DNA of 64,000 nucleotides from a candidate division SR1 bacterium (GTDB lineage Bacteria; Patescibacteriota; Gracilibacteria; Absconditabacterales; Absconditicoccaceae), in assembly GCA_026397395.1 (NCBI GenBank), contig JAPLUV010000015.1, forward strand, positions 1 through 64,000, in the 5' to 3' direction. The notes below the pieces were generated by a model, which searched no databases, was not told where the DNA came from, and saw nothing but the letters and a program-made list of their open reading frames with translations. This document shows positions 1 to 64,000 of the stretch, in pieces. A program made the translations under genes and the position numbers. How positions within the stretch are numbered: position 1 is the first letter of the stretch; the number at the start of each line of letters is the position of its first letter.

Positions 1-181
1 CATTTTCTACTGACTGAAATTCTTTGACCATAAGTTTTACGGCTTCAGCTGTTTGACCTAAGCCCATAATGTCTGAAATCTCCTGCAATCTTTTGTATTG
101 CTTGAGTTCATCCTTGTCGGGATGATTTTCTACATGTTGTGCAAAGCTCATTGGCTTGCCATAAGATTTTCCTGTGATCAT
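1..181 (-). CDS. Hypothetical protein, N-terminal part (runs off the window)
   Basis: The reading frame starts with ATG at 181 and stays open to the window edge, giving about 60 residues beginning MITGKSYGKPMSFAQHVENH. A strong Shine-Dalgarno AAGGAGGA sits 7 bases upstream, inside the last codons of the next gene upstream (stop at 184), so the two genes are translationally close. The visible part is hydrophilic, probably helical, without a signal peptide or a motif I recognise. It has no UGA codon, like the rest of the block up to 5073. Function unknown. Confidence 0.6.
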   Translation of the reverse strand, partial: MITGKSYGKPMSFAQHVENHPDKDELKQYKRLQEISDIMGLGQTAEAVKLMVKEFQSVEN

Positions 182-183
182 AA

Positions 184-684
184 TTATTCCTCCTTAATTT
201 TTTGCATGATCCACCTTCCTGTTTTGTTTACTACTTCTTTCTCTGAGAGATAATCTATGAGAAGCATCATCGCGATTCCCATTATCGAAGATAGCAATAC
301 TACAATAAACGCTATTAGTGCATTAACTAGCATCAACATAAATATTCCTATGACTATTCCAAAACTTGTAATAGCAAATGAGAGAAGTTTAAGTATGTAT
401 GATATACTTATCGTCCCACCTGCTCCTGGAGGATTTTTTTCTGATCGCCATAGAACTACTATGGTATGGATAGTGAGCGTAAAGAGTAATACTCCTACTA
501 TATCCCACCATCTACTGAGCATCCATGAAGGGAATAATTTTATAACCCAATCAAATTCGTCATACCAAAGTTTGTAAAGATACCATTTAGGAACGTTACC
601 GTTTACTAAGTAAACAATTCCCCATGCTATCGCTGTAAGTACGCTTAGCAATACTGCCAAGCGCCAATAAATTTTATTTTTCAT
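184..684 (-). CDS. Polytopic membrane protein of unknown function
   Basis: A 166-aa protein with four hydrophobic segments, near residues 7-27, 58-78, 95-115 and 118-145, so it is an inner-membrane protein. A loop containing RSEKNPPGAGG joins the second and third helices and a basic tail ends the protein. A Shine-Dalgarno AAAAGGAG precedes the ATG. I recognise no family. It has no UGA although it contains several glycines. It belongs to the standard-code-like block and lies 2 bases from the next gene downstream. Confidence 0.7.
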   Translation of the reverse strand: MKNKIYWRLAVLLSVLTAIAWGIVYLVNGNVPKWYLYKLWYDEFDWVIKLFPSWMLSRWWDIVGVLLFTLTIHTIVVLWRSEKNPPGAGGTISISYILKLLSFAITSFGIVIGIFMLMLVNALIAFIVVLLSSIMGIAMMLLIDYLSEKEVVNKTGRWIMQKIKEE

Positions 685-732
685 AATTTTTTTCTCCTTT
701 TAATTTTTTACTTTTTTTACTTGATTTAATTT

Positions 733-1137
733 TTACTTGATTAATTTTTGATAAATTTCTGTTGGGCAAGTGATATATTTTTTGGTTTCTAAGTGCATAA
801 ACATAAGCTCTGTAGAAGCTAACGCCACTACCCGACCACCTGTAGACAATTCGTACAGGAAGGTGATTTTGCGTGGAGTGAGTTCAGAAAGAAAAACTTT
901 TGTTTCGCAGGCGTTCCCAAAAGTAAGCGCCCGTTTGTATTCTATGCTATACCGGATCACCGGGAGTCCTATCTGATACTGGTATTCTAGTATATGATAG
1001 GGTACTCCAAGCGATGCCAATGCAGCAACACGTGCATCTTCACAATATAAGGCATAATGCCCATAATAGACGTAGCCCATTTGATCTGTCTCCGCATAGC
1101 GGATATGGGATAGTACCGTACAAATAAAGTCTTTCAT
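733..1137 (-). CDS. Hotdog-fold acyl-CoA/acyl-ACP thioesterase (4HBT, YbgC/FadM-like)
   Basis: A 134-aa protein of the usual size for the 4-hydroxybenzoyl-CoA thioesterase group. The N-terminal stretch RYAETDQMGYVYYGHYALYC holds the family signature: the Asp near residue 18 is the expected catalytic acid, followed by the (Y/H)xxY and EDAR part of the central helix. It would hydrolyse a thioester to free acid and thiol. It overlaps the KAS III-like gene by 4 bases in an ATGA arrangement, so translation is probably coupled and the two may act on the same acyl chain. No UGA inside; stop is TAA. Family assignment is firm, substrate unknown. Confidence 0.85.
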   Translation of the reverse strand: MKDFICTVLSHIRYAETDQMGYVYYGHYALYCEDARVAALASLGVPYHILEYQYQIGLPVIRYSIEYKRALTFGNACETKVFLSELTPRKITFLYELSTGGRVVALASTELMFMHLETKKYITCPTEIYQKLIK

Positions 1138-2144
1138 ACAATAATTTTTCGTGGGTTACGATGAGGCCATAAGGTTGCTCCGCCGACCTGTAATTCAGCG
1201 CCAAAAGCGCCCAAAATAATAGGATGATTCACATTAAATAACCCCCTCGATAGTGCATCATACAAACCAAAGAACACCGCAGGGCCAGATGTATTGCCGA
1301 TGGTTTTGATCCCATCAATATATATCTGTTGCTCTGGTATGTCATAATTTTTCATAATCGCATGAAGCATGCGTAGATTGGGTTGATGTGGGATCAGATA
1401 GTTGTGCATACTTTTGAAATCCGCGACGCTCGTCCCCGCACAGGCGAGAATATGATCTAGCACCGTGATTCCAAATTTGTAGATAGCTGGGCCATCCATT
1501 TCCAATAAGGGCAATTCATCTCTGTATACGTAAGGATTTTTCAATCTGATAGATTCCAGAGATAGTTCGTCCGTTAATAAACTTTTGGTATGAATGGTAT
1601 GAATATGGTATCCATCATAGAGCGTTTCCTCATTAGTCAGCAAAAGCACGGTACAGCCTTCACTAAATAATACAGACGTTGCTAGATTTTCTTTGTCCAA
1701 AATTCTACTACTATGATCTGCCACTACTACAAGATAATAACTTATCTTATGGTCCACCAAAAGCTGATTGTGTGCGTTGCGTAATGCTTGCAATCCGCCA
1801 CAACAACCAAGACCAATATGATCTGCGATCACATTTTTTAGTCCAAGTCTTTTGGCTACTTGTAGGGTATAGGTAGGAATCAATGTTTTCATTGTTGGAT
1901 TGGAAGATCCAAAGATGCCATCGATTTGATCGATACGAATATTATTGTGATAGAGTAGACGCTTGGCGCATGCTACGGTTATACCAATCATATCTTCATT
2001 ATCTGCCAAAAAGTGCAGTTTTGTAATGCCAGATTTTTTCTGAATCTCTGCTGGCGTCTTCCCAAATTGTGTTGCAATGTCTGCTACCGTTACCACTTTG
2101 GAACCGAGCCGACCTGTAAGTCCGATAATCAATGCTTTGTTCAT
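1134..2144 (-). CDS. 3-oxoacyl-ACP synthase III-like ketosynthase (FabH/OleA-type fold)
   Basis: A 336-aa thiolase-fold enzyme. The KAS III catalytic triad is visible: Cys114 or Cys115 in GLGCCGGLQAL, His253 in LIPHQPN and Asn284 in TIGNTSGP. It is expected to catalyse decarboxylative or head-to-head Claisen condensation of acyl thioesters. The first TGA, at 1134-1136, overlaps the thioesterase ATG (ATGA), and the C-terminus is already full length there, so TGA seems to be the true stop. Read with code 25 it would run on to the TAG at 987, adding about 48 residues of out-of-frame thioesterase sequence. No internal UGA. No clear Shine-Dalgarno. The natural product is unknown; FabH itself, OleA-like or a secondary-metabolite KAS III are all possible. 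Confidence 0.85.
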   Translation of the reverse strand: MNKALIIGLTGRLGSKVVTVADIATQFGKTPAEIQKKSGITKLHFLADNEDMIGITVACAKRLLYHNNIRIDQIDGIFGSSNPTMKTLIPTYTLQVAKRLGLKNVIADHIGLGCCGGLQALRNAHNQLLVDHKISYYLVVVADHSSRILDKENLATSVLFSEGCTVLLLTNEETLYDGYHIHTIHTKSLLTDELSLESIRLKNPYVYRDELPLLEMDGPAIYKFGITVLDHILACAGTSVADFKSMHNYLIPHQPNLRMLHAIMKNYDIPEQQIYIDGIKTIGNTSGPAVFFGLYDALSRGLFNVNHPIILGAFGAELQVGGATLWPHRNPRKIIV

Positions 2145-2159
2145 TTTTTGTTTTTTTAA

Positions 2160-2999
2160 TTAATTATTCTTTTTTCTAAATGTTGCACAGAGGCAAACAT
2201 TATTATTTTCCAACACTGCCGGATCCAAAATAGGACAGGCCTGAAAACGTAGTCCGTGTTCGGCACACAATTGTGTGATCCGTTCGTAGAACTGCATTCT
2301 GTGTGTTTTTGGTGTGGTTAGTCCTCCACCGATGTGAATCTTTTGGTATTCAGTCATCAGGTGAAAACTTTGTTTGAGGATAGGATGTGCTATCATCCTT
2401 TTTACGATGCCTACATCCGTATAATCCAAAACTGCATATGCTGCTTTGAGATATTTCGCTCCCGCATTCGCGCAAGCAATAATGGTTGATGTAAGAGATG
2501 TATCCGTATCATCAATTCCGGGGAACAATGGCATCATACATGGGACGACACGAACACCGGATGCTACTAACGAACTCATTATTTCCAAACGTTCTCGCGC
2601 TGTTGATGCACAAGGTTCAATAATATTGTTGAGTTCATTATCCAATCTACTGATGGAAATCTGAACATATACCTGAGGCGCATATTTTGCCAGAAGGTCC
2701 ATAGTACAAGTAGGAATGTAGCTTTTGGTAATAATCAAAAACTGCACGCCTTGAGGAAGAAATCTTTCCAATAGTTCATGCGATCCATCACGTGCAAGTT
2801 TTGCAAATGGATCTGAATTTGGACTTAGATAGATTCCTTTTTCTTTGAGATCTCCAGGAATGTTTGTGTGTGCTGCATGTGCTGTCTTTTTGAGCCCACA
2901 ATAGCAGCAATTCACGCTACATCCCGATGTTACATCTATCTCATAAGCGCCGATACAAGGATAATGAGATGGAACGAAACTTAGATTAGCATTGTTCAT
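2160..2999 (-). CDS. Radical SAM protein, spore-photoproduct-lyase-like
   Basis: A 279-aa protein with the radical SAM [4Fe-4S] motif CSVNCCYC near residue 27 (CxxxCxxC) at the end of the first strand. The following YLSPNSDPF and LIITKSY segments resemble the SPL/DNA-repair-photolyase-like branch. A cluster of cysteines near the C-terminus (NVCLCATF) could bind a second cluster. It would cleave SAM to a 5'-deoxyadenosyl radical; the substrate is unknown. A Shine-Dalgarno AAGGAG lies before the ATG. It sits between the KAS III-like gene and two membrane-protein genes and has no UGA codons. Confidence 0.8.
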   Translation of the reverse strand: MNNANLSFVPSHYPCIGAYEIDVTSGCSVNCCYCGLKKTAHAAHTNIPGDLKEKGIYLSPNSDPFAKLARDGSHELLERFLPQGVQFLIITKSYIPTCTMDLLAKYAPQVYVQISISRLDNELNNIIEPCASTARERLEIMSSLVASGVRVVPCMMPLFPGIDDTDTSLTSTIIACANAGAKYLKAAYAVLDYTDVGIVKRMIAHPILKQSFHLMTEYQKIHIGGGLTTPKTHRMQFYERITQLCAEHGLRFQACPILDPAVLENNNVCLCATFRKKNN

Positions 3000-3023
3000 A
3001 ATTTTTTCTCCTTAATTTTTTAA

Positions 3024-3575
3024 TTATTTTTTAATATCTGATAATAAGAAATCAGTAACCATACCACTACGATATATAGATGCGTAAGGATCATTTCCAT
3101 GTCGTAACACATATGTTAACGTGGCTGTAGAATTACCATTATAAGGGACTGAAATATTATCTAACTCCAGCGATTCCCCTGCAGATAGTATAAGTGTAGA
3201 TAAAGATGTATGGCTCCATGAACTAGGTGTAAAAGATATTGGTTCTCCCTCATTGAATTGTCGATCAAAGAACGCGATTTTTACTTCCTCCTTACCTACA
3301 TTCTTTATTCCGGTTATATAGGTTGCTCCTGCAACACCAACGCCATTTAGAAAACTAGGGAGTAATGTACATGTACTGTGTCCTACATCGTATCTTGTAG
3401 TAAATATGATATTACACTTTTGGACACTACGGATGATGACTTCTGTCTTGCCTGGTTCAGTAAAGAAGAATGCTGCTACTAGCATATAAGGAATGGCAGA
3501 TATGCATAATAACATAAGCAGACTATACCATCCTATGACTATCCAATGCCATATATTACTTAAAATCTTTTTCAT
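3024..3575 (-). CDS. Membrane-anchored protein of unknown function
   Basis: A 183-aa protein with one long hydrophobic segment near residues 10-38 and then an extracytoplasmic-looking beta-rich domain with two cysteines (QKCNIIF and STCTLLP) that could pair. The N-terminus has a positively charged residue before the helix, so the C-terminal domain is probably outside. Shine-Dalgarno AAGGAG precedes the ATG. No family recognised. UGA-free, and shares the block's gene spacing and AT-rich spacers. Confidence 0.65.
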   Translation of the reverse strand: MKKILSNIWHWIVIGWYSLLMLLCISAIPYMLVAAFFFTEPGKTEVIIRSVQKCNIIFTTRYDVGHSTCTLLPSFLNGVGVAGATYITGIKNVGKEEVKIAFFDRQFNEGEPISFTPSSWSHTSLSTLILSAGESLELDNISVPYNGNSTATLTYVLRHGNDPYASIYRSGMVTDFLLSDIKK

Positions 3576-3615
3576 AATCTTTTTCTCCTTATTTTTTTAA
3601 TTGTTTAATTTTTTT

Positions 3616-4419
3616 TTATCCTTCCCAGATTTCTACATATTCCTTAGAAACGATTTTTGCTTGGTCGAAACCAGAGAATTCGTGACTAAGAACCTCCCCT
3701 TCCAAAAGGATACAGACCATATTCTTTCCATTCAGGTATATTTTTTTGATGAAAAGAGATGATGAATCCATACTAGGTGGGACGATAGGCAATAGACCAT
3801 TACTGAATTCCAAGTTCCAATCGTAGTCAAAAAACGATCTAAACCACGAATTGTCTTCGCGATTTTGTCCCTCAAGAAAGCACTCTAGGGTATAATTACC
3901 TATTCTTACTTTAGTCTCAGGATAGCTGTATGCAAAAGCGAATCTCTTCTCTAGGTCTAGCAAAAATATCTGACTGAGCATCTGCACGTAGAGTTCTTCC
4001 AGCTTTACTCCAAAAGTTTGTACTGCTCTTTTTTTTAGGTCAGTGTCAAATTTTTTGAACCAGGCGGTTTTTTTGAACCAGGAACTGTTGAATTCCTCAA
4101 CTCCGCAAGCACCGAGAAATTCTACGATAAACACTACTATAGCAGCTACTATTTTTTCTCCTATAGTTAATTTTACTTCTGGCCAAATAACGTATATGCA
4201 TAGACCAAGAAGCCCGATTATGGCTACAATACTGTACAAAGCTAAATAGATATTTTTTCTTCTTCTCCATTTTTTCTTTGCAGTGTTGTAGAGGACCTTG
4301 ACCTTTGCTACTTCAATATCTAATGATCCCATAGTATTATTTTCTGTTCCTTTGATAACTTCGTCTTTATTGATTTGTATGCTCGAAGTCAGAAGCATAT
4401 TTTTTATAACTTTTTTCAT
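3616..4419 (-). CDS. Protein with two transmembrane helices, unknown function
   Basis: A 267-aa protein. A cytoplasmic-looking N-terminal part of about 55 residues is followed by two hydrophobic helices (about 57-78 and 86-105) and a soluble, aromatic-rich C-terminal domain. No motif recognised. It lacks a good Shine-Dalgarno, unlike most neighbours. UGA-free. It lies between the membrane-anchored protein (3024-3575) and the methyltransferase (4450-5073), all in the same direction, so an operon is likely. Confidence 0.6.
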   Translation of the reverse strand: MKKVIKNMLLTSSIQINKDEVIKGTENNTMGSLDIEVAKVKVLYNTAKKKWRRRKNIYLALYSIVAIIGLLGLCIYVIWPEVKLTIGEKIVAAIVVFIVEFLGACGVEEFNSSWFKKTAWFKKFDTDLKKRAVQTFGVKLEELYVQMLSQIFLLDLEKRFAFAYSYPETKVRIGNYTLECFLEGQNREDNSWFRSFFDYDWNLEFSNGLLPIVPPSMDSSSLFIKKIYLNGKNMVCILLEGEVLSHEFSGFDQAKIVSKEYVEIWEG

Positions 4420-4449
4420 AGTGATTTAATTTTTTTACTTGATTGATTT

Positions 4450-5073
4450 TTACTTGATTACTTTTTTAATAATTACTTGTATAATATGATGCAAATGAGG
4501 CATAGGCACTTTGTCTTCACGCAGAAATATTTTTTCTTCTACGATTTCAAAGTCCTTGAGCAATTCATAGACATCGGATTTTTTCTGATGATAATCGATC
4601 TCATAATTTTGATCGACAATCAAAAGATTAAAGTGGATAAACGCAAAGCCACCTGATTTGAGGGTGCGATGAATTTCTGATAGCACTTTTGGTGCATCTA
4701 CATAAGCCATAACGTTGATACAATAATATGCCCATTCCATTTCATCCTGTGATGGTAATTGGTGGATATCACAGGGATAAAAAGCTCCTGGCCATTTAGA
4801 CGATAGTCTAGTGACTTCCAGAATTTCTTCGTTACTGTCATACCCTATTGCATGAATGCCAGATTCGTTGAAATAATTTACATCACGACCATTTCCACAA
4901 CCTAAATCTACGATGAGCAGATTATGGGTAAAGAAGTCTGGGGTGAATTTAATGGAAGGTCTTATGAATTCCTGTTTCTTTAAGAAAGTTAGAAATTCTT
5001 CTGCGTAGATTGTTGGATGATTTTCCCAATGGGAACCATCGAAATACTTATTAAATAATGTTTGATTGTTCAT
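4450..5073 (-). CDS. SAM-dependent methyltransferase (class I)
   Basis: A 207-aa Rossmann methyltransferase. Motif I is VDLGCGNGRD near residues 55-64; the acidic residue after strand 2 is in AIGYDS; motif IV is the CINVMAYV region; a SGGFAFIHF post-IV segment follows. It transfers a methyl group from SAM to an unknown acceptor. Shine-Dalgarno GGAGAAAA precedes the ATG. It is the first gene of the UGA-free block, so any promoter lies in the 65 bases before the B12-radical SAM gene end; I see no convincing one there. Confidence 0.8.
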   Translation of the reverse strand: MNNQTLFNKYFDGSHWENHPTIYAEEFLTFLKKQEFIRPSIKFTPDFFTHNLLIVDLGCGNGRDVNYFNESGIHAIGYDSNEEILEVTRLSSKWPGAFYPCDIHQLPSQDEMEWAYYCINVMAYVDAPKVLSEIHRTLKSGGFAFIHFNLLIVDQNYEIDYHQKKSDVYELLKDFEIVEEKIFLREDKVPMPHLHHIIQVIIKKVIK

Positions 5074-5138
5074 AAAAATTTTCTCCTTTTTTTAGGTTTT
5101 GTTTAATTAATTGTTAATTATCTCTTCGTGATTTTTTT

Positions 5139-6530
5139 CTATCTATCAAACTTTCCCAAATTTTCTTTCCTTTTTTGTTCAAGGACTTGTTGGGAATCTC
5201 ATATATCATAAGGGATGATAGGTAGTGTTGTGTTGCCTGGAAGTTTGCACATCTCCAAGTAATAATAATTAACTAGATCTCTAAATGCTTTATCTGGGTG
5301 CGTAAGCTTGCTCGCCAAGGCAGTGAAGTCTAGCGATTGGAAAAGCTGTGGCTGTTGTATCAATGTAGCTACTTCTTGTTGAAACTTTGGATGATTTCGT
5401 CCATCGTTACCTGGAACAAATGGTTTTGCAATATGTGGTCTCGGCACTGCGCCATATTTCTCCACCATCGCTTGGACAAAGTCATAGGAATGTTTCAAAC
5501 TCTCTGGAGTATCGACACCTACGTGACCAAAGACCATGAGTAATTCTGGAGTGATGTTGTATTTTCCCTTCGAAACGCGAATAGCATCCAGCACATCTTT
5601 TTCGTTATTTTGTGGTTTTTTGATTCACTTCCATATTTCAGGTCACATACCATCGACTCCGTATCCTGCCGCAGTAAATCCTGCTTGGACTAATTTTTCT
5701 AGTATTTGAGGATGCTGTCTATCTAGATATACAAATGATTTGGTCCCTGCAAGTCCACGCAGATTAAATGTAAATCATGGATGCTCTTTTTGTATCTGCA
5801 ACATCATATCTGCAAATCATTCCAATTGTTTGGGTGATTGAAAAACATCGAGGTTGGACATATAGATACTAACCTTATGTTCCCCAAGTCTTTGTAACCT
5901 CTCAGCGATATAAGAGAGATCGATATACATGACCTGTGCTTCTCTATATTGCTCTTTCTGATGTTTCACTGCCGCACAGAAATCACAATCAAATTTACAT
6001 CATTGAGAAACATAGAGTGAAATTTCTTTCGTAAAATACGTCAAAAAATCTGTATCAGAAAGTTTCTCGTACATAGGAATCAATGAGACATCGTATCCAG
6101 TAGAAAGTTTTTGTATGTTGCATACTTGTTCCAAAGTACCTTCTTGCATACCGTTTACTACGTCTTCTCCAAATAAATTTTTAAACTGAACAGTATCGAG
6201 TCCCAGTGTTTTTCACATCTTGGATTGTTTTTGCGTGAGGACTTGTCATCACAAAACAAATTTTAAGTCATTTCAAAATTTACTCTTCAATCTTTGCATC
6301 ATATCTTTTACCACAGGAATATAGGGAGCTCAGAGCAAGCTGATGCCTACGGTATCTGAGCTTAATGATTCTACTTCTCCAAAGTTTTCATCATGGAGAG
6401 AAATATCTACTCCTGCATTATCGAGGATAGTTCATATCGTCCACAACGATGTGTTGGTATATATTTGCCCTTTTCACTCTTCATGTGCATATGAGTGTCT
6501 TGGTTGTATAAGGTCCATAGTAATATACAT
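5139..6530 (-). CDS. B12-binding radical SAM protein
   Basis: A 463-aa protein, full length only with UGA as Gly. An N-terminal cobalamin-binding-like domain (MDLIQPRHS, ILDNAGVDISL, TVGISLLGAPY, FVLGGQ) is followed by the radical SAM motif SQGCKFDCDFC (CxxxCxxC), in which the Gly before the first Cys is UGA, then a GYGVDG segment and a helical C-terminal part. Likely an anaerobic methyl- or ring-modifying enzyme. Start is taken at ATG 6530 (MYITMDLIQP); ATG 6518 in the same frame is equally possible. The stop is TAG at 5139; the TGA at 5199 is read through. Transcription is toward the UGA-free block but the coding style is that of the host. Confidence 0.85.
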
Positions 6531-6611
6531 AAACTGCTAAAAATATTTTCTATTATTTTTTACTTTCTTGACATTTTCTCTTTTAATGATGTCTACATAA
6601 ATATCAATACT

Positions 6612-6647
6612 TACCTAGCAAAACCTGTTGTCGGAAAATTACAACAG
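6612..6647. repeat. GTTGTCGGAAA hairpin motif, copy 1
   Basis: A 36-base element differing from the copy at 10337-10372 at one loop base. It contains the stem CTGTTGT / ACAACAG around a CGGAAAATT loop, preceded by ACCTAGCAAAA. It lies 82 bases upstream of the B12-radical SAM start on the minus strand. It may be a 5'-UTR hairpin, an operator, or part of a small RNA; the sequence alone does not decide. Confidence 0.6.
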
Positions 6648-6691
6648 CTATCACCGACTGTCTTAAAAAAGTATTTTACTGCGTCTCAATT

Positions 6692-6718
6692 AAAAAAGAG
6701 CCTTTCGGCCCTCTTTTG
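6692..6718 (-). terminator. Rho-independent terminator
   Basis: AAAAGAG pairs with CTCTTTT around a GC-containing loop, directly after the TAA of the 226-aa gene. On the minus strand the stem is followed by a T run. It probably works in both directions. Confidence 0.6.
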
Positions 6719-7399
6719 TTATTTTGCTTTTCCATAAGCATTACCATGAGTATAATTTATTCGGCCAACTGGATCTTCATTACTTCAGCCACTACTGCTC
6801 GTATAAATTTTCTGTACTTTGCTTGCTTTCAATTGTTCTCGTTGAGAAAATAAACTTTTTACATGAGTAATTTCTCTTTCTATATCAGAGAGAAATCAAG
6901 ATGTGATATTTACATTTCTAGACCTCACTATCATATTCAAAATATTTAGTACCTGTTCAGCTTTAGACAGTCATAATTTTGTTGGTCGATTATTTCTGAG
7001 AGATTGAAATATGAGATCTAGTGTTTCTAGCGGAGTATTTTTTCATTTCAAAATTATGATAAACATTTCAGGTAGAAATCACCAAAAATTTTTGTCGTTC
7101 ATATCACATAGAGTCAGTATGTGATTAAAAAAATCAGCTGAATAATGTATATCTTTGGTATCTACTATCCTGGCTAGAGCTAGAGCTTGTGCTTTGCGAT
7201 TAGTCTGATTTAATGCTATTTGCTGAATGATCGCTGGTGGTGTCCTATGATCCTGTACCAATACCATTACCATGGCGGGATTATCCAAATAAGGCTGCAA
7301 AACAGCCGCTATCTCCTCTTGGCTAGAAGTATTTTGTATATGATTTTGTTGATTACCAGTCTTTTCAAGACTATTATTTTGTTCGTGTATTTCTATCAT
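6719..7399 (-). CDS. Hypothetical protein, 226 aa
   Basis: Starts at ATG 7399 and reads through five in-frame UGA codons (first at 7076-7078) to TAA at 6719. The N-terminal 40 residues are rich in Gln, Asn and Glu. The middle is helical (a PAIIQQIALN / RKAQALALARIV region that may be a short repeat array). The C-terminal 25 residues are Gly/Ser/Asn rich. No family recognised. A terminator follows at once. It stands near the three copies of the GTTGTCGGAAA motif and probably belongs to the same lineage-specific gene group as the 789- and 884-aa proteins. Confidence 0.65.
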
Positions 7400-7533
7400 T
7401 GGAATAATTTTAAAATTTAAAATAGCTATTGTTGCAATCGTTTATCGCTCAAATATTTTTGTGCCGATGGACACGCTTAAAAAGACACATAAAGTAATAT
7501 ATTATAGATGAGTTCATTTTTGTACTAATGAAA

Positions 7534-7575
7534 ATAAAAAATCCCCTACGGCAATTTTATTACAGTAGGAGATTT
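7534..7575 (-). terminator. Terminator-like hairpin in the 7400-7691 intergenic stretch
   Basis: AAATCCCCTAC and GTAGGAGATTT form an 11-base stem with one mismatch around a 15-base loop, followed on the minus strand by TTTTTTA. It lies downstream of the small gene 7692-7865. I see no convincing gene in the rest of 7400-7691. Confidence 0.55.
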
Positions 7576-7691
7576 CATGAATTGTTTGATATCCAGAAAA
7601 GCTTCTACCGCAGTAGTTTCTTGCTTTTCTTAGTTGTTGCCATGGGCATGGATATCATAATGGTTTTGTAATAGGGATAAAAATAAAAAAC

Positions 7692-7865
7692 TTATTCTTT
7701 AATCAGCTGGACGAACCCGACGCCAGTTTCTTCGTCGTAACCGATCTTAACCTGGGTTCATTCAGCATCAAAGTATATTTTTTTGTTGTTGAGTGTTGGC
7801 TTGTCTGCCTCGGAGATAATTGTCACTTCACTATTTTCATCTCTCTGTGGCTGTGTTTGGATCAT
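7692..7865 (-). CDS. Small hypothetical protein, 57 aa
   Basis: ATG 7865 to TAA 7692, with one UGA read as Gly at 7755-7757. Sequence starts MIQTQPQRDENSEVT and is acidic, with a FDAEGTQVKIGYDEETGVGF stretch of alternating residues that could be a small beta sheet. It begins 25 bases after the stop of the 789-aa gene, in the same direction, so it is probably cotranscribed. Absent from standard-code gene calls at this length. No family recognised. Confidence 0.5.
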
Positions 7866-7890
7866 CTGAAATACAACTACGAGATAAAAA

Positions 7891-10260
7891 TTAATGGATT
7901 TTGACAATCGGCTTGGAGAACGAATCTGTATCCAATGCATCAAAAGTAACTATGATACGATCACCTACTTTTCGTGGTTTAGCTGGATTTATGGTAAGCC
8001 TTCCAGATAAGTTTTTGGTTAATGAAACGAACGCAAATTTTCCTTGGATATTATTTACGATGGCCTCATATTTCTCTCATGAAATATATTCGTCGATCAA
8101 ATTATCCTCATGAGCAGCACGAAACTCGGCTACTTTATGACATCATTCGTATCTTTGGTGATTAACGATAATGATATTATCTTCCACACGTTTTTTGATA
8201 GCGAAGATTTCTATTTTTTTTCACAGAGCAAGAGATACTTCATGGCCCACACTTTTCTTGTACAATTTCAATGGAATATCACAATTGTAGGCTTTGAGTA
8301 ATCGATACAAATCTTTTTCTGCAACTATAGTTGCGCTTTTTACTTTGTGCATAGGAAAGTCTTCCATGCCAATAGGGGCTATTTTTTCTCCCTTATCAAC
8401 TATCAAAATTCTTTCCCTCTTTTTCTTTTCAACTTTTCCTGTCGGATGTTCTTCTTTTGATTTTTGGTCTGAAGCATCTGATAGTATTGTATGTTCTCAA
8501 ACATTTTTTCTGACTTTTCTGTCTTCTTTCTTTGCATGTGGTTTCATGGATTGATCTTCTCGATTGGTCTCGAATTGAAGGATTTCTATTTGTAACTGTT
8601 TGTATTGTGGTAAGTGCGTTTGATTGCTTGTATGTAAATCGAATCTTTCTCGCAAGAGTTTGTGATATTCAGCACTCATGCATCTCACACGTCATCCAAG
8701 CATAGTAGAAATAGTCGTTGCAAAAAGTGGTATGGATTCCACTCCTGTATATTCTTTGAGCTTTGTTTTTTTCTCTTTTGCAGATTTGTTTTTTATCTCA
8801 TCTACAAATGCTGCTCCAAATGCTTTTCTTATCAGTTCTAAAACTCGAGCATCGTGGGCTTCTGATCATACAGTCCTCTCTTTATCAAATCATTCACATT
8901 GCCTAATTGCATGCAATTGAGCCCTAGTAAATTCATTAGAAAAAAATGAATTTTCTGGAATCTGTAGTTTAGCCCTCTCTCATTGAAAGATAGCACCACG
9001 CATACTTTGGAGTGTTTTTCTTCCTCATAAACCAAGTAAGGCTGCATTCCCATAAATCGTATCTTTGAGAAGTAAGGTATTTTGTGGATCTGCATTATAT
9101 TGCTGAGCAAATTTTTCATAAGAGGCTACATTTAATGTCTCCGCACTGAAATTTGCCTTCATGATGCCGATAAATTGAGTTCTATCGGTCACTGCAGTTT
9201 TGTTCTCAACGTCAGCTTCTTCTTTTTCTTCTCCTATAGTGGGTCGGTTTTCTGGATTATCGGTAAAGACTCATTCTATTCTCTTATCCCAAGTATCACT
9301 AAACATAATCTTCCTTCCCTGATATTTCTTGAGTTCTTCCTTGCTGATATACTTCAACCCTGGAACCATTCCTTTGATAACGAAAGTTGCATCTCTAAAC
9401 ATAGTACCTACAATTACATCTGACATCAAGATGGTAATATCTCTATCATAGAAGTAAAATTGATATCGCTGCGTATTATCTTCGATAATATTGCTGGCAC
9501 GAAAAGGGATTTCATTGTCCAAAACATATTTCATCAAGCAGCCAATCTTCTTGAATGTAGGAGCTTTACAAACATCTACATGAACATCAGGACCTATAGT
9601 ATAATGTTTCTTAGCTCATGAAGGTTTCTTATCTTTAGGGTCTTCTTTGGCAAAAAATGAGTAGTCTACTTTTTGTACCTTTAGACCTAATTTATCAAAA
9701 AGTTCTTCTGGCGTAGCATATCATTCGAAGATATTTTTGGACTTAGCATATACTTCTTCAAGCGTAGTATATAGTCTACCTATCAATTTTTCTCATCGAG
9801 TTTCTAGATTATTCTTCGCGTGCTCGTAATTTGTAGCATTAGCCGCATCATCGAGGATTTGTTTGGGTGTAAAGTCTACAGGGATTGCTCCTAGGATTTT
9901 GTGTCCTTTCTTTAATTTACTTCCTGAATGCATAGCTCATTCATTGTCAAAATGAACGCCTTTCTTTTCTAGTCTCGTAAAAAAAGCTGCGGGATCTTTT
10001 CTAACAAACTCCTCCATTGCACGTCTTGGTCATAGCTTATTGTATTCTTTGATCTCTTTGTTGCGTTCTGGACGTCTTTCTAATCTCGCTTCATATCTTT
10101 CTTGTGATTCCAGAAGAATAAGCTGAATATCATCTTGGATACTTGTAATTCGTTTTTTGAGTCCTTCATATTTTTCAGGAGCAAAATTTTCCATCTCACT
10201 ATAAAATGAGTTCAGGGTATCCTGAATATCTACGAAAGAAATTTTAGTTTTGTCTGTCAT
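7891..10260 (-). CDS. Large hypothetical protein, 789 aa, UGA-rich
   Basis: A single frame from ATG 10260 to TAA 7891 that crosses many UGA codons. No signal peptide or membrane helix is evident. The N-terminal part is helical and charged (about 1-110); a mixed domain follows (HYTIGPDVHVDVC, FYFYDRDITILMS, around 230-320); there is a low-complexity Lys/Glu-rich linker near 560-600; the C-terminal third has a beta-rich segment (QGKFAFVSLTKNLSGRLTIN). I recognise no enzyme motif. A 10-base inverted repeat and the GTTGTCGGAAA motif lie directly upstream. Probably a lineage-specific cytoplasmic protein; function unknown. Confidence 0.75.
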
Positions 10261-10292
10261 CTGTGATCATATAAAGAATAAAATTTATTTAC

Positions 10293-10332
10293 TTGACATT
10301 TGCATTTTTATATAATAGTAGTCAAATGTCAA
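10293..10332. promoter_or_regulatory. Perfect 10-base inverted repeat, candidate operator
   Basis: TTGACATTTG and CAAATGTCAA are exact reverse complements separated by a 20-base AT-rich spacer holding TATAAT. The element lies 33 bases upstream of the 789-aa gene start and directly next to GTTGTCGGAAA copy 2. Each arm contains a TTGACA-like -35 when read in its own direction. It could be an operator over the promoter of the 789-aa gene. Confidence 0.5.
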
Positions 10333-10336
10333 TGCA

Positions 10337-10372
10337 TACCTAGCAAAACCTGTTGTCGGAAACTTACAACAG
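10337..10372. repeat. GTTGTCGGAAA hairpin motif, copy 2
   Basis: Same 36-base element as at 6612-6647, one base different in the loop (stem CTGTTGT / ACAACAG kept). It fills the gap between the stop of the 126-aa gene at 10375 and the inverted repeat at 10293-10332, upstream of the 789-aa gene. Confidence 0.6.
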
Positions 10373-10374
10373 TA

Positions 10375-10755
10375 CTATTTGATATCACGTAATTGAGTCT
10401 CCAATTCAGCTAGTACTCTCTTTTTGTCTTTTAATGCTAGCTTGTCATTTTGTAGCTCTTGTTGCTTTCTGGTTATATCTTCCATTAATTTCTTCTTTTG
10501 TTTTATCTTCTGGATTTGTTCCTCTAATTTTTTTATCTCTTCATCTTCCTCTGATTTCATAGGTTCTTGAGAAATTTTTTCTGATGAGCTATATTTTTCT
10601 CTATTTCATCATGGATTAAATGGCATACACGATGGAGAGTACAATTTTAGAAATAATTCTTTTAGATTGTCCTTTATAGAGATAACAATCTCTCTTATCG
10701 TCTTAGGGTCGAGCTCCTTCATATTTTCTATACTTGGGATGGTTAGTGCTATCAT
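10375..10755 (-). CDS. Hypothetical coiled-coil protein, 126 aa
   Basis: ATG 10755 to TAG 10375, with two adjacent UGA codons read as Gly-Gly near residue 49. The N-terminal 45 residues are mixed; residues about 65-126 are almost pure Lys/Glu/Gln/Leu with a heptad-like pattern (KLEEQIQKIKQKKKLMEDI), so a long coiled coil is likely. It lies between the 884-aa and 789-aa genes in the same direction and may be a partner of one of them. Function unknown. Confidence 0.6.
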
Positions 10756-11052
10756 TTGTCTATTGGTTTAAAATTAAAAAAAGCCTCCTTTGATATTATC
10801 TAGGAAGGTTTGTCTGCGTGTGAATTGTGCTATGATATGCTAGTAGCGCCAATACGAGAAATCCTTCCTACCTTTGGAGTAGCAAGAATATTGCTTAGAT
10901 GTTGATTTGATGCTTATATGCATGGAATGCGTAGAGAGGTAAACATGATTTTTTTATATATTTCTCATACTATATCAAGAGAGAAAAGAAAAACATGTTG
11001 TCGGAAAGGGACAACGGGGACACACCATCAAACCTGATAGTAGTTCAGAAAT
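10756..11052. other. Intergenic stretch with terminator-like hairpin and motif copy 3
   Basis: No convincing gene. Near 10780-10815 CCTCC/GGAAGG arms form an imperfect stem followed on the minus strand by TTTTTTT, a candidate terminator. At 10990-11018 a third, diverged copy of the GTTGTCGGAAA motif is present, here with arms GTTGTC and GACAAC around GGAAAGG. Confidence 0.5.
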
Positions 11053-13707
11053 TTATTTTTTGAATGTTCCTGGATTAAATCACTTGGATTTAGTATCTAT
11101 TTTTCTTGAAGGAAAATTATTTGTAGCACGTCAACTATTTGATGTATTTTGAAGATTATTGATTAGTGCATCAGCTGATGTTTTATATTTAGTATATTTG
11201 GCATGGAAGCGATCTACATAGTCATCAAGTATTTTACTTGTATATTCTCCTGTCGATGAGGGAACCAAACCATGATTTTTGTACATATCATAGAGGATAG
11301 CTGTCTGTATTTTTTGATATTCCATATCTGCATAATATTGTCTCCCCATATAGCTTCTTTTGTCTCCATATTTTTTATCATATCTTTCTCGCACACTTTT
11401 GAAGATAGGATTATTATTGAGAAATGTAGCTATCAAGAGATCCTTATTGACCAGAAGATTACTGGATCATCGTTTACTTGTTTCTTGATGGGTATTTTCA
11501 AAAACGATTTCATCTGCCGTACCATTTCTAATTTTTTCAATCATCTGTTGCTGCGTGTCATCGAAGAAAAATCTTTTGATAGTGATTTTCCCATCTGCAT
11601 CTGGCTCGGATACAGAGAGTTCTATAAAATCTATCCCGCTACCCATCTGACGGTCGTACATAAATTTATCAATATGAATAGAGTCTATCTTTCCTGTACG
11701 TTTCATCATATATCATGAGGTCAAATCAACATTTTCTAGTCATGATATTTTTTCTGTATTTCTCAATCGTCCTGGAGCTTGAATCACGTAGCATACGCCT
11801 TCCTTCTCGTTATATCATTCTTTTACTGGGCCATTGTATTGGAGTGTGGTTATAAATTTCTCTTCATGTCATTGGAGAAATGGCTGTACATTAAGATCCT
11901 TACTTCCCTGCTCAAACATATTTTTGTAAAATGCTTCATTTACAAAATGCGTGAGGAAGTTGTATATTGCCACTTCATCATTTTGGTTTTTGTAGAGCGT
12001 GTCTAACCATGCTTGTGCATCATCGTGAAGAAGATACTTTGAAATATCTGGCAAAATATCATCGGATTTCAAAGAGCCAATATCATACCAACTCATGAGA
12101 TGATTACAAACATTTTGTTTGATAGCATTTATTTTTTTTATTCTCTCAAAATTTACGACAGATTGATTTTTATCTAATTTTTCTTCATGCGCAATAATTT
12201 TTTCATTGATATCTTTATTTTTTTGATATGCATGATTAGCAATTCATCCTGTTACCACTGCAGTTCAAATCAATCCTGCTAAAGCTCGATTTCTTTGCTT
12301 CTTGTATTTATCATTGATACCTAGTTTACTTTCTAGCATTGCAATACCAACTCATCTATCGCTCTGTTGAGTAGTAACCTTATATCATGACTCTTTGGCA
12401 AGAGTCTTAAATTCAGTTTCTGTAAATCTCGCTGATTGTACTGCATATATACAATTGCCTTTTTTTGCCCTAAACCAAGTTCCTGCCTTACTCTCCATAT
12501 CAATATCTTCCTTGAATCTTGCTCCTAATTTTATCCTTGCTGGATTACCATATTTGGCTTCTTCATATTCTACGACATATTCTAATAATTTTCCCTGCTT
12601 GCCGTATTTTGGTATTCCTAATGCATACAATCCAGATAAGATAAAATCTTCTAGTGCAGTATTTGCTGATGCATTAAAAAATGGATTGGTTTTGTCTGGA
12701 TCACCGTACATTGCTTTAATTCTTTGTATCTCTGCTTTATAGGCCGCTGGCGTAAGTTTATTTTCTTCTGGAGCCGTGAAATAGGTCATTGCTACATGAC
12801 TACTCTTGAGTGGATTTTTTGATTTCATATTAGCCAAAATTCATTTAATTTCTTCAAATGAGAAATTACCTATACTCCCACCAAATATCAGATACAAAGG
12901 ATCTTCTGAATTATATGCGCTTCCAGCACTATTCAAAAAGTTTCCTTCAATACCTTCTGTGATATCAGCTTTAGCCGCCTTGTTTATTTTTTCTTTGACA
13001 TCTATATATCCTTCCGAATTCACATCTATCAATTTAACAATCTTCTTTTGGAGGAATTCTTTGATACTTTTATCTTTACAATGAAAATTTAGATACATCA
13101 ATAATTTATCGACACCTCCTGGCCCCAATTCCACTAGTGTTTTACACTGTGCAAGAATATTGTCTATTTTTACATCTCATGGAGATAACATAAATTTATA
13201 GAGTACTTTTTCTATTGGTTCTATGTCTTTGTACAATTCACTTTGCGCTACCTTGAGATATTTTTCTATACCATTAGTTTCACTCGTCTTCCATGCATAG
13301 AGACAGGATCCATCTCCTACTCCAGAAGAGAATATTCCTCCATAAAAAATCTTTCTCAACTGTTCATCTACATACTGATGATCAAGGCCAAATTCATTCT
13401 TATCATTTTGTTCAAGATACTTGTCATAATATTCTGCATACATTTCCCATATTTTTTCTCTTGGTATCGCATCCAAAAGGTCTGGATCATTTTGCTTGAG
13501 ATAGCTAATAAAACTATCATATTTACTCGAATAATCATTACTCTCCAAAAATGATGATATAGCTTCTTTCATCTGTTTTTCTGATCTTCGGAGTGCAGTA
13601 ATTGCTTGCTCTGTCTTTTCTTGAGTTTTAAAAATCTCATAAGAAGGCTTTTTTGGAACTTTCTTTGGTTTTATTCTTTCGATAAAATCTGAGATTGTTT
13701 TTCCCAT
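11053..13707 (-). CDS. Large hypothetical protein, 884 aa, with one central membrane segment
   Basis: One frame from ATG 13707 (MGKTISDFIERIKPKKVPKK) to TAA 11053, crossing about ten UGA codons. The N-terminal 450 residues are charged and helical. A hydrophobic segment follows near residue 490 (RALAGLIGTAVVTGGIANH), which could be a membrane helix or a buried Gly-rich strand. The C-terminal half includes GVCYVIQAPGRL, an FIELSVSEPDADGKITIKRF beta stretch and a basic, Ser/Asn-rich tail. No catalytic motif recognised. It begins 3 bases after the TrmB-like regulator stop, so the two form an operon. Confidence 0.75.
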
Positions 13708-13710
13708 CTC

Positions 13711-14454
13711 CTACTTACTTTTCCAGATAAAAGTAAAAATACTTTTGAGGCTATCGTGCATGCTTTTGCTATGGATGATAATCCCTGACATTTCTTTGTC
13801 GTTGAACATTGCTATCATAACTCTATTTTCTCCGTAAATATTTATTTCTCCGTTCAAAGAAAATATATCTGACTTAATCATATGGGTCTCCTTCAGTGCT
13901 TTTTTGTCCATAGACTTATAATTTTTGTTTGCCTCATGATTACTGACAATGACTTTTGCTGGTATTTTTAGCTTGATTCTCTGTGGTACAAAACTTCCAA
14001 AAAGACGCTTGCTCAATGCGGGCTGCATATCTTCCAATCAGAGAAATGAATGAATGGGCTCTTTATTTGACGTCAAAAGATCATTATACATCTTCACAAT
14101 TCCTTCTACTCATTCGAAGAACTGTACTTTGATTTTATTTCCAAATTTCTCTGCCATTGCCAACAGCTCTGGTACTTTTTCTTTGAAGCTTTCATATTTT
14201 TGCTCCAATTGTTTGAGAAGAATATCTGGGCTAATAACACTATAAAATTTTACACCATCTTTGGTGGTTTCATTGACGATGCCATCTCTCTTGAGATCTT
14301 CAAGCAAGGTATATGTCGTCACTCTATTGAGTTCAGCGCGTCTTGCGATCGTACTCGCGATAGAAGTCCCGAGTTCCAAAACCGTGAGATAGACTTTTGC
14401 TTCTTTCTCGGAAAGTCCGTAGTTTTGTAATGTAATAAGTAGTGTTGCGTCCAT
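13711..14454 (-). CDS. TrmB-family transcriptional regulator
   Basis: A 247-aa protein. Residues 8-75 form a winged helix typical of TrmB: LQNYGLSEKEAKVYLTVLEL, a recognition helix near ARRAELNRVTTYTLLEDL, and a wing VNETTKDGVKFY. A helical linker (LLKQLEQKYESFKEKV) leads to an effector-binding domain that ends in an IIIHSKSMHDSLKSIFTFIW helix. Three UGAs are read as Gly. A repeated GCGTTTA/CGTTTAA box lies just upstream and could be its own operator. Cotranscribed with the 884-aa gene, which it may control. Confidence 0.8.
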
Positions 14455-14466
14455 GATACATGGTAA

Positions 14467-14500
14467 AACGATAAAGCGTTTAAATGAGCGTTTAGGCGTC
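14467..14500. promoter_or_regulatory. Repeated GCGTTTA boxes upstream of the TrmB-like gene
   Basis: Contains CGATAAAGCGTTTAAATGAG and a second GCGTTTAGGCGTC, so the heptamer GCGTTTA occurs twice 11 bases apart. Similar arrays lie upstream of pilB (36966-37020) and, more weakly, lgt (15443-15480). Candidate operator. Confidence 0.35.
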
Positions 14501-14593
14501 TTTACAATTATATTCAGAATTGAAATTTACGCAAATTTTGACTATATAAAAAAAGAAGCCCAGAAGCCCCTTTTTCTCATTTTTTTGACTCAT

Positions 14594-15436
14594 TTATTTC
14601 TTACGCCAGCTTTTTCGTAATAATAGACAAGCAAGCAGGAAAAAGGCAATGAAGAACCGCTGACTTATGGTAAATCGACCTCTATATTCGAGTTGTGAAT
14701 CTGCCCTGAAATATTCTAGGATAAATCTTACAAAACTATATCGTCACAAAAAAATTGCTGACCACAGTCACGGACGCCATACTCTTTGACGTATCTGGTA
14801 GCGGAACACGACTAAACCTATAACGAAGGTCACGATTCATTCGAAGAATAACGCCAGCCAGTTGGTATTTACTCTCAAGAACGAGTCAACAGCCGGATAG
14901 ACATGAAACATGTTTATACTTTGTAGCATGGAAAACAGTGGATATCCCAAGCGAGGTAGGTAATCACTCACAAGTATGCCATACAATTCTTGATTTAAAT
15001 AATTTCCTAGTCTACCGAATGCGATGCCGATAGATAAGAGGACAAGTAGGATATCAAACAAGACGAGGAGATCTCTAACATGTCATCTTTTGGCTTTTCG
15101 AAATGCTAAGATGCCGATCACGACCCCAAAGAGGCCGCCGATAAAGGACATTCCTCCACTTCGGAAAGCAATAATTTCCTTGGGATGGGCCAGATAATAG
15201 GGTAAGTTATAGATAATCACGTGTCCCAATCTTCCACCAATTAAAACTCCGAGAAAGAGAACAATAAGAAATGTTTCCAATTCTTTCTCAAGAATATGTT
15301 GGATTCGAGGAAATTTAATCTCGAAATATTTTTTCTTCGCGATATAACGAAAACCAAGGTAGCCGAAGACAAAACCGAGCAGATACATAATCCCGTATCG
15401 GTAGATGTGAACTGGGCCTATTGAGAATGCAATCAT
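14594..15436 (-). CDS. lgt: Prolipoprotein diacylglyceryl transferase
   Basis: A 280-aa inner-membrane enzyme that transfers diacylglycerol from phosphatidylglycerol to the lipobox cysteine of prolipoproteins. Seven or so hydrophobic segments are seen. The Lgt signature is clear: GGRLGHVIIYNLPYYLAHP, then the FRSGGMSFIGGLFG segment and GNYLNQELYG. UGA codes four glycines, including one just after the KAKR loop (15083). Lipoprotein substrates with a lipobox occur in this window at 43112 and 47525. Start ATG 15436 gives the usual N-terminus IAFSIGPVHIYRYG. Length normal for the family. Confidence 0.92.
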
Positions 15437-15489
15437 TATTTAAAAAGTTAACGTGTTAAAAAGTTAACGGGCTAACGAGTTGTTCTATA

Positions 15490-15601
15490 TTGTCATTTCG
15501 AGGTGTGTTTATTTGCCGAGAAATCCCTACCTACCGGCAGGCAGGTCCTTGTAAACTATTCGTATTTAGGGGATTCCTCACTATCGTTTCGGAATGACAA
15601 T
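15490..15601. repeat. Composite palindromic intergenic repeat
   Basis: Outer arms TTGTCATTTCGA and GGAATGACAA, inner pair GAGAAATCCC / GGGGATTCCTC, and a central CCTACCTACCGGCAGGCAGG palindrome at 15526-15545. An open frame across it (15503-15712) is a by-product and not a gene. Related elements are scattered through the window. Confidence 0.7.
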
Positions 15602-15704
15602 TACTTTATACTTACTACTCCCCAAAAAGCAATTTCAAAAGCGATTGAAAAATTAAAGAAAAAAAGTAATAATTTTGCTACGTTAATAATTAATACCTTT
15701 GCCT

Positions 15705-15842
15705 ATGAATAAAGTTTATGCTAGATCTGCTGATCCACTTCCCTTTCCCTTACGGATAGTACTGGATCTGTTGTTCTTTGTGTTTCTTGGTGTCCTGTAT
15801 GTGGGAACTTTCTTGAAACGCATATGGAAAACTATTGTTTAA
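15705..15842 (+). CDS. Small single-pass membrane protein, 45 aa
   Basis: ATG 15705 to TAA 15840-15842. Starts MNKVYARSADPLPFPLRIVL, then one hydrophobic helix and a basic end FLKRIWKTIV. The coding frame is compact and is followed 4 bases later by a strong terminator, which argues that it is transcribed alone. No Shine-Dalgarno. Too short for most gene callers. Function unknown. Confidence 0.55.
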   Translation: MNKVYARSADPLPFPLRIVLDLLFFVFLGVLYVGTFLKRIWKTIV

Positions 15843-15846
15843 CCCA

Positions 15847-15866
15847 AAACCCCCGCAAGGGGGTTT
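15847..15866 (+). terminator. Rho-independent terminator
   Basis: Perfect 8-base stem AAACCCCC / GGGGGTTT with a GCAA tetraloop right after the 45-aa gene. The T run is short. Confidence 0.7.
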
Positions 15867-15904
15867 ACCTATTATAACAAAAAAATCCACCGAAGTGGAC
15901 AATC

Positions 15905-15991
15905 AAATCCCTCCTCACCTCCCTTTCTCAAGGGAGGAACTTGGCTCGCTCATCTCCCCTCCTTGAGAAAGGAGGGGCCGGGGGTGGATTT
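15905..15991. repeat. Palindromic repeat (AAATCC...GGATTT type)
   Basis: Nested arms AAATCCCTCCTCACCTCCC / GGGGGTGGATTT around CTTTCTCAAGGGAGG and CCTCCTTGAGAAAGGAGG. A second element of the same type lies on the other side of mscS (17058-17155). Confidence 0.6.
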
Positions 15992-16012
15992 GTAAACAAA
16001 AAAATACCTAAA

Positions 16013-16993
16013 TTATGAAATTTTTTGTTCTTCTATAAGAAAGTTCTGATCATTTTGTTCTTCTATTTCTTTGTCATATTTTTCCTCTGGCGTTAGTTCG
16101 GGTTCGGTAACTTCTTCTACTGGTTTTTCTATAGCTTTCTTTTCTACTATCTTTTTTTCTAGTGGTTGTTTTTGTGTTCCTTTGTATAATGCAATAAGTC
16201 CCTGTTGCACTCTAGATTTCATAATGTCAGTAGGAATACCTGCATTGGGATTGAAACAAAATGAAATTTTGAGTTTACATGTTTTGTCATTGAAACTATC
16301 GATTAAGATTTGTGTATATTCTTTGTCGATGACGAAGTCATAACTATTTACTTTTTCTGTCGTAGCTAATAAGATTTTATCTACATCTTCTGTAAGATTT
16401 ACTGTAGCATCAATATCTAGCTTCAAAACTGCTTCTAAGCTATATGTCTTGATAGATGAAGTGACAAATTTCGCATTTGGGATCACAATTCTTCTGAAAT
16501 CAAATGATCTAATAATCGTATCTTTCATATTAATTTCTTCTATTCTTCCCATCGTATCTGTGCCGTCTATTTTGACAGAAACAATACTCCCAGGTTGATA
16601 TTCTTTGGTGGTAAAAATCATAATACCAGAAATCAAATTAGATAATGTTTCTCTAAAGGCAAATCCTACACCGATAGAAATACCTCCCATGATGAGTCAG
16701 ACATTTATTCCTACGATACTGAAACTTACGAAGAGTGATAACATCGCTAAGGCATAGAAAATAATATCTCCAATCAACGCAGAGACATTTTCTACCTGCT
16801 TATTTCCTTTCATAACGAAGTTTCTAGTAATCTTATTTTTGATGGTCGTAGCGATGATTTTGGATATCGCCAATAGGATAAACGTAACAACTATCGCGAC
16901 GACAATTGCTATGATTTTGGAGATGAAAGGATTGTTGTAAAGTGCCATAATCGTATCTCGCAATCCTCCAGCTGCTTTGGTAGCGGTATTCAT
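16013..16993 (-). CDS. mscS: MscS-family mechanosensitive channel
   Basis: A 326-aa protein: two N-terminal membrane helices (near 25-48 and 72-95), then the pore helix region GLIMGGISIGVGFAFRETLS with Gly/Ala-rich packing typical of MscS TM3, then the beta domain (GSIVSVKIDGTDTMGRIEEI, FRRIVIPNAKFVTSSI). A 50-residue acidic, Glu/Lys/Pro-rich tail follows. One UGA (16694-16696) is the Gly that starts the pore segment. Acts as a tension-gated efflux channel against osmotic downshock. ATG 16993 is preferred; the frame is open up to a TTG at 17053. Flanked on both sides by related palindromic repeats. Confidence 0.85.
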
Positions 16994-17057
16994 CCTGCAT
17001 GAGTAATAGGTAAAATACAGTATAAGTATACTCCTAAGTGATAAATTTTGCAAATTT

Positions 17058-17155
17058 AAATCACCCCCAACCCCTCTTTAGCAACGAGGGGCGTGAAATA
17101 TTGAAAGCCTCCTTTGCTAAAGGAGGTGTCGAACGAATGTGAGACGGAGGATTTG
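17058..17155. repeat. Palindromic repeat flanking mscS
   Basis: AAATCACCCCCAACCCCTC / GGACGGAGGATTT-type arms with CTTTAGCAACGAGGGG and CCTCCTTTGCTAAAGGAGG inside. Same design as 15905-15991. Confidence 0.55.
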
Positions 17156-17199
17156 TTATAAATTTATTGATATTGTTTCAAATATAACTACAAGAGACT

Positions 17200-17406
17200 A
17201 TGTTTACCCATTACTGGAATCCCATGTTTATGATGATACTTCTTGCCCTCCTCTGTGTTGCTATTATCGGTGCAGTCATCTATATTTTTGTCTTGGATGA
17301 TAAAAAATCGCTCACTGATTGGTTTCAAAAAGAGAAAAAAGCTGAATCTGAACACCATAGCACGAAGGACTCAAGAACTGCGTGCTGTCTATGATGAGAT
17401 ACATAA
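17200..17406 (+). CDS. Small membrane ORF overlapping the moxR start
   Basis: ATG 17200 to TAA 17404-17406 (two UGA-Gly codons near the end), 68 aa. It has a strong helix MMILLALLCVAIIGAVIYIF and a charged tail DKKSLTDWFQKEKKAESEHH. It overlaps the MoxR frame by about 110 bases. It may be a separate small protein or the true N-terminal membrane anchor of MoxR split off by a frameshift near 17360. Confidence 0.4.
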
Positions 17407-18286
17407 AAAAATTATCGGCATGGAGCATTTCATCAACGCCATTATTTTGAATATGCTCTGCGATGGACATATGCTGATAGAAGGTGTACCAGGCTTAGCG
17501 AAAACAAAAACGATACATACTTTCGCTGATATTATGGGCATGGAATTTAAGAGAATTCAATTTACGCCAGATATGCTCCCTGCCGACATCGTGGGCGTGG
17601 AGATTTATGATAATGAGAAAAAACATTTCGAAGCAAAAATAGGACCAATTATGGCAAATATTATCCTTGCCGATGAAATCAACAGAGCCACGCCCAAAGT
17701 ACAGTCTGCTCTGCTAGAATCCATGCAAGAAAGACAGGTAACGATTGGTGGAAAAACATTTAAACTGCCCGAGCCATTCTTTGTGCTCGCTACACAAAAT
17801 CCCTTAGAGCAAGAAGGTACCTATCATCTCCCCGAGGCTCAGATAGATAGATTTTTGTTTAAAATCATAGTTTCGTATCCGACCGTCCACGATGAAAAGA
17901 AGATCCTCGACGAAATGGAACACGACGAAAGTATTCAGGTAAAAAAAGTTTTGAGTCATGAAGAGTTTCTTCATATCAAAAAAGATATCAGCCAAGTAAC
18001 GATATCCGATCAAGTGAAATCATATATTACGAGATTAGTGGATGCAACGAGAAATTGCGAGCAGCTGAGTTATGGCGCTTCACCTAGAGGATCTATTGGG
18101 TTGATGACAGCGAGTAAAGCGCTAGCATTTTGTGAAGGAAGAGACTATGTCACGCACGATGATGTCCAGAGAGTTTCTTTGCCGGTCTTGAGACATAGAG
18201 TTGTTATGACCTATGAAGCGAAGATGGAAGGATTGGAGGTGGATGAAATCCTCACTACACTCTTTGAAATGATCTCATTATCATAG
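17297..18286 (+). CDS. MoxR-family AAA+ ATPase
   Basis: A 329-aa AAA+ protein of the MoxR chaperone group. Walker A is GVPGLAKTK; Walker B is LADEINRATPKVQSALLESM; sensor 1 is in VLATQNPLEQEGTYHLPEAQ; the lid domain ends with LPVLRHRVVM. It probably remodels or matures other proteins by ATP hydrolysis. No UGA in the gene. ATG 17297 is used because the conserved ELRAVYDEIHKKIIG start lies 28 residues later; the 54 bases before it are also open from TTG 17243. No VWA partner gene is adjacent, which is unusual for MoxR. Confidence 0.85.
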   Translation: MIKNRSLIGFKKRKKLNLNTIARRTQELRAVYDEIHKKIIGMEHFINAIILNMLCDGHMLIEGVPGLAKTKTIHTFADIMGMEFKRIQFTPDMLPADIVGVEIYDNEKKHFEAKIGPIMANIILADEINRATPKVQSALLESMQERQVTIGGKTFKLPEPFFVLATQNPLEQEGTYHLPEAQIDRFLFKIIVSYPTVHDEKKILDEMEHDESIQVKKVLSHEEFLHIKKDISQVTISDQVKSYITRLVDATRNCEQLSYGASPRGSIGLMTASKALAFCEGRDYVTHDDVQRVSLPVLRHRVVMTYEAKMEGLEVDEILTTLFEMISLS

Positions 18287-18309
18287 ATTTATCTCGTTGT
18301 ATAGCCAAG

Positions 18310-18750
18310 ATGGAGAAAAGAAACACAATCGTACCGGCCGTGATGCTGGTATTAAAAAAAAACAATCAAATTCTTTTGCTACAACGCAAGAATACTGGAT
18401 ACGGAGATGGAAAATATAATCTTATCTCTGGCCATGTAGAATTTGGAGAAAATTTTACTAATGCTATTATCAGAGAAGCTAAGGAAGAAGCCAACGTTAC
18501 ATTAAGTCATGATCAAGTAAAAGTAATCTACATACAGAATAAAATGGCTGATGATCATACTCATCAGAGAGTACATACCTATTTTTTGGCGACAGAATGG
18601 GAATGAGAAATAAAAAATATGGAAGCACATAACTGTGATGATCTCTCATGGTTTGCTATTGATCACTTACCAGAAAATATTTCTCCTTGCGTCAAAGCCG
18701 CAATAGAACATATTCAGCAGGGAAATTTTTATAGTGAATTTTGATTTTAG
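18310..18750 (+). CDS. Nudix hydrolase
   Basis: A 146-aa protein with a complete Nudix box near residues 41-63: GHVEFGENFTNAIIREAKEE then ANV (Gx5Ex7REUxEExGU with Ala in place of the last Gly). It hydrolyses a nucleoside diphosphate linked to another group. Two UGA-Gly codons lie in the C-terminal third (one in EWEGEIKN). Starts 24 bases after moxR, same strand, possibly cotranscribed. Substrate unknown. Confidence 0.88.
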
Positions 18751-18773
18751 CTTAACATATCTTTCTGTTGTAG

Positions 18774-18794
18774 GGAACGGTTTTAAACCGTTCC
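18774..18794. repeat. 21-base perfect palindrome
   Basis: GGAACGGTTT and AAACCGTTCC flank a single central T, between the convergent Nudix and GH26-like genes. It could be a bidirectional transcription stop or a protein site. Confidence 0.5.
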
Positions 18795-18804
18795 TTACGG
18801 AGCA

Positions 18805-20139
18805 TTACTTCTTTGTAGATTTCTGCATTTCCAATACTTTTCTCAAGATATCAGCAATTGCCGTTGCATCTTTTGCTGTAAATCTTTTGTATAATTTTTG
18901 GATTCATTGATCTTGTAAACTTTGGATAGCTGCGAGTTGCGCTGATGAAGATGATGTATTAGCCATTATTCCTTTGTATAAATCTTGTACGGGTTTCAGA
19001 TATTGAGAAGGGACGAAGAGTTTAGCCCCGCTGAGATTTACATATCTAATACCAAAGAGATTCAATAAATTACTAGAATTTTTTTCTATTTTTTCACCGG
19101 CATTGATGACATCCATGATGCCGTTGTAAAATTTATTGGATGCTAAATCGATCACCGATCGATCAAGTTCTCCAAGTGTTCGATTTTGTAATCCGTTCGT
19201 TAAATCGACATTGAAATAATTTGCTCAGAGAATTTTTGGCTCAGATTTGAGGAAATCGCGGAGTTGTAGAAGTCGAGTATTTTTGAGATCGTAGGTATTT
19301 TTGTAGACCTCTAATGATTTCTGGAAACTGTAAGCTCATTCATAGTTGACTGCTGTCGTTCCGACTTCATCGACAAAAATTGGTTTATTAAATGTTTTCA
19401 TTCTATCCAAGGTATTCCATCATTTCGCATTGACGATATCTCTTGGTGTGCCTCGTCGACGATTACTATTTCCTTTTCATCGATTGTAAAAGGTCACTCC
19501 CATCAGATCGACATATTTGTCACCAGGATAATAATCTTCAAATGTTGGGCATTTCAACTTCGCTTTGGCAGCTTGCGTACATTGGATAAAGGTCGCTGTC
19601 TGAGCTGGATTCCCATTTTTTGCTGGCAAATCTCGTGCGTTTAATGAAAAATCAAACAGAATATCTTGTTGGGTTAACCCGGCTTCTCTGGACAGATTTC
19701 GGACGTGGATTCGTGCTTTTTTGAAGGCCGTTGGTTTGCTACTTCGGGGATATCGTCATCCATTGAATTCATGCATGGTACGAAAAATTACTTTCACATC
19801 CCCGCTTTTGATGAGCGCAAAAAATTGTTTGTATTGTTTGTCAAAGAGCCCATCGGCTACTTGTTGCGCAGAGAAAGAATTTGGTGAAAGTGAAATATGA
19901 TAAATTCTATCTAGCCCTAATGTCGTAGGTATTTTTTTTATTGTATCGATTACCGCATCGCCGTAAGGATCAAAAATAAATGAGACAATAGGTAAACGAA
20001 TACTATATTCTTCTTCAATATTTTGGATATTTGAAATACTATTATCTCGAGACTTGAAGCCAAGCAAATATGCGTTGGTCTGTGCGCCTAAAAAAATAAT
20101 AAAAGACAAAAACGCTGTCGTAAAAAATATTTTTTTCAT
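18805..20139 (-). CDS. Secreted glycoside hydrolase, GH26 (beta-mannanase)-like
   Basis: A 444-aa protein with a signal peptide (MKKIFFTTAFLSFIIFLGAQ, cleavage after TNA is plausible). The acid/base region FRTMHEFNGG matches the GH26 HExNG signature, its final Gly being UGA (19756). A later KPIFVDEVGTT segment fits the nucleophile strand. It is predicted to cut beta-mannan or a related glucan outside the cell. The C-terminal 120 residues are helical and Ser-rich, with no carbohydrate-binding module that I recognise. Several UGA-Gly codons. Such a hydrolase could help a host-attached cell obtain or loosen surface polysaccharide. Confidence 0.72.
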
Positions 20140-20159
20140 AATTTTTGTTTAGAAATAAA

Positions 20160-20867
20160 TTATTCTTGTGTGACTACATTTACTTTTTTTTCGTAGTAAT
20201 CCAGTACTTTAGCTTGATATGCTTTGGGAATTTCATTGACGCTAGATCATTTATAGCTACCCGTAGCTCAGTTTTTATATAGTCTATAGAGATATTCGCC
20301 CATTTCATTATTTTTATTCTTGGATGCTGTTCGATGAAAGATATCTCCAAGCATTGTTGTCTCACTGACTTGCACAGAGAAATCATCTTTATCTATATAT
20401 ATGGTATCTACCAAGAGGCCCGCTTTGGGAATGATTTGAAATAATTTTTCTCCTAGCTGAATCAGGGTATACGGCAAATGATCTACCTTCATAACTTTTG
20501 GATAAATATTCATTGTTTTGGGAAGATCTTTTTTGGGTGTTGATTCATAGATCAATGGAATTCATTTATCTGGCATATCCGTTAATTTCTTCAACGGTTT
20601 CAGTGCTTTTGCGACAGCACGTACAAATAAGACAGAGTCTGTAACTTCAGCAGCCTCATTATTTTCTGTAGCTACGACAAAGGTGTCTTTGGATACTGTT
20701 GCATCCTGATCATATTGTCTATGATGAGCTGATACATCATTTGCTTCGATAGAATTTACTGCTATAGGGGTTGCAATAAGTAATCCAGCTAATGCTGCTT
20801 TCAATAATGTGTTTCCTCTAGATTCTCCTGTATTTTCTTTTTGTTTCAGCGAGTTACTTGCATTCAT
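20160..20867 (-). CDS. Exported protein of unknown function, 235 aa
   Basis: ATG 20867 to TAA 20160. The N-terminus carries a hydrophobic stretch LLKAALAGLLIATPIAVNSI after a polar 20-residue lead, then a cut-like region, so the protein is probably exported or anchored. The mature part has a beta-rich middle and a Lys-rich end. Three UGA-Gly codons. A catalytic motif is not visible. It is directly upstream of the GH26-like gene in the same direction (20 bases apart), so the two may act together outside the cell. Confidence 0.65.
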
Positions 20868-21024
20868 GGCAGCTGAAATACTATATAAATAATTCTTTAT
20901 ACCGCTTGTTTTAGAAAACCCAAACTTCTACACTTTGTTTGAAGTTTATGTGTCTAAAATCACCGGTATAGGTTCGACGTTTAAAAATTTTCAAAAAAGA
21001 CTTCAAATTTTTATTGCGTCTCAC

Positions 21025-21546
21025 CTATTTAACAAAGACATGATACACATTTACGAAGAAATAGCCAGCCATTATGAGACAGACGATAAACTTCACGAAG
21101 GTTCCAGCAAGAAAGCCGATGAAGGAGCCGACCGCAGAACGTAAGGCATGCTGATGATGACGACCAGCCAGTTTTTCTCCTGCGTAAGCCCCCAGAAAAG
21201 GTCCGATAATCAAACCAGCTACGCCAAAAGGTCATATCGTTATACCCAATATGGGCAAGATCATTGTTCAGATAATAAGTCCAATCGTACTTCCACGAAC
21301 ACCAGCTTTGGTTCCTCCAAATTTTTTGGTTCATCGGATAGGAACATAGTAATCCATTATGGTAATGCCGACAATCACAATGCCTCGTACGATGAAAAAT
21401 CACCAGCCGAATGGCTGTCCACTGGTAAAATGAAGCAACAGCAATCCCGCAAAGCCGATGATTGGCCCTGGAAGAACTGGCAATAATGAACCGAGAATTG
21501 CTAGAAAGATACAAATAGATCCGAGGAGGATGAGAAGAATATCCAT
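21025..21546 (-). CDS. DUF456-family membrane protein
   Basis: A 173-aa integral membrane protein. The sequence LLPVLPGPIIGFAGLLLLH near the N-terminus, GGTKAGVRGSTIGLIIG in the middle and GPFLGAYAGEKLAG followed by GSFIGFLAGTFVKF are all typical of DUF456. Four or five UGA-Gly codons, several in these Gly-rich helices. Function of the family is unknown. ATG 21546 gives the usual short N-terminus. Confidence 0.82.
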
Positions 21547-21641
21547 AGGAAGAAATTTTAAATTTTAAATTTTGAATTTTAAATTCATCATCATTGTTAT
21601 GGTTTGGGGAAAAGTTTGCAAGAAATTATTTGGAAGAAATC

Positions 21642-21674
21642 AAAAAGGCGCAGGATTACTGAGCCTCTTTTTTA
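21642..21674 (-). terminator. Terminator-like hairpin
   Basis: AAAAAGGC / GCCTCTTTTT stem with one bulge, 23 bases after the stop of the 87-aa gene and followed by T residues on the minus strand. Confidence 0.5.
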
Positions 21675-21696
21675 TACAAACAGTAGATTGCTACCG

Positions 21697-21960
21697 CTAC
21701 CTAAAGGTAGAATCTGGTACGTAAATTTTATCCATCCAGACACTAGCAAATGCTTTTTCTTCCGCATCACAGCTCACATCACACACATCAAACAATAGTT
21801 GGATGAGATTGATATACTGCTGCTTCTTAAATTCTTTGACAAGCGGAAGTTCAATGTTTTCTTCTGCTATGAGATCTAGAAGTATTTCATCTATAGCATA
21901 CTTACCTTTTAGCTTTTTCAAGAAAGCAAGGATTGTTTCTGTGATTTCGATTGAATACAT
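21697..21960 (-). CDS. Hypothetical protein, 87 aa
   Basis: ATG 21960 to TAG 21697. Small, acidic, helical (ITETILAFLKKLKGKYAIDE), with two cysteines in FDVCDVSCDAEEK. No UGA. No family recognised. It ends just before a terminator and appears monocistronic. Confidence 0.55.
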   Translation of the reverse strand: MYSIEITETILAFLKKLKGKYAIDEILLDLIAEENIELPLVKEFKKQQYINLIQLLFDVCDVSCDAEEKAFASVWMDKIYVPDSTFR

Positions 21961-22078
21961 AATGCGTTTTATTTAAATTTTTATTATAATATATATTTAC
22001 TAAGATAAGTCAATCTATTCTCTTTTTCTGCAAACTAAAAAAATTGCAAGAACTTATTTTGGATAGTTCACGTCTTAT

Positions 22079-22684
22079 TTATAACAGGAATGCAAGCTCA
22101 TCACAGATTCTGTTACTTCCTGAATGCGTGATAATATCATCGATACCGCCACTATTAGCCATACGAATAATATCTGCTACTGTGTTTAATTTATAGGATG
22201 CAAGAAATGAAATTGTCTGATAGGACAATCTATCAAAATTATGTCTCATAGAGATCATGTTGGGCACATATATGGGAAGTCCTTGATCGATTGATTTCAA
22301 TACTTTTGGAATATCAGATAGGGGGAACTTATCTCGTTCCAAGATTGGAGCTACTTTTTCCGATATGTCCTTAGTGACCTTACGCTCTTTTAGAAATTCT
22401 TTTGTTTTCTGATGAATGGATTCTCTGATAGTAGTCATTTTCTCCTTTGGCTCTTTCAACTCCTGATACATAGCAGAGATAATTTCTTGTCTGTACGCCT
22501 CATGAGCAGCAAGTATCGTTGGATACTTAGCAGAAGGCTTTGGTGCATAGGTATCTAAAGCATGTTGAAGATTTTCCTTGATAGTAGCAATCTGTTTTTG
22601 AAGTATAGCATAATTATGCACCATTACTTCTATTTCCTGTATGGCGACTTCTTCTGGAATATATCTTTTTTCTTGATCGTGCAT
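22079..22684 (-). CDS. Hypothetical protein, 201 aa, with an HhH/alpha-CTD-like C-terminus
   Basis: ATG 22684 to TAA 22079, no UGA. The first 120 residues are helical and charged. The last 50 (LSYQTISFLASYKLNTVADI, then GGIDDIITHSGSNRICDELA) resemble the two helix-hairpin-helix repeats of the RNA polymerase alpha C-terminal domain, although the DNA-contacting residues are not clearly kept. It might bind DNA or RNA polymerase. This is a weak similarity judged by eye. Confidence 0.5.
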   Translation of the reverse strand: MHDQEKRYIPEEVAIQEIEVMVHNYAILQKQIATIKENLQHALDTYAPKPSAKYPTILAAHEAYRQEIISAMYQELKEPKEKMTTIRESIHQKTKEFLKERKVTKDISEKVAPILERDKFPLSDIPKVLKSIDQGLPIYVPNMISMRHNFDRLSYQTISFLASYKLNTVADIIRMANSGGIDDIITHSGSNRICDELAFLL

Positions 22685-22849
22685 TTAGATCTCCAATAGC
22701 AGTAAATATCTTATGTTTGATATATTACTTTTTTATATGAATAAGTCAATACTATATATCTTTTTTTATTTTTGTCAATTTTGCGGCTTGGTATACCAAA
22801 AAAGTATTCCATTATATGGAAGAAGATATGTTTTATTAATGAATATATG

Positions 22850-24130
22850 TTACACTCCTGGAACAGGAAAGGATAAACTAAACTCTCTGACCTTATTTCT
22901 CAGTTCGGCTAGAGTTTCTTCGTTATCTTTGTTTTTGAAAGCCTGATCCATGAACTGGACTATGTGTTTTACCTCAGCTTCTTTCACTCCTCTCGTCGTC
23001 ATTGCTGGCAATCAGATGCGGAGTCCTGAGGGACGGAATGGTGGATTGGGATCATCTGGAATAGTAGATTTGGAGGTAGAGATTCCGATTTTGTCTAAGG
23101 TCTTTTCTGCAACGGATCCATCTAATTCCGTTCATGAAAAGTCGATGATAACCATATGATTTTCGGTGCCACCAGTAACTAGTTTATAGTTAAGAGTTAA
23201 GAGTTCTTTTGCTAATACTTGCGCATTCTTTAAGGATTGCTCTGCGTACGCTTTGAATGCTGGTGTTTGCGCTTCGTGCAAGGCTACGGCTATCGCTGCG
23301 ATGGTATTCATATGTGGTCCGCCTTGCATTCATGGGAAGACTGCTCTATCGATTCTGGTAGGAATATTTTCTATCGTGTCTTCTGGTTTCTTGAGCGGAT
23401 TGGAGACAATTCATTTACTTAAGATCAAAGCTCATCTTGGCCCGCGAAGTGATTTGTGTGTCGTCGTCATCATAATATGAAATCCATAATCCAATGGATT
23501 TTTTAATAATCCAGCTGCAATAAATCCGCCGATATGCGACACATCAGCAAATGCAATTGCGCCAACTTCGTTGGCGATAGCTACAAATTTTTCATAGTCT
23601 AATTCTCTGGGATATGCTGAAAATCAGGCAAGAATCATCTTGGGTTTGAACTCATGAGCCAATGTACGAACCTGATCGAAATCTATGGTGCCATCAGCTT
23701 TGGTTTTGTACCTTTGGAAGTTGAAAATCTTAGAAAAAAAGGTGACGGGCGCACCATGCGTGAGATGTCAGCCGTGTGTGAGATCCATTCAGAGAATACA
23801 GTCACCCGGATTTAATAAGGCAGAATAGATACATAGATTAGCTGCAGCTCCAGAAAGTGCCTGCACATTTGCATGATCAGCGTGGAAGATTTCCTTCGCT
23901 CTATCGATGGCAAGTTGCTCGATCACATCCGTATTGTCTTGACCACCATAATATCTTCTACCAGGAAATCCTTCGGAATATTTGTTTGCAAACACCGACG
24001 ATTGTGCTTCAAGCACTGCTGGTGATTGATAGTTTTCACTTGCGATAAGTTCCATTCCTTCTGATTGCCTTTTTTGCTCAGCGAGGATAGATGCATAAAT
24101 TTCTGGATCAATGGTTTCAATAAAAGACAT
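22850..24130 (-). CDS. glyA: Serine hydroxymethyltransferase
   Basis: A 426-aa PLP enzyme converting serine and tetrahydrofolate to glycine and methylene-THF. The PLP-lysine motif [13 protein letters not shown] is present near residue 230, with [13 protein letters not shown] and [14 protein letters not shown] at the N-terminus and [17 protein letters not shown] near the C-terminus. UGA-Gly codons occur at 23789 and several later positions. In a code-25 organism a glycine source matters more than usual because Gly also decodes UGA. Length and motifs are normal for the family. Confidence 0.93.
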
Positions 24131-24195
24131 CGGCGTTGTGGTTATGAAATAAATTGTTGTGATAGTATTTTTTTCTGCAAAAAGATAAAGGAATG

Positions 24196-25935
24196 TTAGA
24201 GAGTCATTTGTAATAATTCATCAATTATTATTTTCTCTGGAGAAAGTTTAGGAATTTTTGCCTGACCTCCGAGTTTGTTGTGTGTCTTTAACCAGGTATG
24301 GAATGTTCCTTCGGGTACGAAATGAATTATCGGAAGTTGAAGTAACATATCATGAGAACGTTTTGCTTCATAGTCGGCATTCACTTCTTTGAGATAGATA
24401 TCTATGTCTTTGGTGATATGTTCTTGATAGACATGATCAGGGCAGACTCATTCCAAAATCCGTTCGTGACGAGTAGGCTCCTCCGCCGAATCCGGTCAGA
24501 TGGTATAGTTTTTGAATTCGGTATGATATTTTTGATTTATTTTTTGTAGTGCAAAATTTACATGATCTTCCATGAGTTCTTCTCACTTGATATTGATGCA
24601 TTGTTTGGTTCTGCCAACAATGTGAAATCTATAGTCTTTATCTACGAAACTAATTACATCACCAAGGAGATAACGAAATAGTCCTGCATTCGTGGTAATG
24701 ACCAAAGCAAATTTCATGCCTGAGGAAATATCTTCTGGAGTAATCTCTCGCAATGGTTTCACTGGTGCCTCAGGTGCTGGTGTCCCATCGATAAAATTTT
24801 CTGAAGTGAAGGGAATAAATTCGTAAAAGATACCATGATTGACCAATAATTGGTAGGGCGCCTGCGCTTGATCATTAGCATAGTTTACAATATCTTGATA
24901 TCACAAATATCCTTCTGAAGCATTATATGCACCGATATGATCGATGCCTCGTTCATTGAAATACTTAACATAGGGTTTAGCGCTGACTCATCACCAGATA
25001 ACTAAATCTAGATTTTTGATAAAGGTTTGAAATTTTTTGGGATCTTTGGTTTGTAAGTAATGAAGCATTTCATCTACTCGGCTCGTCACTCCCATCATAA
25101 TTGTTTTTTCTTTGGGGCGAAGTTTCTGGATAAAAAGATCTCTTTTTTTGTATCGATTGGGTTCTAACAACACTTCCATATCATATTTATATTTTTTCTG
25201 CAGCAGATTACTTCTATCCAAAACTAGTAATGCTGAAACATCAGAAACAATACTTCCATCTGCAAATTCTTCTTGGATAGTCCCAATCAGTGGCCAAGCA
25301 TAACTAGAAAATATTTGTGTCGATGGATGTTTCATGACATAGGTAGCAAGCATATCAAGCCCTGCTTTACTTGTAGATTCTAAGGCTTCATCACTTACGG
25401 GAATATGCTTCTTTCTACTCGTTGTCCCTGCTGAGGCAGAAAATTTAGTAATCTTACCTGGTCGGATAATATCTTTTTCTGTTTTTGCTTTTTCTATCCA
25501 TGGTTTGAATTCCTCATAGGAGACTATAGGGACAATAGATGCAAACTCCGGATACCCATGTTCTCAGGTTTGGAGTCCATAGAACTTTGCAAATTCTGTA
25601 TGCCTTACTTCGTTCAAAATATCTTGCAATATATTTTTTTGGATGACGTGAGCTTGTTTAATATTTCTGAGAATATTTGGATAAACAAAGGTTTTGAGAT
25701 AGGAACAAAACATAAAATTAAATGTCTTGGATTCTAAGAGCATAGAGACTAATCCTCTCGTATAATATGCCATAGCATCCTCTGCCCCTACGTTTTCTTC
25801 ATAATTTATATTCTGGTATTTTTGGATAATTGCAGCAACTATTTTTTTTTGTTGCGAAGAAAAAGCTCCGCGTCTAAATATTCGCTTATATGCTTTTTTG
25901 AAAAATGATCTGATAGCTATCAATCGTCTATGCAT
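24196..25935 (-). CDS. GH3-family acyl-adenylating enzyme (copy 1)
   Basis: A 579-aa protein of the GH3 (auxin-responsive) superfamily, which adenylates a carboxylic acid and often conjugates it to an amine or amino acid. The ATP-binding motif [16 protein letters not shown] is near residue 170, followed by [22 protein letters not shown] and [18 protein letters not shown] codes the Gly in several of these. The start ATG 25935 overlaps the end of copy 2 by 8 bases, so the pair is translationally coupled. The N-terminal 60 residues (basic, [20 protein letters not shown]) are longer than in copy 2. Substrate unknown. Confidence 0.85.
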
Positions 25936-27526
25936 CAATTATTTTGAGAAGATCATCTAAAACACTTCTATCGTTAGATAGCTTTGGGACTTTGAATTGT
26001 CATCCCATTTTGTTATTGGACTTCAGTCGCGTATAAAATATGCCTGGAGCTGCTACATGAATTTTTGGCTCAGCCAATGCCTTGGTGATATGTCTTTCAT
26101 CGTAATATGCTGAGTTTACCTTGCCTAATTCTCCATCTAACACACTAAGAAAATGATGGATGTTTTCTGGTGGCCTTGTAAATTCTATAATTCGTTCATG
26201 ACCAAATTTACCATCACTCACATTCATTACAGGACCGACGGTATATTCTGTAGCAACTGCATTCGTTACTTTACATGCTTCGAATAGTGCTTTGTCCGTA
26301 TGTTCTACGGTTGTACGTTCTGAAGCGACATCAATATAATATTTTGTCCTTCCGGTAATTTTGATCTTTCGAGGATTGAGTGATGTGAATTCTATTACGT
26401 CACCGATGATATATCTTCGGAGCCCGCCATTTGTAGTGATCACTAATACATATTCTTTGCCTAACGTCACTTCATTTAATGTGTGCACTATAGGATTTGG
26501 CTTTCCATATTCTTCCATAGCAATAAATTCGTAGAAGATGCCATTATCGGTCAGGAGATACATGTTTGGATCTTCATTATCACTTTGTACTGCAAAAAAT
26601 CATTCTGATGCTGAATAGGTCTGATAGTATTTTACTTTGCTTGATGGAAGTATTTTTTCATATTGAGATTTATATAAATCGATAGACATTCCTCATCGAA
26701 GAAACACTTCAAAATTTGGTCGTACTTCCAAAATATTTTGCTTACCGGTGTATTTGAGTATTCTATGAAAAAAATCTAAACATCGAGAAGGTTGTCCGGT
26801 GATACTGGTAATATTTTCTTTGGATGTCTGGATGACCGTCTTGTGAATCTTTTGTTCTCGATCAGCGAGATAGGTAATTTTATTTGTTGGTCTTCTGAGG
26901 AGATCAGTAATCTTGGGCTGATTTCTCTGGAAAATAGCCGTCATATAGCCTACATTATTTTTGTTGGTGTAGGGATTTTTTTCCATAATTCATCCGATGA
27001 CGATAAATTTACCGCTGGATAATTTTGTCTTGGGATTGTTTTTGTAATATCGATTTAATAATTCTGTACTTGCTTTGATATGTGTCTCTTTCAAACTTTC
27101 TTTCGTGATAGGAATATATTTCTTGTTGTCTCAGGTTGTCCCCGACGACGTAGCAAACCGAGGAATTTTACCAGGGTAGGTTATATCTTTTTCTCCTCTT
27201 AGCATGTAATGAATCCATGGTTCAAAATCTTTGTAGGTAGCTAAGGGAATATTATTTTGGAAATCTTTGACACTGCTAATATCTTCAAATCCGTATTGTC
27301 TCCCAAAAACCGTATCTCTTGCCTGATCAATTAAATGGAACAGAATGGTTTGTTGGTGCTTGTAGGCTTGTTTGGTTGGCTTCCTAATTTTGAGATAGGT
27401 TTTGATTCACGTATGGCAAATCGCATCTACTACTACGTTATTGAACATCGTATCAACGACTGGATTATGAAACATATAGTCGATGACTATCATAGGCATA
27501 TGAAATAAGTCTTTTGGTAAACTCAT
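25928..27526 (-). CDS. GH3-family acyl-adenylating enzyme (copy 2)
   Basis: A 532-aa paralogue of the neighbouring gene. The P-loop-like motif is SSGTTGDNKKYIPIT, with the last Gly encoded by UGA; later motifs are YSASEGFFAVQ, GLRRYIIGDVIEF and ITGRTKYYIDV. The N-terminus is MSLPKDLFHMPMIVIDYMFH. ATG 27526 is the only good start. No carrier protein gene or other biosynthetic gene is adjacent. The two copies differ enough that they probably handle different acids. Confidence 0.85.
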
Positions 27527-27619
27527 GTATAAAACAAAGAGGAATAAATCTGAAATATAACTATAAAAAAAAGTGCATCCTTTTCAAGCTGGGCTTTTGG
27601 CGAAACATAATGATATCTC

Positions 27620-28645
27620 CTACGCTACGAAATTTACCCTGATATATCAGCTTGTAGGATCTACGCTCATATGTGGCTGTAATTTTTGAATAGCTTCGTC
27701 TTTTTTCAATATCTGATCCAAAAATGTCTCTGGAGTTCATATCGTTACTTTTAATTGAATAATTCCGTATTCCAATTGTTCTTTAGTGGAAACGATCGTA
27801 ATATCTTTGTACTTAGCGATACGATCCAAAAATTGTTTTTCTTTGGCTAATAATTTTTCTGTCAGCACGAATCTTTTGTCTCTATTAGTTTCTGATTCTG
27901 CTCGAACGTGGAGCTTTTCATTACGATCTCTAAATGCTGCTAATTCCCAATCATCTTTGTCATACTTTTCTTTGATCTGGAACATTTTTTCTCCATCTTG
28001 GACAATGATATCTTTTTCTGAAAAAGTTGTTTTCTGTTCTTGGCCTTTGAATCGAGTATCCATCTCGCCAATCTTTTGGATAATATCGTGATCGATGGAT
28101 TGCATCATTGCCTTTGATCTTCATTCTTTGGTCTCATATGTTCTCCACTCAAATTTTGCTCTCGTATCCAAATGTGCTGGATCATCTTGATGCATATAGG
28201 CTTCTCGCTCCATAGGTGCATTATCTACTTTGTAATTTTGTGCATATAGTTTCCCATATTTTTTTCTTTGACCTGTTGGTTCCTTCATTGTACGTCTCTT
28301 TTCTATCCCCATCTTGATGAAGCCAATCCACTCGCCTATTCATTTCAATGAACAAAGATCTCTGTATTGTAAGACGTGATTTGCTTCGTGGATAGCTGTT
28401 GGTTTGGCATATTTTAATTTTCTCAGAGCAATAAATGGTCAGAAGCCGATAGCATTAAAAGGGATTCCTCCATTGAGTTTGGATCGAATATTCATAGCTC
28501 GTTCTAATTTTTTGACCTTGATGCCATATTTTTCTTCCAATATTTCTAAGAGAAGATGTTCTTCTTGCAAGGCATTGGCAATATTTTCTTGGTTTGCACT
28601 ACTCTTTGTCTGCAGTGTAGCTGCAGCATTGTCTGCTTCTTGCAT
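27620..28645 (-). CDS. Putative zinc metallopeptidase (HExxH), 341 aa
   Basis: A code-25 frame from ATG 28645 to TAG 27620 with six UGA-Gly codons. Near residue 85 the stretch TAIHEANHVLQYRD contains HEANH, a HExxH zinc motif, and about 60 residues later APMEREAYMHQDD could give the third ligand, an arrangement like Q-containing HExxH...ExxA peptidases. The rest is charged and helical. A good promoter precedes it (28705-28733) and a GGAGAAAA ribosome site lies 11 bases from the ATG. The peptidase call rests on short motifs only. Confidence 0.55.
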
Positions 28646-28704
28646 TCATAATATTTTCTCCGATTGCTTCATTCTTAACTGATAGGGAAAAGTAAACTAT
28701 ACTC

Positions 28705-28733
28705 ATTATACTCCAATTTTCCTCTTTTTGCAA
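28705..28733 (-). promoter_or_regulatory. Sigma70-type promoter for the HExxH gene
   Basis: On the minus strand TTGCAA, 17 bases, TATAAT, ending 60 bases before ATG 28645. It lies in the divergent region shared with pheT. Confidence 0.7.
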
Positions 28734-28837
28734 ATAGATGTGAAGATCAAAAAATGAAGAATTTTGCTTCTTGCGGTTGCTTTTTTGTCTGATTTTGCTA
28801 TGTTGGGCTGGTCTATTTTTATTATTTTTTGGAAGGA

Positions 28838-31327
28838 ATGAAATATTCATCATCACTATTGCAAAAATTTATTACGGTCCAAGATAGTCCGGAAAATATT
28901 GCGAAAAATTTAATTTTGAAAACCTGCGAAATTGAGGAAATTGTCCAAAGAAAAATTCCGGAGACGATCGTGATCGGAAAGGTTATGTCCTGTGAAAAAC
29001 ATCCAGACGCCGACAAACTTTCTGTGTGTCAGGTTGATTGTGGAAAAAAGGGGAAGTTTCAAATCCTCTGTGGTGGAGCCAATGTCTGTGCAGATATTTT
29101 GGTCCCTGTTGCCTTGCCTTGAACGCATTTTGCGAAATTAGGTATAACGATTGAGCCAAGAAAAATGAGAGGCTTAGACTCTAATGGAATGATTTGTAGC
29201 AAGGAAGAAATTGGGATCAATGAAGATATGGAAAAGCATTCTATTCGATCACTGACGGAAGATTTGGATGATGTGAGTGAAAAAGATGTGGGAACGCCAA
29301 TGGCGGAAAAATTTCCTTGGTTGGAATGATTTGTCATGGAAGTCGATAATAAATCACTAACGAATAGACCAGATCTCACCTGACATCGATGAGCTGCTAC
29401 AGAATTGCATGCAATGTATGATGGCAAAGATATTGCCTTCTCGACCATTAAGAAACGATATGAGCAATTTCAAAATGGGAATATACAGCAAGTACTTGAT
29501 GGTAGTACAAAAGCTAAAAAGCAGGTTATTAGCGAAGCTGATGGATTGAATTCATATCTTTTGCTAGAATTAAATAACGTAAATATACAGCCATCGTCAT
29601 TTTATACCAGACTGCAGATGATCGATATGGGCGCTTTGCCGAGAAGCAATTGGGTCGACTTTTCTAATCTCTTTATGTTGATGAGCGGACAGCCAATTCA
29701 CTTCTTTGATGCTGCGAAAGTTGAAGGGAATGTAACCATAAGAAATGCGAAAGATAAAGAATCGTTTACTGATCTTTTCTGAGCTACACATGAGCTAATA
29801 TCGACAGATATTGTCATCGCTGATGACCAGAAAGTGCTTGCGCTTGCAGGAGTTGTTTGATGACTAGTAAGTGGAGTTACAGAAAAAACAACACATATTC
29901 TGGTTGAAATCGCGAATTTTGACCCCGTCGCCGTCAGAAAAACCTGAACTAGGCTTGGCCTCAGAACGGACGCAGAACTCAGATATGAGAAGAATATCAA
30001 TCCGCTCCGAAGTGTCCATTGCCTCCTCCTCTTCTTGGATGAATTGCAATATTACAAAAAAGATTTAGGTAATTTTGAAATCGGCTGACTTTCGTATTTC
30101 GTTAATAAAAATCTAAAACTTGAAAATAATAAAACCATCGAAGTCGATTTCAAGAAAATGGAGCAATTTATTTTTGGTGCTGAAGTGAAAGATTTTGAAA
30201 AAATTGCAAAAAATATTTTGGAGAAATTATGATTTCACGTGAATAAAAACAATATTACTCCTCCTATTTGGAGATGACCAGACGATATGAATATAGCAGA
30301 AGATATCTATGAGGAAGTAGCAAGAATTTACGGCTATGATAAAATACAAACACTCCCGTTGATGAGTGTGGCAGCACATGTACCGTATACAGACGAGGTT
30401 AGCATTCAGAGAAAAGTAGAAGATGTGTTGGTGAGGAATTTTGCCTGCAATCAAACAGAAACCTATCCATGGATTAGTGAAAAAATGATTCAAGAATTTG
30501 GAAAAGATAAAAATGATTTCTATTCACTTCAAAATCCTACTAATCCAGAGGCTCCTTATCTTAGAGATGGAATGTGATATGGATTGCTGGCACATACAGC
30601 GAAAAATAGTAAATTCTTTGATCAATTCAATATCTTTGATATTGGAAAAATTCGAACGAAGGGAAATGTCGGTAAAAAATGAGCAAAATTCGCCTCTGAG
30701 ATGGTAGAAGAAGATATGCAACTCTGAGTCATATTGTACCAAAAAACAGTTGCGCAATGGGATAACGATCCATTTTTAGCAGCTAAGCAGATGATGCAGA
30801 CGATTGCCAAAGAATTGGAGCTTAACAAAATGAGCTTTGAAAAATATGACGGAGCACAATTTCATCCCAAGAAGCAATTGCTCGTAAAGATTGGTGATAG
30901 TGTCATTGGCTTTATCGGAGCGTTGCATCCATTGATATTGCAAAATCAAAAAATAAGTGAAACAAGTAGCGTCGTGTATTTGTCATTGAATATTAGTAAT
31001 GTGATAAAAAGTTTAACAGACTGAACTGAACACGTATATCACTACGAAACGCTGCAGGATCAAATTCTCCGGAGAGATTTGTGTTTCGTGGTAGATGCAA
31101 ACCAAGATTTTTGGTCTGTCCTCGAAGCAGTCAAAGCGGTGAATGAGGTCAGAGATTTGGAGGTTTTTGATGTGTATCAAGGCAAGAATATAGCTGAAGG
31201 AAAGAAATCTGTCGCATTTAGAATCAAGATAACTGGTGATGGGACAATGACCAGTGAACAAATAAACGAAGTGATGAACAAAGCTATCAAGGCTGGTGAG
31301 AAAGCTGGAGGCATATTGAGAGGATAG
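28838..31327 (+). CDS. pheT: Phenylalanine--tRNA ligase beta subunit
   Basis: An 829-aa protein, normal length, with 15 in-frame UGA codons all at positions where Gly is expected. The EMAP/tRNA-binding-like domain (VIGKVMSCEKHPDADKLSV) is at the N-terminus, the B3/B4 editing region contains ALAGVVGGLVSGV (two adjacent UGAs give GG), the core has FDPVAVRKTGTRLGLRTDAE, and the anticodon-binding FDX-ACB domain with LQDQILRRDLCFVVD closes the protein. It charges tRNA-Phe together with PheS, which is not in the window. ATG 28838 follows GGAAGGA; TTG 28829 is also in frame. This gene is the clearest proof of UGA = Gly here. Confidence 0.95.
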
Positions 31328-31515
31328 AAAAAGATGGAAAATTGAAAATGGAAGATTGAAAATTGAGGAAGAGAGGAAAATGGAACCAAATTAAAAGATT
31401 TTATTAGTTGATAATTAGTAAAATTACTCCCCGGGGAGAAATGAAAATTGAAGATGGAGAACCTTGCCTACCAGCAGGCAGGTGGAAAATGGAAGAAGGG
31501 AGGAAAGTTTAAATA

Positions 31516-31689
31516 TTGAGAAGTTGAAACAATGCTGGAAGCACGACCTATTTTATAACTAATGAACATAAGTGTGCAGTAAAGAATGTTTCCATCTGCA
31601 AACATTTCTGTGGAATCAAATATCTAGATAATGTGATTTGTTGTTATCCAGCAGAAAATACGTCTATTGATGAAAAGCAGACAAAATAG
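31516..31689 (+). CDS. Possible small Cys-rich protein, 57 aa
   Basis: A code-25 frame from TTG 31516 to TAG 31687. It contains five Cys (EHKCAVKNVSICKHFCGIKY, then NVICCYPAE). No ATG and no Shine-Dalgarno, so it may be a remnant. It is listed because its composition is unlike the repeat tracts around it. Confidence 0.2.
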
Positions 31690-31717
31690 CCCTTTGTCTA
31701 GTTTTCCAAATTAGTCC

Positions 31718-31745
31718 TTGCATTTTCTGGCATTTTCCGTATACT
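31718..31745 (+). promoter_or_regulatory. Promoter of the cold-shock gene
   Basis: TTGCAT, 16 bases, TATACT. The predicted transcript starts about 6 bases later, right at the palindrome 31751-31767. Confidence 0.65.
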
Positions 31746-31750
31746 CCAAA

Positions 31751-31767
31751 TAGAGCAATTTGCTCTA
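31751..31767 (+). promoter_or_regulatory. Palindrome at the predicted 5' end of the cold-shock mRNA
   Basis: TAGAGCAATTTGCTCTA reads the same on both strands apart from the central base. In RNA it would give a 6-base stem with a 5-base loop. Could be an operator or a stabilising or cold-sensing 5' hairpin. Confidence 0.45.
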
Positions 31768-31792
31768 CATTTTATTTACTACCCTATTATTA

Positions 31793-32035
31793 ATGACAAC
31801 TTGAATCGTTAAGTTCTTCAACAGAACAAAAAGTTTCGGATTCATCACTCCAGATGAAGGAGGAAATGACGTATTTGTACATGGAACGCAAGTTCTTGGA
31901 AGTATCGCTGATGGTGATGCAGTAGAATACGAAGTTGGTGAAGGAAAAAAAGGACCCGAAGCTAAAAACGTAAAGAGAATCGGAGCTGCAGGAGTTGCAC
32001 CATCTGAACAAGACATGATGGATGAAGCTGCATAA
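31793..32035 (+). CDS. csp: Cold-shock-domain protein
   Basis: An 80-aa OB-fold RNA/ssDNA-binding protein. It starts MTTGIVKFFNRTKSFGFITP, with Gly4 encoded by UGA, which hides the gene from standard-code callers. RNP1-like KSFGFI and RNP2-like DVFVHGT are present, although the usual KGFGFI has Ser for Gly. A short acidic tail (SEQDMMDEAA) extends beyond the fold. It has its own promoter upstream and a terminator downstream, so it is monocistronic. Likely an RNA chaperone. Confidence 0.92.
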
Positions 32036-32114
32036 GCTTTCCACAAAAAGATCTGTATTATTATATCATATATAAGAACCTTATATCAATATAATACATA
32101 GTAGACCTTGAAAG

Positions 32115-32143
32115 ATCTCTCCCTTAGGTGGGAGGGATTTTTT
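32115..32143 (+). terminator. Rho-independent terminator of the cold-shock gene
   Basis: CTCCC / GGGAG stem with a TTAGGT loop, followed by GGATTTTTT. Confidence 0.75.
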
Positions 32144-32205
32144 ATTTGCTAAATATTTGTTCTTGACTATACTTATAGTAGTATTTTATTTCACTAAATA
32201 CACTA

Positions 32206-32952
32206 ATGAAAAATTCAAATCCAAATCTAGATAAAAAAGATCTGTGAACTCCAGTAACAATTTCATGAAATTGAACAAAAGATAATCCTGAGCTTCTTGA
32301 TGCAATTGGAGATAATCCTTATGGTCCCGAAACTGAGTGAGGAAATACTCCTGCCGGTCGTTTTTGTTTTGGTCTGTATAATAAGACAAGTCCTGACAAC
32401 AAAAGAAAGATGCAAAAAAACATTAAGATAAATGCCCTTGGTAATGTAGAAATGGATGGAAGGGAATTTTCGGTGTTGCACGCTACGCCAAATGATGTAG
32501 ATATTTTAGAAAAAGATGGAATTAGTTTCTTTCGCGACGACGCTGCAGAAAGAGAAGCAAAAGCACAAGGATATGCACTCTTTGATACACCAGCTCAGGC
32601 AGATAAATTTATTGATGACTTTGTAGGAGGGAAAGAAGAAACCCATAGAAAAATACGAGTCATGATGATACTTAATTGATTATTTACTGATAAAATAAAA
32701 ACATGATTTTATTGACGACGAAGAGCTAATGATAGTCGTCCAAAAGAATGGTGACGATCTCGTGGAGATGATAAATACCATGTTAGTTATGCTATCTTGA
32801 CCAAAAATGATGAGAAAGGAAACAAATATTGAGTAATGTGTCGTTATCAACTCGAGGACGATCTTAAAACAAGAACACTTAAAGCTGAAGCAAGAACTAT
32901 GCATCCAGAATTTTGATATCCAGCGATTGTCTCTAGACCCATCCAGAAATAA
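32206..32952 (+). CDS. Hypothetical protein, 248 aa, UGA-rich
   Basis: ATG 32206 to TAA 32950-32952, with about a dozen UGA-Gly codons. It begins MKNSNPNLDKKDLGTPVTIS and has GRFCFGLYNKT near residue 50, an acidic helical middle (DDAAEREAKAQGYALFDT), a basic segment RRRANDSRPKEWGRSRGDDK near 175, and a C-terminal stretch GVMCRYQLEDDLKTRTLKAE. No signal peptide. The basic segment might bind nucleic acid. A TTGACT box 40 bases upstream may be its -35. No family recognised. Confidence 0.7.
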
Positions 32953-32991
32953 ATTTCATTTCTTGAAAAAAATGCCCACTCTCCGCGTGCA

Positions 32992-33103
32992 AGTCATCCC
33001 GGTGTTATTCCACGGAGTACTCCGTGGTGCAACCGGGATCTTAATCGACAAATCAGTAGCCTCTAAGATTCCGGCCGCAAAACTTAACGCCGGAATGACA
33101 ACA
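32992..33103. repeat. Composite palindromic repeat (GTCATCCCGG...CGGAATGAC)
   Basis: Three nested or adjacent palindromes: CCCGGT/ACCGGG, CCACGGAGTACTCCGTGG, and TTCCGGC/GCCGGAA, with outer GTCAT/ATGAC ends. The segment GCCGCAAAACTTAA is shared with the repeat at 35260-35333. Confidence 0.7.
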
Positions 33104-33138
33104 ATGTGGGCGGATGATTTTTTATTTGAAAATATTTT

Positions 33139-33684
33139 TTATTCCATAACAAATACTGCAGCTGAAATGACCGTTGTTCGAAGTCCGTCCTTGTGGCCTT
33201 CAGCAGATTGTGATGTATGTTTTGTCTTTATGATTTTACCACTAGCAATGTATTCTTGTTTTCTCTCATCTCGATTTTTATCAGCGTCAAATTCTATCCC
33301 AAGTGTCGTAGCCAACATGGTTGCTGCAAGATCTTCTGCATAATCACCAGACTCGTCTTCTGTCTGTCAGAAGGAATGATGTTCGGAGAGATATCCGTAC
33401 TGCTCACTCTCTGCGGGGACAGCAAGTCCGATCGATGCCGAAACCAGTCTGTTTGCTTCCTGTGTTTCATTTCTTGCCATGACACAAAAGGTCACCTGCC
33501 CTGCTTTAAGCATTTCTTCTCCTTCTTCTTTGCTAATTATTTTGCATTGAGGAGGAAAAATACTGGACACATACACGAGGTTACATTTTTCTATTCACGC
33601 GGCCCTGAGTGCTAACTCAAAGCTTGCTAACTGGTCTTTGTGTACACCAACCCCTTTGGTGAAAAATACTTTTTTTGGTACCAT
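33139..33684 (-). CDS. pdaD: Pyruvoyl-dependent arginine decarboxylase
   Basis: A 181-aa protein matching the PvlArgDC family. The self-cleavage site is in [10 protein letters not shown] near residues 39-47; the Ser after cleavage becomes the pyruvoyl cofactor. A second conserved part is [20 protein letters not shown]. It makes agmatine from arginine. Two UGA-Gly codons (ALRAAGIEKC, HSFGQTED). In small-genome bacteria it may supply polyamine precursors or acid resistance. The two upstream nucleoside-type genes are in the same direction but not obviously related. Confidence 0.85.
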
Positions 33685-33813
33685 GTTTTTTTTGATTTTA
33701 TAAGTAAAATTTTATGCAAGTGTGATGTAATCTTTTACAGAAGGAATACAATAATAAATTGCAAATTAAAAAATTCCCAAATTGTTTTGGAATAATTTGA
33801 ATATTCTCAACTG

Positions 33814-34677
33814 CTACGCTACATGAGAGAATTTTTTTATAGTTTCCATTGCGTTGGGTTCTATAAACAAAGATTGTCTTATCGCTTCTGAAACTGGTAA
33901 TCGAACCTGATTTGCTTTGTATATTGGCTTTGCATAACAAACATAATCAGTGAATTCACGATACCCATTTAATAATTCTGGAAATTTAGCAATAATGTTG
34001 CCTTGCAAAAATTTATTTATTCATAACTGATCTTGAAATTCTTTTATCAATCTACCATGATCTGTTTCACCTGGTAATTGGGTTCATCAGAGAATAGTAT
34101 ATTTTCCTCACCAACTTCCCGTTTGTAACAAGCATATTTCTGGTTCTTTTTTTTCGAGAGAATTTTCATCCACGACAATGGCTCCTACTGCAGGTAAACG
34201 GTAAAAAGTTTCTCTCAACATTTCAGCAATTTCTGTGTTGATACCATCTGTCTTTGGAAGACCTCATTTATTTTTGATATAAGTAACTAGTTCTTGTGGA
34301 CTATATACATAATTATCTGGCATAGGCAAAGGAGGATCAGTAATCTCATTCAACGCAAAAATATTCTTATGTTGCGACAAAAGAAATGCCAATTCTGCAG
34401 CACCGCTGACACCAAGGGTTCATTTTGGATTAATGATATAAGCAAAATCTTTTTGAGGATTTAGACTTGCAACTTTACTAAGAAAGCTTGTCTCCGTATG
34501 AACATATCATTTCGTTGTATCATCTCATTTAGAATATACAAAGCCATCTTTTTCATATGCTATCTCAGTTATTATAGGTGCAATGACTTCAATTCATGCT
34601 TTAGTAAAAACCCTATGTGCTGGCACAAATCAGTCTTCATAATCTTTTCTCATACTGCCGTGAAGTGTGGCTTTCAT
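33814..34677 (-). CDS. Nucleoside 2-deoxyribosyltransferase-like domain fused to a Nudix-like domain
   Basis: A 287-aa protein. The N-terminal half looks like the deoxyribosyltransferase/RCL fold: LHGSMRKDYEDG, AGIEVIAP, DFAYIINPKGTLGVSGAAEL. The C-terminal half contains a degenerate Nudix box, GGTQLPGETDHGRLIKEF then QDQLGI, with KEFQDQ in place of REUxEE, so hydrolase activity is doubtful. About ten UGA-Gly codons. A link to nucleotide salvage or damage sensing is plausible. Followed downstream by the arginine decarboxylase gene. Confidence 0.6.
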
Positions 34678-34690
34678 AATGTATATATAT

Positions 34691-35113
34691 TTAAAATTCT
34701 AATGTTTTGAGTACGTCAATAAGCTGTATTTTAACATCGTTCAGATCATTATAAAAAATTTTCATTTTTAATGATGGAGATGCGCTTACTATACCAGAAA
34801 TTCTACTCCCTGTTTTTGCCGTTATGATAAATGGTTTCTTCTTTGTCTCTGCCTCTCTCATCTCGACTCATTGAGCTGTAGATTCTGATGTTAGATCTCC
34901 AATAATAAGACTTGCTTTCTTTATTTTTTGGAAAACATTTCTACGTTTTTCATTATCATCTTTTGCTAGAGTTTGTGCTCACATAGGAGAAAGTATGGTG
35001 AATGTAGGTAACGCGCTTTTACATGCATCAATTAGCGCCTCATACAACTCAACCTTTTCTTGATCAGTTCATGGAATCGATCATAGAATGAGAATATTTT
35101 TTGCTTGGTTCAT
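34691..35113 (-). CDS. Nucleoside 2-deoxyribosyltransferase-like protein
   Basis: A 140-aa protein with features of the small NDT/RCL group: an N-terminal strand NILILGSIPG, a middle ASLIIGDLTSESTAQGVEMR followed by KKKPFIITAK, typical of the substrate pocket. Four UGA-Gly codons hide it from standard-code callers. It lies 13 bases upstream of the NDT-Nudix fusion gene, so both form an operon with related folds. Confidence 0.6.
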
Positions 35114-35259
35114 ATCTTTATTCCAATGACAAGTAAACATATATTTGAATTTTATATACATTTGTCATCTAATGTCAATACAACAAAAAAATGGAATATT
35201 TTCCATTTTCAATAGGCGACCTAATATATGAAAGTGATTATTTCACATAATAAGATGGA

Positions 35260-35333
35260 GCCTGTCCCGGACCACCGGGAGCCGCAAAACTTAACCACGT
35301 AGTTCTACGTGGCAAGCTGCCGGAATGACAAAC
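35260..35333. repeat. Composite palindromic repeat
   Basis: CCCGG/CCGGG arms, ACCACGTAGTTCTACGTGG palindrome and a CCGGAATGACA end. Shares GCCGCAAAACTTAA with 32992-33103. Confidence 0.65.
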
Positions 35334-35375
35334 AATCGTGGTCGCCGTCAATTTTCCATACGAGTGAAAACGAGT

Positions 35376-36956
35376 CTACAAGACTCTTCTAATCTCATCT
35401 AAGGTTGTCAGACCATCAAGCATCTTGATGATACCATCTTCTTTCATGGTGAGATAACCATTTTCTCTGGCTTTACCATAAATTTCTACAGCAGTTCTGC
35501 CTTCGACAATCATTCTCTTGATATCTTCTGAAACTTCAAATACTTCTAATAATGCCAATCTACCAATATAGCCAGTACCATTACAATGATCACAGCCAAC
35601 AATCTGGGGAATTTGTCTGTGAAAATCTAATTTCATGGTTGGATCGATGTCATTTATTTTTCTAATGGAGTCAGCCATCTCTGCTGATTCTGCATAATCG
35701 GGATCTTTTTTGGTTGAACAAAATGGGCACACTTTGCGGACTAATCTTTGTCCAATGACCAAGTTTAATGATGGCGCAAGCATGTACGGTTTGACTCCCA
35801 TGTTGATCAATCTATCAATGGCTTCGATAGCAGAATTGGTATGTAATGTCGTGAAGACGAGATGTCCCGTCAACGCAGCAGTAATACTAATATCAGCAGT
35901 CTCCAGCGTTCTGGTTTCTCAGACTAAGATAATGTCGGGATCATGACGAAGAATCGATTTTAATCCAAGTTCGTAGGTATATCATTTGTTATAATTGATT
36001 TGTGATTGTTGGATTCCTGCGATTTCATATTCGATAGGATCTTCAAGCGTAATAATTTTTTCCTTGCCGTTATTTAAATATTGTAATGCTGAATAGAGTG
36101 TCGTTGTTTTTCCTGAACCTGTAGGTCATGATAAAATAAGTATTCCCGTATTCTTTTCTAAATGCTTTTTGAGCACATCATAATTTTTTCCAGCAAAACC
36201 AAGCTCTTCAAATGTTCTAATCCCATTCGTACTATCGAGAAATCTAATAACCGTACTTTCTTCTTCAATACCAGGCATGAAGCTCACTCTACAATCAATT
36301 TTTTTCTTTTTTCCATCAGGCAAATCAACTTCAAAATCAAATCTTCCATCTTCAGGAATATAATCGATATTCATCTTTGCTCCGGAAATGAATTTGATCT
36401 TCTGTAAATATTTACGGAAATCGTCATGAGTAAATTCTAGAATTTCTTGCAAAACACCGTCAATTCTGATTCTTACCAAGACGCCCTTGTCTTCAGATTG
36501 AAAATGTAAATCAGAGGCTCATGCTTGAAATGACAAACTGATCAATTGCATAATAAATTCACCTGGATCAATAGTATCTCTTTTTTCAAAAACTTTCTGA
36601 ATGATAGCAATGGCTCATTTCCCTATAGCGAGCTTTTCAGCTCTCTTATCCTCTTGCATTCTCATTTCATTATTGATGAGCTGATCATATCGACCAAGCG
36701 CATAGCCAAATCCTTCGACGGAAGTGTAAAAAAGTTCATATTTATATCATCTATCTTCGAGCATTTTTAGCAACTTTTGAAGTTGCTCAGAAAAGTTATT
36801 GGTTGTTAGAATCTTGAGCGTATTTTTTTCTTTGGCGAAAATAATGGTTTGTATGGCTTCACACTTATCTTTTTCTAGTAACTTAATAACAGAAAAATCT
36901 GGTTGCATTGCTTGCAGATCTGGTATTTCTAGGATTGTCTTGGTTAACTCGGTCAT
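35376..36956 (-). CDS. pilB: Type IV pilus / type II secretion assembly ATPase
   Basis: A 526-aa GspE/PilB-type hexameric ATPase. An N-terminal MshEN-like region is followed by ASDLHFQ, the Walker [17 protein letters not shown] (first Gly is UGA), the Asp box ITLEDPIEY, Walker [15 protein letters not shown], the His box [14 protein letters not shown], and a zinc-binding CPFC / CDHC pair. It powers pilus extension. The coding region has no neighbouring pilin or pilC in view. Upstream, an array of AAGCGTTTAAACG-like boxes may be regulatory. Confidence 0.92.
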
Positions 36957-36965
36957 ACTTGCGTA

Positions 36966-37020
36966 GAATCGTTAAAGCGTTGAAGCGTTTAAACGTTGAA
37001 GCGTTTAGTCGTTTGAACGA
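36966..37020. promoter_or_regulatory. Array of GCGTT(T)AAACG boxes upstream of pilB
   Basis: GTTAAAGCGTTGAAGCGTTT, AAACGTTGAAGCGTTTAGTC and GTTTGAACG repeat the same core four or five times. It resembles the box pair upstream of the TrmB-like gene. Confidence 0.35.
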
Positions 37021-37157
37021 TACTTAATTATAGTCAGGAAGGTACTATTTGCAAATTTACAACTTATGATTTGACTACATTGTCTTGACTTTTTACTCTA
37101 TTTATATATGATAGAGCTCATAACTCTAAACATAATATCAACAAAAAAATAACGATT

Positions 37158-37571
37158 ATGCACACAACATTGTTTCAAAAACGTGATAGCTTCTTTGTTT
37201 ATCTTAGCGATGAAGATATCGATAACATCAGGCAGCAAAAGGCAATCTCATGTGATTTGTTCATCAAAATTAGTTATGCTGAGCATGACAAGAGTACCTT
37301 TACGCTAAAATTCGCGTCATCTGTACGCTTAGCTCATCTTCACGGATCTGTTACCGCTTCACGTCTAGTACGCAACACAGAGACCGGTATTGAGCTTACG
37401 GTTTCTACTCTATTCGCTCAGCAACAGCTTCTTTGTATTCACCAAAAATGGCCCGATGAAGTTGAATTAGTCTGTCCATCAGGAGAGAAAATTTACTTCT
37501 ATGCAGGAGATGGAAAGTATTCCAGTATGTGGAAAAAGATTCTGAGCACTCAGCACAAGCGATTAAAGTAA
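37158..37571 (+). CDS. Hypothetical protein, 137 aa
   Basis: ATG 37158 to TAA, without UGA. The protein is beta-rich and mixed (MHTTLFQKRDSFFVYLSDED, FTLKFASSVRLAHLHGSVTA), with no signal peptide. A TTGACT box at 37094 may belong to its promoter, and two hairpins follow it. No family recognised. Its lack of UGA over 137 codons with few Gly is not significant alone. Confidence 0.6.
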   Translation: MHTTLFQKRDSFFVYLSDEDIDNIRQQKAISCDLFIKISYAEHDKSTFTLKFASSVRLAHLHGSVTASRLVRNTETGIELTVSTLFAQQQLLCIHQKWPDEVELVCPSGEKIYFYAGDGKYSSMWKKILSTQHKRLK

Positions 37572-37625
37572 ATTACATTATTTTAATGTAATATGTCATC
37601 CCCCGGACTAGTTTTGGGGGTTTTT
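37572..37625 (+). terminator. Double hairpin ending the 137-aa gene
   Basis: First ATTACATTA / TAATGTAAT with a TTT loop, directly after the stop, then CCCCC / GGGGG followed by TTTTTG. The second is the likely terminator. Confidence 0.65.
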
Positions 37626-37650
37626 GATTGACAAATTTTATTTTCTATTT

Positions 37651-38013
37651 ATGGTTGAATTTTCTGGTCTTTTTACTAAGGTTTGTATTGTTTATAGACT
37701 TTTATCTATTTACGTATTTACCATGGAGTTTTTGGAAGATTTATGAATTACGAATGGCGAGTTGGTCTCTATAAGGGATGAAATATTTACTATAAAAATC
37801 ATACCACGTGGCTTACGATTGGATAACGGATGAACTACTACAGAAACCATAAAGGAATACAGTATTTCCAGTCTCGGACAATTATTGTCATTCCGTCCGA
37901 CATTCCCAAATGTTGATATCCAGAAAAAGATCGAAACAATCCAAACAAGAAATGCTCAAATAAATCAGCAAACACTGGAACAGCATGAGTCACTTTTTCA
38001 ATCCAGAATTTAA
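37651..38013 (+). CDS. Hypothetical protein, 120 aa
   Basis: ATG 37651 to TAA 38011-38013, with two UGA-Gly codons. Starts MVEFSGLFTKVCIVYRLLSI, an amphipathic or weakly hydrophobic segment, then mixed beta and a Gln-rich helical end (QKKIETIQTRNAQINQQTLE). It lies 17 bases upstream of mutS, same strand, and may be cotranscribed with it. Function unknown. Confidence 0.6.
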
Positions 38014-38030
38014 AATTTATAACTCCCCGA

Positions 38031-40712
38031 ATGGCATTTACTCCAGCGATTGAGCAGTATATCGAGGTCAAAAGACAATACGCCGACTGTATTCTGTTTT
38101 TTCGTATTTGAGATTTTTATGAGACCTTTTTTGAAGATGCGAAAACCTGTAGTAAAGTCTTAGATTTAATTCTTACAAGTAAAAATAAAAACGCTGAAGA
38201 TCCTGTGCCAATGGCTGGGATTCCCTTTCATAGCGTCGATAAATATATTCCGAAGTTAGTTGCTCATTGATATAAAGTAGCTATTGCAGAACAAACCTCT
38301 GACCCAATTCCTGGGAAGATTGTTTCGAGAGAGGTAACCCAGATTATCACGCCTGGAACCTACGTCCACGAACAGAAAAAAACGACGAATTATATGCTGA
38401 GTATCCATTTTAAACCGTATAAAGATGGGCAAAGCTATCATATTGCGCGAGGCGATTTTTCGCTGGGAGAATATCGAACCAGAAGTTTCGCAGATATTGC
38501 TGAGATGCAGAAGTTTATCCTGACGATTAAACCAAGTGAAATTATTTTTGATATTGATTTCACAGATAAAGAATTGGTTAAGACGCCACTCCAGCAATAT
38601 CTGAAATGTTTATTTTCTATTTATGAAGTGCCCTTTGATGCAGAACATTTTTTGTTAACGATGACGCAAGTGCAGAGCTTAGCAAGCTTTGGAAAAGCGT
38701 TGGATGAAGGCAGACTCGGAGCCACTACTCTGCTCTTGAATTATATCGCCCATACACAAAAAATGCAATTGAAAAATATTGCAAAAATTTCTTTACACTC
38801 ACAAGATCACTTAGTTTTGCTCGATGACGTGACGATAAAAAATTTGGAAATCTTTACTTCTAGTTATGAAAATAGTGAAAAATATTCGTTAATTTGAATT
38901 CTAGATAGAACGCAAACTGCAGGTGGATCCAGACTCCTCCGCTATCTCTTAATGAACCCAACGAACACGCTGGCCGAACTCGAAAACAGACTGAAGCATA
39001 TCTCGTATTATCTTGCAGAAGATATGATTTGCCCGCAGATGACTGGACTTGATACACATAGAATTCATGCTATTTTGAATAATGTTTCTGATATTCCGAA
39101 ACTGATGACGATGATCTTATACAAGAAATTAACACCATCGCTCTTTATCAAGCTCAGAGCCACACTCAGCATATTTTTTGAAAACTCATTATTACTCAAA
39201 GAACTTATACGCTTATGATTGAGCGAGGAAAATAAAAATGATGTATTGCATGTGTACAATCATTTACAGCAACTCTTGAAAAATGATGAAGATTATCGCG
39301 AGGACATTGATTTCATTCGCGATGGCTATAATGAAAAAATTGATGAATTGAGAAAGATTGCATATCATAGTGATGAACTATTGTTACAATATCAACAAGA
39401 ACTCAGTCAAAAAAGTGGAGTGAATAATGTGAAATTAAAATACGTCATGAATCAATGATATTTTATTGAAATTACGAATAAAGATATTACGCAATTTGAG
39501 CATGCACTTTTTGATGAAGCACACGGTACGAACAAAGACAAGTTTGACGTGTTGAGAAGAAATACGCTGAAAGGTGGTCAGAGATATGTGTCTCCGTATT
39601 TGGATACAATCCAGTCGCAAGTATTGAGTGCAAAAGATGATTTAGTGAGCAGAGAATTTTTGTTGTTACAAGATGCCAAAGAAAAAGTCTCACAGATTAG
39701 TAAATCGTTAACGGCATTTGCTGAGATTATTGCCTGGCTTGATGTCTATAGTGCTCATGCCTTATTAGCAAAGGAAAAAAACTTTAACAAACCTGAATTT
39801 ACGAATAACGTACAACTTTCCATTATCGATGGAAGGCATCCCGTGATCGAAGAATTTTTACCACGCGATCTTCAATTCATCCCGAATGATTTGAAAATGA
39901 TGGATGATAGCACAGACGATAATGACTGATTTTTACATATCGTTACTGGGCCAAATATGTGAGGTAAGTCCACTTATTTAAGGCAGAATGCCTTGATTGT
40001 CTTGATGGCGCATTGTGGATTATTTGTTCCCGCTAAAGAAGTAAAATTATGACTCGTCGATGCAATCTTTGCACGTGTGTGAAGTGGCGATGTCATTGCA
40101 AAAAACCAATCTACGTTCATGACAGAAATGATCGAGGTCGCAAATATTTTGCACAATGCAACGAGCAAAAGTTTTATCATTTTTGATGAACTTGGGCGTG
40201 GCACTTCGACCTATGATGGACTAGCATTAACGAAAGCCATCTTGGAATATATAGCAACGCAGGTGGGAGCTAAAACGCTCATTGCAACTCATTACCACGA
40301 ACTCATTCAGTTGGAAAATTCTTTAGCCGGTGTGCAAAATTATTCCGTCAGCGTGTACGAAACAGACAAAGATGTTATTTTTATGAAAAAAATAATTAGA
40401 GGCGGAGCGGACAAAAGCTATGGAATCGATGTTGCGAAGCTTGCTGGTATTCCGAATGTGATTCTTGAAAGGGCAAAAAATAATTTGAAGACACTTCAAA
40501 ACACGAATGAGAAATGAGGAATGAAGAATGAAGAATTACCCAACTCTCAACCCTCCACAGCCGAAGGCTTCAACTTTCAACTTCCTGCCAGCGCAGGCGA
40601 TCCAAGATTTGAGAAAATTAAGCAATTTTTGCAATGATTTGACTTGAATACGATCACGCCGCTTCAGGCATTGCAATTGCTGAGTAAGGTAAAAGATGAG
40701 ATGAATAAATAA
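38031..40712 (+). CDS. mutS: DNA mismatch repair protein MutS
   Basis: An 893-aa protein with all MutS parts. The mismatch-reading FxE motif is in FFRIGDFYETFF (F29, E31; the Gly before it is UGA). The clamp and lever helices follow, then the ATPase: [14 protein letters not shown] (one P-loop Gly is UGA), Walker [16 protein letters not shown] and ATHYHEL. Near residue 825 an insert of about 40 residues (from about 40500 to 40610) is coded by intergenic-type repeat DNA, including a CCTGCCAGCGCAGGCG palindrome. The C-terminal [20 protein letters not shown] is normal. Recognises mismatches and recruits MutL, not seen here. Confidence 0.93.
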
Positions 40713-40739
40713 TTTTTATTTACAATTTTGATACAAGAA

Positions 40740-41552
40740 ATGCCAAGTTTAGATTGCATGCAAAACACTATTCATGATTGGATTATGAGAACTCCTGAGA
40801 AATATTTTTCTCCTTGGGGCATAGTAGATAAAGCCAAAAAAGAAACCAAAGAATTATTTGATGCTACGAAAATTTTCACAGACAACGAAATAAAAATTGG
40901 TTGTGTTGAGAGTTCTTATGCAGCCGGAATGAAGTATAGGCAAGAATGAAATCTTGCTATCGCCGATATTTTATTGAAAGATATTCCTTTGACAAATATT
41001 TCTCAACGACAAACAGCACATCAGGAAAAATTAGCGGAGCTTAATTACGATGTAGAATTAGAGCTTGGTGATGTGTTTTTTGCTATATGTTGCCTAAGTA
41101 ATGTCTATGATGTTTCATCCAAAGAAACTTATGAACATTTGGTTCAAAGCAGAAAAGAAAAGTCGAGAAGCAAGATAGATTCCTTTATAGCAAAACATAT
41201 ATATGCTGCTCTACCAATCCATTTTGATAATGCATGACGATCTGGTTCTGACTATGAAGACCGCGAATATCGACCCAATAAAGTACTATTTCATCGTCTA
41301 AGAAATAACATTGAACAACTTGAAGGCATCGTCCCTACAGATAATGATGTGATATTTAGAGATCATAAACGCGATCGAGTCATTATTGATCCCACAACTA
41401 AAAAAAGATTAATGACTCCCATTGCAGAGATTATCGATAATCTTATCGATATGGCGCATAGATATGATTTTACTCTAGAAGATGCAGGCACTGCAGTGAT
41501 GGAAAAAAATAATGGAAGAGAATCGCGTGGATATAAGAAAGAAGTAAAATAA
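40740..41552 (+). CDS. MazG-like nucleotide pyrophosphohydrolase-related protein
   Basis: A 270-aa protein. All-alpha MazG-type metal-binding pattern: EETK-type KKETKELFD near residue 38 (ExxE) and LELGDVFFAICCLSN near residue 105 (ExxD). A second helical part near the C-terminus repeats part of the fold (PIAEIIDNLIDMAHRYDFTL, then AVMEKNNGRESRGYKKE, which resembles the MazG C-terminal KN..R motif). Two UGA-Gly codons. It would hydrolyse NTPs to NMP and pyrophosphate. ATG 40740 chosen; TTG 40728 is in frame. Just downstream of mutS. Confidence 0.65.
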
Positions 41553-41591
41553 AAAACTCACATAATAATTAATTCAAAAACGCAAAATAAA

Positions 41592-41945
41592 ATGACAGAA
41601 AAAAAAATCAAACGAATGAGCAAAAAAACGCTCGACAAAAAAATTGCTGAATATACTGAGCAATTACAAGCACTTGGCTGGAAAGGCCATTTGGGAAGTA
41701 TTATCTACGGAGCGAAGAATTATGGACATCGCTATGAGAACAAAGTTTGGAAAAACTCTGTAGTAAGGACCACTCCTATGAATTGCTTTGCTGCAATCGC
41801 ATGGGAAAGCCCTGCGTTAATTATTCAGCTTATTAATAACGATAAGCTTGAAAGTTTTCTCAGGATCGTTTCTCAATTAGCCATGTGTCTGGAAGTTTCT
41901 CTCCCTAGAGAGACAAAACTCTATGACAAAACAAACTCTATTTAA
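41592..41945 (+). CDS. Hypothetical protein, 117 aa
   Basis: ATG 41592 to TAA 41943-41945, no UGA. Very basic N-terminus (MTEKKIKRMSKKTLDKKIAE), then a GWKGHLGSIIYGAKNYGHRY stretch and a hydrophobic helix near 75-105. It could bind nucleic acid. Followed by a perfect terminator shared with the convergent pseudouridine synthase gene. No family recognised. Confidence 0.6.
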   Translation: MTEKKIKRMSKKTLDKKIAEYTEQLQALGWKGHLGSIIYGAKNYGHRYENKVWKNSVVRTTPMNCFAAIAWESPALIIQLINNDKLESFLRIVSQLAMCLEVSLPRETKLYDKTNSI

Positions 41946-41960
41946 TTATCATTTAATATT

Positions 41961-41986
41961 AAACCCGAGAGATCGGGTTTTTTCTA
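41961..41986. terminator. Bidirectional terminator
   Basis: AAACCCGA / TCGGGTTT 8-base stem with a GAGA loop, followed by TTTTT. It lies between two convergent genes; the TAG of the minus-strand gene is at 41984. Confidence 0.8.
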
Positions 41987-42682
41987 TTCCTGCACTTTTA
42001 CTAATTTCCAGTGAGCATTTTTTAAATTCCCCAAGGTATATTTTCCTTCGCGAATGCGTTGTAAATCCGTGACATTGTAGCCGAGCTTCTTAAACATTCT
42101 GCGGATGTGTCTGTTTTTTCATTCAGCTAAAATAACGTTGTAGAAAAATCATTTCCCTCTGCGAAATTTATTTGCGAGAACTTTCACTGCTTTCAACATA
42201 TCGTCACCTTCTTTGACACCAGTGATGCATTCAGCTTTCGCTTTAGGTCATAATTGTCTGTCGAGTTCTACGACATATTCTTTTTGGATGCCGAAGCTCG
42301 GATGTTCAAATTCGTGCACCAATTTCGGATCGTCCGTCATCAGGAGCAAACCATGTGACTCCTTATCCAGCCTTCCTATGTAATACCATTTCTGATATTC
42401 AAATGGCAATAATTTGTATATGGTCTGACAGTGTGGATCTGCTTTGGATACCACATAGCCTTTGGGTTTGTTGAATAATAAAATTTGTGCTGGCTTGTCC
42501 AAGGGTTTGAGCTTGGCTTCATCGTTCTTGCCTTGGATCTTGATCGTATCGCCTTCTTTGATTTCTGTCGTGTAAGACTCTACTTTTTCTCCATTGACGG
42601 AAATTTTCCCCTCTTTGATAAGCAAAGTGAGTGTCCTACGTGGGATACCGTTGGTCTTTTGAAGATATTCTAATAAGCGCAT
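41984..42682 (-). CDS. RsuA/RluB-family pseudouridine synthase
   Basis: A 232-aa protein. An S4 domain covers about 1-55 (MRLLEYLQKTNGIPRRTLTL). The catalytic Asp lies in YIGRLDKESHGLLLMTDD near residue 105. The C-terminal motif is AEGKNRHIRRMFKKLGYNV, with its Gly encoded by UGA. It converts a uridine in rRNA to pseudouridine. Which rRNA site is unknown; RluB, RluE, RluF and RsuA share this layout. Ends inside the bidirectional terminator. Confidence 0.88.
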
Positions 42683-42718
42683 ATATCGTTGTAATTAAAT
42701 AAATGGTTTATCTGTTTA

Positions 42719-42757
42719 CCTGTCTGCCGATTTATCCGCCGTGGTGGACAGGCAGGT
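42719..42757. repeat. Diverged CCTGCC palindrome
   Basis: CCTGTCTGCC and GGACAGGCAGG arms around TTTATCCGCCGTGGT. Member of the window-wide CCTGCCTGCCGG family. Confidence 0.55.
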
Positions 42758-42884
42758 CGGGAAACTATTTATTGGGCCGGCCGAATTCCAGATTCCAATT
42801 TTTGAATAATCAAGAAAAAGAGACATCTCTCGATCCCCCTTTTATCTTTTTGAACTAGGATTTCAATCCATCTTTGATGGAGAA

Positions 42885-43112
42885 TTATTCTGCAGTTGCT
42901 GGTGTAGTTGTTGTAGTAGTTGGAGTAGTTGCTGGTGTTGTTGTAGTTGTTGTAGTTCCTGTGTCTGCAGTTGTAGTTGCAGTTGTGTCTACTACTGGTG
43001 CTTCTACTACAGCGCCATTTTCAGGTGTAACTTCTGGAGTTGCAGATCCACAACCAGCCAAAAGGGCAACGCTAGCTCCAAGAGCAGCCAAAGCTAATAG
43101 GTTCTTTTTCAT
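42885..43112 (-). CDS. Small Thr-rich lipoprotein, 75 aa
   Basis: Signal peptide MKKNLLALAALGASVALLAG with lipobox LLAGC (Cys21), then a 54-residue low-complexity Thr/Ala/Pro/Val region with TTTTTTTPATTPTTTTTTPA. Lgt (14594-15436) would lipidate it. It may be a surface spacer and, if glycosylation exists in this organism, a likely target. No UGA (few Gly). The 5'-UTR contains TATATAAAA-like boxes on the minus strand. Confidence 0.75.
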   Translation of the reverse strand: MKKNLLALAALGASVALLAGCGSATPEVTPENGAVVEAPVVDTTATTTADTGTTTTTTTPATTPTTTTTTPATAE

Positions 43113-43202
43113 AACGAACGGTATTTAACTATATAAAAAACGTGTAGCCCGTATATACCAAAAATTTTATCTATTGCAAGTCTTTTTGCTCTAAAGATTT
43201 CT

Positions 43203-43276
43203 TTGACAAGACGAAGCAAAAAAGTATAAAAATCCATATACAAGACGGCGAATCTTCTATCCGATGTAAACATCGG
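43203..43276 (+). promoter_or_regulatory. Promoter and 5'-UTR hairpin of the 719-aa gene
   Basis: TTGACA, 16 bases, TATAAA at 43203-43230. A perfect CCGATGT/ACATCGG stem with an AA centre follows at 43261-43276, 37 bases before the ATG. Confidence 0.65.
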
Positions 43277-43312
43277 CTGATTGTCGCGTGTTTTACTATC
43301 CCCCTAGACAAT

Positions 43313-45472
43313 ATGGAATCAAACCAAAACATATATATCATTAGAAATTATCAGAGATTTTTTGTCTTTGTTGCTAAATACTTGTTTCTCTTGCTAGCTA
43401 TCGTAATAGCTGGATTTTTCTTTCATAAAATATTTATAGGGACTGCCTGATCTGGCAGTGTAAATGATGCTTTTATCCTCCAGAGGACTAAGCTTATTGC
43501 TACCTTTGAAAAATTCCTTAGCAAAACAGTTCAGGACAACGACCTCCAAATATATATCCTTCAATGACCATTATTGAGTCAAAACAATTTCCTTGTATCA
43601 CAAGACAATCTTGTAAGCTACAAATGATTTGTTGTTCCTAGAAATTTTACGATTGATACTACCGTTCCTCTTCAGCAAGCAGATTATTTTGGACATACTA
43701 CATATACGACAGGAGAGCTGGCACTTTTTGTAAACAATGTTGTCCTCGTTTCTCAAGACAATGCTTCGCATACCATTCAAAATACCCAGATTCCTCTCAA
43801 TGGCGGTTTGATCTCTACGTTTAATCTTAGTTGTATGCAAGAGAATAAATTATATCCCAAGACTTGTCTCTATTATCTCAATGACTTCTTGGAGAGCTTT
43901 TTTGTCTACCATCTCAATGCTGATTATGCGGGGCTTCAGAAGATTTTTGATGCAACTACCCAACCAGCATATCGTACCCGTTTCTGTGATGGCATGAAAA
44001 AGTACCTCCTCTATACTAATGACACAGATAAACAACTTAGCCCTATATTTGATCAATGTGGCTCGTGATATATGGAGTTATATAAAAGAATGGGGTTCTT
44101 CGTAGCTATTCAACAACAATTAACTGATAAATACATCTCTGCTGATGTATATAAAGACCAGATTCTTAACGCATATAAATTACTTTCTTATCAACAAATA
44201 TTGTACCAAGATTTTCAAGAACTCAAAATCAGTAAAAATGAATATACGCTTTATCTCGACTATGTTCAGGAGCTCATCAAACGTCATGGATTGTCACAAT
44301 TTTATCTCGATGAACTGTATCGATACAATACCTACTATTTGAAACCAACACTCCTCACTACTCGTTATGATCGTCGCCGAGCAAGTATCAAGGAAAATGA
44401 AATTATGCAGGTTGTCAAAACCATTGATACTATCAATATAGGAGATATGTTATCCAATGCTTCAGGACTTATACTACTAGTAAGTAATCCTTCACTCGTT
44501 CAGTCTTCTACCGCTCCTCCACCAGCTACTGTACTGAGCATGCAAGACCAGATAGCCAAAAAGATAGCTGCCATTAGTTACTTCACTGTTTCACAATCAA
44601 CTATCAATAATGATACTGTCGAAGCACAAGGATATTTTATTGTCAACAACCAAAAGATTGCTAGCAAGATCCAAATGATTTATCGTAATGATAGCTTCGT
44701 AATCAAACAGGTAGAGCTTACTAATTATGCAGAACTTAGCACCGTGTTACAATGATTAATTAAGACGAGAGATACTACGCTAGGAGAATTCTTCGTCGCA
44801 TTGAGTAAAAATTTGCCGCTGTATACTACTACTTCAACCCCCATCATCGACCTCAGCAATCTTTGTACGCAAATTCGTCAATTGGAATCATGACTAGCTA
44901 TGCAAGTATCTACCTGTACACAAGATGTGATCGTAATCAGCAAAATGATCAATGGTGCTTCTGTTACCTACTCATTCTTATTGCAAAATTATCTTCCGAC
45001 AAATATTACTGTTTCTGATACTAACCTGCAAAAGGCAGTCGAAAACGCTGTCAAGCAAGACAACTACAATCCCAAATCACTCGCCGAATCCATTCAGTTT
45101 GTTTTGTCTGTGAAATCTGATGCACCTGTAGTTCATGCAGGATCAACCAATACGCTGCTAACATTAGATGATTTTCAAAATTTTCTTGGCATCACTGCTA
45201 ATGATATTGCAGAAAAAAATGCTGTCATTCTTGTAGATTTTACCGTGCAATGAGTCGATTTTATTGCCAGCTATGATGTGACGAAACATACTATTGTTGC
45301 ACTCTATTTCAAAGATATTATTAGTGGTGGACAGCCATTACCGATCAAGACATTTAGTCTAATTCTTGATGATACAAATCAAATCATTATCGACAGCTTC
45401 ACACAAGATCCACTGAGTTATATAAAGGCTATCGATTTGACTGCATGGAAAAATTACTCGAATAAGAAGTAG
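43313..45472 (+). CDS. Large membrane-anchored extracytoplasmic protein, 719 aa
   Basis: One N-terminal helix (residues about 17-38, FFVFVAKYLFLLLAIVIAGF) preceded by a short cytoplasmic part and followed by a 680-residue outside region. Cysteines occur in pairs (NLSCMQENKLYPKTCLYYL, NLCTQIRQ...STCTQD), consistent with disulfides. A Pro/Ala/Ser linker (SSTAPPPATVLSMQ) separates two parts near residue 400. Seven or eight UGA-Gly codons. No family recognised; the overall design is that of a surface or secretion-associated scaffold. Own promoter upstream. Confidence 0.7.
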
Positions 45473-45521
45473 TAGTAAGACATAAGTAGAAAGTAGTAAG
45501 TATATTCAACTGGAACTACTC

Positions 45522-45576
<55 letters not shown>

Positions 45577-45583
45577 CCCAAAG

Positions 45584-45892
45584 ATGTACAAAAGATTTAC
45601 GATAGAAGAATTACAGACCGTACAAAATAATTTTGTCAGTAATTTTTATGCTATTGTCAAAAAAGAACATTGTACGATGTCGATTGATTTTTTCAAAAAA
45701 ATATTTAGAGAAGGCAATGATGTATATTATTTTAATAGATGAGAAGCTGTATTTAGATTTTGTAAGGAAGATAATGAAGATCTTATCCTTATGGATGAAA
45801 AAGAAAAAGTACAGGTAGTCTTGGATGAAGTAAGTAAAAGAAGTTTTCAAAATATTATCAAAAACTGGACTCATTTCAAGAATGAACCTTAA
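45584..45892 (+). CDS. Hypothetical protein, 102 aa
   Basis: ATG 45584 to TAA 45890-45892, with one UGA-Gly (FNRGEAVFRF). Mixed alpha/beta and charged (MYKRFTIEELQTVQNNFVSN; DEKEKVQVVLDE). No family recognised. Immediately preceded by the TATACTT tandem array and followed 8 bases later by the exonuclease gene. Confidence 0.55.
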
Positions 45893-45900
45893 GCACTATC

Positions 45901-46533
45901 TTGTGAAAAAAATATCTGGTATATGATATAGAAACAACAGGAAGCCTCGATGATCTTTCTCAGATGAAATTTACAGTAGCATATGCTATGGAACCCAATG
46001 ATCAGCACAAGATGACCTATGAATATATCGGTATAGAAAATCTCCAAGAGTTTGTACAACAAATGCTGGACTTCGATGGTTATATTGTTGGATACAATAA
46101 TATTTATTTTGACAATCCTGTCTGTATTTTTAATACAGGAAGAAGCGCAGAAGATTTACAGAAATTAAATGAAAAAAGTATCGATCTCTATGTGCTCATC
46201 CATACCTTAACGGGCAAAAGAATGTGATTGAATAAAGTCTCTGAAGCACTCGTTGCGGTAAGTAAAACTTTGGAATCGGGAGCTGAATGAGAAGTCCTCT
46301 ATCAGAAATATATCGAATCTGGTGATGAAAAATTTTTGGAAGAATTGAAACAGTACTGTAAAAATGATGTAAGAATGACGGCTCTTGTTCTCCTCTATCT
46401 CATGTATTTCAAAAAAGTATTTATGGAATGAGAGGAAGTAACGTTTACGCTAGAAGATGTGATTAACAAGGCTAATCGTGAGATCAAAGAAAGTACAGCG
46501 GGAGGAAGAACTGCACAAAATATTTTTGAATAA
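45901..46533 (+). CDS. Predicted 3'-5' exonuclease (RNase H-like, DEDD type)
   Basis: A 210-aa protein starting at TTG 45901, with UGA as codon 2 (MGKKYLVYDIETTG). Exo I is YDIETTG; exo II is GYIVGYNNIYFDNPV; exo III is YCKNDVRMTALVLLYLMYF, so the four acidic DEDD residues are present. It resembles the YprB/RNase H-like predicted exonuclease group. UGA-Gly at KRMGLNK and two later sites. The first ATG is at 45964, after the Exo I motif, so a non-ATG start is likely. Confidence 0.7.
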
Positions 46534-46722
46534 AAGAATGGAGGTAATGTATTCCGGACTACCGGAATATAATGTATGGTAATGTCGCTTCGCTGTAATG
46601 TATTGCGACACATTACAACACATTACTATCCATTACATGAACCTGCCTGCCGGTAGGCAGGCGAAGTGAATACATCACATAAGCAAAGCGATTCTTTTAC
46701 ACAATAACAAGTCCATCCCTTC
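46534..46722. repeat. Cluster of palindromic repeats
   Basis: ATTCCGGACTACCGGAAT, TGTAATGTATTGCGACACATTACA and CCTGCCTGCCGGTAGGCAGG (46642-46661) fill the gap between the exonuclease and the methyltransferase genes. No gene seen. Confidence 0.65.
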
Positions 46723-47490
46723 ATGACTATTCAGAACGATCTCAAACAATTTTACGATGCAGAAGCAAAAAAATATGCACAGACGAGAGAAAAATTTCGA
46801 TCTGATGCAAAAGTTTTTCTCGATGAAATACAGCAAAGTGAACAAAAGACTATTAAAATATTGGAGTTTGGATGTGGATCTTGAAGACTGCTTAAAACAC
46901 TAAAAACTATCAAAGGAAAAAAAATCGACTATATCGGCATTGATTTATCCAATGAACTTTTGAAGATTGCAAAGAAGCAAATTACGGTAAAAGATACACA
47001 TATTTCTGCAACATTTGTCTGTGATGATATCACAAATGCGATTAAAAATTATAAACAAGAATCGTTTGATTATATTATCGGGATTGCGAGCTTCCAACAT
47101 ATTCCTACGAAGAAAGAAAGATTCTATCTGATGAAAAATTTCTATAGACTGCTTCGTTACGATGGCAAAATTCTAATGACGAATTGGTCTTTCTCGTCAC
47201 GATTTTTGTCTAAATTTCAACACGAGATGATGAGAGCAATTTTGAAATATGTTATTTCTCGGGGTAAAAAAGAATGGAATACGATTATGATTCCATGGAT
47301 CGCGCAGCGCCAGACTTTTTGGAGATTGTATCATATTTTTACTCGCAAGGAATTACTGGCGCTGCATGTGCTCTCCGGCTTTTCGGTAGAAAAAATAACG
47401 TATTTAAATACGAAAGGCGATGAAACAAGCGAACGAAGACAATCAAAAAATACGTTGACGATAGCTCAGAAAAAAGTTTTTGTAGATTAA
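46723..47490 (+). CDS. SAM-dependent methyltransferase (Trm9/ALKBH8-like)
   Basis: A 255-aa class I methyltransferase. It opens with the helix LKQFYDAEAKKYAQTRE, then motif I LEFGCGSGRLL (the second motif Gly, after GS, is UGA), YIGIDLSNELL, the SFDYIIGIASFQHIPTKKER active-site region, and ILMTNWSFSSRFL. The C-terminal half keeps the Trm9-like IMIPWIAQ...FTRKELLAL region. It may methylate a tRNA wobble base or another small target. One UGA only. Confidence 0.78.
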
Positions 47491-47524
47491 TACCATGAAG
47501 CACTTTTATTTTGTAATATACAAC

Positions 47525-48076
47525 ATGAAAAAATTATTAACCCTCACGTCTCTCCTTGCGATTGTTTTCTTGGCTGGTTGTGGAACTAAAACAGCAACAA
47601 CTACTCCTAGCACGACAACGACAACAGCGAGCACAACACAAACCTTTGATGGAACTGGATTTAGCATCCAATATCCTACTGCACGAACTGTCAAAGAAAA
47701 TGTCTATGGAGCATCCGTTATGTTTTTCTCTCCCCAATTATCAGGCGATCAATTTAGAGAAAATGTCGGTATCGTAACTGAGATATTACCAACTGATATG
47801 GCAATCGCAGATTACTATACAAGTATCAAAGCTCAGTTAACAAACATGATCAAAGATTATCAAGAATTGAGCAATGAAGATATTACCATTGGTGATGTCA
47901 CTGCGAAGAAAATTGTCTATGTTGGCACGCAAAGTAATTATAAATTGAAATGGATGCAAGTGCTTGTCATCAAAAACAAAGTTGCTTATGTTATCAATTA
48001 TACAGCTAGCGCAGCTACCTTCGATCAGTTTAGCAAAGAAGCTGATGCGATGGTCAAGAGTTTTGTTTTGAAGTAA
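47525..48076 (+). CDS. Lipoprotein with a PsbP/DUF1795-like domain
   Basis: A 183-aa protein from ATG 47525 (MKKLLTLTSLLAIVFLAGC), a lipobox with Cys19; the upstream in-frame ATG 47495 would spoil the signal peptide. A Thr-rich linker (TTTPSTTTTTASTTQ) leads to a domain that starts FDGTGFSIQYPTA and ends FDQFSKEADAMVKSF, as in the PsbP/MOG1-type family. Surface anchored by Lgt action. The linker resembles that of the small lipoprotein at 42885-43112. No UGA. Terminator after it. Confidence 0.78.
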   Translation: MKKLLTLTSLLAIVFLAGCGTKTATTTPSTTTTTASTTQTFDGTGFSIQYPTARTVKENVYGASVMFFSPQLSGDQFRENVGIVTEILPTDMAIADYYTSIKAQLTNMIKDYQELSNEDITIGDVTAKKIVYVGTQSNYKLKWMQVLVIKNKVAYVINYTASAATFDQFSKEADAMVKSFVLK

Positions 48077-48178
48077 AAGATATATCTATACCGAACGGCT
48101 TTCGGTATACCTCTCGCATCCAAAAAAACTTCGTTTCACTAGCTTTTTTGGTGGTCGAGAAATATTTTCAGGAAGTGC

Positions 48179-48207
48179 AAAACCGCCTTATACAAGACGG
48201 TTTTTTT
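48179..48207 (+). terminator. Rho-independent terminator
   Basis: AACCGCCTT / AAGACGGTT stem with one mismatch and a TATAC loop, followed by seven T in total. Confidence 0.65.
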
Positions 48208-48224
48208 GCATTGGTTAGTACTTT

Positions 48225-48545
48225 TTACGCGTGCGCTTTGAATTTTGAAAGATCAAATACGTCAACATAGTTAATTCGAAACGCTAGGCTGTGTTCAGCA
48301 CCAGGTGCTATTATACAGCTTCCGCAAGGAGCAGGACATAGGTCGATATTCTGCTTACAATGATCTGGAGTAAGAAACTCCATTCTAGTAGAACCCCTTT
48401 CCTTTTTTACAGGAAATTTCATCATTCTTGCTCCGTATTCAGATTGTTGTTTTAATTGAGATTCATTGATTATTCTCCCTGAAAAATCAATTTCCTCGAT
48501 TTTTTCAGATCCTTCGTAAGGATCTACTTTAATTGTAATTGCCAT
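48225..48545 (-). CDS. Hypothetical protein with a four-Cys cluster, 106 aa
   Basis: ATG 48545 to TAA 48225, no UGA. Residues 62-77 contain HCKQNIDLCPAPCGSC, four cysteines and a His that could bind zinc or an Fe-S cluster. The rest is mixed and polar (MAITIKVDPYEGSEKIEEID). No family recognised. The gene ends 18 bases from the terminator of the convergent lipoprotein gene. Confidence 0.6.
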   Translation of the reverse strand: MAITIKVDPYEGSEKIEEIDFSGRIINESQLKQQSEYGARMMKFPVKKERGSTRMEFLTPDHCKQNIDLCPAPCGSCIIAPGAEHSLAFRINYVDVFDLSKFKAHA

Positions 48546-48602
48546 AAGATTAGTTGTTTGTGTAATGTATAGTATTTATTTGCTTTTTTTGTTAACTACT
48601 GG

Positions 48603-48830
48603 TTAGCTGAGGTATCGTGGTTCCCCTAGTTCCAATGTTATTCTCTTGATTTCTGCCATTGCTATTTTGTCTTGGTCAGTGTGTTCGTGAGTTTCGAAAA
48701 GTGTAGCTTGTAACTCGCTTCTCTGATTTACAAGTATTTTTCTTTGTTCGTCAGAAAGAGATATGTTTCATACATTTACTGTATTTTGAACTCCTTTTTG
48801 TCCCTCTGGGAATGTAGTTTGTTCTTCCAT
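48603..48830 (-). CDS. Small hypothetical protein, 75 aa
   Basis: ATG 48830 to TAA 48603, one UGA-Gly at residue 21 (NTVNVGNISLSD). Charged and helical (SDEQRKILVNQRSELQATLF, QDKIAMAEIKRITLELG), probably cytoplasmic. It is split by the UGA under the standard code. In the same direction and 57 bases upstream of the Cys-cluster gene. Function unknown. Confidence 0.55.
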
Positions 48831-48913
48831 GATAGTATATTGCTAAAGTAAAATTCATATTTTATTATTGTGATTCTTATACATATTTTGTATGTAAAGT
48901 CAATACATTATCA

Positions 48914-49360
48914 TTAGCTCAACGCTCGCATAAAAATAGCGGATGTTTGGCCAACATTGATAGATTCTTTGATGCCTTTCATCGGTACATAAACCACGTG
49001 ATCAACAGTCTTTAATGTAGGAGACAAGACTCCGTCCACCTCATTTCCAAACACGACAGCGACATCAGAAATATTTTTTTTGGAAAATTCAGAAAGAGTA
49101 ATTGCTTCCGGTGTGATTTCTGCGGCGATAATGATGCAGTTATTTTTCTTCGCCTCGTTCATAGCGTCCGCGGTGCTATCAAATTGTCTGATACCGACTG
49201 TCTCCTCTGCTCCGAGCGATGTTTTGATAACTTTCTTATTATCCACTGGCGATGGCGTATAACCACTAAGTCGTACTTGCCAACCCAGCGCATCGGCGGT
49301 ACGGATGATGTTGCCGACATTGTATGCAGAGCGAATATTTTCTAATATTACTATCTTCAT
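48914..49360 (-). CDS. SpoU/TrmH-family RNA 2'-O-methyltransferase
   Basis: A 148-aa SPOUT-fold methyltransferase lacking an N-terminal substrate domain. Motif 1 NIRSAYNVGNIIRTADA, motif 2 VVFGNEVDGV and motif 3 VYVPMKGIKESINVGQTSAI are all present and form the knot. It methylates a ribose in tRNA or rRNA; the minimal length suggests a TrmL-like or a lineage-specific target. No UGA in 148 codons. TAA stop. Confidence 0.87.
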   Translation of the reverse strand: MKIVILENIRSAYNVGNIIRTADALGWQVRLSGYTPSPVDNKKVIKTSLGAEETVGIRQFDSTADAMNEAKKNNCIIIAAEITPEAITLSEFSKKNISDVAVVFGNEVDGVLSPTLKTVDHVVYVPMKGIKESINVGQTSAIFMRALS

Positions 49361-49389
49361 TTTCTAACGCAAATGACATAAAACATTTT

Positions 49390-49545
49390 TACTCGAATGA
49401 GGAATGAAGGATTAGGAATGAGAAACCACCGCAATACTGCGGGGCAGGTGTCGGTAGTCTTTGTTTATTGAGAATTCTTAATTCCTGCCTACCGGCAGGC
49501 AGGCCTAATAGCGTAGCCCTAATTCTTAATTCGTTGCCACTCGAT
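49390..49545. repeat. Long imperfect palindrome (GAATTAGGAATT type) with CCTGCC core
   Basis: Left arm CGAATGAGGAATGAAGGATT, right arm CCTAATTCTTAATTCG, and inside it CCTGCCTACCGGCAGGCAGG at 49484-49503. A related element lies at 56356-56447. Confidence 0.6.
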
Positions 49546-49659
49546 ATATAAGATTATCTTCTTCTTTTTCAATATAGGTTGAATTGAAACACTATATTCT
49601 TACATTTCTTCTGAACAATTTATCATTTCATCACTTTATCTTTTTATCATCTCTAGCCA

Positions 49660-50289
49660 ATGTGAATCACCGAATTTCTCGCTACCTACATCACTGCATT
49701 TATTCATCAGACCTGATATATCACGGTTTTTCTTGGTATGATGATGGAAAGTATGATCTTTCCTGTACCGAGCGAAGCGATCATGCCATTCGCTGGATTT
49801 CTGATTGCGATGAAACAATTTAGTTTACGATGAGTGATTTTGATCAGCACGGCTGGAAGTATTGTCGGCTCGTTAATTTCGTATGCGATCTGATATTATG
49901 GAGGTAAACCATTTATTAGAAAATTCGGAAAATATTTTTTACTTGATCAAGAAGAATTGGAAGGAACGGAGCATTTTTTCAAGAAAAGATGAAGTATTAC
50001 GATTTTGATTAGTAGATTTATTCCTGTCGTCAGACATTTGATTTCTCTGCCTGCTGGGATGGGAAAAATGAATCTGACCAAATTCATCGTCTATACGTTG
50101 GTCGGTGCAGGATTGCGAAATACCTTTTTGGCTCTCGTCGGAAAATATCTAAAAGAAAATCGAGAATTGGTTATGAAATATAGTAAGATTGTGGATGTTG
50201 TTGTCCTTGTTATCTTGGTAGGAATTGTTGCACGATTTGTTTATCGCCAAGTGAGCAAGAGGATGAAGAGAAAAAATTTAAAAATTTAG
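49660..50289 (+). CDS. DedA-family membrane protein
   Basis: A 209-aa integral membrane protein, a family of lipid scramblases/transporters. It starts with M followed by UGA-Gly at codon 2 (MGITEFLATYITAFIHQTGY). The family acidic/basic residues are present: FPVPSEAIMPFAGF and SRFIPVVRHLISLPAGMGKM. About ten UGA-Gly codons make standard-code callers see only the C-terminal third. Five or so helices. Possibly undecaprenyl-phosphate or phosphatidyl-lipid recycling. Confidence 0.87.
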
Positions 50290-50342
50290 GAATTTAAGCA
50301 TTTATCATTCAATCCAAAATTTAAAATTCAAAATTTAAAATC

Positions 50343-51479
50343 ATGATTATAGGTTTAGCGCCCATGGATGGATTTACTGATTATGCCTTTCGTCAGATTA
50401 CGAAAGAGGTTTTTGAGAAATATGGAGACAAGAACAAATATCAATTTATACTCCGAACGGAGTTTATGAATGCCAATGGCTATCTGATAAATCCAGTCGG
50501 TGTAGTGAAACACTTATTGAGTAACAAAGAGCAAGCTCCGCTCATTGCACAAATTTTCTGAAACGATAAAGATATACTTGTAAAATGCTTTGAAGATATA
50601 GATAGAAAATATCGTTTTAGTGCAGAATGCAGAGTGCAGAATGCAGAATTGAGTGCAGAAGCAAAAGTACAAAATATAAAAAAAAACCTTAACTCTGAAC
50701 TATACACTATAAACTCTAAACTCAATCCCTGACAAAAAATTTTTAGCTGACTAGAATTAAACCTATGATGCCCAGCAAAAACGGTGATACAAAATGGATG
50801 AGGAAGTGCGATGTTAAAAGATAGAACACAAGTTTTGGAGATTTTGAAAGAGATAAAAAAGCAAACCACACTACCACTTAGCATCAAGACGAGAACTGGA
50901 ATTACAGACGACGATAAAGTTCAGCAAAAAGATTTTTTGATCCAAGCAAGTAAAATATGTGGCATGATGACCATTCATGGCAGAACAGTGAAGCAGGTGT
51001 ATTCCTGAGATGCCGATTGGGCATTTATGTACGATATCAAGAAAAATATTTCCAAAACATGTTTATTATTAGGCAATGGATGAGTTACCAACTACGAAGA
51101 AATCGAAGCTAAGAAGGGAAATCTTGATGGCATCCTAATTGGCCAAGCAGCGATTGGTAATCCACGAGTTTTCACGCCACACGTACCAAGCAATAAAGAA
51201 TTGAAAGAAACTATTTTGCGTCATCTGGAATTGATGGTGCGCAGTGAACAATATTTTCAAGAGCAAAGTAAAACATGGTCAGGAGTATTGAACATGCCTG
51301 AAGTAAAAAAATTACCGAAGATACAATTCCCGGTCAATGAACAAATCGTTGTCGCTTTTAGAAAACATTTATTCCAATATATCAAAGGTATCACCTGATC
51401 CAAAGAGTGGAAAAGGACAATTTCGGTAATTAAAGACTATGAGGAATTAGTGGAAGCAATTGAGCAATTTTTGACATAA
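50343..51479 (+). CDS. dus: tRNA-dihydrouridine synthase
   Basis: A 378-aa FMN enzyme reducing uridine to dihydrouridine in tRNA. N-terminal IIGLAPMDGFTDYAFRQI; catalytic Cys in LELNLGCPAKTVIQNGGGSA (the Gly before Cys and one in GGG are UGA); IKTRTG; MTIHGRTVKQVYSGDADW; and DGILIGQAAIGNPRVF. Residues about 95-130 are an insert coded by low-complexity repeat DNA (GTGCAGAATGCAGAGTGC-like, 50618-50728) not normal for Dus. UGA-Gly codons throughout. TAA at 51477 abuts the stop of the next convergent gene. Confidence 0.9.
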
Positions 51480-51917
51480 TTATCATATATTTTTTCGTGA
51501 ATTTGGATGTATTCGAACTAGAAAATCCAACTTTTTCAGCTCTTTGTACAAGAGATTTTTTTGGTCAAAAATAATTCATGCTTTCGTAAGTTGTACTTCG
51601 AATTCCTTTAATTTTCCTCATAGAATATATTGTTTCTTTGGCTTGAGTTCTGCTCGAGGATCAACCACATGCTTCTCGATTTTTGTGCCACGCGTTGCTC
51701 GTTCTGCTGGGGTACAAAGGATAAATTCTCTATGAGCGATTCTATCATTCAATGGAACGGCCATATCTTCAGCCAATATTGCTGGAATGGCAGTATCTTG
51801 AAGTACAGCAAAAAGTTCCTGAATAGCTTCAGGAGCATATATCCAAGGAATAATCGGTTTCCCGTTAAACTTTTGGATGTGAATAAAGGGTGTGGGCAAG
51901 GAACTTCCTCTTTTCAT
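51480..51917 (-). CDS. Hypothetical protein, 145 aa
   Basis: ATG 51917 (MKRGSSLPTPFIHIQKFNGK) to TAA 51480, with three UGA-Gly codons near the end. The frame is open to GTG 51941. The middle PWIYAPEAIQELFAVLQDTA and the basic end are soluble-looking. No family recognised. Its stop directly abuts the dus stop on the other strand. A TTGACT box about 57 bases upstream of the ATG with an AT-rich -10 may be its promoter. Confidence 0.55.
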
Positions 51918-52320
51918 ATCGAAAATATTCGTAAATATCACATACCTTTTATATATATTTTTTATTCTAAGTCAATCTCTTTGACTTATAACGACTTGTA
52001 TATTTAAATAGAAAAAATAAATAGATGTCATGTTTCACTAAATCTTATTTGCCTTATGAAAAAACATTTGTTGATGAATGTAAATTAATGTAAAAGCTAA
52101 AAATGCCCCCCTTATGGGGAGATGAATAAAGTTGCCAAATGCATCTCTAGTGGCAACGTAGTTAATAACGAGTTGTCAGGAGTGTGTCTTTTGACAACTT
52201 TTTCAAAAAAATTCATTTTGCCCCGCAGTTTTGCGGGGTGCAGCGACGATAGAAAAATATTGAATATCTTTTTAGTTTGCAATGCTTTACTTCTGATTTC
52301 TTTTTGTTACAATCAATTCT
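51918..52320. other. Intergenic stretch with promoter elements and a structured region
   Basis: Apart from the minus-strand promoter region near 51940-51980 and the structured segment 52104-52204, it has a CCCCGC/GCGGGG hairpin at 52221-52238. No gene seen. A TTTACT-16-TACAAT box pair ends about 8 bases before the priA-like ATG. Confidence 0.5.
52104..52204 (+). ncRNA. Candidate structured RNA or leader with terminator
   Basis: Three stems in order: CCCC/GGGG (52105-52119), GTTGCCA / TGGCAAC (52131-52157) and AGTTGTCA / TGACAACT (52171-52199), the last followed by TTTTT. The third is a good Rho-independent terminator. It precedes the priA-like gene by 117 bases, so it is either a small RNA or an attenuator-type leader. 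No riboswitch class recognised. Confidence 0.4.
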
Positions 52321-53469
52321 ATGAATTACGAAAAATTTAAACACGCAGACAAAAATATTTTTCTTGTGGATATGACCAAAGAGCTCAATCCCTATTTTTC
52401 TGAAATCGTGCAAATGAGCATAGAGAAGCATCTTGCCGAAGGGAAGAAAATCTGAATTCTTGTGAATAAAAAATGATATGCGAGTGGCATTATTTGTCAG
52501 AAGTGTGGTCATATCCCGCAATGTAAGAAGTGTTCCGTAAGTATTAGTTATCACAAGATCACGTCATGAGAAACCATCTGACTCTGTCATATTTGCAAGA
52601 CGCAGTACAATGTGCCGACCTCTTGTCCAAGTTGTAGATCAGAGAAGATTAAAGATTTTGGGCTTGGTACACAAAAGGTCGCTGAGTTTTTGAAAAAAGA
52701 ATTCAAGACGGACGCCCTTGTTATAGAATCAGAAACAGTGAATTCACCCAATAAGATAGCTAGACTTCTAGATACATTGTGTCATTCCGAATCGTGTCAT
52801 CCTGAAGGTACTGAAGGATATAAGTGAGAACAGTTATATTCTTCACTTCGTTCAGAATGACAAATCATAACAGAATGACAAACGAATGGAGGATGACAAA
52901 TTGTCATATGAACATCGCTCTTATGTTCTCCAATAAAAGGTCATCCCTTCGATCTCATCATATTTTTAAATGCCGATTTTTGACTAAATATTCCTGATTA
53001 TACCTCTGCGGAGAAAAATTTCTATTTTCTCTACGAAGCATTTATCAAACATCAGACGAAGCATTTCATCGTCCAGAGTTTCAATCCCGAGCATTATAGT
53101 ATTCGCAATGCCTGTAAGCTAGATAAAGATGCATTTTATGAAGTAGATAATACATTTAGACAGGAAAATAATTATCCGCCGTTCGCGGAGCTCTGTGTGA
53201 TTTTGTATAAAAATGATATTGAAGAAACAATGTTTACCAAGGTGGATACCTTACACAAAGAACTTTTGTATCTGAAGGAAAAATATGAACTGAAGGATAT
53301 CGAGATTTTCTCGACCCCACCGTTGATCTACAAGATGTTTGGGAAGTATAGGTACAACATTATTTTGAAGGGAAAACAAGTGAAACAATTTATGGATATT
53401 GTCTATCCGAAATTAAATCTTGCAAAGAAATGATTTAAAGTAGATCGAATGGCGGAAAGTATCGTCTAA
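52321..53469 (+). CDS. priA: Short PriA-like protein (zinc-binding and second helicase domain only)
   Basis: A 382-aa protein, about half the size of PriA. The four CxxC-type zinc pairs are present (CQKCGH, CKKCS, CHICK, CPSC), then helicase-domain-2 remnants: GLGTQKVAEFLKKEF, IVIGTSLLCSPIKGH, LIIFLNADFGLNIPDYTSAE, and the C-terminal domain FRQENNYPPFAELCVILYKN. The N-terminal DNA-binding and Walker A/B domains are missing from this frame and from the sequence just upstream. Residues about 155-195 are coded by an inserted GTCATTCCG-type repeat (52780-52900) kept open by UGA-Gly codons. May still bind replisome parts without helicase activity. Confidence 0.75.
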
Positions 53470-53537
53470 CGGCGAATTGAGGATTGAAAATTGAAAATGG
53501 AAAATTTTTGTAGGCCTGTCCCGATCCTGCACCGGGA

Positions 53538-53560
53538 GGCGTTTACTAAACGCCTTTTTT
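53538..53560 (+). terminator. Terminator of the priA-like gene
   Basis: GGCGTTTA / TAAACGCC perfect stem with a single C at the tip, followed by TTTTTT. Confidence 0.75.
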
Positions 53561-53567
53561 CATAAAC

Positions 53568-53604
53568 AAAAAGCGCCCGCCTGAATTTCAAGCGAGCTCT
53601 TCTT
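53568..53604 (-). terminator. Terminator of the sigma4/alpha-CTD gene
   Basis: GAGCTCGC and GCGGGCGC arms around TTGAAATTCAG, followed by TTTTTG on the minus strand. Almost the same sequence ends the two-gene unit at 55664-55700. Confidence 0.6.
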
Positions 53605-53621
53605 ATTAGATTAAGTTTAAA

Positions 53622-54842
53622 TTATTTTACTTTCTTCGTGGTTTCGAGCTCTAAATGAGCTCTTTCTACGTCGGAGAATTTCCAGTTGAAATGGAGATTC
53701 TTTTCTCTTACAAATTCATCCAACTCTATCAAAGATTTTTTTCCGAAGTTACGGAACTTCAAAAAGTATTCTCTTGATAATTGTACCCATTGCCAAACAT
53801 ACACTATTTCTTCATCTGCACATTTCAAACAATTGAGTATTCTCACTGAAAGATCGAGGTCTATAACTTTCATTATCAACGTATCAAATGCATTGATAAC
53901 AGCTGAGTCTTCAATCTTTTCTATTATCTGTTCCTCCAAATGTTCCAGATTATACAGCTTCTGGATATACTCATTTTTCTGCTGTAATAATGCTTCGCTA
54001 TGAGCTTGCTTAAGTGATGTAATGAAGTCCCAGGCATCGCCGATAGGCTTGATCGATGGCTTTACTTTTTTTAATCGGCTTATTGCTCGCTCCTTGATTT
54101 GTTTTATTCGTTTGGGAGTGATATCAAGCTCCAGCCCAATCTGTTCTATTGTTTGAGGAGCTTTTCCATCGAGACCAAAGAATAATGTAATAACTGTTCC
54201 CGAGTTTCCGTATAAATATTCTGCGATCTTATTGTCGATATATTCGCAGATTTTTTTGGTAAGTATTGGCGCCGCAAAGCGCCTTGTTTCATCTGCACTC
54301 AATTGTATTACTTTGTGCAGGTAGTGATTATTCCCCCAAAAAAACTCTTTGGGCTGAGGAGGAGAAATCTTTCCGGAAGCTATTTGGTAAAGATACCAAC
54401 TCCAACCTAATGATTGGAACGGTATCCATATCATCAATTTTTCCAATAGATTTCGATATCCCATGGGGACATCTTCGGTGTATTTCAGCTCGGCAAAACC
54501 TTGTATTGCTGGCAATGCAAAGCTAAGTATCTGAAGAATTTTTTGTTCTTCCAGGAGTTCTGCTAATACAGATGTTAGTTTTTTGGTAAAATCCGCATCG
54601 TACACCATAGTTTTTTCACCATACGTAATGTCAGCGTAAACCTTTAGCATTGTTGGTTTAGCATCGGGAGAGAAAATAATTTTTCCTTTCCATTCACTCG
54701 TAAGTTGAACCTTTTTGATATAATTTATAACCGTGGATGGAGATATCTCCAGCACTCTTTCAATTACATCATATGACATACCCATTTCTAGGAGAAGGAT
54801 TATCCATGCTTTTTTCTTTAAAAATTCTCTGTCGTCATTCAT
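53622..54842 (-). CDS. Transcription-factor-like protein joining a sigma region 4-like and an alpha-CTD-like domain
   Basis: A 406-aa protein, no UGA. Residues about 22-45 look like a helix-turn-helix (MSYDVIERVLEISPSTVINY). Residues about 210-260 closely follow sigma-70 region 4: VITLFFGLDGKAPQTIEQIG then ITPKRIKQIKERAISRLKK. Residues about 325-380 follow the RNA polymerase alpha C-terminal domain: DLSVRILNCLKCADEEI and LSREYFLKFRNFGKKSLIEL. No sigma region 2 is seen, so it is probably not a full sigma factor. It may contact promoter DNA and RNA polymerase as an activator. Preceded by a promoter module shared with the next two genes. TAA stop. Confidence 0.75.
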   Translation of the reverse strand: MNDDREFLKKKAWIILLLEMGMSYDVIERVLEISPSTVINYIKKVQLTSEWKGKIIFSPDAKPTMLKVYADITYGEKTMVYDADFTKKLTSVLAELLEEQKILQILSFALPAIQGFAELKYTEDVPMGYRNLLEKLMIWIPFQSLGWSWYLYQIASGKISPPQPKEFFWGNNHYLHKVIQLSADETRRFAAPILTKKICEYIDNKIAEYLYGNSGTVITLFFGLDGKAPQTIEQIGLELDITPKRIKQIKERAISRLKKVKPSIKPIGDAWDFITSLKQAHSEALLQQKNEYIQKLYNLEHLEEQIIEKIEDSAVINAFDTLIMKVIDLDLSVRILNCLKCADEEIVYVWQWVQLSREYFLKFRNFGKKSLIELDEFVREKNLHFNWKFSDVERAHLELETTKKVK

Positions 54843-54890
54843 TGTTTTTATGTTTTGTCTGGTTAATAATTTCTTTTTTATTTTTTAGCA

Positions 54891-54947
54891 TTTATAGCTA
54901 ATTGCTGCCTAAAATCAAGCTAAAACATATTTCTATATTTTGTCAAG
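54891..54947 (-). promoter_or_regulatory. Promoter module, copy 1
   Basis: Minus strand: CTTGACA, about 22 bases, then TTGATT, 16 bases (with AATTAGC), TATAAA. The same order and spacing occurs at 55583-55640 and 56204-56260. Confidence 0.7.
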
Positions 54948-54970
54948 TTTAGGACTTTTTCTTATAAACA

Positions 54971-54997
54971 AAAAGCGCTCACCTAGAATAGGTGAGC
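54971..54997 (-). terminator. Terminator of the 174-aa gene
   Basis: GCTCACCTA / TAGGTGAGC perfect 9-base stem with a TTC loop, followed by GCTTTT on the minus strand. Confidence 0.8.
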
Positions 54998-55022
54998 ATC
55001 TTTTACATATGTACAGGCATTT

Positions 55023-55547
55023 TTACCTGGGAAGTCTTTTCAACCATTTATAAGAGGCGGTATACCTCCAGAATGTTCGCTCTTTACAATCTTTATAACA
55101 TTGCAATTGGATCTTCATGTCTGCTACTTCTTCTTCTCTATCAGCGATAATTTCTTCTGGAGTTTTATCTTCTTCATAGAGCAGATAAATGGCAGTTGGC
55201 TTAAATTTACCTGGAATAGCATTAAAGGACGATTTGCAAATTTGTTCGATAAGGCGGTATTCTTCTTTGATCTTTATTACATACTCATCTTCTTCTGTTA
55301 TCTTTTTGCGTAGCATTCCTTCGAGGCGATTCATATTCATGTCTCGTACTGGCTCCCAGAAGAAAAGAAGCCACAACACAATGAATACAAAACTACAAAT
55401 GATGATATCTGCCGTGCTATGCGCATTATAACGCATAATGGCGATGAATACTGCTGTTCCCAAAGCGATCTTCCATGTGGAAGCTCTTCTCTGTCTTTCT
55501 AAACTTCTTTGAAGTTCAAGTCTTTTGTCTAAATTTTGTGTTTCCAT
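55023..55547 (-). CDS. Membrane protein with two helices, 174 aa
   Basis: ATG 55547 to TAA 55023, no UGA. An N-terminal basic coiled region (LDKRLELQRSLERQRRAST) leads to two hydrophobic helices (about 26-41 and 46-66), then a long charged cytoplasmic domain with an EEIIADREEEVADMKIQLQC helix. Similar in design to the 142-aa protein at 55719-56147. Driven by promoter module copy 2. Function unknown. Confidence 0.65.
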   Translation of the reverse strand: METQNLDKRLELQRSLERQRRASTWKIALGTAVFIAIMRYNAHSTADIIICSFVFIVLWLLFFWEPVRDMNMNRLEGMLRKKITEEDEYVIKIKEEYRLIEQICKSSFNAIPGKFKPTAIYLLYEEDKTPEEIIADREEEVADMKIQLQCYKDCKERTFWRYTASYKWLKRLPR

Positions 55548-55582
55548 AATGAACGGTTTAATTTTAGTTTATCTTTTTGGTA

Positions 55583-55640
55583 TTTTTAGCTAATTTCTGT
55601 TCAAAATCAAGTTCAAATACTATTTCTTACTTTTGTCAAG
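55583..55640 (-). promoter_or_regulatory. Promoter module, copy 2
   Basis: Same TTGACA...TTGATT-16-TAAAAA arrangement as the module at 54891-54947, including AAATTAGC before the -10. Confidence 0.65.
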
Positions 55641-55663
55641 CTTATAGATTTTTTCTTATAAAC

Positions 55664-55700
55664 AAAAAGCGCTCACCTGAATTTCAAGCGAGCCCTTCTT
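55664..55700 (-). terminator. Terminator of the 142-aa gene
   Basis: GGCTCGC / GTGAGCG stem around TTGAAATTCAG, then CTTTTTG. Nearly identical in loop to 53568-53604. Confidence 0.65.
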
Positions 55701-55718
55701 AGTAGATACCTTTACGAC

Positions 55719-56147
55719 TTACAATGCCATGTCGTAAATATCGATCATAATTTGTGTTTGCGCCAGTTTTCTCTCCTGTAAACGGAGTTTTTTGACGGCC
55801 ATTGTATGTTCTTCCGTCAGATTCATTGTGTCCTGAGGCAGGTTCGTTTGGAGTACTGTTATTTCCTCCTGTATCGAAACAAGCTTTTCTTGATATCTCT
55901 TCTTTTTTACTTCAATGTTTACTTCCTCTGCTTTGAAGAGGTTCCAATCCAACAAAAACCAGCTAGCTATTGCGCCGATTCCCGCACCGATCAATATGGC
56001 CACATAATCGTGTTGGCAAATAGCAACAATTAGTCCGATGGCAGCACCCAATAGAATACATCTATTTGTAATTGTCTTTGCTATAGAAGCTTCCATTAAA
56101 ATTCTTAAGGTGTCTTTTCTTAATTTTTCTTCTTCCTGTGGTGTCAT
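55719..56147 (-). CDS. Membrane protein with two helices and a coiled-coil tail, 142 aa
   Basis: ATG 56147 to TAA 55719, no UGA. Helices about 28-45 (CILLGAAIGLIVAICQH) and 47-67 (YVAILIGAGIGAIASWFLLD), then a coiled coil of 70 residues (VKKKRYQEKLVSIQEEITVL, then AVKKLRLQERKLAQTQIMID). Shares architecture, promoter and terminator with its neighbour. Function unknown. Confidence 0.65.
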   Translation of the reverse strand: MTPQEEEKLRKDTLRILMEASIAKTITNRCILLGAAIGLIVAICQHDYVAILIGAGIGAIASWFLLDWNLFKAEEVNIEVKKKRYQEKLVSIQEEITVLQTNLPQDTMNLTEEHTMAVKKLRLQERKLAQTQIMIDIYDMAL

Positions 56148-56203
56148 AATGGTAATTTTTTATTAATTTTTACTGTTTGATTATTTTGATTTATTTTTTT
56201 GTA

Positions 56204-56260
56204 TTTATAGCTAATTTCTGCTGAAAATCAAGCGTAAATATATTTTTTATATTTTGTCAA
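56204..56260 (-). promoter_or_regulatory. Promoter module, copy 3
   Basis: TTGACA at the far end, then TTGATT, 16 bases, TATAAA, as in the modules upstream of the two neighbouring genes. Confidence 0.7.
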
Positions 56261-56289
56261 GCCGAACTAGCTCTTTGGGGGGAATGTTT

Positions 56290-56336
56290 TTGATTATCAG
56301 GAGCATCTAACTATAATTGAGATATAGGTTAGATGC
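56290..56336 (+). promoter_or_regulatory. Promoter and overlapping operator upstream of the VirB4-like gene
   Basis: TTGATT (56290-56295), 16 bases, TATAAT (56312-56317). A 9-base inverted repeat GCATCTAAC (56303-56311) / GTTAGATGC (56328-56336) encloses the -10, so a repressor bound there would block transcription. Confidence 0.6.
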
Positions 56337-56355
56337 CTATAAACCAATTGGGTTC

Positions 56356-56447
56356 ACGAATGAAGAAGGAAGAAGTAAGAATGAAGAATTATTAAAGATC
56401 AAAAAAGTGAGAATTCCTAATTCATAATTCTTAATTCCTAATTCGTA
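56356..56447. repeat. GAATTAGGAATT-type palindromic repeat
   Basis: CGAATGAAGAAGGAAGAAGT and GAATTCCTAATTC...AATTCCTAATTCG arms, like 49390-49545. With the promoters on each side it accounts for the 56148-56490 gap, where I see no gene. Confidence 0.55.
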
Positions 56448-56490
56448 GCTACTTACTATCTGAAACAAAATTTATATTTTCAATCAAACT

Positions 56491-58542
56491 ATGCTAGAAG
56501 AAACAAAAAATGTAGTGTATGATACCAAATATGTTAGCGAGACGGCCGTACAAGCCGTTGCTCCCGCTGCTATACCAAGTGAAACGCCCAAAAAGTCAGG
56601 TGGAAAGCTTTCCTTTTTTGATAATCTTTTTGCGTCTATCTTTCCTAGTTTGTGAGCAAAGAAAGTCGCAACAAGCACGGGAAATCCAAGTGAGCCAGTA
56701 CCAGAAAACGTAGATATCAAAGATCAAGAATTGAGAGATCAAGTCAAATACCTTCTTGAACTCCCTGATGACCAATATAGCGATAAGAAATTAACTAGTA
56801 AACTTAGACAATATATTTCTGATACGGAGAAACAGTATAGCAAAGTCATTACCTGATATAAATCACATATATCTCCATCATTTCGAGAATTTACGCCTAC
56901 ACGTTTTAATATTTCAGGACTCTTTGGAAAAACCTATTACGCACAGAGTTATCCGTCCTATATCGATGCATTACGAACAAGAGATATTCTTGGATTTCAT
57001 GCAAAGCGAGATGTGAGCTGGTTTATTTATCCAGAAGATGATGCAGCAATTCAGTCGATGTTGAAAAATAGAGTAACCCAATTGAGAGCCGAAGTCAAAG
57101 ATGCTCAGCAAAAGGGAATTACTTTAGACGTTGAAATCGAGCAGCAATACAGAGACGTAGAAATGATTAGAGAAAAACTTACGACTCGTGAAGAAAGATA
57201 TTTTGAAAGTTCTATGTATATTAATTTATATGAAGAGAACGAAGAGAAGCTCAAGGAAGAAGGCAAGAAAATTGAGCAGAAAATTTCTGGGTATGGAATT
57301 AGATTGAAAAATGCTATCCAAAGAATGGACGAAGGATTTAATAGCGGATTGCCAATGTGTATCGATGATCTAGGCATCACGAGAAGCGCAGTAACTTCGT
57401 CATTGGCTGGAAGTTTCCCGTTTATTTCCAATGATTTGGTCAGTAGCACAGGAATCTTGTATGGACTGAATTTACATACGGGCGGACTCGTGATCTTCGA
57501 TAGATTTGATGCAAAATTAACTAATATGAATAGTGTAATATTAGCTACTTCTGGTGCTGGTAAATCGTTTACCGTAAAATTGGAAGCGTTGAGATATTTG
57601 ATTAATGGACTGGATGTTATTATTATCGATCCGGAAAATGAATATGAACAACTCTGTAAAAAAGTAGGGGGAACCTATGTTCACGTATCGACGAATTCAC
57701 AGCAATTTATCAATCCATTTGATATTCCGCCAAGAATTGAAGATGTAGAATATGGCAAATGAGATCTCTTGAGAAGTCATATTATGAGCTTGATCGGCAT
57801 GATTAAATTATTGATCTGAACAGCAACGCCTGAAGAAGAAGCGATTCTCGATAAGGCTTTACAATGAGCGTATGCATTGAAAGGATTTTCTATGGATGTA
57901 GATAGTTATGAAGGGAAACAACCACCAATCATGGGTGATCTCATGAATACGCTGGAGAGCATGGATGGCGGTGACAAACTCGCATTGAGACTCAGTAAAT
58001 ATGTAAATGGAACATTTGGAAAAGTATTTAATAACTACACAAATATTGATATCAATAACAAGATGACGGTCTTTAGTATTAGGGATTTGGAAGACGCGTT
58101 GAAGGTACCAGCGATGTATAATGTTTTGAACTTTATCCGAACCAAAGTAAGAGCTCAGAAGAAGCAGAGATTCCTCGCAGTAGATGAAGCCTGGATCCTG
58201 TTGCAGAATGAAATCTCTGCAGAGTTCTTGTATGGATTAGTCAAAAGAGCAAGAAAATATGGATTATGAATAACAACTATTTCACAAGATATCGAAGACT
58301 TCATCAGAAGCGCATACGGGAAACCAATTATCTCCAACTCAGCATTACAGATATTATTGAAACAGTCTACAACCTCTATCAAAGCCTTGAACGAACTCTT
58401 GGGACTTTCGGAGGCGGAACAAAGAAGACTGGTCGCCTGTGGTATCGGAGAAGGACTTATCTTCGCGGGCAACCAACATGTCAGCGTCAAAATTTTGGCA
58501 TCACCACAGGAACAAGCATTTATAACCACTGATGTAAAATAA
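56491..58542 (+). CDS. virB4: VirB4/TraC-like type IV secretion ATPase
   Basis: A 683-aa protein. The first 130 residues are Pro/Ser/Lys rich and poorly conserved. From about 160 the VirB4 N-terminal domain is seen, with a coiled segment, then GILYGLNLHTGGLVIFDRFD, Walker A LATSGAGKSF, IIDPENEYEQLCKKVGG, FINPFDIPP, Walker B FLAVDEAWILL, and the C-terminal LVKRARKYGLGITTISQDIE and LGLSEAEQRRLVACGIGEGL. Six or seven UGA-Gly codons. It energises protein/DNA transfer or pilus assembly. Promoter and operator just upstream. The next two genes encode membrane parts that may be its partners. Confidence 0.88.
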
Positions 58543-58599
58543 AGAAAATGGTTTATCGGGAATTCGGAAACCGTTTAATCGTCTCCCGAATAAACCAAT

Positions 58600-58619
58600 C
58601 CTGCCTGCCGGTAGGCAGG
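58600..58619. repeat. CCTGCCTGCCGG palindrome
   Basis: A 20-base palindrome, CCTGCCTGCCGGTAGGCAGG, between the VirB4-like gene and the next gene. Confidence 0.7.
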
Positions 58620-58663
58620 TCCGAATAAACGAATCACTATGTTTTAATTCTCCCCTATACTGC

Positions 58664-59686
58664 ATGCAACAAATGGAAAGCAGAGATAGCAATACGACAA
58701 TGATGGCATTAGCTGCGCTTATGTTTTTTTCTCCATTTATGCATTATCTTTTGCATACATGATCATTAACGATTTCTGACCAGGAAAAAAGTTTTGTTCG
58801 AGGCTATGTAAAATTAGGATATATCAATCGAGTCTTTCTTGCTATCACTATCGCAAGTGGGATTGGAAATTATTTTGTTACTTCGACATTTCTTCGCGTG
58901 CTGTATGCGATTTGTATTGGCATTGTATTGATTATTTTGATCGTTGGATCGCTCTGTGTCTTGTCTGATGTATCGTTGAATATTACCAAAGATTTTTCCC
59001 TGACTTTCTATGAAGTGGGAGATAAAAAATCATTACTGTTAAAATTTTTGCCCATGTATAATGTCTATGCTCGATACAAGCTCCACAATTTTGGGACGCC
59101 CAATCGATGGCTGAAGGAATCGTTGATCTGGCGGACATTTTTCGTCTTGCTTGCGCTAACAGGACATCCTTTGATTCTTAGCGTCATCGTTGCATTACGA
59201 CTTCTGAGAATTACGACTCTTATGGCTGGCGTCGATGTGTTACACATTCAAGCGAAGTCAGATATTAGTAATTTATTTTTCAAAAATCCTGAAGAGATTC
59301 GAGGATATTTTACTGGTACAATTATCTTCTTGTGAAAAAGCATTGGAAAGATATTTCATGCACCAGCGACGCCAGTAAGTATTGCAAATTGTATCCAGTC
59401 TGAGAAAGATGCCTATAGTCGTTTGTATAATGTGAAAAACAATCGAAATATATGGGCTCAATACATCATTGGCTGAGGATTACTTTTCCTCTATCGATAT
59501 CTTGTGCATCCTGATTTAACACAATGGAATTATTATTTACCACTAATCGTAATCATATGAAGATATCTCATTATGTTGATCGTTCGATGATATCTTCCTC
59601 CTTTGCCACTTGCTAGAGAAATTCGAATCATACTAAGCTCACCTTTCAATTTTTTAGCTCATAAACGCGCTGATGTTCAGGCTTAA
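58664..59686 (+). CDS. Polytopic membrane protein, 340 aa (putative secretion-system component)
   Basis: ATG 58664 to TAA 59684-59686, with six or seven UGA-Gly codons. Hydrophobic segments near 15-28, 60-75, 83-105, 145-175 and 265-310; cytoplasmic loops carry HNFGTPNRWLKESLIWR and KSIGKIFHAPATPVS. ATG 58673 is an alternative start. Its position between a VirB4-like ATPase and a pilin-like protein suggests a VirB6/VirB3-type role, but I recognise no family. It overlaps the next gene by 14 bases. Confidence 0.65.
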
Positions 59687-61946
59687 CGCACACAAACAAA
59701 CTATACGATGATGGAAATTCTTTTCCGTGATGGTTTTTCTGTTTTTGTGTTTTGGATGAGTATTCGCTTATGCTCAAGATTGTCAGCTATTAGCATGATG
59801 GACTCCAGCTACGCTTACTGATGGGCATTCTTTGACTGGATATTCCAGCCCTGATGCAACCTATACCGAATCATGTACTGGGCTTCAAGGCATTATAACT
59901 TGTAATAATGGAACACTAACAAACGGGAATACCTATAGATACCAATCTTGTACTCCACATACCTGGGCAAACTGTACTACACCTAGGACAGGAAATCATT
60001 TGGAGAATAAATTGCTCTATACATTACCACAAGCTACCTATACCCAATCATGTCAGCAACTATCTCAGTCGTTTCAATGTCTCAATGGAAGTTTTACTGG
60101 GTTTAATGTTTCACTTTCCCCTTATGGTGCTTGTACGAATATCACTTGGCAACCATGTATTAATATACGAACAAATACCTATACTCCTCATGGATGAACT
60201 ATCTTTGGATATACAAATCCATCGGCTCAAAATTGTCAAAGCGTAAAAGTCAGCCTTACTTGCCAAAATCAACAACGAGTATCTGGATCTACGGTCATGA
60301 ACCAAGCAAGTTTATTCCCATCATGTGGATGAACCAATGCTTGTACGCTTCCTTGGTGAGGTGTATTAAATGATTGATTAAGCATCACCTGATATTCTAC
60401 GGTTCTCCGAGCAGTTACTTGACAGAATTATGTTGGCGGTTGTCCTTCTTATGGTGGAACACTTACCTGTACTGGTGGAGTACTTCAATGAAATGCTGCA
60501 CTCTATAAATATAGTCTTACCCAATGTAATGCTGGAACCCCACAATCCTGTCTTCTACCTCGATGAACTACATTACCTAACGGAGCAAATATTACCTGAT
60601 ATTCTACTACTGGCGTTGAGTATCCTGATACCTGTGATACTGTTGCAACGACATTAAGTTGCATCAATGGGAACCTTAATGGTAATCGACAAACCTATGC
60701 CAATCAAACGTGTTCACAATGAAGTCCACTGTATAATGGCCTGGATATAGAAATATTGTCTGGATTTACCTGATTGCCTGGTGGATGAGATGCTATAGCC
60801 CAATGATCTAGTCCTATGATCAATATCGTATTGAGAAATAATGGAACCACACTAATTAATACATCCGCAGGACCTTGATTTGTTAGTTGTACGCGACTTG
60901 AACAAAATATCAATGTATATAGCTCACCAGATATTTGAACACTCGTTATCAATCCATGAACTAAAATTTGATTGCCTATACAACTGAGTAGCATCTTTAC
61001 CCAGGTTTTGTGAAACAAAACTATTTTGTGTACCGTAACGCTCAATGGAGATCAACAAACATTTAATAATGACTGGAAAAAGGTTTTTTCTGTTGCAGTT
61101 GCCAATAGATTTGATCTTGCTATGCAGAGAAGTATTGATTCTATTAAATGAAATTTGGAACCAGCAGAATCTGCACTTGGCGTCCCGGGAGTACAAAATT
61201 TTGTCTTTACCAAAGTCATGAGTTTCCTTGTACCATTGATCGTGGTGATTGGCATCTTGATTGCTATTATATGATTTTACAAAATCATGTTTTCCGGTGA
61301 TGACAAAGCGGTCGGAGAATGAACCAAATATGTTATCTATGGACTTGTCGGGATCATTGTCATCATGAGTGCGAAATATATCTGATCAAATATTTATGGC
61401 ATCCTTACTCCGGCTAGTGGAGATCTCAAATGATTCTCCATTGCGCAAGATCTTTATGATAAACTAGCCTATCCATTTATTAAATTTGCTATCTATCTTG
61501 TCTTGGGAGCTATGTTTGTTATTCTTCTGACTCGTGTCATGTCCTTCTTGTTTGGCACGGATGCTGATGCGAAGAAGAAAGCAGGAACCTTGATTGGACG
61601 AAATATTATCGGCATGCTTGTGATTATCTGAGCTAAGCAAATTGTCGAAGCCGTCTATGGTAAATATGCTGCTGTTGTCAAAGATATCTCTAATCTCGGC
61701 GAAATTGGTTCTGGTGTATTGGCAGATAAACAAATCCCTCTTGTCTATACTGTTGTCAATCGAGTCTTAGGATTAACGTCACTCATTATATTGATTCTGA
61801 TCATCGTACAAACAGTACAATTACTCATGAAACCTAGTGATGATAAGCAAGTTACTAGCGTCAAAAATAGCTTGATGTATATGCTTATCGGCCTCTTGGT
61901 TATCGGCACGGGATATTTAATTGTGAATTTCTTAGTTATCAACTAG
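59673..61946 (+). CDS. Cys-rich secreted repeat protein with three C-terminal VirB2-pilin-like modules
   Basis: A 757-aa protein with about 27 in-frame UGA codons, invisible to standard-code callers except as fragments. Start ATG 59673 (MFRLNAHKQTIRGWKFFSVM) gives a good signal peptide ending VFAYA-QDC. Residues about 35-360 contain five or six Cys-rich repeats with the pattern LxxGxxITGYS...Cx(2-12)LTCxxGxL. A beta-type linker follows. Residues about 500-757 hold three tandem two-helix modules: FLVPLIVVIGILIAIIGFYK...YGLVGIIVIMSAKYI; IYLVLGAMFVILLTRVMSFL...IGMLVIIGAKQIV; LGLTSLIILILIIVQTVQLL...IGLLVIGTGYLIV. Each has the charged turn (SGDDKAVGE, GTDADAKKK, PSDDKQVTS) of VirB2-like pilins. 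Likely surface-exposed part of a type IV secretion-like machine. Confidence 0.75.
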
Positions 61947-62108
61947 GTTGGAGGAATTAGGTTGGAGGACTTAGGTCGTAGCACTTAGACATTCCCCCAT
62001 CTATAACATACAACCCCCAATCTACCTACTATTTCTCTTCCCCTTGTAATCATTAGGGAATTTTGTATAGTTTTGCAACTAACTGTTTATTTTTTTGATA
62101 GTAGCAAC

Positions 62109-62339
62109 ATGCGTACATTTCTTATTATTTTGATGATCTTGGCTGGTGTTCTTTTTGTATGATCTGTCCTTTTAATGTCTCCAAAGTGAGGTATTGGATT
62201 GGGTATCGGTGGAATGTCTGGAGCCAATGAATACGGAAGCAAAAAATCTCTTGAGACTAAACTCAAAAAAGTTGCTGTCGTAGCTGGAGTGCTCTTTGTT
62301 ATCATTGCACTTGTTTTACCTTATACCTTACGTGGATAA
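62109..62339 (+). CDS. secG: Preprotein translocase subunit SecG
   Basis: A 76-aa two-helix membrane protein. First helix FLIILMILAGVLFVGSVLLM, then the Gly-rich loop GGIGLGIGGMSGANEYGSKK typical of SecG, and the second helix VAVVAGVLFVIIALVLPY. Two UGA-Gly codons. It stimulates Sec-dependent export by SecYE/SecA. Lies 3 bases before the binding-protein gene, so they form an operon. Confidence 0.88.
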
Positions 62340-62342
62340 ACC

Positions 62343-64000
62343 ATGTTGTCTCTCAATAATAAGCTTATCAAAAGAGTGTTGAGATATACATTCTTTGTAG
62401 CCATAATATGTTGGGTGCTTATCAGTATCTATATAGGATATCAATATATCTGGTTTTCTTCGCAAACCGTAACTGCTAAATGAGGTACCTTCGTTGAAGG
62501 CATTTTTGATAAAACTTCCTACCTTCCCTATCTAAGTAACGATTATCAAAGCACGTTTTATCAAGGACTCTTATTTAATAATTGCGTAAAAAATCCTGCT
62601 AAATGAGTGTCTGATAGTGATCTTTGTCGTGTATACTCGGAAGATGATAAAAATTTTACTGTAGCATTAAATCAATGATTCATCTGGTCAGATGGAACTC
62701 CGGTCACACCGGAAGATCTCTATTTTACCTATAATGACATCATCCATAATAATAAATGGAATATCTCCTGGTTGAATGTCTATCAAGGGATTACGGTCAT
62801 CAAGGATGCTGATAATAAAATCAAAATAAGTTTCCCTACGGCGTCCAAAGATAATATCTTATTCTTTTCTCATTATATTCTCCCTCAACATATTCTGCAA
62901 GAATATGATCTCGAAAATTACAAATCTATGTTTGGTGTACATCCTGTCTATACTAACTGTGCGAACTTAGTTACTGATTCTGTAGATCAATACAGCTTAA
63001 TCTTTAATTTAGCCAACTGTACTGATACTAATCTCAACTTCTATCAAATTAAAAACACCATCTCTTTCGATGCGTTTAAGAAAGCAACAAGTTCCAATTC
63101 TATTGTAGATGCATATATTTGACCAGAAACTATCAATGGTTATGTAAGTAAACCACTCTCGACAAATAAGATTGTAACGGTATTTTTCAATACAAATTCT
63201 ACCGCATTGCGCGTTAGAACAAGAAGAGTTTTATGAGGACTTATCAAACATAATTTCTATAGCACAGGATATGAAAATTTTATGACCAAAAATACTGATG
63301 GACTTTTTGACGTGTTCCAATCTACTGGAGCTGATGTTAAAAATCTTATTAATCGCGATTATTCCGATGGAACAATTACCAAAGAAGATTTATTGGATAC
63401 CAATGTAAAAGTATTGCCAGCCACTATCCCTGTTACTGTAGAAGGACAGAAAAACGTCTTTTTCGTAGAGTCTGGTTCATCATTTCCGCTTCACTTTACT
63501 CTACCGGGAGCATATGATAGAGTGTCTGTAGAATACAAAGGAATACTTACTACTCCGACGTATGACAAAACTAAAAAAACAGCTGACTTTATTCTCGGCG
63601 GATCGACTAAAAACTTCGGTAGTGGGTTGAATAAATATGTCATCTACGGATACGTCAAAAAACAAAAGATTACTGTCAGTTCTCTCGACATCTACAATAT
63701 GATCAATGGAGAGCCTTCAGTTGCTACAGATGCGAATACTACTACGGGAAATACAAGCAAAAAAATTCAACTTACTGTCATCTATTATGATAGCCCATTG
63801 TATCAATTTGTAGTAGAGAGAATGCAAAATATTTTTAGACAACAAGATATCCTAGATAATTTTGTTTTCGAAAAAATCACTACTCCCGAGGAATTACAAG
63901 GAAGACTCTTCGCCGGTGATTACGATATGTTAGTCAGTGTGGTAGATATGTGAGCCAAGAAAGATTTTACTAAACTGCTCGGTACAGACGATTCCCAACT
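62343..64000 (+). CDS. oppA: ABC-type peptide/oligopeptide substrate-binding protein (SBP family 5), N-terminal part
   Basis: ATG 62343 and open to the window edge, 552 residues visible. An N-terminal helix (near 15-38) anchors it to the membrane, in place of a lipobox. SBP_bac_5 features: GGTFVEGIFDKTSYLPYLSN, FTVALNQGFIWSDGTPVTPE then DLYFTYNDI, and VVDMGAKKDF. UGA-Gly codons at GGTF, KGV, QGF, IGPE, LGGL and DMGA. It would capture peptides for an Opp/Dpp-type importer, fitting a cell that depends on external amino acids. The transporter genes are outside the window. Confidence 0.85.

Follow-up and report, generated by a model that had tools for sequence, protein, structure and literature searches.

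Agrobacterium T-DNA resides in one organism but bears the expression signals of a different one. Several other described systems share features with the locus reported here. Code-11-compatible phages of Gracilibacteria and Absconditabacteria are code-25-associated DNA without in-frame TGA, readable in both codes, and this dual readability has been proposed to be advantageous (PMC10746230). Horizontally acquired genomic islands combine a foreign signature, variable content, recurring insertion neighbourhoods and Bacteroidota-type genes, as our locus and its relatives do. Integron gene-cassette arrays are likewise co-oriented and consist mostly of unknown genes with their own leaders, shuffled in content among species. 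Finally, the type IX secretion system (T9SS) substrates of Bacteroidota carry TIGR04183/PF18962 sorting tails, Sec signal peptides ending in ..AQ, and PKD/Ig and GH16 domains, all of which recur in the SR1 (Absconditabacteria) gene class described below.

The window analysed here is a stretch of 64,000 nucleotides of SR1 contig JAPLUV010000015.1. Code 25 in this genome (G000) is backed by a tRNA with anticodon UCA (C36:56842-56915) and by RF1. Within positions 1-5073, eight consecutive minus-strand ORFs form an island of 1,632 codons, 100 of them for Gly, with no TGA in frame (Table 1); the original prediction of about 1,600 codons free of internal UGA over eight genes thus survives a recount. 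Since base 1 of the window coincides with the end of the contig, the island is truncated. It exceeds 5,073 bp and is one among many; its continuation is probably the beginning of contig C20, where another UGA-free gene is located.

Table 1. Positions of the island genes, their Shine-Dalgarno sites and the island boundary in the window
Feature	Position	Strand	Details
g1, small soluble protein, N-terminal 60 aa	2..181	-	interrupted by contig end; 4 Gly, 0 UGA; SD AAGGAGG
Shine-Dalgarno AAGGAGG of g1	189..195	-	
g2, multi-pass membrane protein	184..684	-	166 aa, 10 Gly, 0 UGA; with SD; no Pfam match
Shine-Dalgarno AAGGAG of g2	694..699	-	
Hotdog acyl-CoA thioesterase	733..1137	-	134 aa, 7 Gly, 0 UGA; Pfam 4HBT_2 2.5e-14, NCBIfam YbgC/FadM-like
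KAS III/FabH-like ketosynthase	1134..2144	-	336 aa, 27 Gly, 0 internal UGA; TGA stop in ATGA overlap
Radical SAM protein (rSAM), Rv2578c/PA0069-like	2160..2999	-	279 aa, 15 Gly, 0 UGA; with SD; Pfam Radical_SAM, NCBIfam
Shine-Dalgarno AAGGAG of radical SAM gene	3008..3013	-	
g6, membrane-anchored protein	3024..3575	-	183 aa, 13 Gly, 0 UGA; with SD
Shine-Dalgarno AAGGAG of g6	3585..3590	-	
g7, membrane protein, family without name	3616..4419	-	267 aa, 15 Gly, 0 UGA; A-rich leader, no SD; no Pfam match
MT, class I SAM methyltransferase	4450..5073	-	207 aa, 9 Gly, 0 UGA; with SD; first gene of the array; Pfam Methyltransf_11 1e-12
Shine-Dalgarno AAGGAG of MT	5083..5088	-	
Junction of UGA-free array and native UGA-rich genes	5074..5138	.	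native side 5139-6530, 13 UGA/37 Gly; same flank side in G001

TGA encodes 25.1% of Gly codons genome-wide, and at this share the chance of finding none among 100 is about 3e-13. Across 670 runs taken elsewhere in the genome, each 1,600 codons or longer, TGA never makes up less than 4.5% of Gly. Counting TGA in the island by frame gave 0 in frame versus 32 and 43 out of frame; because the out-of-frame level is normal, the depletion is translational. The codon usage of the island is mildly atypical, with 12 of the 670 runs deviating more.

The ketosynthase gene closes, as predicted, at a TGA within an ATGA that overlaps the start of the thioesterase gene, which is translationally coupled to it. 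Read-through under code 25 would proceed to TAG at 987 and add 49 residues, that is, a UGA-Gly plus the 48 originally proposed. KAS III is a member of the FabH family, with the Cys/His/Asn triad present when aligned to E. coli FabH. Its FabH domain finishes at residue 323 of 336, which marks the TGA as the natural end. This gene and two array genes of G001, a sister species, stop at TGA while other stops are mostly UAA/UAG, so the class is not strictly maintained in a form readable by SR1 itself.

The translation leaders of the island also differ from those of the host. Shine-Dalgarno (SD) sites of 6-7 nt precede five of the eight island genes but only 2 of 771 genes elsewhere, both of them UGA-free as well, in line with the predicted contrast between the island and the rest. 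In host genes, SD sites occur at chance level and the 16S rRNA lacks CCUCC; SR1 is classed as SD-scarce and without CCUCC (PMC10783764). The host ribosome appears not to recognise the start signals of the UGA-free clusters. The SD leaders are kept across genera at 46-60% protein identity, for instance as AAAGGAGATCATTAAC-ATG in G007, G022 and G235. Bacteroidota genes mostly have no SD; given this mismatch, the UGA-free genes may be read in cells of a different FCB lineage, or of several. A Bacteroidota-type promoter, TTG-N-TANNTTTG, showed no enrichment before UGA-free genes. TTGAC...TATA-type sites are more frequent there (21/91 versus 38/518).

Relatives of the island genes are UGA-free as well. 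The independently assembled G001 holds UGA-free orthologues of three of them at the same place, beside the same native flank gene, with 67-88% protein identity: rSAM (70%), g6 (88%) and g1 (67% to a 79-aa orthologue with an SD leader). The g6 protein is also 62% identical to a homologue in G003; both g6 relatives combine an SD leader with the absence of UGA, and dN/dS for this gene is 0.15. Further UGA-free homologues were found for MT in G007, G022 and G031 (45-63%), for g7 in the G022:C3 array (34%) and for g2 in G006:C66 (38%). The original prediction had named close orthologues with UGA-Gly codons as evidence that would overturn it. We found none for rSAM, g6, g1, MT or g2; distant KAS III homologues (23-28% identity) do contain UGA. 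When named genomes were searched with the radical SAM protein, the sole match was the Lac Pavin SR1 genome (JAPLUU010000014.1). The phage, plasmid, viral and genome collections searched contained no close standard-code relatives.

The same gene families build UGA-free arrays in other SR1 genomes, where the content varies from species to species and the insertion neighbourhoods recur. A beta-barrel family that accompanies the arrays is present in 12 of 49 family genomes and is UGA-free in 11 of these 12, the exception being G015 (UGA at 12/34). The barrel tree departs from the SR1 genera, and its structure model is of low confidence (pLDDT 62). We considered the UGA-rich B12-radical SAM neighbour of the island (5139-6530) as an infiltrated copy of a UGA-free G022 gene and rejected this, as the two share only 22% identity and are non-orthologous.

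UGA-free genes with Bacteroidota-type export signals adjoin the arrays in SR1 genomes, and several class members carry a T9SS tail, a Bacteroidota-type lipoprotein or signal peptide, or a porin-like barrel. T9SS tails occur in 29 of about 49 family genomes and in 46 of 288 class genomes, single-contig ones among them. Over 20 SR1-family T9SS loci we counted 9 UGA among 817 Gly codons. Seventeen loci are UGA-free, and the others are in G024 (5/41), G017 (3/30) and G014 (1/28). In four species a UGA-free T9SS gene lies immediately upstream of rpsL. Three UGA-free genes of G000 score over the curated cut-off for the T9SS sorting domain, and a fourth does so in one search and falls below in the other. 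A search with positive controls found no Omp85 in the 49 genomes, and without Omp85 an SR1 cell would presumably be unable to use signals of the T9SS, lipoprotein or porin type.

We also compared species pairs. G022 and G235 are two species with about 80% UGA-Gly, and they share a syntenic, co-oriented array bounded by the same native flanks. The array contributes 42 shared Gly columns and a syntenic T9SS gene another 58 (at 69% identity), and UGA occupies none of these 100. In nearby native pairs, UGA is found in one of the two species at 50 of 75 shared Gly columns, leaving out columns with UGA in both. Fourfold-site divergence is 0.32-0.45 for the array versus 0.29 and 0.43 for the flanks; as synonymous divergence and flanks match those of native genes, array and T9SS gene alike have been resident throughout. 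Class genes have dN/dS of 0.09-0.26, indicating purifying selection. In this one species pair, class genes thus descend vertically with their flanks under purifying selection and exclude UGA although their neighbours freely gain and lose it. Vertically inherited class members in genus g15 remained UGA-free as UGA in neighbouring genes turned over freely.

For the island itself, the G000/G001 comparison gave 0 of 24 shared Gly columns with UGA, or 0 of 57 when two more UGA-free genes are added; native pairs have 1,102 columns with one-sided UGA and 2,082 without. At matched divergence the 0/24 result corresponds to P of about 3e-4, weaker than the class test. Fourfold-site divergence of the island (0.385) is below that of the core (0.60), so the island may have moved between both lineages after their split.

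The original prediction had offered either recent transfer from a standard-code donor or selection for readability in two codes. The foreign origin is upheld by codon adaptation that is not of the highly expressed type, by leaders unlike those of the host and by Bacteroidota-type export signals in array relatives. "Recent" is insufficient, given the UGA-free orthologues at the same place in the sister species and the vertical g15 members that are still UGA-free. Dual-code selection is the better supported alternative for the class, with 0/100 columns in G022/G235, and its support is weaker for the window genes. We therefore favour, with a probability of roughly 0.5, the reading that laterally acquired genes are held by selection in standard-code form because they work inside a partner cell that uses the standard code and is FCB/Bacteroidota-like.

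Serial recent capture, in which DNA of a standard-code (FCB/Bacteroidota-like) host or prey integrates at hotspots and is replaced before UGA accumulates, would leave the code unselected. It accommodates the Bacteroidota-type signals, the discordant barrel tree, the recurring insertion neighbourhoods and an island younger than the species split; Bacteroidota are reported donors to Patescibacteria (PMC12455944), and 126 HGT genes are reported in the absconditabacterium Vampirococcus (PMC8080830). However, the resident G022/G235 genes gained no UGA and SD leaders are kept between genera, and we consider this account rather unlikely. Less probable still is cargo of broad-host phages or plasmids that shuttle from SR1 to standard-code hosts and back; passage through the latter, and not use in a partner of SR1, would then select the dual-code form. 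Some phages that target code-25 CPR bacteria lack in-frame TGA, which is proposed to widen their host range (PMC10746230), and array content does differ among species. Yet the island lacks phage hallmark genes (its PHROGs matches are only enzyme families of unknown or other function), IMG/VR holds no relatives for four families, and the phage and plasmid sets returned nothing but distant homologues of the families searched there, with no plasmid relative of the barrel and only FabH homologues at 25-27% for KAS III. SR1 prophages are TGA-dense (PMC10746230), and resident vertical copies show no decay. A prophage was rejected on the same grounds, as neither hallmark genes nor viral relatives or contigs were found.

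Avoidance of UGA within SR1 for the speed or accuracy of translation of highly expressed or exported proteins is very improbable. The most codon-adapted decile of genes does use 13% UGA versus about 25%, and EF-Tu has none. But the codon adaptation of the island is at the 31st percentile, under the genome median, the ribosomal-protein set still has 16 of 210 Gly as UGA (7.6%), and rpsL and rpsG of G235 reach 7/11 and 6/7, respectively. We rejected an export-driven variant too, as ordinary exported SR1 proteins have UGA at 27%; SD leaders and T9SS tails would also be left unexplained. An assembly chimera or bin contamination by a standard-code genome is scarcely credible, and a chimera at 5074-5138 is unlikely. 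The island does lie at a contig end in a bin with 3% contamination, but G001 has the same genes adjoining the same native flank, in several species UGA-free arrays are embedded in long contigs with UGA-rich genes on either side, and the single-contig genomes G017 and G033 contain T9SS genes.

On the favoured reading of selection for use in a partner cell, code-25 SR1 genomes would hold a gene class of standard-code origin, with the island as one such array. The form of the class would suit a standard-code ribosome, with UGA never in frame, stops mostly UAA/UAG, and SD or A-rich leaders replacing those of SR1 type. Selection would arise because a diderm partner with the standard code, a host or prey of FCB/Bacteroidota-like type, produces and uses the encoded proteins. 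In that cell, KAS III, the thioesterase, the radical SAM protein and the methyltransferase, together with the membrane proteins of the array, would synthesise or modify an acyl-derived product. Most speculatively, the genes might enter the partner as DNA, possibly via the type IV secretion system (T4SS) of this genome, which encodes a VirB4/TraG ATPase in the window (PF19044, 56491-58542) and a TrwB-like coupling protein (PF10412, C22:7356-9836). No border repeats flank the island, and the leaders are the sole repeats within it. Absconditabacteria in culture have Gammaproteobacteria as their prey, rather than Bacteroidota (PMC11452946). We speculate, at somewhat less than even odds, that the SR1 chromosome holds a second, standard-code gene set for another bacterium: delivered as DNA or as RNA to a host or prey of FCB/Bacteroidota-like type, it would be translated there and its products sorted by that cell's own machinery (outer membrane, T9SS).

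A gene that has to be read by a standard-code cell can contain no in-frame UGA, so the changed code would act as a built-in label. It offers a test from sequence only for symbiont genes kept for use in another cell, which normally requires experiments. The result bears on which cells SR1 bacteria inhabit (T9SS-bearing, FCB-like), on host manipulation by CPR predators and symbionts, and on whether recoding truly cuts these lineages off from gene exchange.

The SR1 class departs from each of the known systems. The code-11-compatible elements are phages, and chromosomal prophages are TGA-dense (PMC10746230), whereas the SR1 genes are chromosomal and not of phage type, have remained free of UGA during vertical inheritance, and come with SD or A-rich leaders and T9SS or lipoprotein signals. 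Unlike genomic islands, the class is un-ameliorated towards the host code despite long residence, and SD leaders are retained in a non-SD host. Unlike in integron arrays, neither an integrase nor attC-like sites were seen, some genes are equipped with a terminator and promoter of their own, and UGA is absent. In contrast to T9SS substrates of Bacteroidota, those of SR1 lie in code-25 CPR genomes without Omp85 and are nearly always UGA-free. The likeness to T-DNA lies in the foreign expression signals and in a T4SS at hand; here no border repeats were found, the supposed recipient is bacterial, and the code itself differs. If the proposed transfer is true, it would be a bacterium-to-bacterium counterpart of T-DNA, visible only through the code difference between carrier and recipient.

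The window comprises bases 1–64000 of a 77,023 bp contig (C19) in a genome of 1.25 Mb and 39 contigs. Working from MAG data and gene sequences alone, we called genes on all 39 contigs under code 25 with a simple purpose-made caller. Genome-wide, UGA makes up 25.1% of 23,376 Gly codons in these calls. As the original prediction held, the eight minus-strand ORFs at 1–5073 contain no in-frame UGA (0 of 100 Gly codons), the lowest share among all comparable runs in the genome. TGA in the two other frames of this island occurs at about the expected frequency. A tRNA with anticodon UCA and an RF-1 family release factor are found in the genome.

The predicted strong Shine-Dalgarno (SD) sites are also present, with 6–7 nt matches before five of the eight island genes, whereas the rate in the remaining genome (5.3%) is that of shuffled sequence (5.1%). 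Only two strong sites lie outside the island, both before UGA-free genes. The bin's 16S has the 3′ end ...GACCACCACTCTAA (C31:909), which lacks the CCTCC anti-SD core; this single fragment is by itself thin evidence, and it agrees with a survey describing SR1 genomes as SD-scarce and devoid of CCUCC (PMC10783764). Across 49 genomes there are 10 exact copies of the leader AAGGAGRAAAAATTATG, against 0 in the reversed control; eight of the copies fall within three of the UGA-free arrays. SD leaders are kept across genera though the proteins are only 46–60% identical. UGA depletion and start signals are two independent foreign signals of the island.

The KAS III gene does close at a TGA within an ATGA overlap. 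Its FabH domain, including the Cys/His/Asn triad, is complete upstream of this TGA; in SR1, the terminal UGA would be read through, adding 49 residues. Two array genes of the sister species G001 (JAPLUU010000014.1, SR1 bacterium, Lac Pavin) likewise have TGA as their stop when read in the standard code, and in one of them it forms part of an ATGA overlap.

Avoidance of UGA through high expression was rejected, the island standing at the 31st percentile of codon adaptation to ribosomal proteins, and so was avoidance through export, for exported SR1 proteins generally show normal UGA. The original prediction had left the choice between recent transfer from a standard-code donor and selection to remain readable in two codes. 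In native orthologues of our genome (G000) and G001, 2139 shared Gly columns have no UGA, 1102 have one and 382 have two, so UGA turnover is almost at equilibrium. The three window genes common to both species show 0 UGA in 24 shared Gly columns; because their pooled 4-fold divergence (0.385) lies below that of the core (0.60), this absence was assessed at matched divergence (P about 3e-4). Of 210 orthologue pairs, only five are UGA-free in both species and have at least 10 Gly in each, namely EF-Tu and four members of the gene class, the mostly UGA-free genes of probable standard-code origin carried by SR1 genomes.

The decisive comparison is one species pair, G022 and G235, in whose native genes most Gly are encoded by UGA. 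Here an array is flanked in both species by one and the same pair of native genes, with order and orientation unchanged, and its 4-fold divergence (0.32–0.45) resembles that of the flanks (0.29 and 0.43); a T9SS (type IX secretion) gene at a second locus gives 0.58 vs 0.54 and 0.59. These UGA-free genes (dN/dS 0.09–0.15) hold 0 UGA in 100 shared Gly columns. Native pairs at the same loci hold 187 columns; leaving aside those with UGA in both species, 75 are left, and 50 of these have it in one. A few class members do carry UGA. With this one pair as the main test, we place the probability that selection excludes UGA in the class at roughly 0.85–0.9. The selection part of the prediction is the better supported one for the class; the test is weaker for the window genes, with their 24 columns and lower divergence. 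The island itself is likely a member of the class.

In G001, orthologues of g6, the radical SAM gene and g1 keep the island's order, next to the same native gene on the flank, and all are UGA-free. The island probably extends past the contig end, since in G001 this place is connected with the sequence that begins contig C20, which carries another UGA-free gene. Within the SR1 family, MT, g2, g6 and g7 have UGA-free homologues, almost all of which sit in UGA-free arrays that run in a single orientation and end abruptly against UGA-rich genes. Companions of Bacteroidota type also occur: elsewhere in G000, UGA-free genes include T9SS-tail proteins, lipoproteins and nucleotide-synthesis genes (see table). 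Of 288 genomes in the taxonomic class, 46 have T9SS tails; in the family the figure is 29 of roughly 49. The 20 SR1-family loci examined hold 9 UGA in 817 Gly. A beta-barrel family accompanies the arrays (12 of 49 family genomes, UGA-free in 11), and its low-confidence model matches outer-membrane barrels; Omp85 was not found in any of the 49 genomes, where controls were detected.

Coordinates of UGA-free and secretion-related features
Feature	Location	Observation
T9SS-tail gene (PKD/T9SS-type)	G000 C25:22649-25288	97 Gly, 0 UGA
T9SS-tail gene	G000 C30:16938	UGA-free
T9SS-tail gene	G000 C21:17341	UGA-free
PKD/T9SS-type genes, three further species	L198:6144-10508; L199:8330-10291; L200:10964-15373	UGA-free
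PurA, GuaB, PyrF, PyrE, PyrD	G000 C33:390-3292; C9:4536-6175; C36:38867-39769	UGA-free; PyrF with SD
UPF0182 membrane protein	L205:9679-12708	1009 aa, 57 Gly, 0 UGA
G001 array genes ending at TGA	L099:15272-15990	
Three adjacent genes	window 53622-56147 (-)	23 Gly, no UGA
TraG/VirB4 P-loop ATPase	within window 56491-61946	PF19044, 1e-27
340-aa protein	within window 56491-61946	no Pfam match
757-aa protein	within window 56491-61946	borderline T4SS-pilin domain
TrwB-like coupling protein	G000 C22:7356-9836	

Several further observations concern these genes. In four species, the PKD/T9SS-type genes immediately precede rpsL-rpsG and are themselves preceded by genes for giant, UGA-rich surface proteins. 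The best G001 matches to PurA and GuaB have many UGA, but are only ~34% identical. The UPF0182 gene adjoins a T9SS gene in a genome where most Gly are UGA. Intergenic regions of the islands at L113 and L114 carry GTCATTGCGAG...CGCAATGAC and GTCATTCCGG...CCGGAATGAC repeats and strong terminators, ~10x or more denser than elsewhere. The three adjacent genes in the window, perhaps another array, encode two small membrane proteins and a protein joining a sigma-70 region 4-like part to an RNA polymerase alpha C-terminal domain.

If selection excludes UGA, the genes would need a reader that takes UGA as a stop. The export signals point to a diderm FCB/Bacteroidota-like reader. The SD leaders suggest that the reading cell has an active anti-SD, so there may be more than a single reader, or the reader may be an FCB lineage outside the Bacteroidota. 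A DNA route to the other cell is conceivable, because the window holds native, UGA-containing type IV secretion genes, among them the VirB4/TraG ATPase and the borderline pilin protein, and a TrwB-like coupling protein is encoded elsewhere. Named standard-code genomes were covered by one search with two short peptide patterns, which matched only the Lac Pavin SR1 genome, and the literature searched yielded no paper joining T9SS and Absconditabacteria. Code-11-compatible phages of these bacteria have been described, for which a host-range advantage was suggested (PMC10746230).
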